From the NCBI GenBank assembly GCA_946699065.1, contig CAMPDV010002461.1:1-64000 (forward strand): DNA of 64,000 nt, written 5' to 3'. The notes under the pieces are model-generated. The model was not told where the DNA came from and did no database searches. It saw nothing but the letters and a program-made list of their open reading frames with translations. Source of the stretch: Loxodes magnus (lineage: Eukaryota > Ciliophora > Karyorelictea > Loxodida > Loxodidae). Positions 1 through 64,000 of the stretch are shown piece by piece (within the stretch, counting starts at the first letter, position 1; each line of letters opens with the position of its first letter). The translations under genes and the position numbers were made by a program.

Positions 1-378
1 TTTCTAATTTTATTACTTTCAATTATGATCTTTGACTCTTTTACTTCACTTTCTTTGAAATCTCATTTCTTTCTCATTTTATTACTTTCAATCATGATCT
101 TAGACTCTTTTACTTCTTTTTCTACTTCACTTTTCTTTGAAATCTCATCTCTCTAATTTTATTACTTTCAATTATGATCTTTGACTCTTTTACTTCTTTT
201 TCTACTTCACTTTTCTTTGAAATCTCATTTCTTTCTCATTTTATTACTTTCAATCAAGATCTTAGACTCTTTTACTTCTTTTTCTACTTCACTTTCTTTG
301 AAATCTCATCTTTCTCATTTTATTACTTTCAATTATGATCTTAGACTCTTTTACTTCTTTTTCTACTTCACTTTCTTT

Positions 379-2380
379 GAAATCTCATCTCTCTAATTTT
401 ATTACTTTTAATCATGATCTTAGACTCTTTTACTTCTTTTTCAACTTCACTTTTCTTTGAAATCTCATCTCTCTAGATTTATTACTTTCAATTATGATCT
501 TTGACTCTTTTACTTCTTTTTCTACTTCACTTTTCTTTGAAATCTCATCTCAATAATTTTATTACTTTCAATTATGATCTTTGACTCTTTTACTTGCTTT
601 TCTACTTCACTTTTCTTTGAAATCTCATCTTTTTCATTTTATTACTTTCAATTATGATCTTTGACTCTTTTACTTCTTTTTCTACTTCACTTTTCTTTGA
701 AATCTCATCTTTCTCATTTTATTACTTTCAATTATGATCTTAGACTCTTTTACTTCTTTTTCTACTTCACTTTTCTTTGAAATCTCATCTCTCTAATTTT
801 ATTACTTTTAATCATGATCTTAGACTCTTTTACTTCTTTTTCTACTTCACTTTTCTTTGAAATCTCATCTCTCTAATTTTATTACTTTCAATTATGATCT
901 TAGACTCTTTTACTTCTTTTTCTACTTCACTTTCTTTGAAATCTCATTTCTTTCTCATTTTATTACTTTCAATCAAGATCTTAGACTCTTTTACTTCTTT
1001 TTCTACTTCACTTTCTTTGAAATCTCATCTTTCTCATTTTATTACTTTCAATTATGATCTTAGACTCTTTTACTTCTTTTTCTACTTCACTTTTCTTTGA
1101 AATCTCATCTTTCTCATTTTATTACTTTCAATTATGATCTTAGACTCTTTTACTTCTTTTTCAACTTCACTTTCTTTGAAATCTCATCTCTCTAATTTTA
1201 TTACTTTCAATTATGATCTTAGACTCTTTTACTTCACTTTCTTTGAAATCTCATTTCTTTCTCATTTTATTACTTTCAATCATGATCTTAGACTCTTTTA
1301 CTTCTTTTTCAACTTCACTTTTCTTTGAAATCTCATCTTTCTAATTTTATTACTTTCAATTATGATCTTTGACTCTTTTACTTCACTTTCTTTGAAATCT
1401 CATTTCTTTCTCATTTTATTACTTTCAATCATGATCTTAGACTCTTTTACTTCTTTTTCTACTTCACTTTTCTTTGAAATCTCATCTCTCTAATTTTATT
1501 ACTTTCAATTATGATCTTAGACTCTTTTACTTCTTTTTCTACTTCACTTTTCTTTGAAATCTCATTTCTTTCTCATTTTATTACTTTCAATCAAGATCAA
1601 AGACTCTTTTACTTCTTTTTCTACTTCACTTTCTTTGAAATCTCATCTTTCTCATTTTATTACTTTCAATTATGATCTTTGACTCTTTTACTTCTTTTTC
1701 TACTTCACTTTCTTTGAAATCTCATCTCTCTAATTTTATTACTTTTAATCATGATCTTAGACTCTTTTACTTCTTTTTCAACTTCACTTTTCTTTGAAAT
1801 CTCATCTCTCTAGATTTATTACTTTCAATTATGATCTTTGACTCTTTTACTTCTTTTTCTACTTCACTTTTCTTTGAAATCTCATCTCAATAATTTTATT
1901 ACTTTCAATTATGATCTTTGACTCTTTTACTTGCTTTTCTACTTCACTTTTCTTTGAAATCTCATCTTTTTCATTTTATTACTTTCAATTATGATCTTTG
2001 ACTCTTTTACTTCTTTTTCTACTTCACTTTTCTTTGAAATCTCATCTTTCTCATTTTATTACTTTCAATTATGATCTTAGACTCTTTTACTTCTTTTTCT
2101 ACTTCACTTTTCTTTGAAATCTCATCTCTCTAATTTTATTACTTTTAATCATGATCTTAGACTCTTTTACTTCTTTTTCTACTTCACTTTTCTTTGAAAT
2201 CTCATCTCTCTAATTTTATTACTTTCAATTATGATCTTAGACTCTTTTACTTCTTTTTCTACTTCACTTTCTTTGAAATCTCATTTCTTTCTCATTTTAT
2301 TACTTTCAATCAAGATCTTAGACTCTTTTACTTCTTTTTCTACTTCACTTTCTTTGAAATCTCATCTTTCTCATTTTATT
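379..2380 (+). repeat. SatA higher-order duplication, period 1337 bp
   Basis: The order of variant units from about 379 to 1057 recurs from about 1716 to 2394, shifted by 1337 bp (about 17 units). The landmarks TCTCTAGATTT at 471 and 1808, the TCTCAATAATTT unit that follows each, and identical 201-base blocks at 857 and 2194 all keep this offset. This is a segmental duplication inside the satellite, most simply made by unequal exchange. Confidence 0.8.
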
Positions 2381-5300
2381 ACTTTCAATTATGATCTTTG
2401 ACTCTTTTACTTCTTTTTCTACTTCACTTTCTTTGAAATCTCATCTCTCTAATTTTATTACTTTTAATCATGATCTTAGACTCTTTTACTTCTTTTTCTA
2501 CTTCACTTTTCTTTGAAATCTCATCTCTCTAATTTTATTACTTTCAATTATGATCTTAGACTCTTTTACTTCACTTTCTTTGAAATCTCATTTCTTTCTC
2601 ATTTTATTACTTTCAATCATGATCTTAGACTCTTTTACTTCTTTTTCTACTTCACTTTTCTTTGAAATCTCATCTCTCTAATTTTATTACTTTCAATTAT
2701 GATCTTTGACTCTTTTACTTCTTTTTCTACTTCACTTTTCTTTGAAATCTCATTTCTTTCTCATTTTATTACTTTCAATCAAGATCTTAGACTCTTTTAC
2801 TTCTTTTTCTACTTCACTTTCTTTGAAATCTCATCTCTCTAATTTTATTACTTTCAATTATGATCTTTGACTCTTTTACTTCTTTTTCTACTTCACTTTC
2901 TTTGAAATCTCATCTCTCTAGATTTATTACTTTCAATTATGATCTTTGACTCTTTTACTTCTTTTTCTACTTCACTTTCTTTGAAATCTCATCTTTCTCA
3001 TTTTATTACTTTCAATTATGATCTTAGACTCTTTTACTTCTTTTTCTACTTCACTTTCTTTGAAATCTCATCTCTCTAATTTTATTACTTTCAATTATGA
3101 TCTTAGACTCTTTTACTTCTTTTTCTACTTCACTTTTCTTTGAAATCTCATCTTTCTAATTTTATTACTTTCAATTATGATCTTAGACTCTTTTACTTCA
3201 CTTTCTTTGAAATCTCATTTCTTTCTCATTTTATTACTTTCAATCATGATCTTAGACTCTTTTACTTCTTTTTCTACTTCACTTTTCTTTGAAATCTCAT
3301 CTCTCTAATTTTATTACTTTCAATTATGATCTTTGACTCTTTTACTTCTTTTTCTACTTCACTTTTCTTTGAAATCTCATTTCTTTCTCATTTTATTACT
3401 TTCAATTATGATCTTAGACTCTTTTACTTCTTTTTCTACTTCACTTTCTTTGAAATCTCATCTTTCTCATTTTATTACTTTCAATTATGATCTTAGACTC
3501 TTTTACTTCTTTTTCTACTTCACTTTTCTTTGAAATCTCATCTTTCTCATTTTATTACTTTCAATTATGATCTTAGACTCTTTTACTTCTTTTTCAACTT
3601 CACTTTTCTTTGAAATCTCATCTCTCTAATTTTATTACTTTCAATTATGATCTTAGACTCTTTTACTTCTTTTTCTACTTCACTTTTCTTTGAAATCTCA
3701 TCTCAATAATTTTATTACTTTCAATTATGATCTTTGACTCTTTTACTTGCTTTTCTACTTCACTTTTCTTTGAAATCTCATCTTTCTAATTTTATTACTT
3801 TCAATTATGATCTTAGACTCTTTTACTTCTTTTTCTACTTCACTTTCTTTGAAATCTCATCTCTCTAATTTTATTACTTTCAATTATGATCTTAGACTCT
3901 TTTACTTCTTTTTCTACTTCACTTTTCTTTGAAATCTCATCTTTCTCATTTTATTACTTTCAATTATGATCTTAGACTCTTTTACTTCTTTTTCTACTTC
4001 ACTTTTCTTTGAAATCTCATCTTTCTAATTTTATTACTTTCAATTATGATCTTTGACTCTTTTACTTCTTTTTCTACTTCACTTTTCTTTGAAATCTCAT
4101 TTCTTTCTCATTTTATTACTTTCAATCAAGATCTTAGACTCTTTTACTTCTTTTTCTACTTCACTTTCTTTGAAATCTCATCTTTCTCATTTTATTACTT
4201 TCAATTATGATCTTAGACTCTTTTACTTCTTTTTCTACTTCACTTTTCTTTGAAATCTCATCTCTCTAATTTTATTACTTTTAATCATGATCTTAGACTC
4301 TTTTACTTCTTTTTCAACTTCACTTTTCTTTGAAATCTCATCTCTCTAATTTTATTACTTTCAATTATGATCTTTGACTCTTTTACTTCACTTTCTTTGA
4401 AATCTCATTTCTTTCTCATTTTATTACTTTCAATCATGATCTTAGACTCTTTTACTTCTTTTTCTACTTCACTTTTCTTTGAAATCTCATCTTTCTCATT
4501 TTATTACTTTCAATTATGATCTTAGACTCTTTTACTTCTTTTTCTACTTCACTTTCTTTGAAATCTCATCTCTCTAATTTTATTACTTTCAATTATGATC
4601 TTTGACTCTTTTACTTCACTTTCTTTGAAATCTCATTTCTTTCTCATTTTATTACTTTCAATCATGATCTTTGACTCTTTTACTTCTTTTTCAACTTCAC
4701 TTTCTTTGAAATCTCATCTCTCTAATTTTATTACTTTTAATCATGATCTTAGACTCTTTTACTTCTTTTTCTACTTCACTTTCTTTGAAATCTCATCTCT
4801 CTAATTTTATTACTTTCAATTATGATCTTTGACTCTTTTACTTCTTTTTCTACTTCACTTTCTTTGAAATCTCATTTTTTTCTCATTTTATTACTTTCAA
4901 TCATGATCTTAGACTCTTTTACTTCTTTTTCTACTTCACTTTCTTTGAAATCTCATCTTTCTCATTTTATTACTTTCAATTATGATCTTTGACTCTTTTA
5001 CTTCTTTTTCTACTTCACTTTTCTTTGAAATCTCATTTTTTTCTCATTTTATTACTTTCAATCAAGATCTTAGACTCTTTTACTTCTTTTTCTACTTCAC
5101 TTTCTTTGAAATCTCATCTTTCTCATTTTATTACTTTCAATTATGATCTTTGACTCTTTTACTTCTTTTTCTACTTCACTTTCTTTGAAATCTCATTTTT
5201 TTCTCATTTTATTACTTTCAATTATGATCTTAGACTCTTTTACTTCTTTTTCTACTTCACTTTCTTTGAAATCTCATCTCTCTAATTTTATTACTTTCAA

Positions 5301-7439
5301 TTATGATCTTTGACTCTTTTACTTCTTTTTCTACTTCACTTTTCTTTGAAATCTCATTTCTTTCTCATTTTATTACTTTCAATTATGATCTTAGACTCTT
5401 TTACTTCTTTTTCTACTTCACTTTCTTTGAAATCTCATCTTTCTCATTTTATTACTTTCAATTATGATCTTAGACTCTTTTACTTCTTTTTCTACTTCAC
5501 TTTCTTTGAAATCTCATCTCTCTAATTTTATTACTTTCAATTATGATCTTTGACTCTTTTACTTCTTTTTCTACTTCACTTTTCTTTGAAATCTCATTTC
5601 TTTCTCATTTTATTACTTTCAATTATGATCTTAGACTCTTTTACTTCTTTTTCTACTTCACTTTCTTTGAAATCTCATCTTTCTCATTTTATTACTTTCA
5701 ATTATGATCTTTGACTCTTTTACTTCTTTTTCTACTTCACTTTCTTTGAAATCTCATTTCTTTCTCATTTTATTACTTTCAATCAAGATCTTAGACTCTT
5801 TTACTTCTTTTTCTACTTCACTTTCTTTGAAATCTCATCTTTCTCATTTTATTACTTTCAATTATGATCTTTGACTCTTTTACTTCTTTTTCTACTTCAC
5901 TTTCTTTGAAATCTCATCTCTCAAATTTTATTACTTTCAATTATGATCTTAGACTCTTTTACTTCTTTTTCTACTTCACTTTTCTTTGAAATCTCATTTC
6001 TTTCTCATTTTATTACTTTCAATTATGATCTTAGACTCTTTTACTTCTTTTTCTACTTCACTTTTCTTTGAAATCTCATCTTTCTCATTTTATTACTTTC
6101 AATTATGATCTTAGACTCTTTTACTTCTTTTTCTACTTCACTTTTCTTTGAAATCTCATCTTTCTCATTTTATTACTTTCAATCATGATCTTAGACTCTT
6201 TTACTTCTTTTTCTACTTCACTTTTCTTTGAAATCTCATCTTTCTCATTTTATTACTTTCAATCATGATCTTAGACTCTTTTACTTCTTTTTCTACTTCA
6301 CTTTTCTTTGAAATCTCATCTTTCTCATTTTATTACTTTCAATTATGATCTTTGACTCTTTTACTTCTTTTTCTACTTCACTTTCTTTGAAATCTCATCT
6401 TTCTCATTTTATTACTTTCAATTATGATCTTTGACTCTTTTACTTCTTTTTCTACTTCACTTTTCTTTGAAATCTCATCTTTCTAATTTTATTACTTTCA
6501 ATTATGATCTTTGACTCTTTTACTTCTTTTTCTACTTCACTTTTCTTTGAAATCTCATCTTTCTTATTTTATTACTTTCAATTATGATCTTTGACTCTTT
6601 TACTTCTTTTTCTACTTCACTTTCTTTGAAATCTCATCTCTCTAATTTTATTACTTTCAATTATGATCTTAGACTCTTTTACTTCTTTTTCTACTTCACT
6701 TTTCTTTGAAATCTCATTTCTTTCTCATTTTATTACTTTCAATCATGATCTTAGACTCTTTTACTTCTTTTTCTACTTCACTTTTCTTTGAAATCTCATC
6801 TTTCTAATTTTATTACTTTCAATTATGATCTTAGACTCTTTTACTTCTTTTTCTACTTCACTTTCTTTGAAATCTCATCTCTCTAATTTTATTACTTTTA
6901 ATCATGATCTTAGACTCTTTTACTTCTTTTTCTACTTCACTTTTCTTTGAAATCTCATCTTTCTAATTTTATTACTTTCAATTATGATCTTAGACTCTTT
7001 TACTTCACTTTCTTTGAAATCTCATTTCTTTCTCATTTTATTACTTTCAATCATGATCTTAGACTCTTTTACTTCTTTTTCTACTTCACTTTTCTTTGAA
7101 ATCTCATCTCTCTAATTTTATTACTTTCAATTATGATCTTAGACTCTTTTACTTCACTTTCTTTGAAATCTCATTTCTTTCTCATTTTATTACTTTCAAT
7201 TATGATCTTTGACTCTTTTACTTCTTTTTCTACTTCACTTTTCTTTGAAATCTCATTTCTTTCTCATTTTATTACTTTCAATTATGATCTTAGACTCTTT
7301 TACTTCTTTTTCTACTTCACTTTCTTTGAAATTGCATCTTTCTCATTTTATTACTTTCAATTATGATCTTAGACTCTTTTACTTCTTTTTCTACTTCACT
7401 TTCTTTGAAATCTCATCTCTCTAATTTTATTACTTTCAA

Positions 7440-10400
7440 TTATGATCTTAGACTCTTTTACTTGCTTTTTCTACTTCACTTTTCTTTGAAATCTCATCTT
7501 TCTAATTTTATTACTTTCAATTATGATCTTAGACTCTTTTACTTCTTTTTCTACTTCACTTTTCTTTGAAATCTCATCTCTCTAATTTTATTACTTTTAA
7601 TCATGATCTTTGACTCTTTTACTTCTTTTTCTACTTCACTTTTCTTTGAAATCTCATCTTTCTCATTTTATTACTTTCAATTATGATCTTAGACTCTTTT
7701 ACTTCTTTTTCTACTTCACTTTCTTTGAAATCTCATCTTTTTCATTTTATTACTTTCAATTATGATCTTAGACTCTTTTACTTCTTTTTCTACTTCACTT
7801 TCTTTGAAATCTCATCTTTCTCATTTTATTACTTTCAATTATGATCTTAGACTCTTTTACTTCTTTTTCTACTTCACTTTTCTTTGAAATCTCATCTTTT
7901 TCATTTTATTACTTTCAATTATTATCTTTGACTCTTTTACTTCTTTTTCTACTTCACTTTCTTTGAAATCTCATCTCAATAATTTTATTACTTTCAATTA
8001 TGATCTTTGACTCTTTTACTTGCTTTTCTACTTCGCTTTCTTTGAAATCTCATCTTTCTCATTTTATTACTTTCAATTATGATCTTAGACTCTTTTACTT
8101 CTTTTTCTACTTCACTTTCTTTGAAATCTCATCTCTCTAGATTTATTACTTTCAATTATGATCTTAGACTCTTTTACTTCTTTTTCTACTTCACTTTCTT
8201 TGAAATCTCATCTCTCTAGATTTATTACTTTCAATCATGATCTTTGACTCTTTTACTTCTTTTTCTACTTCACTTTCTTTGACATCTCATCTCTCTAGAT
8301 TTATTACTTTCAATCATGATCTTTGACTCTTTTACTTCTTTTTCTACTTCACTTTCTTTGACATCTCATCTCTCTAGATTTATTACTTTCAATTATGATC
8401 TTTGACTCTTTTACTTCTTTTTCTACTTCACTTTTCTTTGAAATCTCATTTCTCTAATTTTATTACTTTCAATAATGATCTTAGACTCTTTTACTTCTTT
8501 TTCTACTTCACTTTTCTTTGAAATCTCATCTTTCTCATTTTATTACTTTCAATTATGATCTTAGACTCTTTTACTTCTTTTTCTACTTCACTTTTCCTTG
8601 AAATCTCATTTCTTTCTCATTTTATTACTTTCAATTATGATCTTAGACTCTTTTACTTCTTTTTCTACTTCACTTTTCTTTGAAATCTCATTTCTTTCTC
8701 ATTTTATTACTTTCAATTATGATCTTAGACTCTTTTACTTCACTTTCTTTGAAATCTCATTTCTTTCTCATTTTATTACTTTCAATTATGATCTTTGACT
8801 CTTTTACTTCTTTTTCTACTTCACTTTCTTTGAAATCTCATCTCTCTAATTTTATTACTTTTAATCATGATCTTAGACTCTTTTACTTCTTTTTCTACTT
8901 CACTTTTCTTTGAAATCTCATCTTTCTAATTTTATTACTTTCAATTATGATCTTAGACTCTTTTACTTCACTTTCTTTGAAATCTCATTTCTTTCTCATT
9001 TTATTACTTTCAATCATGATCTTAGACTCTTTTACTTCTTTTTCTACTTCACTTTTCTTTGAAATCTCATCTTTCTAATTTTATTACTTTCAATTATGAT
9101 CTTAGACTCTTTTACTTCACTTTCTTTGAAATCTCATTTCTTTCTCATTTTATTACTTTCAATTATGATCTTTGACTCTTTTACTTCTTTTTCTACTTCA
9201 CTTTTCTTTGAAATCTCATTTCTTTCTCATTTTATTACTTTCAATTATGATCTTAGACTCTTTTACTTCTTTTTCTACTTCACTTTCTTTGAAATCTCAT
9301 CTTTCTCATTTTATTACTTTCAATTATGATCTTTGACTCTTTTACTTCTTTTTCTACTTCACTTTCTTTGAAATCTCATCTCTCTAATTTTATTACTTTC
9401 AATTATGATCTTAGACTCTTTTACTTCTTTTTCTACTTCACTTTCTTTGAAATCTCATCTCTCTAATTTTATTACTTTCAATTATGATCTTTGACTCTTT
9501 TACTTCTTTTTCTACTTCACTTTCTTTGAAATCTCATTTTTTTCTCATTTTATTACTTTCAATCATGATCTTAGACTCTTTTACTTCTTTTTCTACTTCA
9601 CTTTCTTTGAAATCTCATTTCTTTCTCATTTTATTACTTTTAATCATGATCTTAGACTCTTTTACTTCTTTTTCAACTTCACTTTTCTTTGAAATCTCAT
9701 CTTTCTAATTTTATTACTTTCAATTATGATCTTAGACTCTTTTACTTCACTTTCTTTGAAATCTCATTTCTTTCTCATTTTATTACTTTCAATCATGATC
9801 TTAGACTCTTTTACTTCTTTTTCTACTTCACTTTTCTTTGAAATCTCATCTCTCTAATTTTATTACTTTCAATTATGATCTTAGACTCTTTTACTTCTTT
9901 TTCTACTTCACTTTCTTTGAAATCTCATCTCTCTAATTTTATTACTTTCAATCATGATCTTAGACTCTTTTACTTGCTTTTCTACTTCACTTTTCTTTGA
10001 AATCTCATCTTTCTAATTTTATTACTTTCAATTATGATCTTAGACTCTTTTACTTCACTTTCTTTGAAATCTCATTTCTTTCTCATTTTATTACTTTCAA
10101 TCATGATCTTAGACTCTTTTACTTCTTTTTCTACTTCACTTTTCTTTGAAATCTCATTTCTTTCTCATTTTATTACTTTCAATCAAGATCAAAGACTCTT
10201 TTACTTCTTTTTCTACTTCACTTTCTTTGAAATCTCATCTTTCTCATTTTATTACTTTCAATTATGATCTTTGACTCTTTTACTTCTTTTTCTACTTCAC
10301 TTTCTTTGAAATCTCATCTCTCTAATTTTATTACTTTCAATTATGATCTTAGACTCTTTTACTTCTTTTTCTACTTCACTTTCTTTGAAATCTCATCTCT

Positions 10401-13400
10401 CTAATTTTGTTACTTTCAATTATGATCTTTGACTCTTTTACTTCTTTTTCTACTTCACTTTCTTTGAAATCTCATCTTTCTCATTTTATTACTTTCAATT
10501 ATGATCTTAGACTCTTTTACTTCACTTTCTTTGAAATCTCATTTCTTTCTCATTTTATTACTTTCAATCATGATCTTTGACTCTTTTACTTCTTTTTCTA
10601 CTTCACTTTCTTTGAAATCTCATCTCTCTAGATTTATTACTTTCAATTATGATCTTAGACTCTTTTACTTCTTTTTCTACTTCACTTTCTTTGAAATCTC
10701 ATCTCTCTAGATTTATTACTTTCAATTATGATCTTTGACTCTTTTACTTCTTTTTCTACTTCACTTTCTTTGAAATCTCATCTCTCTAATTTTATTACTT
10801 TCAATAATGATCTTAGACTCTTTTACTTCTTTTTCTACTTCACTTTTCTTTGAAATCTCATCTTTCTCATTTTATTACTTTCAATTATGATCTTAGACTC
10901 TTTTACTTCTTTTTCTACTTCACTTTCTTTGAAATCTCATCTCTCTAATTTTATTACTTTTAATCATGATCTTAGACTCTTTTACTTCTTTTTCAACTTC
11001 ACTTTTCTTTGAAATCTCATCTTTCTAATTTTATTACTTTCAATTATGATCTTAGACTCTTTTACTTCACTTTCTTTGAAATCTCATTTCTTTCTCATTT
11101 TATTACTTTCAATCATGATCTTAGACTCTTTTACTTCTTTTTCTACTTCACTTTTCTTTGAAATCTCATCTCTCTAATTTTATTACTTTCAATTATGATC
11201 TTTGACTCTTTTACTTCTTTTTCTACTTCACTTTTCTTTGAAATCTCATTTCTTTCTCATTTTATTACTTTCAATCATGATCTTAGACTCTTTTACTTCT
11301 TTTTCAACTTCACTTTCTTTGAAATCTCATCTTTCTCATTTTATTACTTTCAATTATGATCTTTGACTCTTTTACTTCTTTTTCTACTTCACTTTCTTTG
11401 AAATCTCATCTCTCTAATTTTATTACTTTTAATCATGATCTTAGACTCTTTTACTTCTTTTTCAACTTCACTTTTCTTTGAAATCTCATCTCTCAAATTT
11501 TATTACTTTCAATTATGATCTTAGACTCTTTTACTTCTTTTTCTACTTCACTTTTCTTTGAAATCTCATCTCAATAATTTTATTACTTTCAATTATGATC
11601 TTTGACTTTTTTACTTGCTTTTCTACTTCACTTTTCTTTGAAATCTCATCTTTTTCATTTTATTACTTTCAATTATGATCTTTGACTCTTTTACTTCTTT
11701 TTCTACTTCACTTTTCTTTGAAATCTCATCTTTCTCATTTTATTACTTTCAATTATGATCTTAGACTCTTTTACTTCTTTTTCTACTTCACTTTTCTTTG
11801 AAATCTCATCTCTCTAATTTTATTACTTTCAATTATGATCTTTGACTCTTTTACTTCTTTTTCTACTTCACTTTTCTTTGAAATCTCATCTTTCTCATTT
11901 TATTACTTTCAATTATGATCTTAGACTCTTTTACTTCTTTTTCTACTTCACTTTTCTTTGAAATCTCATCTCAATAATTTTATTACTTTCAATTATGATC
12001 TTTGACTCTTTTACTTCTTTTTCTACTTCACTTTCTTTGAAATCTCATCTTTCTCATTTTATTACTTTCAATTATGATCTTAGACTCTTTTACTTCTTTT
12101 TCTACTTCACTTTCTTTGAAATCTCATCTCTCTAATTTTATTACTTTTAATCATGATCTTAGACTCTTTTACTTCTTTTTCAACTTCACTTTTCTTTGAA
12201 ATCTCATCTCTCTAATTTTATTACTTTCAATTATGATCTTAGACTCTTTTACTTCACTTTCTTTGAAATCTCATTTCTTTCTCATTTTATTACTTTCAAT
12301 CATGATCTTAGACTCTTTTACTTCTTTTTCTACTTCACTTTTCTTTGAAATCTCATCTCTCTAATTTTATTACTTTCAATTATGATCTTTGACTCTTTTA
12401 CTTCTTTTTCTACTTCACTTTTCTTTGAAATCTCATTTCTTTCTCATTTTATTACTTTCAATCAAGATCTTAGACTCTTTTACTTCTTTTTCTACTTCAC
12501 TTTCTTTGAAATCTCATCTCTCTAATTTTATTACTTTCAATTATGATCTTTGACTCTTTTACTTCTTTTTCTACTTCACTTTCTTTGAAATCTCATCTCT
12601 CTAGATTTATTACTTTCAATTATGATCTTAGACTCTTTTACTTCACTTTCTTTGAAATCTCATTTCTTTCTCATTTTATTACTTTCAATCATGATCTTTG
12701 ACTCTTTTACTTCTTTTTCTACTTCACTTTCTTTGAAATCTCATCTCTCTAGATTTATTACTTTCAATTATGATCTTAGACTCTTTTACTTCTTTTTCTA
12801 CTTCACTTTCTTTGAAATCTCATCTCTCTAGATTTATTACTTTCAATTATGATCTTAGACTCTTTTACTTCTTTTTCTACTTCACTTTCTTTGAAATCTC
12901 ATCTCTCTAGATTTATTACTTTCAATTATGATCTTAGACTCTTTTACTTCTTTTTCTACTTCACTTTCTTTGAAATCTCATCTCTCTAATTTTATTACTT
13001 TCAATAATGATCTTTGACTTTTTTACTTCTTTTTCTACTTCACTTTTCTTTGAAATCTCATCTTTCTCATTTTATTACTTTCAATTATGATCTTAGACTC
13101 TTTTACTTCTTTTTCTACTTCACTTTCTTTGAAATCTCATCTCTCTAATTTTATTACTTTCAATTATGATCTTTGACTCTTTTACTTCTTTTTCTACTTC
13201 ACTTTTCCTTGAAATCTCATTTCTCTAATTTTATTACTTTCAATAATGATCTTAGACTCTTTTACTTCTTTTTCTACTTCACTTTTCTTTGAAATCTCAT
13301 CTTTCTCATTTTATTACTTTCAATTATGATCTTAGACTCTTTTACTTCTTTTTCTACTTCACTTTTCCTTGAAATCTCATCTTTCTCATTTTATTACTTT

Positions 13401-14420
13401 CAATTATGATCTTAGACTCTTTTACTTGCTTTTTCTACTTCACTTTTCTTTGAAATCTCATCTTTCTAATTTTATTACTTTCAATTATGATCTTAGACTC
13501 TTTTACTTCTTTTTCTACTTCACTTTTCTTTGAAATCTCATCTCTCTAATTTTATTACTTTTAATCATGATCTTTGACTCTTTTACTTCTTTTTCTACTT
13601 CACTTTTCTTTGAAATCTCATCTTTCTCATTTTATTACTTTCAATTATGATCTTAGACTCTTTTACTTCTTTTTCTACTTCACTTTCTTTGAAATCTCAT
13701 CTTTTTCATTTTATTACTTTCAATTATGATCTTAGACTCTTTTACTTCTTTTTCTACTTCACTTTCTTTGAAATCTCATCTTTCTCATTTTATTACTTTC
13801 AATTATGATCTTAGACTCTTTTACTTCTTTTTCTACTTCACTTTTCTTTGAAATCTCATCTTTTTCATTTTATTACTTTCAATTATTATCTTTGACTCTT
13901 TTACTTCTTTTTCTACTTCACTTTCTTTGAAATCTCATCTCAATAATTTTATTACTTTCAATTATGATCTTTGACTCTTTTACTTGCTTTTCTACTTCGC
14001 TTTCTTTGAAATCTCATCTTTCTCATTTTATTACTTTCAATTATGATCTTAGACTCTTTTACTTCTTTTTCTACTTCACTTTCTTTGAAATCTCATCTCT
14101 CTAGATTTATTACTTTCAATTATGATCTTAGACTCTTTTACTTCTTTTTCTACTTCACTTTCTTTGAAATCTCATCTCTCTAGATTTATTACTTTCAATC
14201 ATGATCTTTGACTCTTTTACTTCTTTTTCTACTTCACTTTCTTTGACATCTCATTTCTTTCTCATTTTATTACTTTCAATCATGATCTTTGACTCTTTTA
14301 CTTCTTTTTCTACTTCACTTTCTTTGACATCTCATCTCTCTAGATTTATTACTTTCAATTATGATCTTTGACTCTTTTACTTCTTTTTCTACTTCACTTT
14401 TCCTTGAAATCTCATTTCTC
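7440..14420 (+). repeat. SatA higher-order duplication, offset 5964 bp (about 1 kb copied)
   Basis: A run of rare variants at about 7450-8450 recurs at about 13415-14415. It includes a unit with ACTTGCTTTTTCTAC, a unit with ATTATCTTTGAC (7921 and 13885), the single-base variant CTTCGCTTTC (8031 and 13995) and the GACATCTC units. The offset is 5964 bp for each landmark I measured. A further block with a similar series starts near 15890. Confidence 0.75.
10501..12831 (+). repeat. SatA higher-order duplication, offset 2121 bp
   Basis: The 210-base stretches beginning at 10501 and 12622 translate identically in the same frame and have the same order of unit variants, including a shortened unit followed by TCTCTAGATTT units. 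The offset is 2121 bp. Confidence 0.7.
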
Positions 14421-17400
14421 TAATTTTATTACTTTCAATAATGATCTTAGACTCTTTTACTTCTTTTTCTACTTCACTTTTCTTTGAAATCTCATCTTTC
14501 TCATTTTATTACTTTCAATTATGATCTTAGACTCTTTTACTTCTTTTTCTACTTCACTTTTCCTTGAAATCTCATTTCTTTCTCATTTTATTACTTTCAA
14601 TTATGATCTTAGACTCTTTTACTTCTTTTTCTACTTCACTTTTCTTTGAAATCTCATCTTTCTCATTTTATTACTTTCAATTATGATCTTAGACTCTTTT
14701 ACTTGCTTTTTCTACTTCACTTTTCTTTGAAATCTCATCTTTCTCATTTTATTACTTTCAATTATGATCTTAGACTCTTTTACTTCTTTTTCTACTTCAC
14801 TTTTCTTTGAAATCTCATCTTTCTCATTTTATTACTTTCAATTATGATCTTAGACTCTTTTACTTGCTTTTCTACTTCACTTTTCTTTGAAATCTCATCT
14901 CTCTAATTTTATTACTTTTAATCATGATCTTAGACTCTTTTACTTCTTTTTCTACTTCACTTTTCTTTGAAATCTCATCTTTCTAATTTTATTACTTTCA
15001 ATTATGATCTTAGACTCTTTTACTTCTTTTTCTACTTCACTTTCTTTGAAATCTCATCTCTCTAGATTTATTACTTTCAATTATGATCTTAGACTCTTTT
15101 ACTTCTTTTTCTACTTCACTTTCTTTGAAATCTCATCTCTCTAATTTTATTACTTTCAATAATGATCTTTGACTTTTTTACTTCTTTTTCTACTTCACTT
15201 TTCTTTGAAATCTCATCTTTCTCATTTTATTACTTTCAATTATGATCTTAGACTCTTTTACTTCTTTTTCTACTTCACTTTTCTTTGAAATCTCATCTTT
15301 CTCATTTTATTACTTTCAATCAAGATCTTAGACTCTTTTACTTCTTTTTCTACTTCACTTTTCCTTGAAATCTCATTTCTTTCTCATTTTATTACTTTCA
15401 ATTATGATCTTAGACTCTTTTACTTCTTTTTCTACTTCACTTTTCTTTGAAATCTCATCTTTCTCATTTTATTACTTTCAATTATGATCTTAGACTCTTT
15501 TACTTCTTTTTCTACTTCACTTTTCTTTGAAATCTCATCTCAATAATTTTATTACTTTCAATTATGATCTTTGACTTTTTTACTTGCTTTTCTACTTCAC
15601 TTTTCTTTGAAATCTCATCTTTTTCATTTTATTACTTTCAATTATGATCTTTGACTCTTTTACTTCTTTTTCTACTTCACTTTTCTTTGAAATCTCATCT
15701 TTCTCATTTTATTACTTTCAATTATGATCTTAGACTCTTTTACTTCTTTTTCTACTTCACTTTTCTTTGAAATCTCATCTCTCTAGATTTATTACTTTCA
15801 ATTATGATCTTTGACTCTTTTACTTCTTTTTCTACTTCACTTTTCTTTGAAATCTCATCTCTCTAATTTTATTACTTTTAATCATGATCTTTGACTCTTT
15901 TACTTCTTTTTCTACTTCACTTTTCTTTGAAATCTCATCTTTCTCATTTTATTACTTTCAATTATGATCTTAGACTCTTTTACTTCTTTTTCTACTTCAC
16001 TTTCTTTGAAATCTCATCTTTTTCATTTTATTACTTTCAATTATGATCTTAGACTCTTTTACTTCTTTTTCTACTTCACTTTCTTTGAAATCTCATCTTT
16101 CTCATTTTATTACTTTCAATTATGATCTTAGACTCTTTTACTTCTTTTTCTACTTCACTTTTCTTTGAAATCTCATCTTTTTCATTTTATTACTTTCAAT
16201 CAAGATCTTAGACTCTTTTACTTCTTTTTCTACTTCACTTTCTTTGAAATCTCATCTCAATAATTTTATTACTTTCAATTATGATCTTTGACTCTTTTAC
16301 TTGCTTTTCTACTTCACTTTCTTTGAAATCTCATCTTTCTCATTTTATTACTTTCAATTATGATCTTAGACTCTTTTACTTCTTTTTCTACTTCACTTTC
16401 TTTGAAATCTCATCTCTCTAGATTTATTACTTTCAATTATGATCTTAGACTCTTTTACTTCTTTTTCTACTTCACTTTCTTTGAAATCTCATCTCTCTAG
16501 ATTTATTACTTTCAATCATGATCTTTGACTCTTTTACTTCTTTTTCTACTTCACTTTCTTTGAAATCTCATCTCTCTAGATTTATTACTTTCAATCATGA
16601 TCTTTGACTCTTTTACTTCTTTTTCTACTTCACTTTCTTTGACATCTCATCTCTCTAGATTTATTACTTTCAATTATGATCTTAGACTCTTTTACTTCTT
16701 TTTCTACTTCACTTTCTTTGAAGGCTCATCTCTCTAGATTTATTACTTTCAATCATGATCTTTGACTCTTTTACTTCTTTTTCTACTTCACTTTCTTTGA
16801 CATCTCATCTCTCTAGATTTATTACTTTCAATTATGATCTTAGACTCTTTTACTTCTTTTTCTACTTCACTTTTCTTTGAAATCTCATCTTTCTCATTTT
16901 ATTACTTTCAATTATGATCTTAGACTCTTTTACTTCTTTTTCTACTTCACTTTTCCTTGAAATCTCATTTCTTTCTCATTTTATTACTTTCAATTATGAT
17001 CTTAGACTCTTTTACTTCTTTTTCTACTTCACTTTCTTTGAAATCTTATCTCTCTAATTTTATTACTTTCAATTATGATCTTAGACTCTTTTACTTCTTT
17101 TTCTACTTCACTTTTCTTTGAAATCTCATCTTTCTCATTTTATTACTTTCAATTATGATCTTAGACTCTTTTACTTCTTTTTCTACTTCACTTTCTTTGA
17201 AATCTCATCTTTTTCATTTTATTACTTTCAATTATGATCTTTGACTCTTTTACTTCTTTTTCTACTTCACTTTCTTTGAAATCTCATCTTTCTTATTTTA
17301 TTACTTTCAATTATGATCTTTGACTCTTTTACTTCTTTTTCTACTTCACTTTCTTTGAAATCTCATCTTTCTCATTTTATTACTTTCAATTATTATCTTA

Positions 17401-20400
17401 GACTCTTTTACTTCTTTTTCTACTTCACTTTTCTTTGAAATCTCATCTTTTTAATTTTATTACTTTCAATTATGATCTTAGACTCTTTTACTTGCTTTTC
17501 TACTTCACTTTTCTTTGAAATCTCATCTCTCTAATTTTATTACTTTCAATTATGATCTTAGACTCTTTTACTTCTTTTTCTACTTCACTTTTCTTTGAAA
17601 TCTCATCTCAATAATTTTATTACTTTCAATTATGATCTTTGACTCTTTTACTTGCTTTTCTACTTCACTTTTCTTTGAAATCTCATCTCTCTAGATTTAT
17701 TACTTTCAATTATGATCTTAGACTCTTTTACTTGCTTTTCTACTTCACTTTTCTTTGAAATCTCATCTCAATAATTTTATTACTTTCAATTATGATCTTT
17801 GACTCTTTTACTTGCTTTTCTACTTCACTTTCTTTGAAATCTCATCTTTCTCATTTTATTACTTTCAATTATGATCTTAGACTCTTTTACTTCTTTTTCT
17901 ACTTCACTTTTCTTTGAAATCTCATCTTTCTCATTTTATTACTTTCAATTATTATCTTTGACTCTTTTACTTCTTTTTCTACTTCACTTTTCTTTGAAAT
18001 CTCATCTCTCTAATTTTATTACTTTCAATTATTATCTTTGACTCTTTTACTTCTTTTTCTACTTCACTTTTCTTTGAAATCTCATCTTTCTCATTTTATT
18101 ACTTTCAATCAAGATCTTAGACTCTTTTACTTCTTTTTCTACTTCACTTTCTTTGAAATCTCATCTCAATAATTTTATTACTTTCAATTATGATCTTTGA
18201 CTCTTTTACTTCTTTTTCTACTTCACTTTCTTTGAAATCTCATCTTTCTCATTTTATTACTTTCAATTATGATCTTAGACTCTTTTACTTCTTTTTCTAC
18301 TTCACTTTCTTTGAAATCTCATCTCTCTAGATTTATTACTTTCAATTATGATCTTAGACTCTTTTACTTCTTTTTCTACTTCACTTTCTTTGAAATCTCA
18401 TCTCTCTAGATTTATTACTTTCAATCATGATCTTAGACTCTTTTACTTCTTTTTCTACTTCACTTTCTTTGAAATCTCATCTCTCTAGATTTATTACTTT
18501 CAATTATGATCTTAGACTCTTTTACTTCTTTTTCTACTTCACTTTCTTTGAAATCTCATCTCTCTAGATTTATTACTTTCAATTATGATCTTTGACTCTT
18601 TTACTTCTTTTTCTACTTCACTTTCTTTGAAATCTCATCTCTCTAATTTTATTACTTTCAATAATGATCTTTGACTTTTTTACTTCTTTTTCTACTTCAC
18701 TTTTCTTTGAAATCTCATCTTTCTCATTTTATTACTTTCAATTATGATCTTAGACTCTTTTACTTCTTTTTCTACTTCACTTTTCCTTGAAATCTCATTT
18801 CTTTCTCATTTTATTACTTTCAATTATGATCTTAGACTCTTTTACTTCTTTTTCTACTTCACTTTTCTTTGAAATCTCATCTTTCTCATTTTATTACTTT
18901 CAATTATGATCTTAGACTCTTTTACTTATTTTTCTACTTCACTTTTCTTTGAAATCTCATCTTTCTCATTTTATTACTTTCAATTATGATCTTAGACTCT
19001 TTTACTTGCTTTTCTACTTCACTTTTCTTTGAAATCTCATCTCTCTAATTTTATTACTTTTAATCATGATCTTAGACTCTTTTACTTCTTTTTCTACTTC
19101 ACTTTTCTTTGAAATCTCATCTTTCTAATTTTATTACTTTCAATTATGATCTTAGACTCTTTTACTTCTTTTTCTACTTCACTTTTCTTTGAAATCTCAT
19201 CTTTTTCATTTTATTACTTTCAATTATGATCTTAGACTCTTTTACTTGCTTTTCTACTTCACTTTCTTTGAAATCTCATCTCTCTCATTTTATTACTTTC
19301 AATTATGATCTTAGACTCTTTTACTTCTTTTTCTACTTCACTTTTCTTTGAAATCTCATCTCAATAATTTTATTACTTTCAATTATGATCTTTGACTCTT
19401 TTACTTGCTTTTCTACTTCACTTTTCTTTGAAATCTCATCTCTCTAGATTTATTACTTTCAATTATGATCTTAGACTCTTTTACTTCTTTTTCTACTTCA
19501 CTTTTCTTTGAAATCTCATCTCAATAATTTTATTACTTTCAATTATGATCTTTGACTCTTTTACTTGCTTTTCTACTTCACTTTCTTTGAAATCTCATCT
19601 TTCTCATTTTATTACTTTCAATTATGATCTTAGACTCTTTTACTTCTTTTTCTACTTCACTTTTCTTTGAAATCTCATCTTTCTCATTTTATTACTTTCA
19701 ATTATGATCTTAGACTCTTTTACTTCTTTTTCTACTTCACTTTTCTTTGAAATCTCATCTCTCTAATTTTATTACTTTCAATTATGATCTTAGACTCTTT
19801 TACTTCTTTTTCTACTTCACTTTTCTTTGAAATCTCATCTTTCTCATTTTATTACTTTCAATTATGATCTTAGACTCTTTTACTTCTTTTTCTACTTCAC
19901 TTTTCTTTGAAATCTCATCTCTCTAATTTTATTACTTTCAATTATGATCTTAGACTCTTTTACTTCTTTTTCTACTTCACTTTTCTTTGAAATCTCATCT
20001 TTCTCATTTTATTACTTTCAATCAAGATCTTAGACTCTTTTACTTCTTTTTCTACTTCACTTTCTTTGAAATCTCATCTCAATAATTTTATTACTTTCAA
20101 TTATGATCTTTGACTCTTTTACTTGCTTTTCTACTTCACTTTCTTTGAAATCTCATCTTTCTCATTTTATTACTTTCAATTATGATCTTAGACTCTTTTA
20201 CTTCTTTTTCTACTTCACTTTCTTTGAAATCTCATCTCAATAATTTTATTACTCTCAATTACGATCTTAGACTCTTTTACTTCTTTTTCTACTTCACTTT
20301 TCTTTGAAATCTCATCTCTCTAATTTTATTACTTTTAATCATGATCTTTGACTCTTTTACTTCTTTTTCTACTTCACTTTTCTTTGAAATCTCATCTTTC

Positions 20401-20520
20401 TCATTTTATTACTTTCAATTATGATCTTAGACTCTTTTACTTCTTTTTCTACTTCACTTTCTTTGAAATCTCATCTTTTTCATTTTATTACTTTTAATCA
20501 TGATCTTAGACTCTTTTACT

Positions 20521-23500
20521 TCTTTTTCTACTTCACTTTTCTTTGAAATCTCATCTTTCTCATTTTATTACTTTCAATTATGATCTTAGACTCTTTTACT
20601 TCTTTTTCTACTTCACTTTTCTTTGAAATCTCATCTCTCTAATTTTATTACTTTCAATTATGATCTTTGACTCTTTTACTTCTTTTTCTACTTCACTTTT
20701 CTTTGAAATCTCATCTCTCTAATTTTATTACTTTCAATTATGATCTTAGACTCTTTTACTTCTTTTTCTACTTCACTTTTCTTTGAAATCTCATCTTTCT
20801 CATTTTATTACTTTCAATTATGATCTTAGACTCTTTTACTTCTTTTTCTACTTCACTTTCTTTGAAATCTCATCTCTCTAATTTTATTACTTTCAATTAT
20901 GATCTTAGACTCTTTTACTTCTTTTTCTACTTCACTTTTCTTTGAAATATCATCTTTCTCATTTTATTACTTTCAATTATGATCTTAGACTCTTTTACTT
21001 CTTTTTCTACTTCACTTTTCTTTGAAATCTCATCTCTCTAATTTTATTACTTTCAATTATGATCTTTGACTCTTTTACTTGCTTTTCTACTTCACTTTCT
21101 TTGAAATCTCATCTCTCTAATTTTATTACTTTCAATTATGATCTTAGACTCTTTTACTTCTTTTTCTACTTCACTTTTCTTTGAAATCTCATCTTTCTCA
21201 TTTTATTACTTTCAATTATGATCTTAGACTCTTTTACTTCTTTTTCTACTTCACTTTTCTTTGAAATCTCATCTTTTTCATTTTATTACTTTCAATTATT
21301 ATCTTTGACTCTTTTACTTCTTTTTCAACTTCACTTTTCTTTAAAATCTCATCTCTCTAGATTTATTACTTTCAATTATGATCTTTGACTCTTTTACTTG
21401 CTTTTCTACTTCACTTTCTTTGAAATCTCATCTCAATAATTTTAGTACTTTCAATTATGATCTTTGACTCTTTTACTTCTTTTTCAACTTCACTTTTCTT
21501 TGAAATCTCATCTTTCTCATTTTATTACTTTCAATTATGATCTTAGACTCTTTTACTTCTTTTTCTACTTCACTTTTCTTTGAAATCTCATCTTTCTCAT
21601 TTTATTACTTTCAATTATGATCTTAGACTCTTTTACTTCTTTTTCTACTTCACTTTTCTTTGAAATCTCATCTCTCTAATTTTATTACTTTCAATTATGA
21701 TCTTAGACTCTTTTACTTCTTTTTCTACTTCACTTTTCTTTGAAATCTCATCTTTCTCATTTTATTACTTTCAATCAAGATCTTAGACTCTTTTACTTCT
21801 TTTTCTACTTCACTTTCTTTGAAATCTCATCTCAATAATTTTATTACTTTCAATTATTATCTTTGACTCTTTTACTTCTTTTTCTACTTCACTTTTCTTT
21901 GAAATCTCATCTCTCTAATTTTATTACTTTCAATTATGATCTTAGACTCTTTTACTTCTTTTTCTACTTCACTTTTCTTTGAAATCTCATCTTTTTCATT
22001 TTATTACTTTCAATTATGATCTTAGACTCTTTTACTTCTTTTTCTACTTCACTTTTCTTTGAAATCTCATCTCTCTAATTTTATTACTTTCAATTATTAT
22101 CTTTGACTCTTTTACTTCTTTTTCTACTTCACTTTCTTTGAAATCTCATCTCAATAATTTTATTACTTTCAATTATGATCTTAGACTCTTTTACTTCTTT
22201 TTCTACTTCACTTTTCTTTGAAATCTCATCTTTCTCATTTTATTACTTTCAATTATGATCTTAGACTCTTTTACTTCTTTTTCTACTTCACTTTCTTTGA
22301 AATCTCATCTCTCTAATTTTATTACTTTCAATTATGATCTTAGACTCTTTTACTTCTTTTTCTACTTCACTTTCTTTGACATCTCATCTCTCTAGATTTA
22401 TTACTTTCAATTATGATCTTAGACTCTTTTACTTCTTTTTCTACTTCACTTTTCTTTGAAATCTCATCTTTTTCATTTTATTACTTTCAATTATGATCTT
22501 AGACTCTTTTACTTCTTTTTCTACTTCACTTTCTTTGAAATCTCATCTTTCTCATTTTATTACTTTCAATTATGATCTTAGACTCTTTTACTTCTTTTTC
22601 TACTTCACTTTTCTTTGAAATCTCATCTTTCTCATTTTATTACTTTCAATTATGATCTTAGACTCTTTTACTTCTTTTTCTACTTCACTTTTCTTTGAAA
22701 TCTCATCTCTCTAATTTTATTACTTTCAATTATGATCTTAGACTCTTTTACTTGCTTTTCTACTTCACTTTCTTTGAAATCTCATCTTTCTCATTTTATT
22801 ACTTTCAATTATGATCTTAGACTCTTTTACTTCTTTTTCTACTTCACTTTCTTTGAAATCTCATCTTTTTCATTTTATTATTTTCAATTATGATCTTAGA
22901 CTCTTTTACTTCTTTTTCTACTTCACTTTCTTTGAAATCTCATCTCTCTAATTTTATTACTTTCAATTATGATCTTTGACTCTTTTACTTCTTTTTCTAC
23001 TTCACTTTCTTTGAAATCTCATCTCTCTAATTTTATTACTTTCAATTATGATCTTAGACTCTTTTACTTCTTTTTCTACTTCACTTTTCTTTGAAATCTC
23101 ATCTTTCTCATTTTATTACTTTCAATTATGATCTTAGACTCTTTTACTTCTTTTTCAACTTCACTTTTCTTTGAAATCTCATCTCTCTAATTTTATTACT
23201 TTCAATTATGATCTTTGACTCTTTTACTTCTTTTTCTACTTCACTTTCTTTGAAATCTCATCTCTCTAATTTTATTACTTTTAATCATGATCTTAGACTC
23301 TTTTACTTGCTTTTCTACTTCACTTTTCTTTGAAATCTCATCTCTATAATTTTATTACTTTCAATTATGATCTTAGACTCTTTTACTTCTTTTCTACTTC
23401 ACTTTCTTTGAAATCTCATCTTTTTCATTTTATTACTTTCAATTATTATCTTTGACTCTTTTACTTCTTTTTCTACTTCACTTTCTTTGAAATCTCATCT

Positions 23501-26500
23501 CAATAATTTTATTACTTTTAATCATGATCTTTGACTCTTTTACTTGCTTTTCTACTTCACTTTTCTTTGAAATCTCATCTCTCTAATTTTATTACTTTCA
23601 ATTATGATCTTAGACTCTTTTACTTCTTTTTCTACTTCACTTTTCTTTGAAATCTCATCTTTCTCATTTTATTACTTTCAATTATGATCTTAGACTCTTT
23701 TACTTCTTTTTCTACTTCACTTTTCTTTGAAATCTCATCTTTCTCATTTTATTACTTTCAATTATGATCTTAGACTCTTTTACTTCTTTTTCTACTTCAC
23801 TTTTCTTTGAAATCTCATCTTTCTCATTTTATTACTTTCAATTATGATCTTAGACTCTTTTACTTCTTTTTCTACTTCACTTTCTTTGAAATCTCATCTC
23901 TCTAATTTTATTACTTTCAATTATGATCTTAGACTCTTTTACTTCTTTTTCTACTTCACTTTCTTTGCAATCTCATCTCTCTAATTTTATTACTTTCAAT
24001 TATGATCTTTGACTCTTTTACTTGCTTTTCTACTTCACTTTCTTTGAAATCTCATCTCTCTAATTTTATTACTTTCAATTATGATCTTAGACTCTTTTAC
24101 TTCTTTTTCAACTTCACTTTTCTTTAAAATCTCATCTCTCTAGATTTATTACTTTCAATTATGATCTTTGACTCTTTTACTTGCTTTTCTACTTCACTTT
24201 CTTTGAAATCTCATCTCAATAATTTTAGTACTTTCAATTATGATCTTTGACTCTTTTACTTCTTTTTCAACTTCACTTTTCTTTGAAATCTCATCTCTCT
24301 AATTTTATTACTTTCAATAATGATCTTTGACTCTTTTACTTCTTTTCTACTTCACTTTCTTTGAAATCTCATCTCTCTAGATTTATTACTTTCAATTATG
24401 ATCTTTGACTCTTTTACTTGCTTTTCTACTTCACTTTTCTTTGAAATCTCATCTCAATAATTTTATTACTTTTAATCATGATCTTTGACTCTTTTACTTG
24501 CTTTTCTACTTCACTTTCTTTGAAATCTCATCTTTCTCATTTTATTACTTTCAATTATGATCTTAGACTCTTTTACTTCTTTTTCTACTTCACTTTTCTT
24601 TGAAATCTCATCTCTCTAATTTTATTACTTTCAATTATGATCTTGGACTCTTTTACTTGCTTTTCTACTTCACTTTTCTTTGAAATCTCATCTTTTTCAT
24701 TTTATTACTTTCAATTATTATCTTTGACTCTTTTACTTCTTTTTCTACTTCACTTTCTTTGAAATCTCATCTCTCTAATTTTATTACTTTATCATGATCT
24801 TTGACTCTTTTACTTCTTTTTCTACTTCACTTTTCTTTGAAATCTCATCTTTCTCATTTTATTACTTTCAATTATGATCTTTGACTCTTTTACTTGCTTT
24901 TCTACTTCACTTTCTTTGAAATCTCATCTCAATAATTTTATTACTTTCAATTATGATCTTTGACTCTTTTACTTGCTTTTCTACTTCACTTTCTTTGAAA
25001 TCTCATCTTTCTCATTTTATTACTTTCAATTATGATCTTTGACTCTTTTACTTGCTTTTCTACTTCACTTTCTTTGAAATCTCATCTCAATAATTTTATT
25101 ACTTTCAATTATGATCTTTGACTCTTTTACTTGCTTTTCTACTTCACTTTCTTTGAAATATCATCTTTTTCATTTTATTACTTTCAATTATGATCTTAGA
25201 CTCTTTTACTTCTTTTTCTACTTCACTTTCTTTGAAATCTCATCTCTCTAATTTTATTACTTTCAATTATGATCTTGGACTCTTTTACTTCACTTTCTTT
25301 GAAATCTCATTTCTTTCTCATTTTATTACTTTCAATTATGATCTTAGACTCTTTTACTTCTTTTTCTACTTCACTTTTCTTTGAAATCTCATCTTTCTCA
25401 TTTTATTACTTTCAATTATGATCTTTGACTCTTTTACTTCTTTTTCTACTTCACTTTTCTTTGAAATCTCATCTCTCTAATTTTATTACTTTTAATCATG
25501 ATCTTAGACTCTTTTACTTCTTTTTCTACTTCACTTTTCTTTGAAATCTCATCTCTCTAATTTTATTACTTTCAATTATGATCTTAGACTCTTTTACTTC
25601 TTTTTCTACTTCACTTTCTTTGAAATCTCATCTCTCTAATTTTATTACTTTCAATTATGATCTTTGACTCTTTTACTTCTTTTTCTACTTCACTTTTCTT
25701 TGAAATCTCATCTCTCTAATTTTATTACTTTCAATTATGATCTTAGACTCTTTTACTTCTTTTTCTACTTCACTTTTCTTTGAAATCTCATCTCTCTAAT
25801 TTTATTACTTTTAATCATGATCTTAGACTCTTTTACTTCTTTTTCTACTTCACTTTTCTTTGAAATCTCATCTCTCTAATTTTATTACTTTCAATTATGA
25901 TCTTAGACTCTTTTACTTCTTTTTCTACTTCACTTTTCTTTGAAATCTCATCTCTCTAATTTTATTACTTTCAATTATGATCTTAGACTCTTTTACTTCT
26001 TTTTCTACTTCACTTTTCTTTGAAATCTCATCTTTCTCATTTTATTACTTTCAATTATGATCTTAGACTCTTTTACTTCTTTTTCTACTTCACTTTTCTT
26101 TGAAATCTCATCTTTCTCATTTTATTACTTTCAATTATGATCTTAGACTCTTTTACTTCTTTTTCAACTTCACTTTTCTTTGAAATCTCATCTCTCTAAT
26201 TTTATTACTTTCAATTATGATCTTAGACTCTTTTACTTCTTTTTCAACTTCACTTTTCTTTAAAATCTCATCTCTCTAGATTTATTACTTTCAATTATGA
26301 TCTTTGACTCTTTTACTTGCTTTTCTACTTCACTTTCTTTGCAATCTCATCTCTCTAATTTTATTACTTTCAATTATGATCTTTGACTTTTTTACTTCTT
26401 TTTCTACTTCACTTTTCTTTGAAATCTCATCTTTCTCATTTTATTACTTTCAATTATGATCTTTGACTCTTTTACTTGCTTTTCTACTTCACTTTCTTTG

Positions 26501-29500
26501 AAATCTCATCTCTCTAATTTTATTACTTTCAATTATGATCTTAGACTCTTTTACTTCTTTTTCAACTTCACTTTTCTTTGAAATCTCATCTCTCTAATTT
26601 TATTACTTTCAATTATTATCTTTGACTCTTTTACTTCTTTTTCAACTTCACTTTTCTTTGAAATCTCATCTCTCTAATTTTATTACTTTCAATTATTATC
26701 TTTGACTCTTTTACTTCTTTTTCAACTTCACTTTTCTTTGAAATCTCATCTTTCTCATTTTATTACTTTCAATTATGATCTTTGACTCTTTTACTTCTTT
26801 TTCTACTTCACTTTTCTTTGAAATCTCATCTTTCTCATTTTATTACTTTCAATTATGATCTTAGACTCTTTTACTTCTTTTTCAACTTCACTTTTCTTTG
26901 AAATCTCATCTTTCTCATTTTATTACTTTCAATTATGATCTTAGACTCTTTTACTTCTTTTTCTACTTCACTTTTCTTTGAAATCTCATCTCTCTAATTT
27001 TATTACTTTCAATTATGATCTTAGACTCTTTTACTTCTTTTTCTACTTCACTTTTCTTTGAAATCTCATCTTTCTCATTTTATTACTTTCAATTATGATC
27101 TTTGACTCTTTTACTTCTTTTTCTACTTCACTTTTCTTTGAAATCTCATCTCTCTCATTTTATTACTTTCAATTATTATCTTTGACTCTTTTACTTCTTT
27201 TTCAACTTCACTTTTCTTTGAAATCTCATCTTTCTCATTTTATTACTTTCAATTATGATCTTTGACTCTTTTACTTCTTTTTCTACTTCACTTTTCTTTG
27301 AAATCTCATCTCTCTAATTTTATTACTTTCAATTATGATCTTAGACTCTTTTACTTCTTTTTCAACTTCACTTTTCTTTGAAATCTCATCTTTCTCATTT
27401 TATTACTTTCAATTATGATCTTTGACTCTTTTACTTCTTTTTCTACTTCACTTTTCTTTGAAATCTCATCTTTCTCATTTTATTACTTTTAATTATTATC
27501 TTAGACTCTTTTACTTCTTTTTCAACTTCACTTTTCTTTAAAATCTCATCTCTCTAATTTTATTACTTTTAATCATGATCTTAGACTCTTTTACTTCTTT
27601 TTCTACTTCACTTTTCTTTGAAATCTCATCTCTCTAATTTTATTACTTTTAATCATGATCTTAGACTCTTTTACTTCTTTTTCTACTTCACTTTTCTTTG
27701 AAATTTCATCTTTCTCATTTTATTACTTTCAATTATGATCTTAGACTCTTTTACTTCTTTTTCTACTTCACTTTTTTTGAAATCTCATCTCTCTAATTTT
27801 ATTACTTTCAATTATGATCTTGGACTCTTTTACTTCTTTTTCTACTTCACTTTTCTTTGAAATCTCATCTTTCTCATTTTATTACTTTCAATTATGATCT
27901 TAGACTCTTTTACTTCTTTTTCTACTTCACTTTCTTTGAAATCTCATCTTTCTCATTTTATTACTTTCAATTATGATCTTAGACTCTTTTACTTGCTTTT
28001 CTACTTCACTTTCTTTGAAATCTCATCTCTCTAATTTTATTACTTTTAATCATGATCTTAGACTCTTTTACTTCTTTTTCTACTTCACTTTCTTTGAAAT
28101 CTCATCTTTCTCATTTTATTACTTTCAATTATGATCTTAGACTCTTTTACTTGCTTTTCTACTTCACTTTCTTTGAAATCTCATCTCTCTAATTTTATTA
28201 CTTTCAATTATGATCTTAGACTCTTTTACTTCTTTTTCTACTTCACTTTTCTTTGAAATCTCATCTCTCTAATTTTATTACTTTCAATTATGATCTTAGA
28301 CTCTTTTACTTCTTTTTCAACTTCACTTTTCTTTGAAATCTCATCTTTCTCATTTTATTACTTTCAATTATGATCTTTGACTCTTTTACTTCTTTTTCTA
28401 CTTCACTTTCTTTGAAATCTCATCTCTCTAATTTTATTACTTTCAATTATGATCTTAGACTCTTTTACTTCTTTTTCTACTTCACTTTTCTTTGAAATCT
28501 CATCTCTCTAATTTTATTACTTTCAATTATTATCTTTGACTCTTTTACTTCTTTTTCAACTTCACTTTTCTTTGAAATCTCATCTTTCTCATTTTATTAC
28601 TTTCAATTATGATCTTAGACTCTTTTACTTCTTTTTCTACTTCACTTTTCTTTGAAATCTCATCTTTCTCATTTTATTACTTTCAATTATGATCTTAGAC
28701 TCTTTTACTTCTTTTTCTACTTCACTTTTCTTTGAAATCTCATCTTTCTCATTTTATTACTTTCAATTATGATCTTAGACTCTTTTACTTCTTTTTCTAC
28801 TTCACTTTCTTTGAAATCTCATCTCTCTAATTTTATTACTTTTAATCATGATCTTAGACTCTTTTACTTCTTTTTCTACTTCACTTTTCTTTGAAATCTC
28901 ATCTCTCTAATTTTATTACTTTCAATTATGATCTTGGACTCTTTTACTTCTTTTTCTACTTCACTTTTCTTTGAAATCTCATCTTTCTCATTTTATTACT
29001 TTCAATTATGATCTTAGACTCTTTTACTTCTTTTTCTACTTCACTTTCTTTGAAATCTCATCTTTCTCATTTTATTACTTTCAATTATGATCTTAGACTC
29101 TTTTACTTGCTTTTCTACTTCACTTTCTTTGAAATCTCATCTCTCTAATTTTATTACTTTTAATCATGATCTTAGACTCTTTTACTTCTTTTTCTACTTC
29201 ACTTTCTTTGAAATCTCATCTTTCTCATTTTATTACTTTCAATTATGATCTTAGACTCTTTTACTTGCTTTTCTACTTCACTTTCTTTGAAATCTCATCT
29301 CTCTAATTTTATTACTTTCAATTATGATCTTAGACTCTTTTACTTCTTTTTCTACTTCACTTTTCTTTGAAATCTCATCTCTCTAATTTTATTACTTTCA
29401 ATTATTATCTTTGACTCTTTTACTTCTTTTTCAACTTCACTTTTCTTTGAAATCTCATCTTTCTCATTTTATTACTTTCAATTATGATCTTTGACTCTTT

Positions 29501-32500
29501 TACTTCTTTTTCTACTTCACTTTCTTTGAAATCTCATCTCTCTAAATTTATTACTTTCAATTATGATCTTAGACTCTTTTACTTCTTTTTCTACTTCACT
29601 TTTCTTTGAAATCTCATCTCTCTAATTTTATTACTTTCAATTATTATCTTTGACTCTTTTACTTCTTTTTCAACTTCACTTTTCTTTGAAATCTCATCTC
29701 TCTAGATTTATTACTTTCAATTAAGATCTTTGACTTTTTTACTTGCTTTTCTACTTCACTTTTCTTTGAAATCTCATCTCTCTAATTTTATTACTTTCAA
29801 TTATGATCTTTGACTCTTTTACTTCTTTTTCTACTTCACTTTCTTTGAAATCTCATCTCTCTAATTTTATTACTTTCAATTATGATCTTTGACTCTTTTA
29901 CTTGCTTTTCTACTTCACTTTCTTTGAAATCTCATCTCTCTAATTTTATTACTTTCAATTATGATCTTAGACTCTTTTACTTCTTTTTCTACTTCACTTT
30001 CTTTGAAATCTCATCTCTCTAGATTTATTACTTTTAATCATGATCTTAGACTCTTTTACTTCTTTTTCTACTTCACTTTTCTTTGAAATCTCATCTTTCT
30101 CATTTTATTACTTTCAATTATGATCTTAGACTCTTTTACTTCTTTTTCTACTTCACTTTTCTTTGAAATCTCATCTCTCTAATTTTATTACTTTCAATTA
30201 TGATCTTTGACTCTTTTACTTCTTTTTCTACTTCACTTTTCTTTGAAATCTCATCTCTCTAATTTTATTACTTTCAATTATGATCTTAGACTCTTTTACT
30301 TCTTTTTCTACTTCACTTTTCTTTGAAATCTCATCTTTCTCATTTTATTACTTTCAATTATGATCTTAGACTCTTTTACTTCTTTTTCTACTTCACTTTC
30401 TTTGAAATCTCATCTCTCTAATTTTATTACTTTCAATTATGATCTTAGACTCTTTTACTTCTTTTTCTACTTCACTTTTCTTTGAAATATCATCTTTTTC
30501 ATTTTATTACTTTCAATTATGATCTTAGACTCTTTTACTTCTTTTTCTACTTCACTTTTCTTTGAAATCTCATCTCTCTAATTTTATTACTTTCAATTAT
30601 GATCTTTGACTCTTTTACTTGCTTTTCTACTTCACTTTCTTTGAAATCTCATCTCTCTAATTTTATTACTTTCAATTATGATCTTTGACTCTTTTACTTG
30701 CTTTTCTACTTCACTTTCTTTGAAATCTCATCTCTCTAATTTTATTACTTTCAATTATGATCTTAGACTCTTTTACTTCTTTTTCTACTTCACTTTTCTT
30801 TGAAATCTCATCTCTCTAATTTTATTACTTTCAATTATGATCTTTGACTCTTTTACTTCTTTTTCTACTTCACTTTTCTTTGAAATCTCATCTTTCTCAT
30901 TTTATTACTTTCAATTATGATCTTAGACTCTTTTACTTCTTTTTCTACTTCACTTTTCTTTGAAATCTCATCTCAATAATTTTATTACTTTCAATTATGA
31001 TCTTTGACTTTTTTACTTGCTTTTCTACTTCACTTTTCTTTGAAATCTCATCTCTCTAATTTTATTACTTTCAATTATGATCTTAGACTCTTTTACTTCT
31101 TTTTCTACTTCACTTTTCTTTGAAATCTCATCTTTCTCATTTTATTACTTTCAATTATGATCTTAGACTCTTTTACTTCTTTTTCTACTTCACTTTTCTT
31201 TGAAATCTCATCTTTCTCATTTTATTACTTTCAATTATGATCTTAGACTCTTTTACTTCTTTTTCTACTTCACTTTTCTTTGAAATCTCATCTTTCTCAT
31301 TTTATTACTTTCAATTATGATCTTAGACTCTTTTACTTCTTTTTCTACTTCACTTTCTTTGAAATCTCATCTCTCTAATTTTATTACTTTCAATTATGAT
31401 CTTAGACTCTTTTACTTCTTTTTCTACTTCACTTTCTTTGCAATCTCATCTCTCTAATTTTATTACTTTCAATTATGATCTTTGACTCTTTTACTTGCTT
31501 TTCTACTTCACTTTCTTTGAAATCTCATCTCTCTAATTTTATTACTTTCAATTATGATCTTAGACTCTTTTACTTCTTTTTCTACTTCACTTTCTTTGAA
31601 ATCTCATCTCTCTAGATTTATTACTTTCAATTAAGATCTTTGACTTTTTTACTTCTTTTTCTACTTCACTTTTCTTTGAAATCTCATCTTTCTCATTTTA
31701 TTACTTTTCAATTATGATCTTAGACTCTTTTACTTCTTTTTCTACTTCACTTTTCTTTGAAATCTCATCTCTCTAATTTTATTACTTTCAATTATGATCT
31801 TAGACTCTTTTACTTCTTTTTCTACTTCACTTTTCTTTGAAATCTCATCTCTCTAATTTTATTACTTTCAATTATGATCTTAGACTCTTTTACTTCTTTT
31901 TCTACTTCACTTTTCTTTGAAATCTCATCTTTCTCATTTTATTACTTTCAATTATGATCTTAGACTCTTTTACTTCTTTTTCTACTTCACTTTCTTTGAA
32001 ATCTCATCTCTCTAATTTTATTACTTTCAATTATGATCTTAGACTCTTTTACTTCTTTTTCTACTTCACTTTCTTTGAAATCTCATCTCTCTAATTTTAT
32101 TACTTTCAATTATGATCTTTGACTCTTTTACTTCTTTTTCTACTTCACTTTTCTTTGAAATCTCATCTTTCTCATTTTATTACTTTTCAATTATGATCTT
32201 AGACTCTTTTACTTCTTTTTCTACTTCACTTTTCTTTGAAATCTCATCTCTCTAATTTTATTAATTTCAATTATGATCTTAGACTCTTTTACTTCTTTTT
32301 CAACTTCACTTTTCTTTGAAATTTCATCTTTCTCATTTTATTACTTTCAATTATGATCTTAGACTCTTTTACTTCTTTTTCTACTTCACTTTTTTTGAAA
32401 TCTCATCTTTCTAATTTTATTACTTTCAATTAATATCTTTGACTCTTTTACTTCTTTTTCTACTTCACTTTTCTTTGAAATCTCATCTCTCTAATTTTAT

Positions 32501-34300
32501 TACTTTATCATGATCTTTGACTCTTTTACTTCTTTTTCTACTTCACTTTTCTTTGAAATCTCATCTCAATAATTTTATTACTTTCAATTATGATCTTAGA
32601 CTCTTTTACTTCTTTTTCTACTTCACTTTTCTTTGAAATCTCATCTCTCTAATTTTATTACTTTATCATGATCTTTGACTCTTTTACTTCTTTTTCTACT
32701 TCACTTTTCTTTGAAATCTCATCTCTCTAATTTTATTACTTTCAATTATGATCTTTGACTCTTTTACTTCTTTTTCTACTTCACTTTTCTTTGAAATATC
32801 ATCTTTCTCATTTTATTACTTTCAATTATGATCTTAGACTCTTTTACTTCTTTTTCTACTTCACTTTCTTTGAAATCTCATCTCTCTAATTTTATTACTT
32901 TCAATTATGATCTTTGACTCTTTTACTTCTTTTTCTACTTCACTTTTCTTTGAAATCTCATCTCTCTAATTTTATTACTTTCAATTATGATCTTAGACTC
33001 TTTTACTTCTTTTTCTACTTCACTTTCTTTGAAATCTCATCTCTATAATTTTATTACTTTCAATTATTATCATCAAACACTTTTACTTGCTTTTCTACTT
33101 CACTTTTCTTTGAAATCTCATCTTTCTCATTTTATTACTTTCAATTATGATCTTAGACTCTTTTACTTCTTTTTCTACTTCACTTTCTTTGAAATCTCAT
33201 CTCTCTAGATTTATTACTTTTAATCATGATCTTAGACTCTTTTACTTCTTTTTCTACTTCACTTTTCTTTGAAATCTCATCTTTCTCATTTTATTACTTT
33301 CAATTATGATCTTAGACTCTTTTACTTCTTTTTCTACTTCACTTTTCTTTGAAATCTCATCTCTCTAATTTTATTACTTTCAATTATGATCTTTGACTCT
33401 TTTACTTCTTTTTCTACTTCACTTTTCTTTGAAATCTCATCTCTCTAATTTTATTACTTTCAATTATGATCTTAGACTCTTTTACTTCTTTTTCTACTTC
33501 ACTTTTCTTTGAAATCTCATCTTTCTCATTTTATTACTTTCAATTATGATCTTAGACTCTTTTACTTCTTTTTCTACTTCACTTTCTTTGAAATCTCATC
33601 TCTCTAATTTTATTACTTTCAATTATGATCTTAGACTCTTTTACTTCTTTTTCTACTTCACTTTTCTTTGAAATATCATCTTTTTCATTTTATTACTTTC
33701 AATTATGATCTTAGACTCTTTTACTTCTTTTTCTACTTCACTTTTCTTTGAAATCTCATCTCTCTAATTTTATTACTTTCAATTATGATCTTTGACTCTT
33801 TTACTTGCTTTTCTACTTCACTTTCTTTGAAATCTCATCTCTCTAATTTTATTACTTTCAATTATGATCTTTGACTCTTTTACTTGCTTTTCTACTTCAC
33901 TTTCTTTGAAATCTCATCTCTCTAATTTTATTACTTTCAATTATGATCTTAGACTCTTTTACTTCTTTTTCTACTTCACTTTCTTTGAAATCTCATCTCT
34001 CTAGATTTATTACTTTCAATTAAGATCTTTGACTTTTTTACTTCTTTTTCTACTTCACTTTTCTTTGAAATCTCATCTTTCTCATTTTATTACTTTCAAT
34101 TATGATCTTAGACTCTTTTACTTCTTTTTCTACTTCACTTTTCTTTGAAATCTCATCTCTCTAATTTTATTACTTTCAATTATGATCTTAGACTCTTTTA
34201 CTTCTTTTTCTACTTCACTTTTCTTTGAAATCTCATCTCTCTAATTTTATTACTTTCAATTATGATCTTAGACTCTTTTACTTCTTTTTCTACTTCACTT
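20521..34300 (+). repeat. SatA block present three times, offsets 9540 and 3186 bp
   Basis: Sequence from 20521 to about 21120 matches 30061-30660 line by line with one difference seen (TCTTTCTC versus TCTTTTTC near 20955/30495). The second copy recurs 3186 bp further on: landmark AGATTTATTACTTTTAATC at 30021 and 33207, and the rare GAAATATCATC at 30484 and 33670. Such long, nearly unchanged copies imply recent duplication. Confidence 0.8.
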
Positions 34301-34543
34301 TTCTTTGAAATCTCATCTTTCTCATTTTATTACTTTCAATTATGATCTTTGACTCTTTTACTTCTTTTTCAACTTCACTTTTCTTTGAAATCTCATCTTT
34401 CTCATTTTATTACTTTCAATTATGATCTTAGACTCTTTTACTTCTTTTTCTACTTCACTTTCTTTGAAATCTCATCTCTCTAATTTTATTACTTTCAATT
34501 ATGATCTTAGACTCTTTTACTTCTTTTTCTACTTCACTTTTCT

Positions 34544-37038
34544 TTGAAATCTCATCTCTCTTTCTCATTTTCTATTATTACTTTCAATTATGATCTTCAA
34601 ACTCTTTTACTTGCTTTTCTACTTCACTTTTTTTTGAAATCTCATCTCTCTTTCTCATTTTCTATTATTACTTTCAATTATGATCTTCAAACTCTTTTAC
34701 TTGCTTTTCTATTTCACATTTCTTTGAAATCTCATCTCTCTTTCTCATTTTCTATTATTACTTTCAATTATGATCTTCAAACTCTTTTACTTTCTTTTCT
34801 ACTTCACTTTTCTTTGAAATCTCATCTCTCTAGATTTATTACTTTCAATTATGATCTTTGACTCTTTTACTTGCTTTTCTACTTCACTTTTCTTTGAAAT
34901 CTCATCTCTCTTTCTCATTTTCTATTATTACTTTCAATTATGATCTTCAAACTCTTTTACTTGCTTTTCTATTTCACATTTCTTTGAAATCTCATCTCTC
35001 TAATTTTATTACTTTCAATTATGATCTTTGACTCTTTTACTTCTTTTTCTACTTCACTTTTCTTTGAAATATCATCTTTTTCATTTTATTACTTTCAATT
35101 ATGATCTTAGACTCTTTTACTTCTTTTTCTACTTCACTTTTCTTTGAAATCTCATCTCTCTAATTTTATTACTTTCAATTATTATCTTTGACTCTTTTAC
35201 TTCTTTTTCTACTTCACTTTTCTTTGAAATCTCATCTCTCTAATTTTAATACTTTATCATGATCTTTGACTCTTTTACTTCTTTTTCTACTTCACTTTTC
35301 TTTGAAATCTCATCTCTCTAATTTTATTACTTTCAATTATGATCTTTGACTCTTTTACTTCTTTTTCTACTTCACTTTTTTTGAAATCTCATCTCTCTAA
35401 TTTTATTACTTTCAATTATGATCTTGGACTCTTTTACTTCTTTTTCTACTTCACTTTTCTTTGAAATCTCATCTTTCTCATTTTATTACTTTCAATTATG
35501 ATCTTTGACTCTTTTACTTCTTTTTCTACTTCACTTTTCTTTGAAATCTCATCTTTTTAATTTTATTACTTTCAATTATGATCTTAGACTCTTTTACTTG
35601 CTTTTCTACTTCACTTTTCTTTGAAATCTCATCTCTCTAATTTTATTACTTTCAATTATGATCTTTGACTCTTTTACTTCTTTTTCTACTTCACTTTCTT
35701 TGAAATCTCATCTCTCTAATTTTATTACTTTCAATTATGATCTTCAAACACTTTTACTTGCTTTTCTACTTCACTTTCTTTGAAATCTCATCTTTCTCAT
35801 TTTATTACTTTTAATCATGATCTTTGACTCTTTTACTTCTTTTTCAACTTCACTTTTCTTTGAAATCTCATCTTTCTCATTTTATTACTTTCAATTATGA
35901 TCTTAGACTCTTTTACTTCTTTTTCTACTTCACTTTTCTTTGAAATCTCATCTTTCTCATTTTATTACTTTCAATTATGATCTTAGACTCTTTTACTTCT
36001 TTTTCTACTTCACTTTTCTTTGAAATCTCATCTTTCTCATTTTATTACTTTCAATTATGATCTTAGACTCTTTTACTTCTTTTTCTACTTCACTTTTCTT
36101 TGAAATCTCATCTTTCTCATTTTATTACTTTTAATCATGATCTTTGACTCTTTTACTTCTTTTTCAACTTCACTTTTCTTTGAAATCTCATCTTTCTCAT
36201 TTTATTACTTTCAATTATGATCTTAGACTCTTTTACTTCTTTTTCTACTTCACTTTTCTTTGAAATCTCATCTTTCTCATTTTATTACTTTCAATTATGA
36301 TCTTAGACTCTTTTACTTCTTTTTCTTTTTCACTTTCTTTGAAATCTCATCTCTCTAATTTTATTACTTTCAATTATGATCTTAGACTCTTTTACTTCTT
36401 TTTCTACTTCACTTTTCTTTGAAATCTCATCTCTCTTTCTCATTTTCTATTATTACTTTCAATTATGATCTTCAAACTCTTTTACTTGCTTTTCTACTTC
36501 ACTTTTTTTTGAAATCTCATCTCTCTTTCTCATTTTCTATTATTACTTTCAATTATGATCTTCAAACTCTTTTACTTGCTTTTCTATTTCACATTTCTTT
36601 GAAATCTCATCTCTCTTTCTCATTTTCTATTATTACTTTCAATTATGATCTTCAAACTCTTTTACTTGCTTTTCTACTTCACTTTTCTTTGAAATCTCAT
36701 CTCTCTAGATTTATTACTTTCAATTATGATCTTTGACTCTTTTACTTGCTTTTCTACTTCACTTTTCTTTGAAATCTCATCTCTCTTTCTCATTTTCTAT
36801 TATTACTTTCAATTATGATCTTCAAACTCTTTTACTTGCTTTTCTACTTCACTTTTCTTTGAAATCTCATCTCTCTTTCTCATTTTCTATTATTACTTTC
36901 AATTATGATCTTCAAACTCTTTTACTTGCTTTTCTACTTCACTTTTCTTTGAAATCTCATCTCTCTTTCTCATTTTCTATTATTACTTTCAATTATGATC
37001 TTCAAACTCTTTTACTTGCTTTTCTACTTCACTTTTCA
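34544..37038 (+). repeat. SatA edge subfamily with longer units (SatA')
   Basis: Near its right border the array switches to units that carry TCTCTTTCTCATTTTCTATT in place of the usual linker and ATCTTCAAACTCTTTTACTT in place of CTTAGAC/CTTTGAC, giving units of about 84-85 bp. They occur at 34544-34980 and 36419-37038, with normal SatA units between. The 318-base blocks at 34544 and 36419 are near-identical (offset 1875 bp). Single forerunners with CATCAAACAC or CTTCAAACAC appear near 33070 and 35752. The last unit ends abruptly in CACTTTTC at 37038. Confidence 0.9.
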
Positions 37039-37665
37039 AAATACTTTTAACTTCTTTTATCTTAAGCATACTCTTTAAAACTAAATTTATATCTTTTTTT
37101 CTACTTTACTTCTTCGCTTTTCAAAATACTTATCACTTCCCTTTTCTACAACTTACTCCTTAAAACGGAAATTCTTTCTTCTTTTCTTACTTTTTTTCAT
37201 CACTTTTCAAAATACTAATATTTTTACTTTCAAAGCATACTCCTTAAAACTGAAATTATTTCTTCTTTTCTTTCTTTATTTTCTCACTTTTATAATTTTT
37301 TTTTTACTTCTTTTTATCTTTAAGTTATGCAATTCATAAAGCTGAAAATATTTTTTTTTTTTTACATTACTTCTTTACTTTTATAAATTCTTATAACTTC
37401 TTTTTATCTATAAGTTATATTAATTCATAGAGCCGAATTTCTTTCTTCTTTTCTTACTTTACTTCTTCACTTTACAATACTTATGACTTTTTTTTATTTC
37501 TAAGTTAAAGTAATTCTAATAGCTTTATTATTTCTTCTTTTCTTACTTTATATCCTCACTTTTATAAATTCTTTTAACTTTTTTTATCTCTAATTTCTTT
37601 TAATTCATCGAAGCTTAAATTCTTTTTCTTTTCTTACTTTACTTCTTCACTAATGATAATACTTA
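37031..37665 (+). repeat. SatB: degenerate ~75-100 bp tandem repeat next to SatA
   Basis: About seven diverged copies start at CACTTTTCAAAATAC-like sequence (37031, 37115, 37200, then CACTTTTATAATTT 37276, CTTTTATAAATTC 37378, CACTTTACAATAC 37469, CACTTTTATAAATTC 37556). Each is followed by CTCCTTAAAACTGAAATT-like or TAATTCATAGAGC-like sequence and then TTCTTTCTTCTTTTCTTACT. The copies decay away from SatA. The shared ACTTCACTTTTC element suggests SatB and SatA met, or share ancestry, at this border. Confidence 0.75.
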
Positions 37666-37860
37666 AATCGGCTTTTTTTGCGACATTTCATTTTTTTTTT
37701 TTAATTCTACTGTGAATATGATCTTATTTTTATACTTGCTTTTTTCTAGTAATTTTCATTTTTTTAATAAAAGGTTACTTTTAATTATTATTTTTCTTTT
37801 ATTCATTTTCAGAAAATTTTATTTTTTCTTTTCTTATTATATATTTTTAAGCTTAATGAG
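37666..37860. other. T-rich spacer, no gene seen
   Basis: Long T runs and simple AT sequence between SatB and the GC-rich island. No open frame, RNA fold or repeat could be supported. Confidence 0.6.
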
Positions 37861-37867
37861 TTTCTGA

Positions 37868-38116
37868 CTGCAACTTCTTGCATTTTACATCCCAACACAG
37901 CCTTCATGGGATTTCGTGGATATTCTGTTGCTTTCAAATAGCAGCTGCCAGGGAGCTCCATCACTATTGGCGGCCTGGCTTCAAGCTCCTACCGGAGTTT
38001 ATAATCAAGAGGAAGGCGTTCCCTTGCAATGTTTGACTTTTTCCAGGGGCTTTCTCACTTCATTAAAGGAACTTGTTCCTATCCATAAAACCATAAAGTA
38101 TGATTCAGAAGGTTAA
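37868..38116 (+). other. GC-rich island with overlapping open frames; possible exon or small gene of unknown function
   Basis: This block is much richer in G+C than its surroundings, which have AT-simple sequence on both sides. One frame is open from 37868 to a TAA at 38114 (82 codons, TAG/TAA-free, no ATG, GTG at 37916). It reads WDFVDILLLSNSSCQGAPSL from 37907 and includes LLAAWLQAPTGVYNQEEG. A pyrimidine-rich AG at 37899-37900 and a GT at 38111 could make 37901-38110 an internal exon. A second frame runs from ATG 37906 to TGA 38103 (65 residues) if TAA/TAG are Gln, and includes SSITIGGLASSSYR. I recognise neither product. GGAGCTCC and CTCCTACCGGAG could form short hairpins, so a non-coding RNA or an inserted foreign fragment is also possible. 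Confidence 0.4.
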
Positions 38117-38262
38117 TCTCAGCTCCCACCATCTTTTTAATTATCATTTCTTACTTTTCTTTACATATTTTTATTTTATCATTATTTTTGAAATATTTCT
38201 TCTTAGTAGATTTTTTTTTGTTTTTTTTTGTATTTCAAGATCTTTTTCTACTTTTATTAACT
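38117..38262. other. T-rich spacer, no gene seen
   Basis: Poly-T rich sequence with no supportable coding frame. Phe/Leu-rich open frames here are compositional. Confidence 0.6.
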
Positions 38263-38570
38263 CTAAAAAGCAAAAAATTTTCATTACCCAAAAATCAAAA
38301 AAATTATCACAACCCATTTCAAAAAAAAATTAGCACAACCCAAAATCAAAACATTTCGAAACAGAAATCAAAAATTATATCCTTCATCTTTTTTAATCCC
38401 ATTTTTTCTCAAAACCCTTTTATATTTTGAAACTTTTTTTAGAAAATTTGTTCCTTTCTGACCTTTATCTATTCCGATTTCCCCCAGTTTGTTCCGTCCG
38501 AAAAAAGTCTTGAGTGTAAAAAGCTGAGCAAAAAAACAAAATTAAATTTTTCACGATTTAATGCTTTAAA
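38263..38570 (+). repeat. Diverged element, copy 1
   Basis: The copy begins with CTCTAAAAAGCAAAAAATTT and passes through CTCAAAACCCTTTTATATTT, TTCCTTTCTGACC, a CCCCCAGTTTGTTCCGTCC motif, GAGTGTAAAAAGCTGAGC and TTTTTCACGATTT. All these landmarks recur in the same order in the next 500 bp, so the two are diverged copies of one element. No coding potential is evident. Confidence 0.7.
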
Positions 38571-38594
38571 TACTCTTATTCGCCTTTCATTTAG

Positions 38595-39105
38595 CTCTAA
38601 AAATCAAAAAAATCAAAACCCAATTCTAAAAATTTTTATCATGCACCAAAATCGAAAATTTTTAAATCAAAAAAACAAAAACTTACAAAGCAAAAACTTA
38701 AATCTTCAAAACCAAAATACAAAATCTAAAGTTTTCAAATCCAATATCGAAACTTTCGAATCCCAATTCAACAATTTTCAAACCAAAATCAAAAATTTTC
38801 AAAACCAAAATCAAAAGTTTTCAAATCCAAAATCTAAAGTTTTCAAAACCAAAATCAAAAAACAAAAGTTTTCAAAACCAATATCAAAAATTTTCAAAAT
38901 CAAAATCAAAAAAATAGTCTCAAATTTTTTATTCCAATTTTTTCAAAAACCTTTTTATTTTGAAAACTTTTTCTCAAAAAAATTTATTCCTTTCTGACCC
39001 TCTACTATACCCGAAATCCCCCAACTTGTTCCGTCCCAACTCACCCCTATAGTGTAAAACGCTGAGCAAAAAAAGGCTTTCGCATTTTTCACGATTCCAG
39101 GGCTT
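38595..39105 (+). repeat. Diverged element, copy 2, expanded by an internal repeat
   Basis: This copy repeats the landmarks of copy 1: CTCTAAAAATCAAAAAAATC, CAAAAACCTTTTTATTTTG, TTCCTTTCTGACC, a CCCCCAACTTGTTCCGTCC motif, AGTGTAAAACGCTGAGCAAA and TTTTTCACGATT. It is about 200 bp longer because of a run of short A/C-rich repeats (38660-38925). The best-kept block is the 3' part around GTTCCGTCC and GCTGAGCAAAAAA, which suggests a conserved core or simply slower decay there. Confidence 0.7.
38660..38925 (+). repeat. Short A/C-rich tandem repeat (~22-25 bp, degenerate)
   Basis: Repeated TTTTCAAAACCAAAATCAAA-like units, with variants TTTTCAAATCCAAAATCTAAA and AATTTTCAAAATC, lie inside element copy 2. 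An open frame through this stretch (38641-38997) gives only Asn/Gln/Lys/Phe repeats and is best explained by the tandem repeat. Confidence 0.7.
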
Positions 39106-39240
39106 CTATCTAATGGAAATTTAATCTGCTGCACATTAAATGCAGTATTCTACTTTTTTCCTATCGTAAAATTACATTGTGCAACTTAAAAATTATAACA
39201 AACGTAATTAAAATTGATAACAAATTAAAAAAAACTTTGC
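39106..39240. other. AT-rich spacer, no gene seen
   Basis: No repeat, RNA gene or coding frame could be supported between element copy 2 and the 54 bp repeat. Confidence 0.5.
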
Positions 39241-39242
39241 AC

Positions 39243-39615
39243 TAACACGTAACTCAAAAACATTCTAAGACTATAATATAAAATTAAAAATTTTTTTTGC
39301 TCTAGTACATAACTCAAAAATTTTCCTAACGTTTGAAAATTTAGAATTTTTTAGCTGAGAACATACCTCAAAAATTTTTACAACGCCGGAAAAATGTAAA
39401 TATTTTCACTCTAGTACATACCTCAAAAATTTTTCGAACACCAGATATATTTAAAATAATTTAGCTGAGTACATACCTCAAAAATTTTTTAAACACTAGA
39501 ACATTTATATATTTTTACTTTAGTACATACTTCAAAAATTTTTCTAACACTAAAAAAAACGAAACATTTTAGCTGAGTACATACTTCAAAAATTTTCCTA
39601 ACTCTAGAAAAATAT
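39243..39615 (+). repeat. ~54 bp tandem repeat with two alternating unit types
   Basis: Seven copies of a unit with core GTACATACCTCAAAAATTTT, followed by an AAC-type end (CTAAC, CGAAC, CAAC), start at 39243, 39303, 39357, 39412, 39467, 39521 and 39575. From the second copy onward the spacing is 54-55 bp. Starts alternate between TAGTACATA (39303, 39412, 39521) and GAGAACATA or GAGTACATA preceded by TTAGCT (39357, 39467, 39575), so the true period is a dimer of about 109 bp. The copies are diverged, so the array is not recent. Confidence 0.85.
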
Positions 39616-39858
39616 TAGTTACTCTAACACTTGATTTTAAAATTAAATTAAAATAAAATATTAATAAAAATAACCAAATTCAATAAAAGACTTAGAAAAA
39701 ATTACGAACTTTAAAAATTTTCTTTTTTTACTTAGAATAATAATATTAAGAACAAACTTAATTAGAATAAAGACTTAGAAAATTTTAAATTCTTAAATGT
39801 AAAAAAATTAAATAGTTTAAATAGTTTAAATAGTTTAACTAGTTTAAAATCAAATAGA
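39616..39858. other. AT-rich spacer with a 9 bp microsatellite
   Basis: Mostly simple AT sequence. At 39809-39850 there are about four and a half copies of TAGTTTAAA. No gene is seen. Confidence 0.6.
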
Positions 39859-40081
39859 TCACTTGATGGATCTCTACTTGTCCTCCACACTCATGGCAGT
39901 ATTAGCCATTACGCAATTGTTAAATCGCAATCCATAGTCAGCATATACTTTCGTCCAGTCAGTCTATATAAATGTGGTGTGCTAAATTTGAACTTACCTG
40001 TTATTAGTTATTAGTATCTACTCCATTCAATATCCTTCCTATGTTCCATCTTCGAATGTTGTAGTCTTTTGCTTAGTTATT
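39859..40081 (-). other. Possible C-terminal continuation of the WD40 gene
   Basis: Past the TGA at 40082-40084 the same frame continues NNQAKDYNIRRWNIGRILNG, which includes the expected closing strand of blade 7. It reaches CAG followed by GTAAGT at 39997-39992. If the 16-base segment 39997-39982 (GTAAGTTCAAATTTAG) is an intron, the next frame reads 40 more residues, HTTFIQTDWTKVYADYGLRF and onward, to TGA at 39861-39859. Base composition stays gene-like until about 39870. The intron is a guess from its GT...AG ends, and an unspliced reading also looks partly coding. Confidence 0.35.
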
Positions 40082-42238
40082 TCATGCTTGTCCATTGCTC
40101 GATACCAACCAATTGTTGTCCCTTGATAATGATAAACTACCCACAGTGTCTGTATGACCCTTTAGTACACAGCTACACTATCCATTATTGATATTTCGTA
40201 TTCTTATTGTCTTGTCTCGAGATCCAGATAAAATATATTTGTTGTTGCTCGAGAATATTACCGAAGTGACATAAGAGGTGTGACCCGAAAATACCTTTGT
40301 ACATTATTATGTTCTTGAGTTCCATAAACGAATAGTTTTGTCATCCGATCCAGATATGATGTAAGTGGAATCACTAGATATAGCCACAACATTTACATCA
40401 CTAGTGTGACCACTCATGGTCTTACAGGTACCTGTCTTCACGTCCCATAGTCTCACCGTCTTATCATCACTTCCCGATACGATGAACTCTGAATCACTGG
40501 ATATAGCCACAGATGATAAAGAACTAGTGTGACCACTCATGGTCTTACAGGTACCTGTCTTGACGTCCCATAGTCTCACCGTCTTATCATTACTTCCCGA
40601 TACGATGAACTCTGAATCACTGGATATAGCCACAGATCATACAGAACTAGTGTGACCACTCATGGTCTTACAGGTACCTGTCTTGACGTCCCATAGTCTC
40701 ACCGTCTAATCTTAACTTCCCGATACGATGAACTCTGAATCACTGGATATAGCCACAGCATATACAGAACTAGTGTGACCACTCATGGTCTTACAGGTAC
40801 CTTCAGCTATGTTGTAGAGTCTTAGAGTTTTGTCAAATGATCCAGAAAGGATTAAGTTAGCATCTGAAGAGATGGCAACGGAGGTGACTGAGTTGGAGTG
40901 TCCAGTGAAAATGTGAGGGAGTTCCGATGAGATTTATGAGAGGTTAGTGTTGGATAGGTCGCAGTTAAGGAACTTAGTATTTCTGAGGTTGGTTGATGTT
41001 AAATTGGAGTTGGAGAAGTTACATGACGTGAATTTGGTGTCCGATAGATCTGAGTTTGTTAAGTCGATGTTTGAGAAGTTTTATTACGTAAAGTTGTAGT
41101 TCAAGAAGTTTAACATTGTTATAGCATTTGCAGCTGCTATTTACATTTTTGGTTGATTCTTAGAAAGATTTAAGATCTATAAAAGATTTTGTTAGTTCTT
41201 TTCTGATTTTAATTGTACTAAATCGTAAAGAATCACTTAATTTTAGCATAAGTTGATTACATTTAACGGATTGTTCAAAATGGAAGTTATGTCAATTTGC
41301 TTGCTTTGGATTTCGTTGAGGATATTCTTAAGGTTTTTAATACTTTCGATTTTGAACTCCTGAAGTGGCTATTTTGCGATTTAAGTTCCTTTTATTTTTT
41401 CTGGAACTTTAGGTTTAATTGATTTTGTAACTTGTTTTCGTTGGATTTATTTTTTTACTTCTTCTTAAGGTTGAATCACTTCTTAAGCCTGATTTTATTT
41501 GCGTTGGGTTTATTGATCTAAGAACTTTCTTATTACAACTGTGAAATCTTAACTATTTTATCTTTACTCTTCACTCATACTCATAATTTCTTACAAAACT
41601 TAAAGTGACACTTCTTAGATGATTTTGAAATTCTAACTACTGTCATTAGAATTTGACTCAATTACTTTCTTAATCTCGTTTTACAATTTTGCAAATTCTT
41701 TTACCAAGTTTTGTAAAGCATTTATACTTCGATTACACTCTTAACTAGTTACTGTCTTAATTGACTTTATCTAGTAAAACTTCACATTAATTATATTGAT
41801 TTTCTTTAGGAATCCCTCAAAATAAAATGAGCTCATCTAAAAATCTTTTAATTCTTTTTGATATTACATCGAAGTGACTTGCTACACTACTTCACTAAAT
41901 ATTTTTTGAAAATCTATACATGCATTCATGATCCCTATCATTTTGTTCTTTTAGGAACTTAGTTAACTTGATAAGTCTTTAATCAATTACTTAAAATTGA
42001 TTTGTTGTTCGAACTTATTGATTTCCTACTTAAAGTACTCTTTTATGTCGAAAATCTTTAGATTCTGCTCTTCTATATTTACTTTTATGTTGTGAATTTT
42101 GCATTTGTAAGTATTAGTTACTTTTGAAACATTTTGAATACATTTAGTACATTAAATGCAACCACAACTTATTATTTTGGGTAACCTTTGATTTTAGTCA
42201 AAGACTTTGCTACAACTCTAACAGACGGTTAAATCCAT
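40082..42238 (-). CDS. RING-type / pentapeptide-repeat / WD40 multidomain protein (ciliate code; possibly a decaying copy)
   Basis: Reading TAA/TAG as Gln, one frame of 719 codons runs from ATG 42238 to TGA 40082-40084. Residues 6-49 make a full RING-like pattern, C-x2-C-x15-C-x-C-x2-C-x2-C-x12-C-x2-H. Residues 50-370 are charged and Gln/Lys-rich, with helical, coiled-coil-like stretches. Residues 377-430 are pentapeptide repeats (for example NFSNIDLTNSDLSDTKF). From 440 on come seven WD40 blades with GH and RLWD or RLYN signatures. The RING suggests ubiquitin-ligase activity, and the propeller and pentapeptide repeats suggest target or partner binding; this is inference from the families. 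About 40 of about 60 Gln codons are TAA/TAG. The start fits because the RING begins directly after it. A TGA interrupts blade 3 (codon 534), and the final TGA falls inside blade 7, before its expected DYNIRRWNI end. The copy is therefore broken, or TGA is sometimes sense. Coding G+C is higher than in the flanks. Confidence 0.85.
40412..40780 (-). repeat. 123 bp tandem repeat encoding WD40 blades 2-4
   Basis: Blades 2, 3 and 4 occupy 40780-40658, 40657-40535 and 40534-40412. Each is exactly 123 bp (41 residues) and they are almost identical at DNA level, including synonymous positions. Differences fall mainly at the two codons after SSV/SSL (Tyr-Ala, TGA-Ser, Ser-Ser) and at the GS-x-D-x-T turn (Gln/Gln, Asn/Lys, Asp/Lys). 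Blades 1, 5, 6 and 7 are clearly more diverged. This points to recent blade duplication or ongoing exchange between blades. Confidence 0.9.
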
Positions 42239-44973
42239 TACTTATAATTAATTTAAAAAAAGTATCTCAATAAATACCATATATTACAATGAAAATAAAA
42301 TTGAAAAAGAATAAATATTAATTAAAAATAAGAATTTATCAAAATTAAATATAATTTTGATTAAAATATATTTGATAAGAAAAATAAAAAACTTGATAAC
42401 TATTAGATAAAAATATTAAACGCGAACACTAAAATTTTACAAACATAATAAAATTAAATATCATTATTCATTTCTTTAAAAAAAAATTAAAAATTTTAAA
42501 TAAAATTAAAAAAAATATATTTACATTTTTTTAAAAATTTAAATAAATTTTGAGATAAATTCAATTACAAAAACTTTTATTTTAATATAAAAAATTATTT
42601 AAAAATAAGACTATTAATGAACAAATAAAAAATAATAAAACTATTATAATAAAAATATACTTTAATCATAATTAAAATTTTTTTTTATAAATAAAAAAAC
42701 AAATCTTATATTAATTAAATACAAATTAATTTTTTATAATTTTAAAAGAATGAAAATATATAAGATATGTTATAATATAAAATTAAATTATTAAAAAAAA
42801 TCTTATTATTTCGAATTTAATAATCAAAAGTAACATTTTTTTGATTAATAAATAACGTAAATTATTAAAAAAAAATAGAATATAAAATCTTTATTCATCT
42901 GAAAAAAACTTGTATACTTAAACCTAATTTACAAAAAAAATAATTACATAAAATTTTTTATTTAATACCTGGAAATTATTCATTATCACCCAATAATGAT
43001 ATATATTATCTAAAATTAGATAGTTAAATTTATTTTTTTGAAACTTCAAATAATATTAAAATCTATAAAATATAATTTATTTAAAAAAATTAAAGAAATA
43101 AACTAAGATACAATTTGAAAAAAAAATATTCATTATATTAATGAAATTAAAACATCCTAATAAGTAAACTCAAAATGACATAATTGAAAAAAATAATAAA
43201 AAAAATTAATTAATATTAAAAGAAAAAATAAAACAAAAGATAAAAAATTATGCTAATAAATATAAAAAGGAAAATAATAAATAAAAATTTACTTAAAAAA
43301 ATGGAAAATATAAAAAAAAATTATTAAACTATAATAAAATATAAGATATTCTAAAAATAAGAAAAATAATTTAATAAGATTAAAAAAGATAAAAAAATTA
43401 AACAAAAAAAGAAAATTTAATTTAACTGAATGAAAATAAAAATTTTAATTAAAATAAGAAAAACATATAATACTAATAAAGCCATATAATAATTAATTAA
43501 AAAATATATATAATAATATTTATTAGCTTTATAAGCATTCTAAATATCTTCTTGGTAGCTTATAAAATTCTACTAAGTATGCTTTATATTTTATCTTTAA
43601 GTAATTTTCTTAATTGAATTGCTTAATTACTTTTTCAATAAAACTAAGCATAGTTATTTTATAATAAATTTAGATTTTTTTCAATTAAATCGGAATTATA
43701 AATTTCTACATTTATTACTATATCAAAATGCTATTTGAATCTATTAATATAAATTTCTCATTTTATATAGATTTTTTTTTTTTTTATTATTAAAATCCTA
43801 AAATTTAGCATAGAAATTTAGAATAATTTATTATTAAACTTATTTTAAGATATATTGGAAGAAAATATAAAAATAAGATTCATTTTATTTGGTTTTCTTA
43901 ATTATCTAATTTAACTTGCATGTTTTATTTACAACTACCATTATCAATCAATATATTTTGTTTATATACCTTATTTAAGCTACGAAACAAAGTATATGAA
44001 GATTATAATGATAATATAAAGCAGACGATATTTACTATCTGTTTTAAGATTAGCTTTCATAAGAAAATAATTAAATGCACATAGACTTAAATAAATAAAG
44101 ATAACTAAAATATAGAAATTATAAATAATCAGATTGATAAATAAATATTAAGCTTATATATGGTAGCTTAAATTAATTAAATTCATGAAGTTATATCTAT
44201 TCCTTATTTATTTTTTTATATTTTAGCTACTTTTAAATGTGATAATTTTATTATGGAAGGCTTGTGATTGGCTTAATGATTTATTTTATTTTTAAATTTT
44301 TAAAACATAATAATAATTTTTAGTTATAGATGGGAAATTTATTTATCTAAATTTATTAATACTATTTAGATAAAACTTTGATTAAATTATTTTAAAGGTT
44401 TATATTCCTGTGAGAATGATGTTATAAATATTGAAAATTAATAATAATTTAACAACTAAAATTGAAATTTCAAGATCTTTTTGAAGAATGGAAAGTAAAG
44501 AAAGTAAGAAAATAGGATCAAATAGTGAAAATATAAAGAAAATGTTTATAAGCAAGATAAAAATAGATAATTAGGTCATATTTATACTCTAAAATTTATT
44601 AGAGCTATTTGGCAGCAAATAATAAATAAAGCAAAAATTTTAATTTATTAACTTAATTTATTATTTTAAAGTTTCTTTTCGATATTACGAAAATACTTAG
44701 TAATATTTATTTTATTTTATTTCTTTATTATGCACTGATAGATATATGCTTCGCTATTAAATTAACGTTTCGATATTAAAGTAAAAAAAGATCCTTAATA
44801 TTACAATTTAATTATCTATCAAGCAATTTAATATTTTAATTTAATAATAGAGTTAATTTTCAAATAATTTCAATTATTCTTTTATTATTTAAAGTAACTC
44901 TTTTAATAGCTTACGTAGTTATTTAAAATTACTCCAAACCATATAAGTTCACTTTGGTACTTAACATGTATAA
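42239..44973. other. AT-rich intergenic region, no supportable gene
   Basis: Extremely AT-rich sequence with long A and T runs. The stretch 43080-43480 is purine(A)-rich on the plus strand. A frame lacking TGA runs from ATG 44489 up to the next gene, but its length is not unusual for DNA this poor in G and C, and the product shows no recognisable feature. Confidence 0.55.
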
Positions 44974-45739
44974 ATGAAAATTTCCTTCTTACTGATATTG
45001 GCTATTATAGGCTTTTCTCAAAGTCACATAATAGATAAGTTCTTTATGGAAAAGTAAAGCTATACTCAAGAAAGACTTAGTACCAAATCTATGAGAGATA
45101 CAAATGGAAATGTTTATGAAGTAGGGTATTCATAAATTAGTTCTAATAATTAAGATTGCTGAATTAGGAAATAGATAGATAATGAGTTGAACTGTACAAA
45201 ACTTTCTTAGATTCAAGCCCAGCTGATTGTAGAGGTTTAAAATTGACTTTAGACAGCAATGATAGACCATATAAAGCGTTTTCGATTGATGGAGGCTCAT
45301 ATGATGCAGGATATATCACCAAAAAATCAGTTATGATTGGTACTTTTTCAGGATCTATTTTTGATAGTTTAGGTTCAGGAGGAGGTCCTAAAGTTTCAGT
45401 TCTAGCAGGATTAAGAACTGATAACGGATTTATCGAAAAAGCTACATTTTTAATAGCGTTACTTTCTACAGGAAAAGCGAATTCGTACTTAGTTTAAGAA
45501 ATAATTTTCTGTACAGATTAAGTTTCAGTTCACTCTTAGATTTGGTATAAATCTTTCGATAAAAATTCTTCAAATAATAAATTCATAGTTATCCAGAAGC
45601 AGGCTTGATAAAAGTAAGTATGGAAGGATTTTTCAGACATTATATTCATTTAGACAGAAATATGACGATAATTACATAGGGTTTAGTTAAAGATCCTTTA
45701 ACATGTTCAATTTTCTTTTAGGTAGAAGTTAGGCAATGA
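44974..45739 (+). CDS. Putative secreted protein of unknown family, three exons (ciliate code)
   Basis: Proposed exons are 44974-45139, 45187-45544 and 45589-45739, joining to 675 bases (224 residues) and ending in TGA at 45737. The product starts with a clear signal peptide, MKISFLLILAIIGFSQS, and then a soluble chain with DSSPADCRGLKL, FSIDGGSYDAGYITKK and GSIFDSLGSGGGPKVSVLAG. The last exon gives YPEAGLIKVSMEGFFRHYIH. Several Gln codons are TAA/TAG. There is no membrane segment after the signal, so secretion or entry into the endomembrane lumen is inferred. An ATG nine bases upstream (44965) is followed at once by TGA, which supports the chosen start. Each of the three parts reads well in a different frame, and GT...AG introns of 47 and 44 bases connect them. 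Frameshift decay is the alternative. I do not recognise the family. Confidence 0.65.
45140..45186 (+). other. Probable intron 1 of the secreted-protein gene
   Basis: It joins frame 1 (ending NGNVYEVGYSQ) to frame 3 (ELYKTFLDSSPADCRG) and removes the TGA codons present in both frames (45160 and 45183). The 5' end GTTCTA is weak and the 3' end is AATGAG. An alternative acceptor at 45210 (CTTTCTTAG) also keeps the frame, and donors at 45080 or 45054 are possible. The intron is well motivated but its exact ends are uncertain. Confidence 0.45.
45545..45588 (+). other. Probable intron 2 of the secreted-protein gene (44 bp)
   Basis: It starts GTATAAAT and ends TTCATAG. Its removal joins VSVHSQI to YPEAGLIKV through a Cys codon made from TG plus T. 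Without splicing the frame ends in TGA 19 codons later. The intron is AT-rich, and 44 bases is a short length of the kind found in ciliates. Confidence 0.65.
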
Positions 45740-48700
45740 ACTTAATTTGCTTTAATTAAATCCTATCTTTTAAGTAAAAATTTAAATAAAAGCTCAAGTT
45801 AATAATTAAATATTTCTTAAGGAATATAATTTAAATTTAAAGATTTGCTAAATCTCTATATATCTTAAGTATTTGTACTCTTTGGTTTATTTGTAAAATA
45901 ATTATTCATTTGATATATTTAATTTATATATTAGTGTCAAAATAACCTTAACTTAATAATAATTATGCTAGTAGCCTTCATCTTAATAATCTATATCTAT
46001 TATGATTAAACTAATAGTATAAAAGTATTAGCCTTAATTATTCTTAGTATAATATCTTTATATTTTAATTAAGGAAATAATGCAAAGGTAAGTAGGATTT
46101 GTTTTAATATTGCTAGTATGGTACTTTGGTATAATTAACAAGCTTCTTTAGTTACTACCTTTAATTCCTAAGAAAGATAGTAGTATTTAATTTATTGCTG
46201 ACTATAATTAGATTTAAGTAATAAATAGTATAATATAACTAGCTTTGGAAATAGATAATAAAAATAAAGCTTAATATCTATTTAATATTATAACTACTAA
46301 TTTAATAGTGTCTACCTAATTTCTAAAATTAGTGCTTACATTGATATTAGAATCAAGAGCTTGTGCTTATAAGATAGTAAATAGTTATAAGTTAAGTTTT
46401 AAAGATTCTAATAAATAGAATAATGAAATGATTTATTGAATATACTTGCATTTATATTCAGTTCTTAGAGTTATATTATATACATTTATCTAATTTACTA
46501 TTAATTACTCTAATCTACTTCTAAAGCTAATTCTATCATTATATAAAGCAGATATCTAAACTATTTAGATATTATTAGTTATTATATACAATGCTACTTA
46601 TAATTGCCTATAATTCATAGAGCTATCTAATATTATCTAACCTTTAGAAACTACTACCTATTTACTTAATTGCTTCATTTTTATTTAGAATGTAATTCAA
46701 TTCTTTTAAGCATGTATCTCATTAAGAAAATCTACTCTTTACATTTATTTAAGAATTTTAAGTTTAAAAGAGGGAAATTAAAAATATCAAGCTATAATAC
46801 AATTAGGATCATCCTATTAAGATAAAAATTAGAGAATAGCTAAACTTAATTCTAGAATCTAATGACTCTTATATTTTATCCTTTTAGCCTTAAATAGACA
46901 AAAAGTATATTTAACTATGCATTATATTATAATCTATAAAGCAAAATAATAATTTAAAAGATTTAAATTAATAAATTATAGCAATAGGAATAAACAAGCT
47001 TTAAGATTTATTATAAATTAACTAAGAAAATTAAGAAATTATTATATTTTATAAAATATAAAATAGTCAATCAACTAAAGCTAGAGTTATGAATTATTAT
47101 ATATTAGTGTCTACTTCATTAGGTCTTTTACTAAATTATATTTAATTCTAAGCATATATCATTTTAAGCTTTAAACATCTCTTTAATTAATATTTTGATT
47201 CATCATTCTTTGCAAATAACTTTGAAGCATTTTTAATTAGAAGATATTAATAATCTATTTGCAAATATTTTATACCTAAAGCAGAATCTAATCTAGATTT
47301 AAATAAATTAGATATTAGTGCTTTTTTTTATTGTATTCAAATTCAAAACTATGTAGATAAGACAACAATCTTTCCAAATATTTGGTAAATAAAAGATATA
47401 TATAAAGTTAACTATTTTTTAGAGGTATTTTATAAGTGAATAGAGATATTTCACCCCCAAATTCTTAGAATAATATACATTTTTAAATTACTATTTAATC
47501 TTATAATTTTTTATTCTCATCACTTTATTCACTTTAATTTTAAGAAAGAGGTATATAACGCCTAGTTTTCTTTAAATTATATCTAAAAGTTAAATCATTT
47601 ATTTAAAATATGACAACAAAAGATTTATTAATCATTTATAGTTATGTTTGCAATATATTTATTTTAACTTTAATTTAAATGAAAATCATAATAAATTAGA
47701 AGAAGAAATAAGCATTTAATAGATGGTACAAATAAATAGGAATATAAAGATTTTAGATGATAAATTATTAGGTAATATTAACTAATAGATTAAAGAATAG
47801 TATTATATATTTATTCCCATGAAACACATATATAAATAGACCTAATTTTTACTAATATTTTAATTATTTAAAATATTAGTAATTATATACCAATAACCAG
47901 AATATTTAATTAAATCATATTTAAAAAAATAATTTAAATTTAAATTTTATAATTTAGATTTAACTTAAATAAAAGATAAGACATGATCAAATTAGTTGAA
48001 ATAAATATTAATGAATCTTATAATAGATATTTTATGAATAACTTATAAAGATTATTAAATAAAAGTATTTCCTATATTTTAAAATTAATGTAAGGTATCT
48101 GAGTTTTCATTGAAAAAATTAAAGTTAAAATTTTAAATAAAATTAATGAAATGTTTCAGATACATTGAAATTATATCTTTCATAATAGCATTTTTACTTT
48201 AAGAATAAAAATCATTTTTTCTTAATAAAAAGAAGCTATAAAATTGCTTAATCTATTTTCTATAGCTTAAAATGTAAAAATAATCTTTATTTTTTAAATA
48301 AAAACAATTTATAATAAACATCTGGTTTAAATTAATGATATGGTGGTTATCTCTTTTTTAATATAAACTTTTTGTAATAAGATAAAGCACTTCATCTGTT
48401 TATAACTCTTTTACAAAAAATAGAATTTATAAATGATATGCTTAATTAAATAAATTTATTTCTAAATCTTAATCAATAGAATTATCATTATAAGGTACAT
48501 TGATAACTTTGATAGACTTTGAAACTAAAATTAGATAAAACTAAGAAAAATCTATAATTATAGATAAAATTTAAATTAATAAAATCTTAAATATAACTAG
48601 CAAGCATTGTCTAATAATTTGTAAATGAAAGAGATATTTATCTCATAAAGTTAACGAATAGAAATATATAATTATTATTTTTTATTTACAATATAACTAA

Positions 48701-49875
48701 GATTATATAATTTAATTTATCTATCCTTTATTAAACTAATATTTAATTAGATTTAAAGTTATTAAATATCATATTAACTATTTATTACAATTAGAATATA
48801 ATATAGTTATAAGATTTTAAAATAGTTAGTTATAGTAAAAAGTTAAATAATCTTGCTTTTTATAAATCTATTAAAGTAATAGCTGAAATAATATTTAAAT
48901 GTAATTTTAAAAGTTAGTTAGATGTTTATTAGTAGATATAATAATTGCATAATAGTTTATTTCAAATAGAATATAATAATAAAGCTATAAATCTCCTAAC
49001 TCAATAATTAATAGCTTAATATTATATTATATCTATATTTTAATTCTTTCTAACCTTTTATTATATTTATTCTACTATAAAAAAAACTTAATCTATCAAA
49101 CTAAAAAAACTAAAAGTAAAAGGAAAGTAAAAGGAAATTAATAATTTAAGAGTCTATTTATTTTATAATTTTAAGAAATAGTGCGATATTAAAATAAACT
49201 AAGCTCTAAATAATTATTAATAAGTTAGTAATTAATTTAATAAGCTTAAGCTTTATATATCTATATATATAACTTAAACATTAAACAAATTTAATTATAT
49301 TAATTAATACACTTATATTTAGAACTTCATTTTAGTGAAGTATCTGCTTAAATTAGAGAAACAGGCTTTCTTTCTAAATTAAAGTGATTTTTAATTAATG
49401 AATAGAATACTTTAATAAGATTAAATAAATTTGAAATTTAGTTCTTAAGAATCGTTAAAAGTAAGCAGTTGAAGTAATTTCTATATAATAATTTAACTAT
49501 TAAAACATCTATTTAGCAGCTTAATGATATATACTCTAATAGAATAAGAAACTTAATAATTATTAAATTAGCAATATTATTATATTAGCATTTAAAAAGC
49601 TAATTAAGGTTATTCATTTAATTTAAAAGAAGAATTAAAATATAAGGATGTTCAAACTTTTTAGAGCAAAATAGCTTTTAGATATAAGTGCTATCAATTA
49701 AAAATTTTATTTAATTAAACTATTTATTTACTAACTTGATAAGCATAAAGGTTTAAGTTTTTAAGATAAGGAATGAATGCTTATTATAATAATAACAAAA
49801 TATAAGTAACCTTGTATATAATTAATTAGTTTCTAAGTTAGAATATTTAAAGAAACTAATATCCTATTAATAACA
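45740..49875. other. AT-rich intergenic region, no supportable gene
   Basis: About 4.1 kb of strongly AT-rich, low-complexity sequence with many TTAATTA and TAGATA-like words. No frame with domain-like content, no tandem array and no RNA fold could be supported on either strand. Confidence 0.55.
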
Positions 49876-49941
49876 GACAGTGTGACCGAGTGGTCTAAGG
49901 CGCTAGTCTTTTGGGGCGTGGGTTAAAATCCCACCGCTGTC
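49876..49941 (+). pseudogene. Truncated class II tRNA (Leu/Ser-type) pseudogene
   Basis: The acceptor halves GACAGTG and CGCTGTC pair over 7 bp (one G-T pair). The D-arm has the Leu/Ser-like ACCGAGTGGTCTAAGGC, and a T-arm stem GTGGG/CCCAC closes the loop TTAAAAT. The gene is only 66 bases, whereas Leu and Ser tRNAs are usually 80-90. After CTAGTC TTTT the sequence jumps to GGGGCG, so the 3' half of the anticodon stem and the variable arm are missing. The A-C pair in the D stem and the loop TTAAAAT instead of TTCAAAT are further decay. No anticodon can be assigned with confidence. Confidence 0.75.
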
Positions 49942-49942
49942 A

Positions 49943-49947
49943 TTTTT
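49943..49947 (+). terminator. Pol III-type T-run after the tRNA pseudogene
   Basis: A run of five T residues begins two bases after the 3' end of the tRNA-like sequence, as expected for an RNA polymerase III stop. In DNA this T-rich such a run is also common by chance. Confidence 0.4.
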
Positions 49948-52307
49948 AATAAAAATAGAGCATTAAAATGATAATAATTAAATAAGCTACAAAGTATAAG
50001 TAATAACTTACATAAAATAGTATCATCATATAAGCAAAACCTCTATTATTTATTAAGAACATAAAATGAAACTTTATAATTAAATTAACTTAACTTAAAT
50101 ACTTATATTATGGATCTTCTATCGAAAATCTATAGAAAGAATATTTTTAGTTATAATAGTAGTATTAAATAAATGAAGAAAAATAAGTTTAATAATTAAA
50201 TAATGCTATTATTTCTAAAATTGCTAGATAATTAAAAATAAAATTATTATCTATATAGCATTCTACCAATTTCTCTTTAAGAGTATATTATTTTAAATTT
50301 AAATGGATATTCTATCTATTTAAAATACATTATAGTTATGCATTATTAACAATTTTTTAATTTTTAATAGTTAAATTTGTTAAAATATATAAATAAAATA
50401 TATATTAAATTTATTACGAAATAAGTTAAAAACTTTATAAAATAATTTAGAGTTTAAAAATTTTCATTAAATAAGGATTCTTAGATTAATTTTAAAACTA
50501 AGTATTCAAATTATACTAAATTTTTTTCATTAAATAAATAATTAAGGAATTTATTGAATAATTAAAGTAAATTATAAAGTTTAAGTAAGAAAAATATAAA
50601 ACCGTGAACTGATTGCATTTTCTTACAGTAAGGCTACTTAAATCACTAGATTCATTCTAAAATTCGTAAATTTTAAAATTAAAGCATATTTAGCTTGCTT
50701 TTTTATATTTATCTTTATAGAAGCAATTTTAAATTTTACTTCTAAAATTTAGTTTTTTATTTAATAATTTATGAAGTTTGAATTATTCTTTAATATCTAG
50801 AATGTATAATTTTAATTAATTAAAATACTTTTATTCAATTAAACTCATATATGGTTTGCCAAGTATTCTATCTTTATTTATTGAATACTTAAAATTGAAA
50901 TAATTGTAAAGCTAAGATATATTTCATAAGAGGCATTTTGTAAAAAATGTTTTAGGATAACTGACTAATTTATTTATTTTTACTTAGATAAAAATAAGAA
51001 ATTTAGCAAAATAACTTTTAGTTGTTATCTTTTAAAGTAACTCTTACGATTTTAAAATTAGCTTACTTAATAGATTAATATAGCTCTAATATTTTCTTTA
51101 GAGTTATAATTCTTTTATTGCTTTTTAGATATAATTATGATTAAGTTAACAGAATAATTTGAATATTAAAACAACTTCATTTAACTGACTTTCAACCTTA
51201 TTTTATTATGCTTAAACTTCTTCTGAATTAAAAAATTATATAATCCTTAATTATTTTAATTATTATAAATAATAGTTATTGCTAAAGTTTAACTTAGGGA
51301 TGCAGGTATACTATATTTAAAACTCTAAAGAAATTGAATTTTTATTGCTATAATCAAAAAGTAAGTATCTTTAATTAAATCATATTTGAAAAATTATTTT
51401 GTTTTACCAAGAATATTAGTTAAATTATAATAATCAAGAATATATCTTTAAGCTTTTAGTTTTATTTTTTATTTTCCAAAGTATAAATAATATCAATTAA
51501 GTAGTTTTCTTATAAGCTTAAACTAGTTTTAGAATTTCATATATCGTTAATAAATTTTTAAAATAATTTCTAAGTCCTTTTTATATAACTTAAAATAAAA
51601 ACAAAAACGTTCTTTCAACTTCGTGATATAAGCATTCACTATAATTTGTAAATGCTTCTTGAAATATTAATCTATAAGCATATAAAATAGAAGAATTTAT
51701 TCTCAAATATAAGAGATAATAGTTTCCTATTTAGGAAATAATTCTTTTATTAAAGATTTTTTATAGAAATTAAAAAAAACTTTTAAATAGAAATATTTTT
51801 AAATTCATAAAAAAATAGACATAATTCTAATTAAATAAACTAAACATTAATGAAAAATAATAATTTATAAGGTAACTTTTACAAAAATATAATGTTCTAA
51901 TAATAGATAAAGCAAATATTTTTTTGCGATTTAGGTTAATAAGAAACTAAGAAGAAAGTATCTATTTTACTTAGAAAGAAAAAAATGATTTTTTTTTAAA
52001 ATTGTAAATAATAATAAAATCTTGAATAAAAAGACAAAATATAAATATAAAAAAAATCAGCATAATAAAATTAAAAAAATAAAAAAAGTGAAAGTGAAGG
52101 TAAAGTGAAAGTGATAAATTATTATCTAAATAAAATAATAATTTACGCAAATTCTTAAAGTTGAAAAAATAAAAAAATAAAATAAGAAAAAAAAAATATA
52201 CATAAACACTAATGATATTCGAAATCATTTATCAATAACTATTTGTAAATGCAAAAAAAAACTAAAAAAATTAAAATAATGAAATATGTATATTAAGCAA
52301 AATAAAA
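49948..52307. other. AT-rich intergenic region up to SatC
   Basis: No gene could be supported. An 85-codon open frame on the minus strand (52228-51971) is almost only Phe, Leu, Ile, Tyr and Asn and reflects base composition. A small purine-rich run with repeated GTGAAAGTGAAGG-like words lies at 52087-52115. Confidence 0.55.
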
Positions 52308-55300
52308 GATTAGACTTAAATGTAATTTTAAGTAATTTTAAAATCAGTTATACTTAAATTTAATTTTAAGTAATTTTAAATCAGTTAGACTTAAATTTAA
52401 TTTTAAGTAATTTTAAAATCAGTTAGACTTAAATTTAATTTTAAGTAATTTTAAATCAGTTAGACTTAAATTTAATTTTAAGTAATTTTAAATCAGTTAG
52501 ACTTAAATTTAATTTTAAGTAATTTTAAAATCAGTTATACTTAAATTTAATTTTAAGTAATTTTAAAAAGTTATACTTAAATTTAATTTTAAGTAATTTT
52601 AAATCAGTTAGACTTAAATTTAATTTTAAGTAATTTTAAATCAGTTAGACTTAAATTTAATTTTAAGTAATTTTAAATCAGTTAGACTTAAATTTAATTT
52701 TAAGTAATTTTAAATCAGTTAGACTTAAATTTAATTTTAAGTAATTTTAAATCAGTTAGACTTAAATTTAATTTTAAGTAATTTTAAATCAGTTAGACTT
52801 AAATTTAATTTTAAGTAATTTTAAATCAGTTAGACTTAAATTTAATTTTAAGTAATTTTAAATCAGTTAGACTTAAATTCAATTTTAAGTAATTTTAAAT
52901 CATTTAGACTTAAATTTAATTTTAAGTAATTTTAAAATCAGTTAGACTTATATTTAATTTTAAGTAATTTTAAAATCAGTTAGACTTAAATTTAATTTTA
53001 AGTAATTTTAAAATCAGTTAGACTTAAATTTAATTTTAAGTAATTTTAAATCAGTTAGACTTAAATTTAATTTTAAGTAATTTTAAATCAGTTAGACTTA
53101 AATTTAATTTTAAGTAATTTTAAAATCAGTTAGACTTAAATTTAATTTTAAGTAATTTTAAAATAGTTAGACTTAAATTTAATTTTAAGTAATTTTAAAT
53201 CAGTTAGACTTAAATTTAATTTTAAGTAATTTTAAAATAGTTAGACTTAAATTTAATTTTAAGTAATTTTAAATCAGTTAGACTTAAATTTAATTTTAAG
53301 TAATTTTAAATCAGTTAGACTTAAATTTAATTTTAAGTAATTTTAAAATAGTTAGACTTATATTTAATTTTAAGTAATTTTAAATCAGTTAGACTTAAAT
53401 TTAATTTTAAGTAATTTTAAAATCAGTTAGACTTAAATTTAATTTTAAGTAATTTTAAATCAGTTATACTTAAATTTAATTTTAAGTAATTTTAAAATAG
53501 TTAGACTTAAATTTAATTTTAAGTAATTTTAAATCAGTTAGACTTAAATTTAATTTTAAGTAATTTTAAATCAGTTAGACTTAAATTTAATTTTAAGTAA
53601 TTTTAAAATCAGTTAGACTTAAATTTAATTTTAAGTAATTTTAAATCAGTTAGACTTAAATTTTAAGTAATTTTAAGTAGACTTAAATTTAAAAGTCAGT
53701 TAGACTTAAATTCAATTTTAAGTAATTTTAAAATCAGTTAGACTTAAATTTAATTTTAAGTAATTTTAAAATAGTTAGACTTAAATTTAATTTTAAGTAA
53801 TTTTAAAATAGTTAGACTTAAATTTAATTTTAAGTAATTTTAAATCAGTTAGACTTAAATTTAATTTTAAGTAATTTTAAATCAGTTAGACTTAAATTTA
53901 ATTTTAAGTAATTTTAAATCAGTTAGACTTAAATTTAATTTTAAGTAATTTTAAATCAGTTAGACTTAAATTTAATTTTAAGTAATTTTAAAATCAGTTA
54001 GACTTAAATTTAATTTTAAGTATGTTTAAATCAGTTAGACTTAAATTTAATTTTAAGTAATTTTAAAATCAGTTAGACTTAAATTCAATTTTAAGTAATT
54101 TTAAAATCAGTTAGACTTAAATTCAATTTTAAGTAATTTTAAAATCAGTTAGACTTAAATTTAATTTTAAGTAATTTTAAAATCAGTTAGACTTAAATTT
54201 AATTTTAAGTAATTTTAAAATCAGTTAGACTTAAATTTAATTTTAAGTAATTTTAAAATCAGTTAGACTTAAATTTAATTTTAAGTAATTTTAAATCAGT
54301 TAGACTTAAATTTAATTTTAAGTAATTTTAAATCAGTTAGACTTAAATTTAATTTTAAGTAATTTTAAAATCAGTTAGACTTAAATTTAATTTTAAGTAA
54401 TTTTAAAATCAGTTAGACTTAAATTTAATTTTAAGTAATTTTAAAATCAGTTAGACTTAAATTTAATTTTAAGTAATTTTAAAATCAGTTAGACTTTAAT
54501 TTAATTTTAAGTAATTTTAAATCAGTTAGACTTAAATTTAATTTTAAGTAATTTTAAATCAGTTAGACTTAAATTTAATTTTAAGTAATTTTAAATCAGT
54601 TAGACTTAAATTTAATTTTAAGTAATTTTAAAATCAGTTAGACTTAAATTTAATTTTAAGTATGTTTAAATCAGTTAGACTTAAATTTAATTTTAAGTAA
54701 TTTTAAAATCAGTTAGACTTAAATTTAATTTTAAGTAATTTTAAAATCAGTTAGACTTAAATTTAATTTTAAGTAATTTTAAATCAGTTAGACTTAAATT
54801 TAATTTTAAGTAATTTTAAAATCAGTTAGACTTAAATTTAATTTTAAGTAATTTTAAATCAGTTAGACTTAAATTTAATTTTAAGTAATTTTAAAATCAG
54901 TTAGACTTAAATTTAATTTTAAGTAATTTTAAATCAGTTAGACTTAAATTTAATTTTAAGTAATTTTAAAATCAGTTAGACTTTAATTTAATTTTAAGTA
55001 ATTTTAAATCAGTTAGACTTAAATTCAATTTTAAGTAATTTTAAAATCAGTTAGACTTAAATTTAATTTTAAGTAATTTTAAAATCAGTTAGACTTAAAT
55101 TTAATTTTAAGTATGTTTAAATCAGTTAGACTTAAATTTAATTTTAAGTAATTTTAAAATCAGTTAGACTTAAATTTAATTTTAAGTAATTTTAAAATCA
55201 GTTAGACTTAAATTTAATTTTAAGTAATTTTAAATCAGTTAGACTTAAATTTAATTTTAAGTAATTTTAAATCAGTTAGACTTAAATTTAATTTTAAGTA

Positions 55301-58300
55301 ATTTTAAATCAGTTAGACTTAAATTTAATTTTAAGTAATTTTAAAATCAGTTAGACTTTAATTTAATTTTAAGTAATTTTAAATCAGTTAGACTTAAATT
55401 TAATTTTAAGTAATTTTAAAATCAGTTAGACTTAAATTTAATTTTAAGTAATTTTAAAATAGTTAGACTTAAATTTAATTTTAAGTAATTTTAAAATCAG
55501 TTAGACTTAAATTTAATTTTAAGTAATTTTAAAATCAGTTAGACTTAAATTTAATTTTAAGTATGTAAGTAAGTATGTTTAAATCAGTTAGACTTAAATT
55601 TAATTTTAAGTAATTTTAAAATCAGTTAGACTTTAATTTAATTTTAAGTAATTTTAAATCAGTTAGACTTAAATTTAATTTTAAGTAATTTTAAAATCAG
55701 TTAGACTTAAATTTAATTTTAAGTAATTTTAAATCAGTTAGACTTAAATTTAATTTTAAGTAATTTTAAAATCAGTTAGACTTAAATTTAATTTTAAGTA
55801 ATTTTAAAATCAGTTAGACTTAAATTTAATTTTAAGTAATTTTAAAATCAGTTAGACTTAAATTTAATTTTAAGTAATTTTAAATCAGTTAGACTTAAAT
55901 TTAATTTTAAGTAATTTTAAAATCAGTTAGACTTAAATTTAATTTTAAGTAATTTTAAAATCAGTTAGACTTAAATTTAATTTTAAGTAATTTTAAAATC
56001 AGTTAGACTTAAATTTAATTTTAAGTAATTTTAAATCAGTTAGACTTAAATTTAATTTTAAGTAATTTTAAAATCAGTTAGACTTAAATTTAATTTTAAG
56101 TAATTTTAAAATAGTTAGACTTAAATTTAATTTTAAGTAATTTTAAAATCAGTTAGACTTAAATTTAATTTTAAGTAATTTTAAAATCAGTTAGACTTAA
56201 ATTTAATTTTAAGTAATTTTAAAATAGTTAGACTTAAATTTAATTTTAAGTAATTTTAAAATCAGTTAGACTTAAATTTAATTTTAAGTAATTTTAAATC
56301 AGTTAGACTTAAATTTAATTTTAAGTAATTTTAAAATCAGTTAGACTTAAATTCAATTTTAAGTAATTTTAAATCAGTTAGACTTAAATTTAATTTTAAG
56401 TAATTTTAAAATCAGTTAGACTTAAATTTAATTTTAAGTAATTTTAAATCAGTTAGACTTAAATTCAATTTTAAGTAATTTTAAAATCAGTTATACTTAA
56501 ATTTAATTTTAAGTAATTTTAAAATCAGTTAGACTTAAATTCAATTTTAAGTAATTTTAAAATCAGTTATACTTAAATTTAATTTTAAGTAATTTTAAAA
56601 TCAGTTAGACTTAAATTCAATTTTAAGTAATTTTAAAATCAGTTATACTTAAATTTAATTTTAAGTAATTTTAAAATCAGTTAGACTTAAATTTAATTTT
56701 AAGTAATTTTAAAATCAGTTAGACTTTAATTTAATTTTAAGTAATTTTAAATCAGTTAGACTTAAATTTAATTTTAAGTAATTTTAAAATCAGTTAGACT
56801 TAAATTCAATTTTAAGTAATTTTAAAATCAGTTAGACTTAAATTTAATTTTAAGTAATTTTAAAATCAGTTAGACTTAAATTTAATTTTAAGTAATTTTA
56901 AATCAGTTAGACTTAAATTTAATTTTAAGTAATTTTAAAATCAGTTAGACTTAAATTCAATTTTAAGTAATTTTAAAATCAGTTAGACTTAAATTTAATT
57001 TTAAGTAATTTTAAAATCAGTTAGACTTAAATTCAATTTTAAGTAATTTTAAAATCAGTTAGACTTAAATTTAATTTTAAGTAATTTTAAAATCAGTTAG
57101 ACTTAAATTTAATTTTAAGTAATTTTAAATCAGTTAGACTTAAATTTAATTTTAAGTAATTTTAAAATCAGTTAGACTTAAATTTAATTTTAAGTAATTT
57201 TAAAATCAGTTAGACTTTAATTTAATTTTAAGTAATTTTAAATCAGTTAGACTTAAATTTAATTTTAAGTAATTTTAAAATCAGTTAGACTTAAATTTAA
57301 TTTTAAGTAATTTTAAATCAGTTAGACTTAAATTTAATTTTAAGTATGTTTAAATCAGTTAGACTTAAATTTAATTTTAAGTAATTTTAAAATCAGTTAG
57401 ACTTAAATTTAATTTTAAGTAATTTTAAATCAGTTAGACTTAAATTTAATTTTAAGTAATTTTAAAATCAGTTAGACTTAAATTTAATTTTAAGTAATTT
57501 TAAATCAGTTAGACTTAAATTTAATTTTAAGTATGTTTAAATCAGTTAGACTTAAATTTAATTTTAAGTAATTTTAAAATCAGTTAGACTTAAATTCAAT
57601 TTTAAGTAATTTTAAATCAGTTAGACTTAAATTTAATTTTAAGTAATTTTAAATCAGTTAGACTTAAATTTAATTTTAAGTAATTTTAAATCAGTTAGAC
57701 TTAAATTTAATTTTAAGTAATTTTAAATCAGTTAGACTTAAATTTAATTTTAAGTATGTTTAAATCAGTTAGACTTAAATTTAATTTTAAGTAATTTTAA
57801 AATCAGTTAGACTTAAATTTAATTTTAAGTAATTTTAAAATCAGTTAGACTTAAATTTAATTTTAAGTAATTTTAAAATCAGTTAGACTTAAATTTAATT
57901 TTAAGTAATTTTAAAATCAGTTAGACTTAAATTTAATTTTAAGTAATTTTAAATCAGTTAGACTTAAATTTAATTTTAAGTAATTTTAAATCAGTTAGAC
58001 TTAAATTTAATTTTAAGTAATTTTAAAATCAGTTAGACTTAAATTTAATTTCAAGTAATTTTAAATCAGTTAGACTTAAATTTAATTTTAAGTAATTTTA
58101 AATCAGTTAGACTTAAATTTAATTTTAAGTAATTTTAAATCAGTTATACTTAAATTTAATTTTAAGTATGTTTAAATCAGTTAGACTTTAATTTAATTTT
58201 AAGTAATTTTAAAATCAGTTAGACTTAAATTTAATTTTAAGTAATTTTAAATCAGTTAGACTTAAATTTAATTTTAAGTATTTTTAAATCTGTTAGACTT

Positions 58301-61300
58301 AAATTTAATTTTAAGTAGGTTTTAAATCAGTTAGACTTAAATTTAATTTTAAGTAATTTTAAAATAGTTAGACTTATATTTAATTTTAAGTAATTTTAAA
58401 TAGTTAGACTTAAATTTAATTTTAAGTAATTTTAAATCAGTTAGACTTAAATTTAATTTTAAGTAATTTTAAATCAGTTAGACTTAAATTCAATTTTAAG
58501 TAATTTTAAAATCAGTTAGACTTTAATTTAATTTTAAGTAATTTTAAATCAGTTAGACTTAAATTTAATTTTAAGTAATTTTAAAATAGTTAGACTTAAA
58601 TTTAATTTTAAGTAATTTTAAAATCAGTTAGACTTAAATTTAATTTTAAGTAATTTTAAAATCAGTTAGACTTAAATTTAATTTTAAGTAATTTTAAATC
58701 AGTTAGACTTTAATTTAATTTTAAGTAATTTTAAATCAGTTAGACTAAAATTTAATTTTAAGTAATTTTAAAATCAGTTAGACTTAAATTCAATTTTAAG
58801 TAATTTTAAAATCAGTTAGACTTAAATTTAATTTTAAGTAATTTTAAAATCAGTTAGACTTAAATTCAATTTTAAGTAATTTTAAAATCAGTTAGACTTA
58901 AATTTAATTTTAAGTAATTTTAAAATCAGTTAGACTTAAATTTAATTTTAAGTAATTTTAAAATCAGTTAGACTTAAATTTAATTTTAAGTAATTTTAAA
59001 ATCAGTTAGACTTAAATTTAATTTTAAGTAATTTTAAATCAGTTAGACTTAAATTTAATTTTAAGTAATTTTAAAATCAGTTAGACTTAAATTCAATTTT
59101 AAGTAATTTTAAAATCAGTTAGACTTAAATTTAATTTTAAGTAATTTTAAAATCAGTTAGACTTAAATTTAATTTTAAGTAATTTTAAAATCAGTTAGAC
59201 TTAAATTTAATTTTAAGTAATTTTAAAATCAGTTAGACTTAAATTTAATTTTAAGTAATTTTAAATCAGTTAGACTTAAATTTAATTTTAAGTAATTTTA
59301 AAATCAGTTAGACTCAGTTAGACTTTAATTTAATTTTAAGTAATTTTAAAATCAGTTAGACTTAAATTTAATTTTAAGTAATTTTAAATAGTTAGACTTA
59401 AATTTAATTTTAAGTAATTTTAAAATAGTTAGACTTAAATTTAATTTTAAGTAATTTTAAAATCAGTTAGACTTAAATTCAATTTTAAGTAATTTTAAAA
59501 TCAGTTAGACTTAAATTTAATTTTAAGTAATTTTAAAATCAGTTAGACTTAAATTTAATTTTAAGTAATTTTAAAATCAGTTAGACTTAAATTTAATTTT
59601 AAGTAATTTTAAAATCTTAAATTTAATTTTAAGTAATTTTAAAATAGTTAGACTTAAATTTAATTTTAAGTAATTTTAAATCAGTTAGACTTAAATTTAA
59701 TTTTAAGTAATTTTAAAATCAGTTAGACTTAAATTTAATTTTAAGTAATTTTAATCAGTTAGACTTAAATTTAATTTTAAGTAATTTTAAAATCAGTTAG
59801 ACTTAAATTTAATTTTAAGTAATTTTAAAATCAGTTAGACTTAAATTCAATTTTAAGTAATTTTAAATCAGTTAGACTTAAATTTAATTTTAAGTAATTT
59901 TAAAATCAGTTAGACTTAAATTCAATTTTAAGTAATTTTAAATCAGTTAGACTTAAATTTAATTTTAAGTAATTTTAAAATCAGTTATACTTAAATTTAA
60001 TTTTAAGTAATTTTAAAATCAGTTAGACTTAAATTCAATTTTAAGTAATTTTAAAATCAGTTAGACTTAAATTTAATTTTAAGTAATTTTAAAATCAGTT
60101 AGACTTAAATTTAATTTTAAGTAATTTTAAAATCAGTTAGACTTAAATTTAATTTTAAGTAATTTTAAAATCAGTTAGACTTAAATTTAATTTTAAGTAA
60201 TTTTAAAATCAGTTAGACTTAAATTTAATTTTAAGTAATTTTAAAATAGTTAGACTTAAATTTAATTTTAAGTAATTTTAAAATCAGTTAGACTTAAATT
60301 TAATTTTAAGTAATTTTAAAATCAGTTAGACTTAAATTTAATTTTAAGTAATTTTAAAATCAGTTAGACTTAAATTTAATTTTAAGTAATTTAAAATCAG
60401 TTAGACTTAAATTTAATTTTAAGTAATTTAAAATCAGTTAGACTTAAATTTAATTTTAAGTATGTTTAAATCAGTTAGACTTAAATTTAATTTTAAGTAA
60501 TTTTAAAATCAGTTAGACTTAAATTTAATTTTAAGTAATTTTAAATCAGTTAGACTTAAATTTAATTTTAAGTATGTTTAAATCAGTTAGACTTAAATTT
60601 AATTTTAAGTAATTTTAAAATCAGTTAGACTTAAATTCAATTTTAAGTAATTTTAAATCAGTTAGACTTAAATTTAATTTTAAGTAATTTTAAAATCAGT
60701 TAGACTTAAATTTAATTTTAAGTAATTTTAAATCAGTTAGACTTAAATTTAATTTTAAGTAATTTTAAAATCAGTTAGACTTAAATTTAATTTTAAGTAT
60801 GTTTAAATCAGTTAGACTTAAATTTAATTTTAAGTAATTTTAAAATCAGTTAGACTTTAATTTAATTTTAAGTAATTTTAAAATCAGTTAGACTTAAATT
60901 TAATTTTAAGTAATTTTAAAATCAGTTAGACTTAAATTTAATTTTAAGTAATTTTAAAATCAGTTAGACTTAAATTTAATTTTAAGTAATTTTAAATCAG
61001 TTAGACTTTAATTTAATTTTAAGTAATTTTAAATCAGTTAGACTTTAATTTAATTTTAAGTAATTTTAAAATCAGTTAGACTTAAATTTAATTTTAAGTA
61101 ATTTTAATCAGTTAGACTTAAATTTAATTTTAAGTAATTTTAAAATAGTTAGACTTAAATTTAATTTTAAGTAATTTTAAAATCAGTTAGACTTAAATTT
61201 AATTTTAAGTAATTTTAAATCAGTTAGACTTAAATTTAATTTTAAGTAATTTTAAAATCAGTTAGACTTAAATTTAATTTTAAGTAATTTTAAATCAGTT

Positions 61301-64000
61301 AGACTTAAATTTAATTTTAAGTAATTTTAAATCAAGACTTAAATTTAATTTTAAGTAATTTTAAATCAGTTAGACTTAAATTTAATTTTAAGTAATTTTA
61401 AATCAGTTAGACTTTAATTTAATTTTAAGTAATTTTAAATCAGTTAGACTTAAATTTAATTTTAAGTAATTTTAAAATCAGTTAGACTTAAATTTAATTT
61501 TAAGTAATTTTAAAAGTTAGTTAGACTTAAATTTAATTTTAAGTAATTTTAAAATCAGTTAGACTTAAATTTAATTTTAAGTAATTTTAAAATCAGTTAG
61601 ACTTAAATTTAATTTTAAGTAATTTTAAATCAGTTAGACTTAAATTTAATTTTAAGTAATTTTAAAATCAGTTAGACTTAAATTTAATTTTAAGTAATTT
61701 TAAAATCAGTTAGACTTAAATTTAATTTTAAGTAATTTTAAAATCAGTTAGACTTAAATTTAATTTTAAGTAATTTTAAAATCAGTTAGACTTTAATTTA
61801 ATTTTAAGTAATTTTAAATCAGTTAGACTTAAATTTAATTTTAAGTAATTTTAAATCAGTTAGACTTAAATTTAATTTTAAGTAATTTTAAAATCAGTTA
61901 GACTTAAATTTAATTTTAAGTAATTTTAAATCAGTTAGACTTAAATTTAATTTTAAGTAATTTTAAATCAGTTAGACTTAAATTTAATTTTAAGTAATTT
62001 TAAAATCAGTTAGACTTAAATTTAATTTTAAGTAATTTTAAATCAGTTAGACTTAAATTTAATTTTAAGTAATTTTAAATCAGTTAGACTTAAATTTAAT
62101 TTTAAGTAATTTTAAATCAGTTAGACTTAAATTTAATTTTAAGTAATTTTAAATCAGTTAGACTTAAATTTAATTTTAAGTAATTTTAAAATCAGTTAGA
62201 CTTAAATTTAATTTTAAGTAATTTTAAAATCAGTTAGACTTTAATTTAATTTTAAGTAATTTTAAAATCAGTTAGACTTAAATTTAATTTTAAGTAATTT
62301 TAAAATCAGTTAGACTTAAATTTAATTTTAAGTAATTTTAAAATCAGTTAGACTTTAATTTAATTTTAAGTAATTTTAAATCAGTTAGACTTAAATTTAA
62401 TTTTAAGTAATTTTAAATCAGTTAGACTTAAATTTAATTTTAAGTAATTTTAAAATCAGTTAGACTTAAATTTAATTTTAAGTAATTTTAAATCAGTTAG
62501 ACTTAAATTTAATTTTAAGTAATTTTAAATCAGTTAGACTTAAATTTAATTTTAAGTAATTTTAAAATCAGTTAGACTTAAATTTAATTTTAAGTAATTT
62601 TAAATCAGTTAGACTTAAATTTAATTTTAAGTAATTTTAAATCAGTTAGACTTAAATTTAATTTTAAGTAATTTTAAATCAGTTAGACTTAAATTTAATT
62701 TTAAGTAATTTTAAATCAGTTAGACTTAAATTTAATTTTAAGTAATTTTAAAATCAGTTAGACTTAAATTTAATTTTAAGTAATTTTAAAATCAGTTAGA
62801 CTTTAATTTAATTTTAAGTAATTTTAAATCAGTTAGACTTAAATTTAATTTTAAGTAATTTTAAATCAGTTAGACTTAAATTTAATTTTAAGTAATTTTA
62901 AAATCAGTTAGACTTAAATTTAATTTTAAGTAATTTTAAATCAGTTAGACTTAAATTTAATTTTAAGTAATTTTAAAATCAGTTAGACTTAAATTCAATT
63001 TTAAGTAATTTTAAAATCAGTTATACTTAAATTTAATTTTAAGTAATTTTAAAATCAGTTAGACTTAAATTTAATTTTAAGTAATTTTAAAATCAGTTAG
63101 ACTTTAATTTAATTTTAAGTAATTTTAAATCAGTTAGACTTAAATTTAATTTTAAGTAATTTTAAAATCAGTTAGACTTAAATTCAATTTTAAGTATTTT
63201 AAATCAGTTAGACTTAAATTTAATTTTAAGTAATTTTAAAATCAGTTAGACTTAAATTTAATTTTAAGTAATTTTAAAATCAGTTAGACTTAAATTTAAT
63301 TTTAAGTAATTTTAAATCAGTTAGACTTAAATTTAATTTTAAGTAATTTTAAATCAGTTAGACTTAAATTTAATTTTAAGTAATTTTAAAATCAGTTAGA
63401 CTTAAATTTAATTTTAAGTAATTTTAAATCAGTTAGACTTAAATTCAATTTTAAGTAATTTTAAAATCAGTTAGACTTAAATTTAATTTTAAGTAATTTT
63501 AAAATCAGTTAGACTTAAATTTAATTTTAAGTAATTTTAAATCAGTTAGACTTAAATTTAATTTTAAGTAATTTTAAAATCAGTTAGACTTTAATTTAAT
63601 TTTAAGTAATTTTAAATCAGTTAGACTTAAATTTAATTTTAAGTAATTTTAAAATCAGTTAGACTTAAATTTAATTTTAAGTAATTTTAAAATCAGTTAG
63701 ACTTAAATTTAATTTTAAGTAATTTTAAAATCAGTTAGACTTAAATTTAATTTTAAGTAATTTTAAAATCAGTTAGACTTAAATTTAATTTTAAGTAATT
63801 TTAAAATAGTTAGACTTAAATTTAATTTTAAGTAGGTTTTATATCAGTTAGACTTAAATTTAATTTTAAGTATGTTTAAATCAGTTAGACTTAAATTTAA
63901 TTTTAAGTAATTTTAAATCAGTTAGACTTAAATTTAATTTTAAGTAATTTTAAAATCAGTTAGACTTAAATTCAATTTTAAGTAATTTTAAAATCAGTTA
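52308..64000 (+). repeat. SatC: 37/38 bp satellite array, about 310 copies, runs off the window
   Basis: Uniform head-to-tail copies of a unit made of AGTTAGACTTAAATTTAA, TTTTAAGTAATTTTAA and AATC or ATC. Two common lengths differ by one A before TC (38 versus 37 bp). Common variants are CTTAAATTCAATT, CTTTAATTT, GTTATACTT, AAAATAG (no C) and AGTATGTTTAAATC. The unit holds a 7 bp inverted repeat, ACTTAAA...TTTAAGT with a 6-base loop, and an internal direct repeat of TAATTTTAA. It is about 87% A+T. Copies are very alike, so the array is homogenised. No spacers and no coding potential are present. Confidence 0.98.
53630..53720 (+). repeat. Rearranged SatC copies
   Basis: Here the regular unit is scrambled: TTAGACTTAAATTTTAAG lacks the central TTTAA, and is followed by TAGACTTAAATTTAAAAGTC. 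Other irregular copies lie near 55560 (AGTATGTAAGTAAGTATG), 59310 (partial doubling of CAGTTAGACT), 59613 (missing AGTTAGAC) and 61335 (missing GTT). They look like slippage or exchange scars within the array. Confidence 0.7.

Follow-up and report, generated by a model that had tools for sequence, protein, structure and literature searches.

Animals, plants and fungi are known to possess large and diversified repertoires for recognition. The described systems closest to the gene studied here are the NWD/HNWD receptors of the fungus Podospora anserina (HET-D, HET-E and HET-R), which carry near-identical WD40 repeats that are exchanged within and between genes (PMC12222747, PMC1805685). According to PMC1805685, codons 7, 9, 25 and 27 of the Podospora NWD repeat are under strong positive selection and codons 8 and 26 under strong purifying selection; on the top face of the propeller, the d-a loop contains the pair 7/9 and the b-c turn the pair 25/27. 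PMC12222747 gives seven positions of high dN/dS in a different numbering. By the rule set out in PMC3419727, positions 7, 9 and 25 of the Loxodes blade fit R1-2, R1 and D-1, which are general top-face binding residues. Among ciliates, the young LRR genes of Tetrahymena are, like the family described here, a large and fast-evolving repeat family; they are enriched near chromosome ends and lie near centromeres as well, and their authors liken the LRR domain compositions to those of plant immunity genes (PMC6564038). However, the Tetrahymena family consists of LRR repeats in 90-bp exons, and the sections of PMC6564038 consulted report for it neither a RING-pentapeptide-WD40 order nor per-blade hot spots.

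The best reading of the gene presented here, from the ciliate Loxodes magnus, is that it belongs to a family which is convergent with the fungal NWD receptors and is neither TRIM nor NLR. No description of a RING-pentapeptide-WD40 family was seen among the open-licence papers listed for WD40, pentapeptide, RING and nonself recognition in ciliates and protists, and the terms 'WD40' and 'gene famil' are absent from the main text of the genome paper (PMC11441545). The macronuclear assembly of this species has been described as 706 Mbp in length with plentiful tandem repeats, and translation table 27 was assigned to it, in which TAA and TAG stand for Gln, and TGA stands for Trp or, near the mRNA end, for stop (PMC11441545). 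All genome searches were carried out on one assembly of 705,730,643 bases in 7,843 contigs. The gene lies in the window, that is, the whole stretch of DNA analysed, comprising bases 1-64,000 of contig C2461 (66,752 bases). Its features are the following:

39998..42238, minus strand: exon 1, residues 1-747, with TAA and TAG read as Gln and TGA as Trp
42092..42223, minus strand: RING-type zinc motif, residues 6-49, C-x2-C-x15-C-x-C-x2-C-x2-C-x12-C-x2-H (ligand invariance, TRIM32 profile match, Foldseek)
41099..42013, minus strand: predicted helical middle, residues 76-380 (long AlphaFold helices, pLDDT mostly below 60)
40934..41107, minus strand: pentapeptide repeats, residues ~378-435 (PF00805, PF13599, PDB chains)
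39998..40909, minus strand: seven-bladed WD40 propeller from residue 444, with the tail to the intron (PF00400, AlphaFold, Foldseek)
40368..40802, minus strand: near-identical blade DNA as a tandem repeat, period 123, 3.5 copies, 94% matches
40637..40639, minus strand: in-frame TGA, read as Trp534, at hypervariable position 9 of blade 3 (from the position-9 Trp codons of the collected blades)
40082..40084, minus strand: in-frame TGA, read as Trp719, inside blade 7 and not the gene end (from comparison with other copies)
39964..39997, minus strand: intron of 34 nt, GTAAGT...TAG, with the donor at 39997 (donor in 57 of 65 distinct copies)
39859..39963, minus strand: exon 2, 34 residues and a TGA stop, TDWTKVYADYGLRFNNCVMANTAMSVEDKQRSIK, kept across copies

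The protein encoded by the window gene has 781 amino acids (747 + 34). The first-pass annotation had recognized a RING, a helical middle, pentapeptide repeats and a WD40 propeller in one protein, and this order is real, all parts lying in a single minus-strand frame with the helical part seen in a low-confidence model. The same annotation had taken 40082..42238 as a frame open under code 6, which does not hold, since under that code the window-gene frame terminates at the TGA at 40639-40637, in blade 3. As for the gene limits, the start at 42238 stands but the end does not, because the TGA at 40082 falls in blade 7 and the frame reaches the donor at 39997. Trp codons at position 9 were TGA in 30 of 30 cases among 236 collected blades, and the framework Trp at position 32 was TGG in 235 of the 236. 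Near the 40084-40082 site, other copies have TGG (loci L017 and L019, for example) or TGA (loci L013 and L015, for example), and the similarity continues past it. The use of code 6 throughout was thus ruled out by the in-frame TGA codons at Trp sites together with the table 27 of the genome paper (PMC11441545).

The start Met is homologous in all 70 fetched loci of the window-gene type (L009-L078); comparison of their first 1300 nt leaves 65 distinct ones, including the window gene. In 57 of these 65 distinct copies exon 1 ends at a GTAAGT donor, which is in phase in 50 and out of phase in 7. Exon 1 measures 2238-2256 nt in 47 of the 50 in-phase copies, is about one blade shorter in two (2118 and 2133 nt) and one blade longer in one (2370 nt). 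With an acceptor pattern anchored on exon-2 DNA, the acceptor was located in 54 of the 57 donor copies, the removed piece being of 27-38 nt; this family intron is therefore long relative to the usual ones of the genome, 93% of which are of 25 bp or less (PMC11441545). Intron lengths fall into all three modulo-3 classes (26, 23 and 5 of the 54 copies), yet the homologous exon-2 peptide is in the same frame in 54 of 54, exon 1 also being in phase in 47 of them, which indicates that the intron is spliced. The possibility, raised at first reading, that the middle region joins two separate genes was ruled out as well: the same parts follow in the same order and in one continuous frame in 42 copies aligned over exon 1 and in three distant ones that were read through, so the window gene is not two genes joined.

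The pentapeptide region matches PF00805 at E 4.1e-12 (45.9 bits against a cut-off of 20.2) with tandem A(D/N)LXX-type repeats; PF13599 matches at E 2e-7, under its own cut-off, and pentapeptide-type PDB chains match from E 8.9e-8. For the C-terminal part, PF00400 identified seven WD40 stretches (E 9e-74) and the AlphaFold model shows seven blades with pLDDT mostly above 90, in agreement with the seven-bladed propeller proposed initially. A Foldseek match of the propeller, 5yzv, gave a TM-score of 0.94 by target length and of 0.37 by query length, the latter being low because only the propeller aligns.

At the N-terminus, the zinc ligands are C6, C9, C25, C27, C30, C33, C46 and H49. The cross-brace RING spacing, the Cys at ligand 4 and the His at ligand 8 were all confirmed as first annotated, and none of the eight ligands varies among the 65 distinct copies. 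Of the three Pfam domains that had been expected, pentapeptide and WD40 were well matched, but the RING of the window gene as a single sequence scored under every Pfam cut-off and no better than FYVE or DUF832. When 38 copies were aligned and tested against Pfam, zf-RING_UBOX and zf-C3HC4_4 matched 38 of 38 at E up to 1 (best 1.4e-4), FYVE matched 31 and DUF832 24, the window sequence scoring similarly for both of the latter. When the profile of the 38 copies was compared with the PDB, RNF4 came first at 1.5e-4 as the sum of several weak stretches, and the TRIM32 RING was matched at E 2.1e-4 in a single stretch. The AlphaFold model of the RING is weak (mean pLDDT 62.5); with it, the eight best Foldseek rows were RING-type E3s, none of them at E below 0.001, and the TRIM32 RING ranked first (probability 0.96, E 0.17). 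As judged from ligand invariance, profiles and models, the N-terminal domain is likely homologous to RING and may act as a ubiquitin ligase. Many active RINGs have a hydrophobic residue between the first two Cys. Among the 65 copies this residue is instead S, K, F, R or N, so that E2 binding may be lost. After the RING, two segment forms were observed (EINN or QLNK at residues ~71-75, diverging onward) behind near-identical RINGs, for instance in L043 and L010, and this suggests that N-terminal modules would also be shuffled among genes.

The first-pass annotation had compared the layout with that of TRIM-like E3 ligases, and the resemblance is loose. Like TRIM32, the Loxodes protein has an N-terminal RING, with the profile match at E 2.1e-4, a predicted helical middle and a C-terminal binding domain. 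However, no B-box appeared among the 8 Pfam families matched at E up to 5 by residues 1-442, the C-terminus is made of pentapeptide repeats and WD40 blades, and ligands 4 and 8 are Cys and His. Membership of TRIM (RBCC) was rejected because the B-box is missing. Neither a NACHT nor a HET domain was found among the same 8 families for residues 1-442 or among the best 25 of 43 rows for the longer protein, and membership of the fungal NWD/HNWD NLR group was rejected because NACHT is missing.

The window gene is one of many. When residues 1-451 were used as query, the best 94 of 3,665 candidates were scored, of which 93 cover at least residues 1-446 and one covers 1-422. Queries with two divergent members gave at least 150 places each, and the union of the three N-terminal lists comprises at least 166 places, partial ones included, distributed over 153 contigs. 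The two lists of 150 rows have 139 rows in common, which suggests that the first RING type is nearly exhausted. Three loci among the most distant of this type (L079-L081) were read through and show the whole architecture with variable blades. A query with the 34-residue exon 2 gave a best 150 of 983 candidates, 37 of which fall at the 166 places. Four other exon-2 places (L082-L085) were opened, and they have the same module of pentapeptide repeats, variable WD40 blades and exon 2 behind other RING-type N-termini, with the Cys-4/His-8 pattern in L082, L083 and L085 and the usual His at ligand 4 in L084. The reading frame of L085 shifts ahead of the last blades, and that of L082 seems to shift within blade 7. 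Searching with the second N-terminus added at least 150 places, none of them at the first 166; 40 of the exon-2 places lie at second N-terminus places and 73 at neither N-terminal set. In all, the union from five genome searches amounts to at least 389 distinct places, some of which could be alleles, fragments or broken copies, or could come from duplicated contigs. A calculation from 166 x 150/37, which assumes that the exon-2 list is unbiased, suggests a family of about 670 places.

These places are not spread evenly over the contigs. Contig sizes are known for 70 places, and 32 of these are on contigs of 150 kb or more. Of the 32, 20 lie within 50 kb of a contig end, when 8.7 were expected and 0 of 20,000 simulations reached 20, and the other 12 lie more than 50 kb from it. 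Among 21 places within 60 kb of a contig end, 19 are transcribed toward that end. The exon-2 places gave the same picture: 67 of the best 150 are on contigs C1-C560 (sizes partly interpolated), 46 of them lie no more than 50 kb from an end, when 12.7 would be expected, and 44 of these 46 point outward. Without use of the sizes, the exon-2 places on C1-C560 are 31 minus and 0 plus in the first 75 kb, and 10 minus and 26 plus in the remainder. For the second N-terminus, 82 of the best 150 places are on C1-C1000, and the first 40 kb contains 32 on the minus strand and 1 on the plus strand. Moreover, contigs C32, C103, C139, C228, C630 and C917 have both a minus place in the first 40 kb and a plus place beyond 100 kb.

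The window gene itself lies between two satellite arrays, one of 80 bp at window positions 42-37037 (465 copies, 91% matches), which extends to the contig start and toward which the gene is transcribed, and one of 38 bp at 52310-64000 (311 copies, 95% matches). A genome search with the satellite unit gave no match, an outcome that carries no weight in the case of common repeats. Telomeres could not be found in the Loxodes genome according to PMC11441545, and four CCCTAA units in a row had 0 exact matches in the genome searched. Since contig ends may be breaks at satellites and not chromosome ends, the subtelomeric position of many family genes is something that we infer. Two other elements were seen in the vicinity of the gene. 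Rfam reports a tRNA gene at 49876-49942 of the window, plus strand (37.7 bits), ARAGORN reporting none, and at ~44970-45750, plus strand, a frame starting with the signal-peptide-like MKISFLLILAIIGFSQSH meets an in-frame TGA and is possibly another gene; this stretch has a higher GC content than its surroundings.

The WD40 blades show concerted evolution with DIVERSIFYING sites. In each 41-codon blade, codons 6, 7, 9, 25 and 27 are hypervariable, and the framework of the middle blades is nearly frozen. The selection figures were obtained on the nearest kin of the window gene, namely 65 distinct places out of at least 389 in one genome, and the pN/pS values given below come from simple counting with no recombination model; those for the regions of the gene are medians of pairwise values over 42 aligned genes. 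The regions before the propeller are under purifying selection, with pN/pS of 0.39 for the RING and helical residues 1-260 (median pS 0.505), 0.28 for residues 261-380 (0.525) and 0.23 for the pentapeptide region (0.647). In blades 2-4, the framework has a median pS of 0.082 and pN/pS of 0.41, and the five variable codons have a median pS of 0.171 and pN/pS of 3.03. In blades 1, 5 and 6 the framework has a median pS of 0.322 and pN/pS of 0.24, and the contrast is weaker, the variable codons giving 1.32; blade 7 has a median pS of 0.384 and pN/pS of 0.40. Because framework pS is lowest in blades 2-4, homogenisation is strongest there. In 170 distinct middle blades, pN and pS were 0.496 and 0.185 at the variable codons and 0.036 and 0.073 at the framework, and 5 of the 41 codons take 64% of the replacement differences; when all 217 distinct collected blades are counted, the pN/pS of these codons falls to 1.95 and their share of the differences to 40%. 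An excess is also present at position 10 (2.6-3.0), where A or S usually stands.

The five positions were first chosen by eye from the same data, and a blade was collected if it matched a consensus at 26 or more of its 41 positions, a rule that favours a constant framework. The seven loci outside this choice (L079-L085) gave 24 blades by the same consensus rule, and among these the highest entropies are again those of positions 25, 9, 27, 7 and 6. The 236 blades contain 201 distinct five-residue signatures. Framework differences are 0.0453 within a gene and 0.0465 between genes (222 of 500 permutations were as low), and identical whole blades make up 16 of 279 pairs within a gene versus 8 of 17,299 between genes. 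The equal framework differences and the commoner identity within genes indicate an exchange that looks family-wide, with some recent local duplication. Related giant WD40 arrays on other contigs may act as blade donors. Contigs C1503 (L001-L008), C119, C9, C272, C620, C1832 and C6957 have many WD40 matches spaced in 126-bp multiples, as in very long arrays, among the best 150 of 98,897 candidates; in 40 distinct units of C1503, variability is highest at positions 25 and 9, and the six most variable positions also include 7 and 27.

The nature of the changes at the variable codons was also considered. Two-fold pyrimidine codons end in T in 538 and in C in 6 cases at the variable sites, and in 3,799 and 3,193 cases, respectively, at N-terminal codons, these codons being non-independent. 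At position 6, 227 of 236 blades have T as the third base, and at position 25 this base is T or A in 235 of 236, bases 1 and 2 being the ones that vary; base 2 is the most variable at positions 7 and 9, and bases 1 and 3 at position 27. A local mutation hot spot accounts for this codon pattern less well than amino-acid selection acting on a pool with few origins. A diversity-generating retroelement, in which change is adenine-directed, was set aside by argument, as framework codons containing A, such as that of D26 (GAT/GAC), hardly vary.

It could be proposed that the family consists mostly of decaying duplicates at contig ends, spread with repeats and homogenised like minisatellites, in which the variable codons are a functionless mutation hot spot. 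The location of the window gene between two satellite arrays, the 7 of 57 donor copies that are out of phase and the frames that look broken in two of the four opened loci of other types (L082 in blade 7 and L085 before the last blades) agree with such decay. However, it does not account for zinc ligands kept in 65 of 65 copies, for N-terminal pN/pS values of 0.23-0.39, for an exon-2 frame kept across introns of all modulo-3 classes or for the restricted third bases at positions 6 and 25. In addition, a mutation hot spot would not select the published binding positions, and for these reasons we consider decay improbable.

Comparison of the Loxodes blade with the Podospora repeat bears directly on those positions. 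The Loxodes layout is M1 S2 G3 H4 T5 x6 x7 V8 x9 ... S24 x25 D26 x27, V8 being kept in 97% and D26 in 98% of the 236 blades. According to DSSP of the model (blade 2), strand a begins at position 9 and is preceded by positions 6 and 7, and the b-c turn contains positions 25 and 27. Thus codons 7, 9, 25 and 27 diversify on the top face in both organisms, as far as PMC1805685 describes them, this match consisting of position numbers and of structural places taken from text. Position 6 is variable in Loxodes in addition to the Podospora set described there. The two systems differ in other respects: the Loxodes protein has a RING and pentapeptide repeats, with no NACHT or HET seen in the Pfam scans; it has seven blades versus usually eleven repeats in Podospora; and there are at least 389 Loxodes places versus the ten Podospora genes reported (PMC1805685). 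The propeller fold reflects common ancestry, and the matching diversification on a different scaffold would most simply be convergence.

The first-pass annotation had mentioned a recognition receptor as one possible nature of this protein, a suggestion which the large paralog family with its diversifying propeller face supports. We therefore favour, with a probability of about 0.62, a RING-based recognition repertoire in which the WD40 propeller is the sensor and the RING the output, with a likely role in defence or in self/non-self recognition. The propeller would sense through five diversified top-face residues per blade held on a fixed blade framework, so that different genes would offer different binding surfaces. 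Diversity would arise by point changes at the five codons, retained by diversifying selection, and also by exchange of blades among genes through recombination or conversion, which the proximity of many genes to contig ends would perhaps favour. Output would fall to the RING-type N-terminus, which would most likely recruit ubiquitin-conjugating enzymes to the target of the propeller, and the helical part and pentapeptide repeats may serve for spacing or multimerising the protein. The family would likely act in defence against intracellular intruders or in self/non-self recognition; the ligand class, the immune role and the transfer of ubiquitin are predictions.

An origin of the family as substrate adaptors for the cell's own proteins was also weighed, that is, a burst of RING ligases having one endogenous target each and being free of any arms race. 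The combination of RING and propeller is what would be expected of a ligase carrying a domain for substrate binding, purifying selection acts on the N-terminus, and large ligase-adaptor families such as F-box and MATH-BTB exist. Nevertheless, fixed targets predict pockets conserved by group, and the 201 signatures in 236 blades do not follow this expectation; in addition, the low framework pS across the family points to blade exchange. Such adaptors are accordingly regarded as unlikely. Within the favoured recognition repertoire, the role could be specifically that of mating or fusion recognition, as for HET-D and HET-E, and not defence. The variation at codons 7, 9, 25 and 27, as in the allorecognition genes of Podospora (PMC1805685), is in line with this proposal, but hundreds of dispersed places contrast with a ten-member family, and we see this specific role as quite unlikely.

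Little is known of how ciliates and other single-celled predators recognise intruders or one another. The Loxodes family provides a concrete recognition candidate, having hundreds of places, a defined binding face and a putative output domain. This candidate has a residue-level match to an experimentally established fungal system, and so the convergence of WD40-based recognition becomes testable. The outward orientation of many copies close to contig ends may also make them useful for locating the chromosome ends of Loxodes. The fuller proposal, which we put forward tentatively and at slightly less than even odds, is that of a germline repertoire of several hundred RING receptors, many of them near chromosome ends and with propeller faces diversified at residues that the allorecognition NLRs of fungi also use, which would have reached the NWD solution independently and would be coupled to ubiquitin instead of being switched by NACHT. 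If true, this would be an immune-type receptor system in a ciliate, a single-celled organism.
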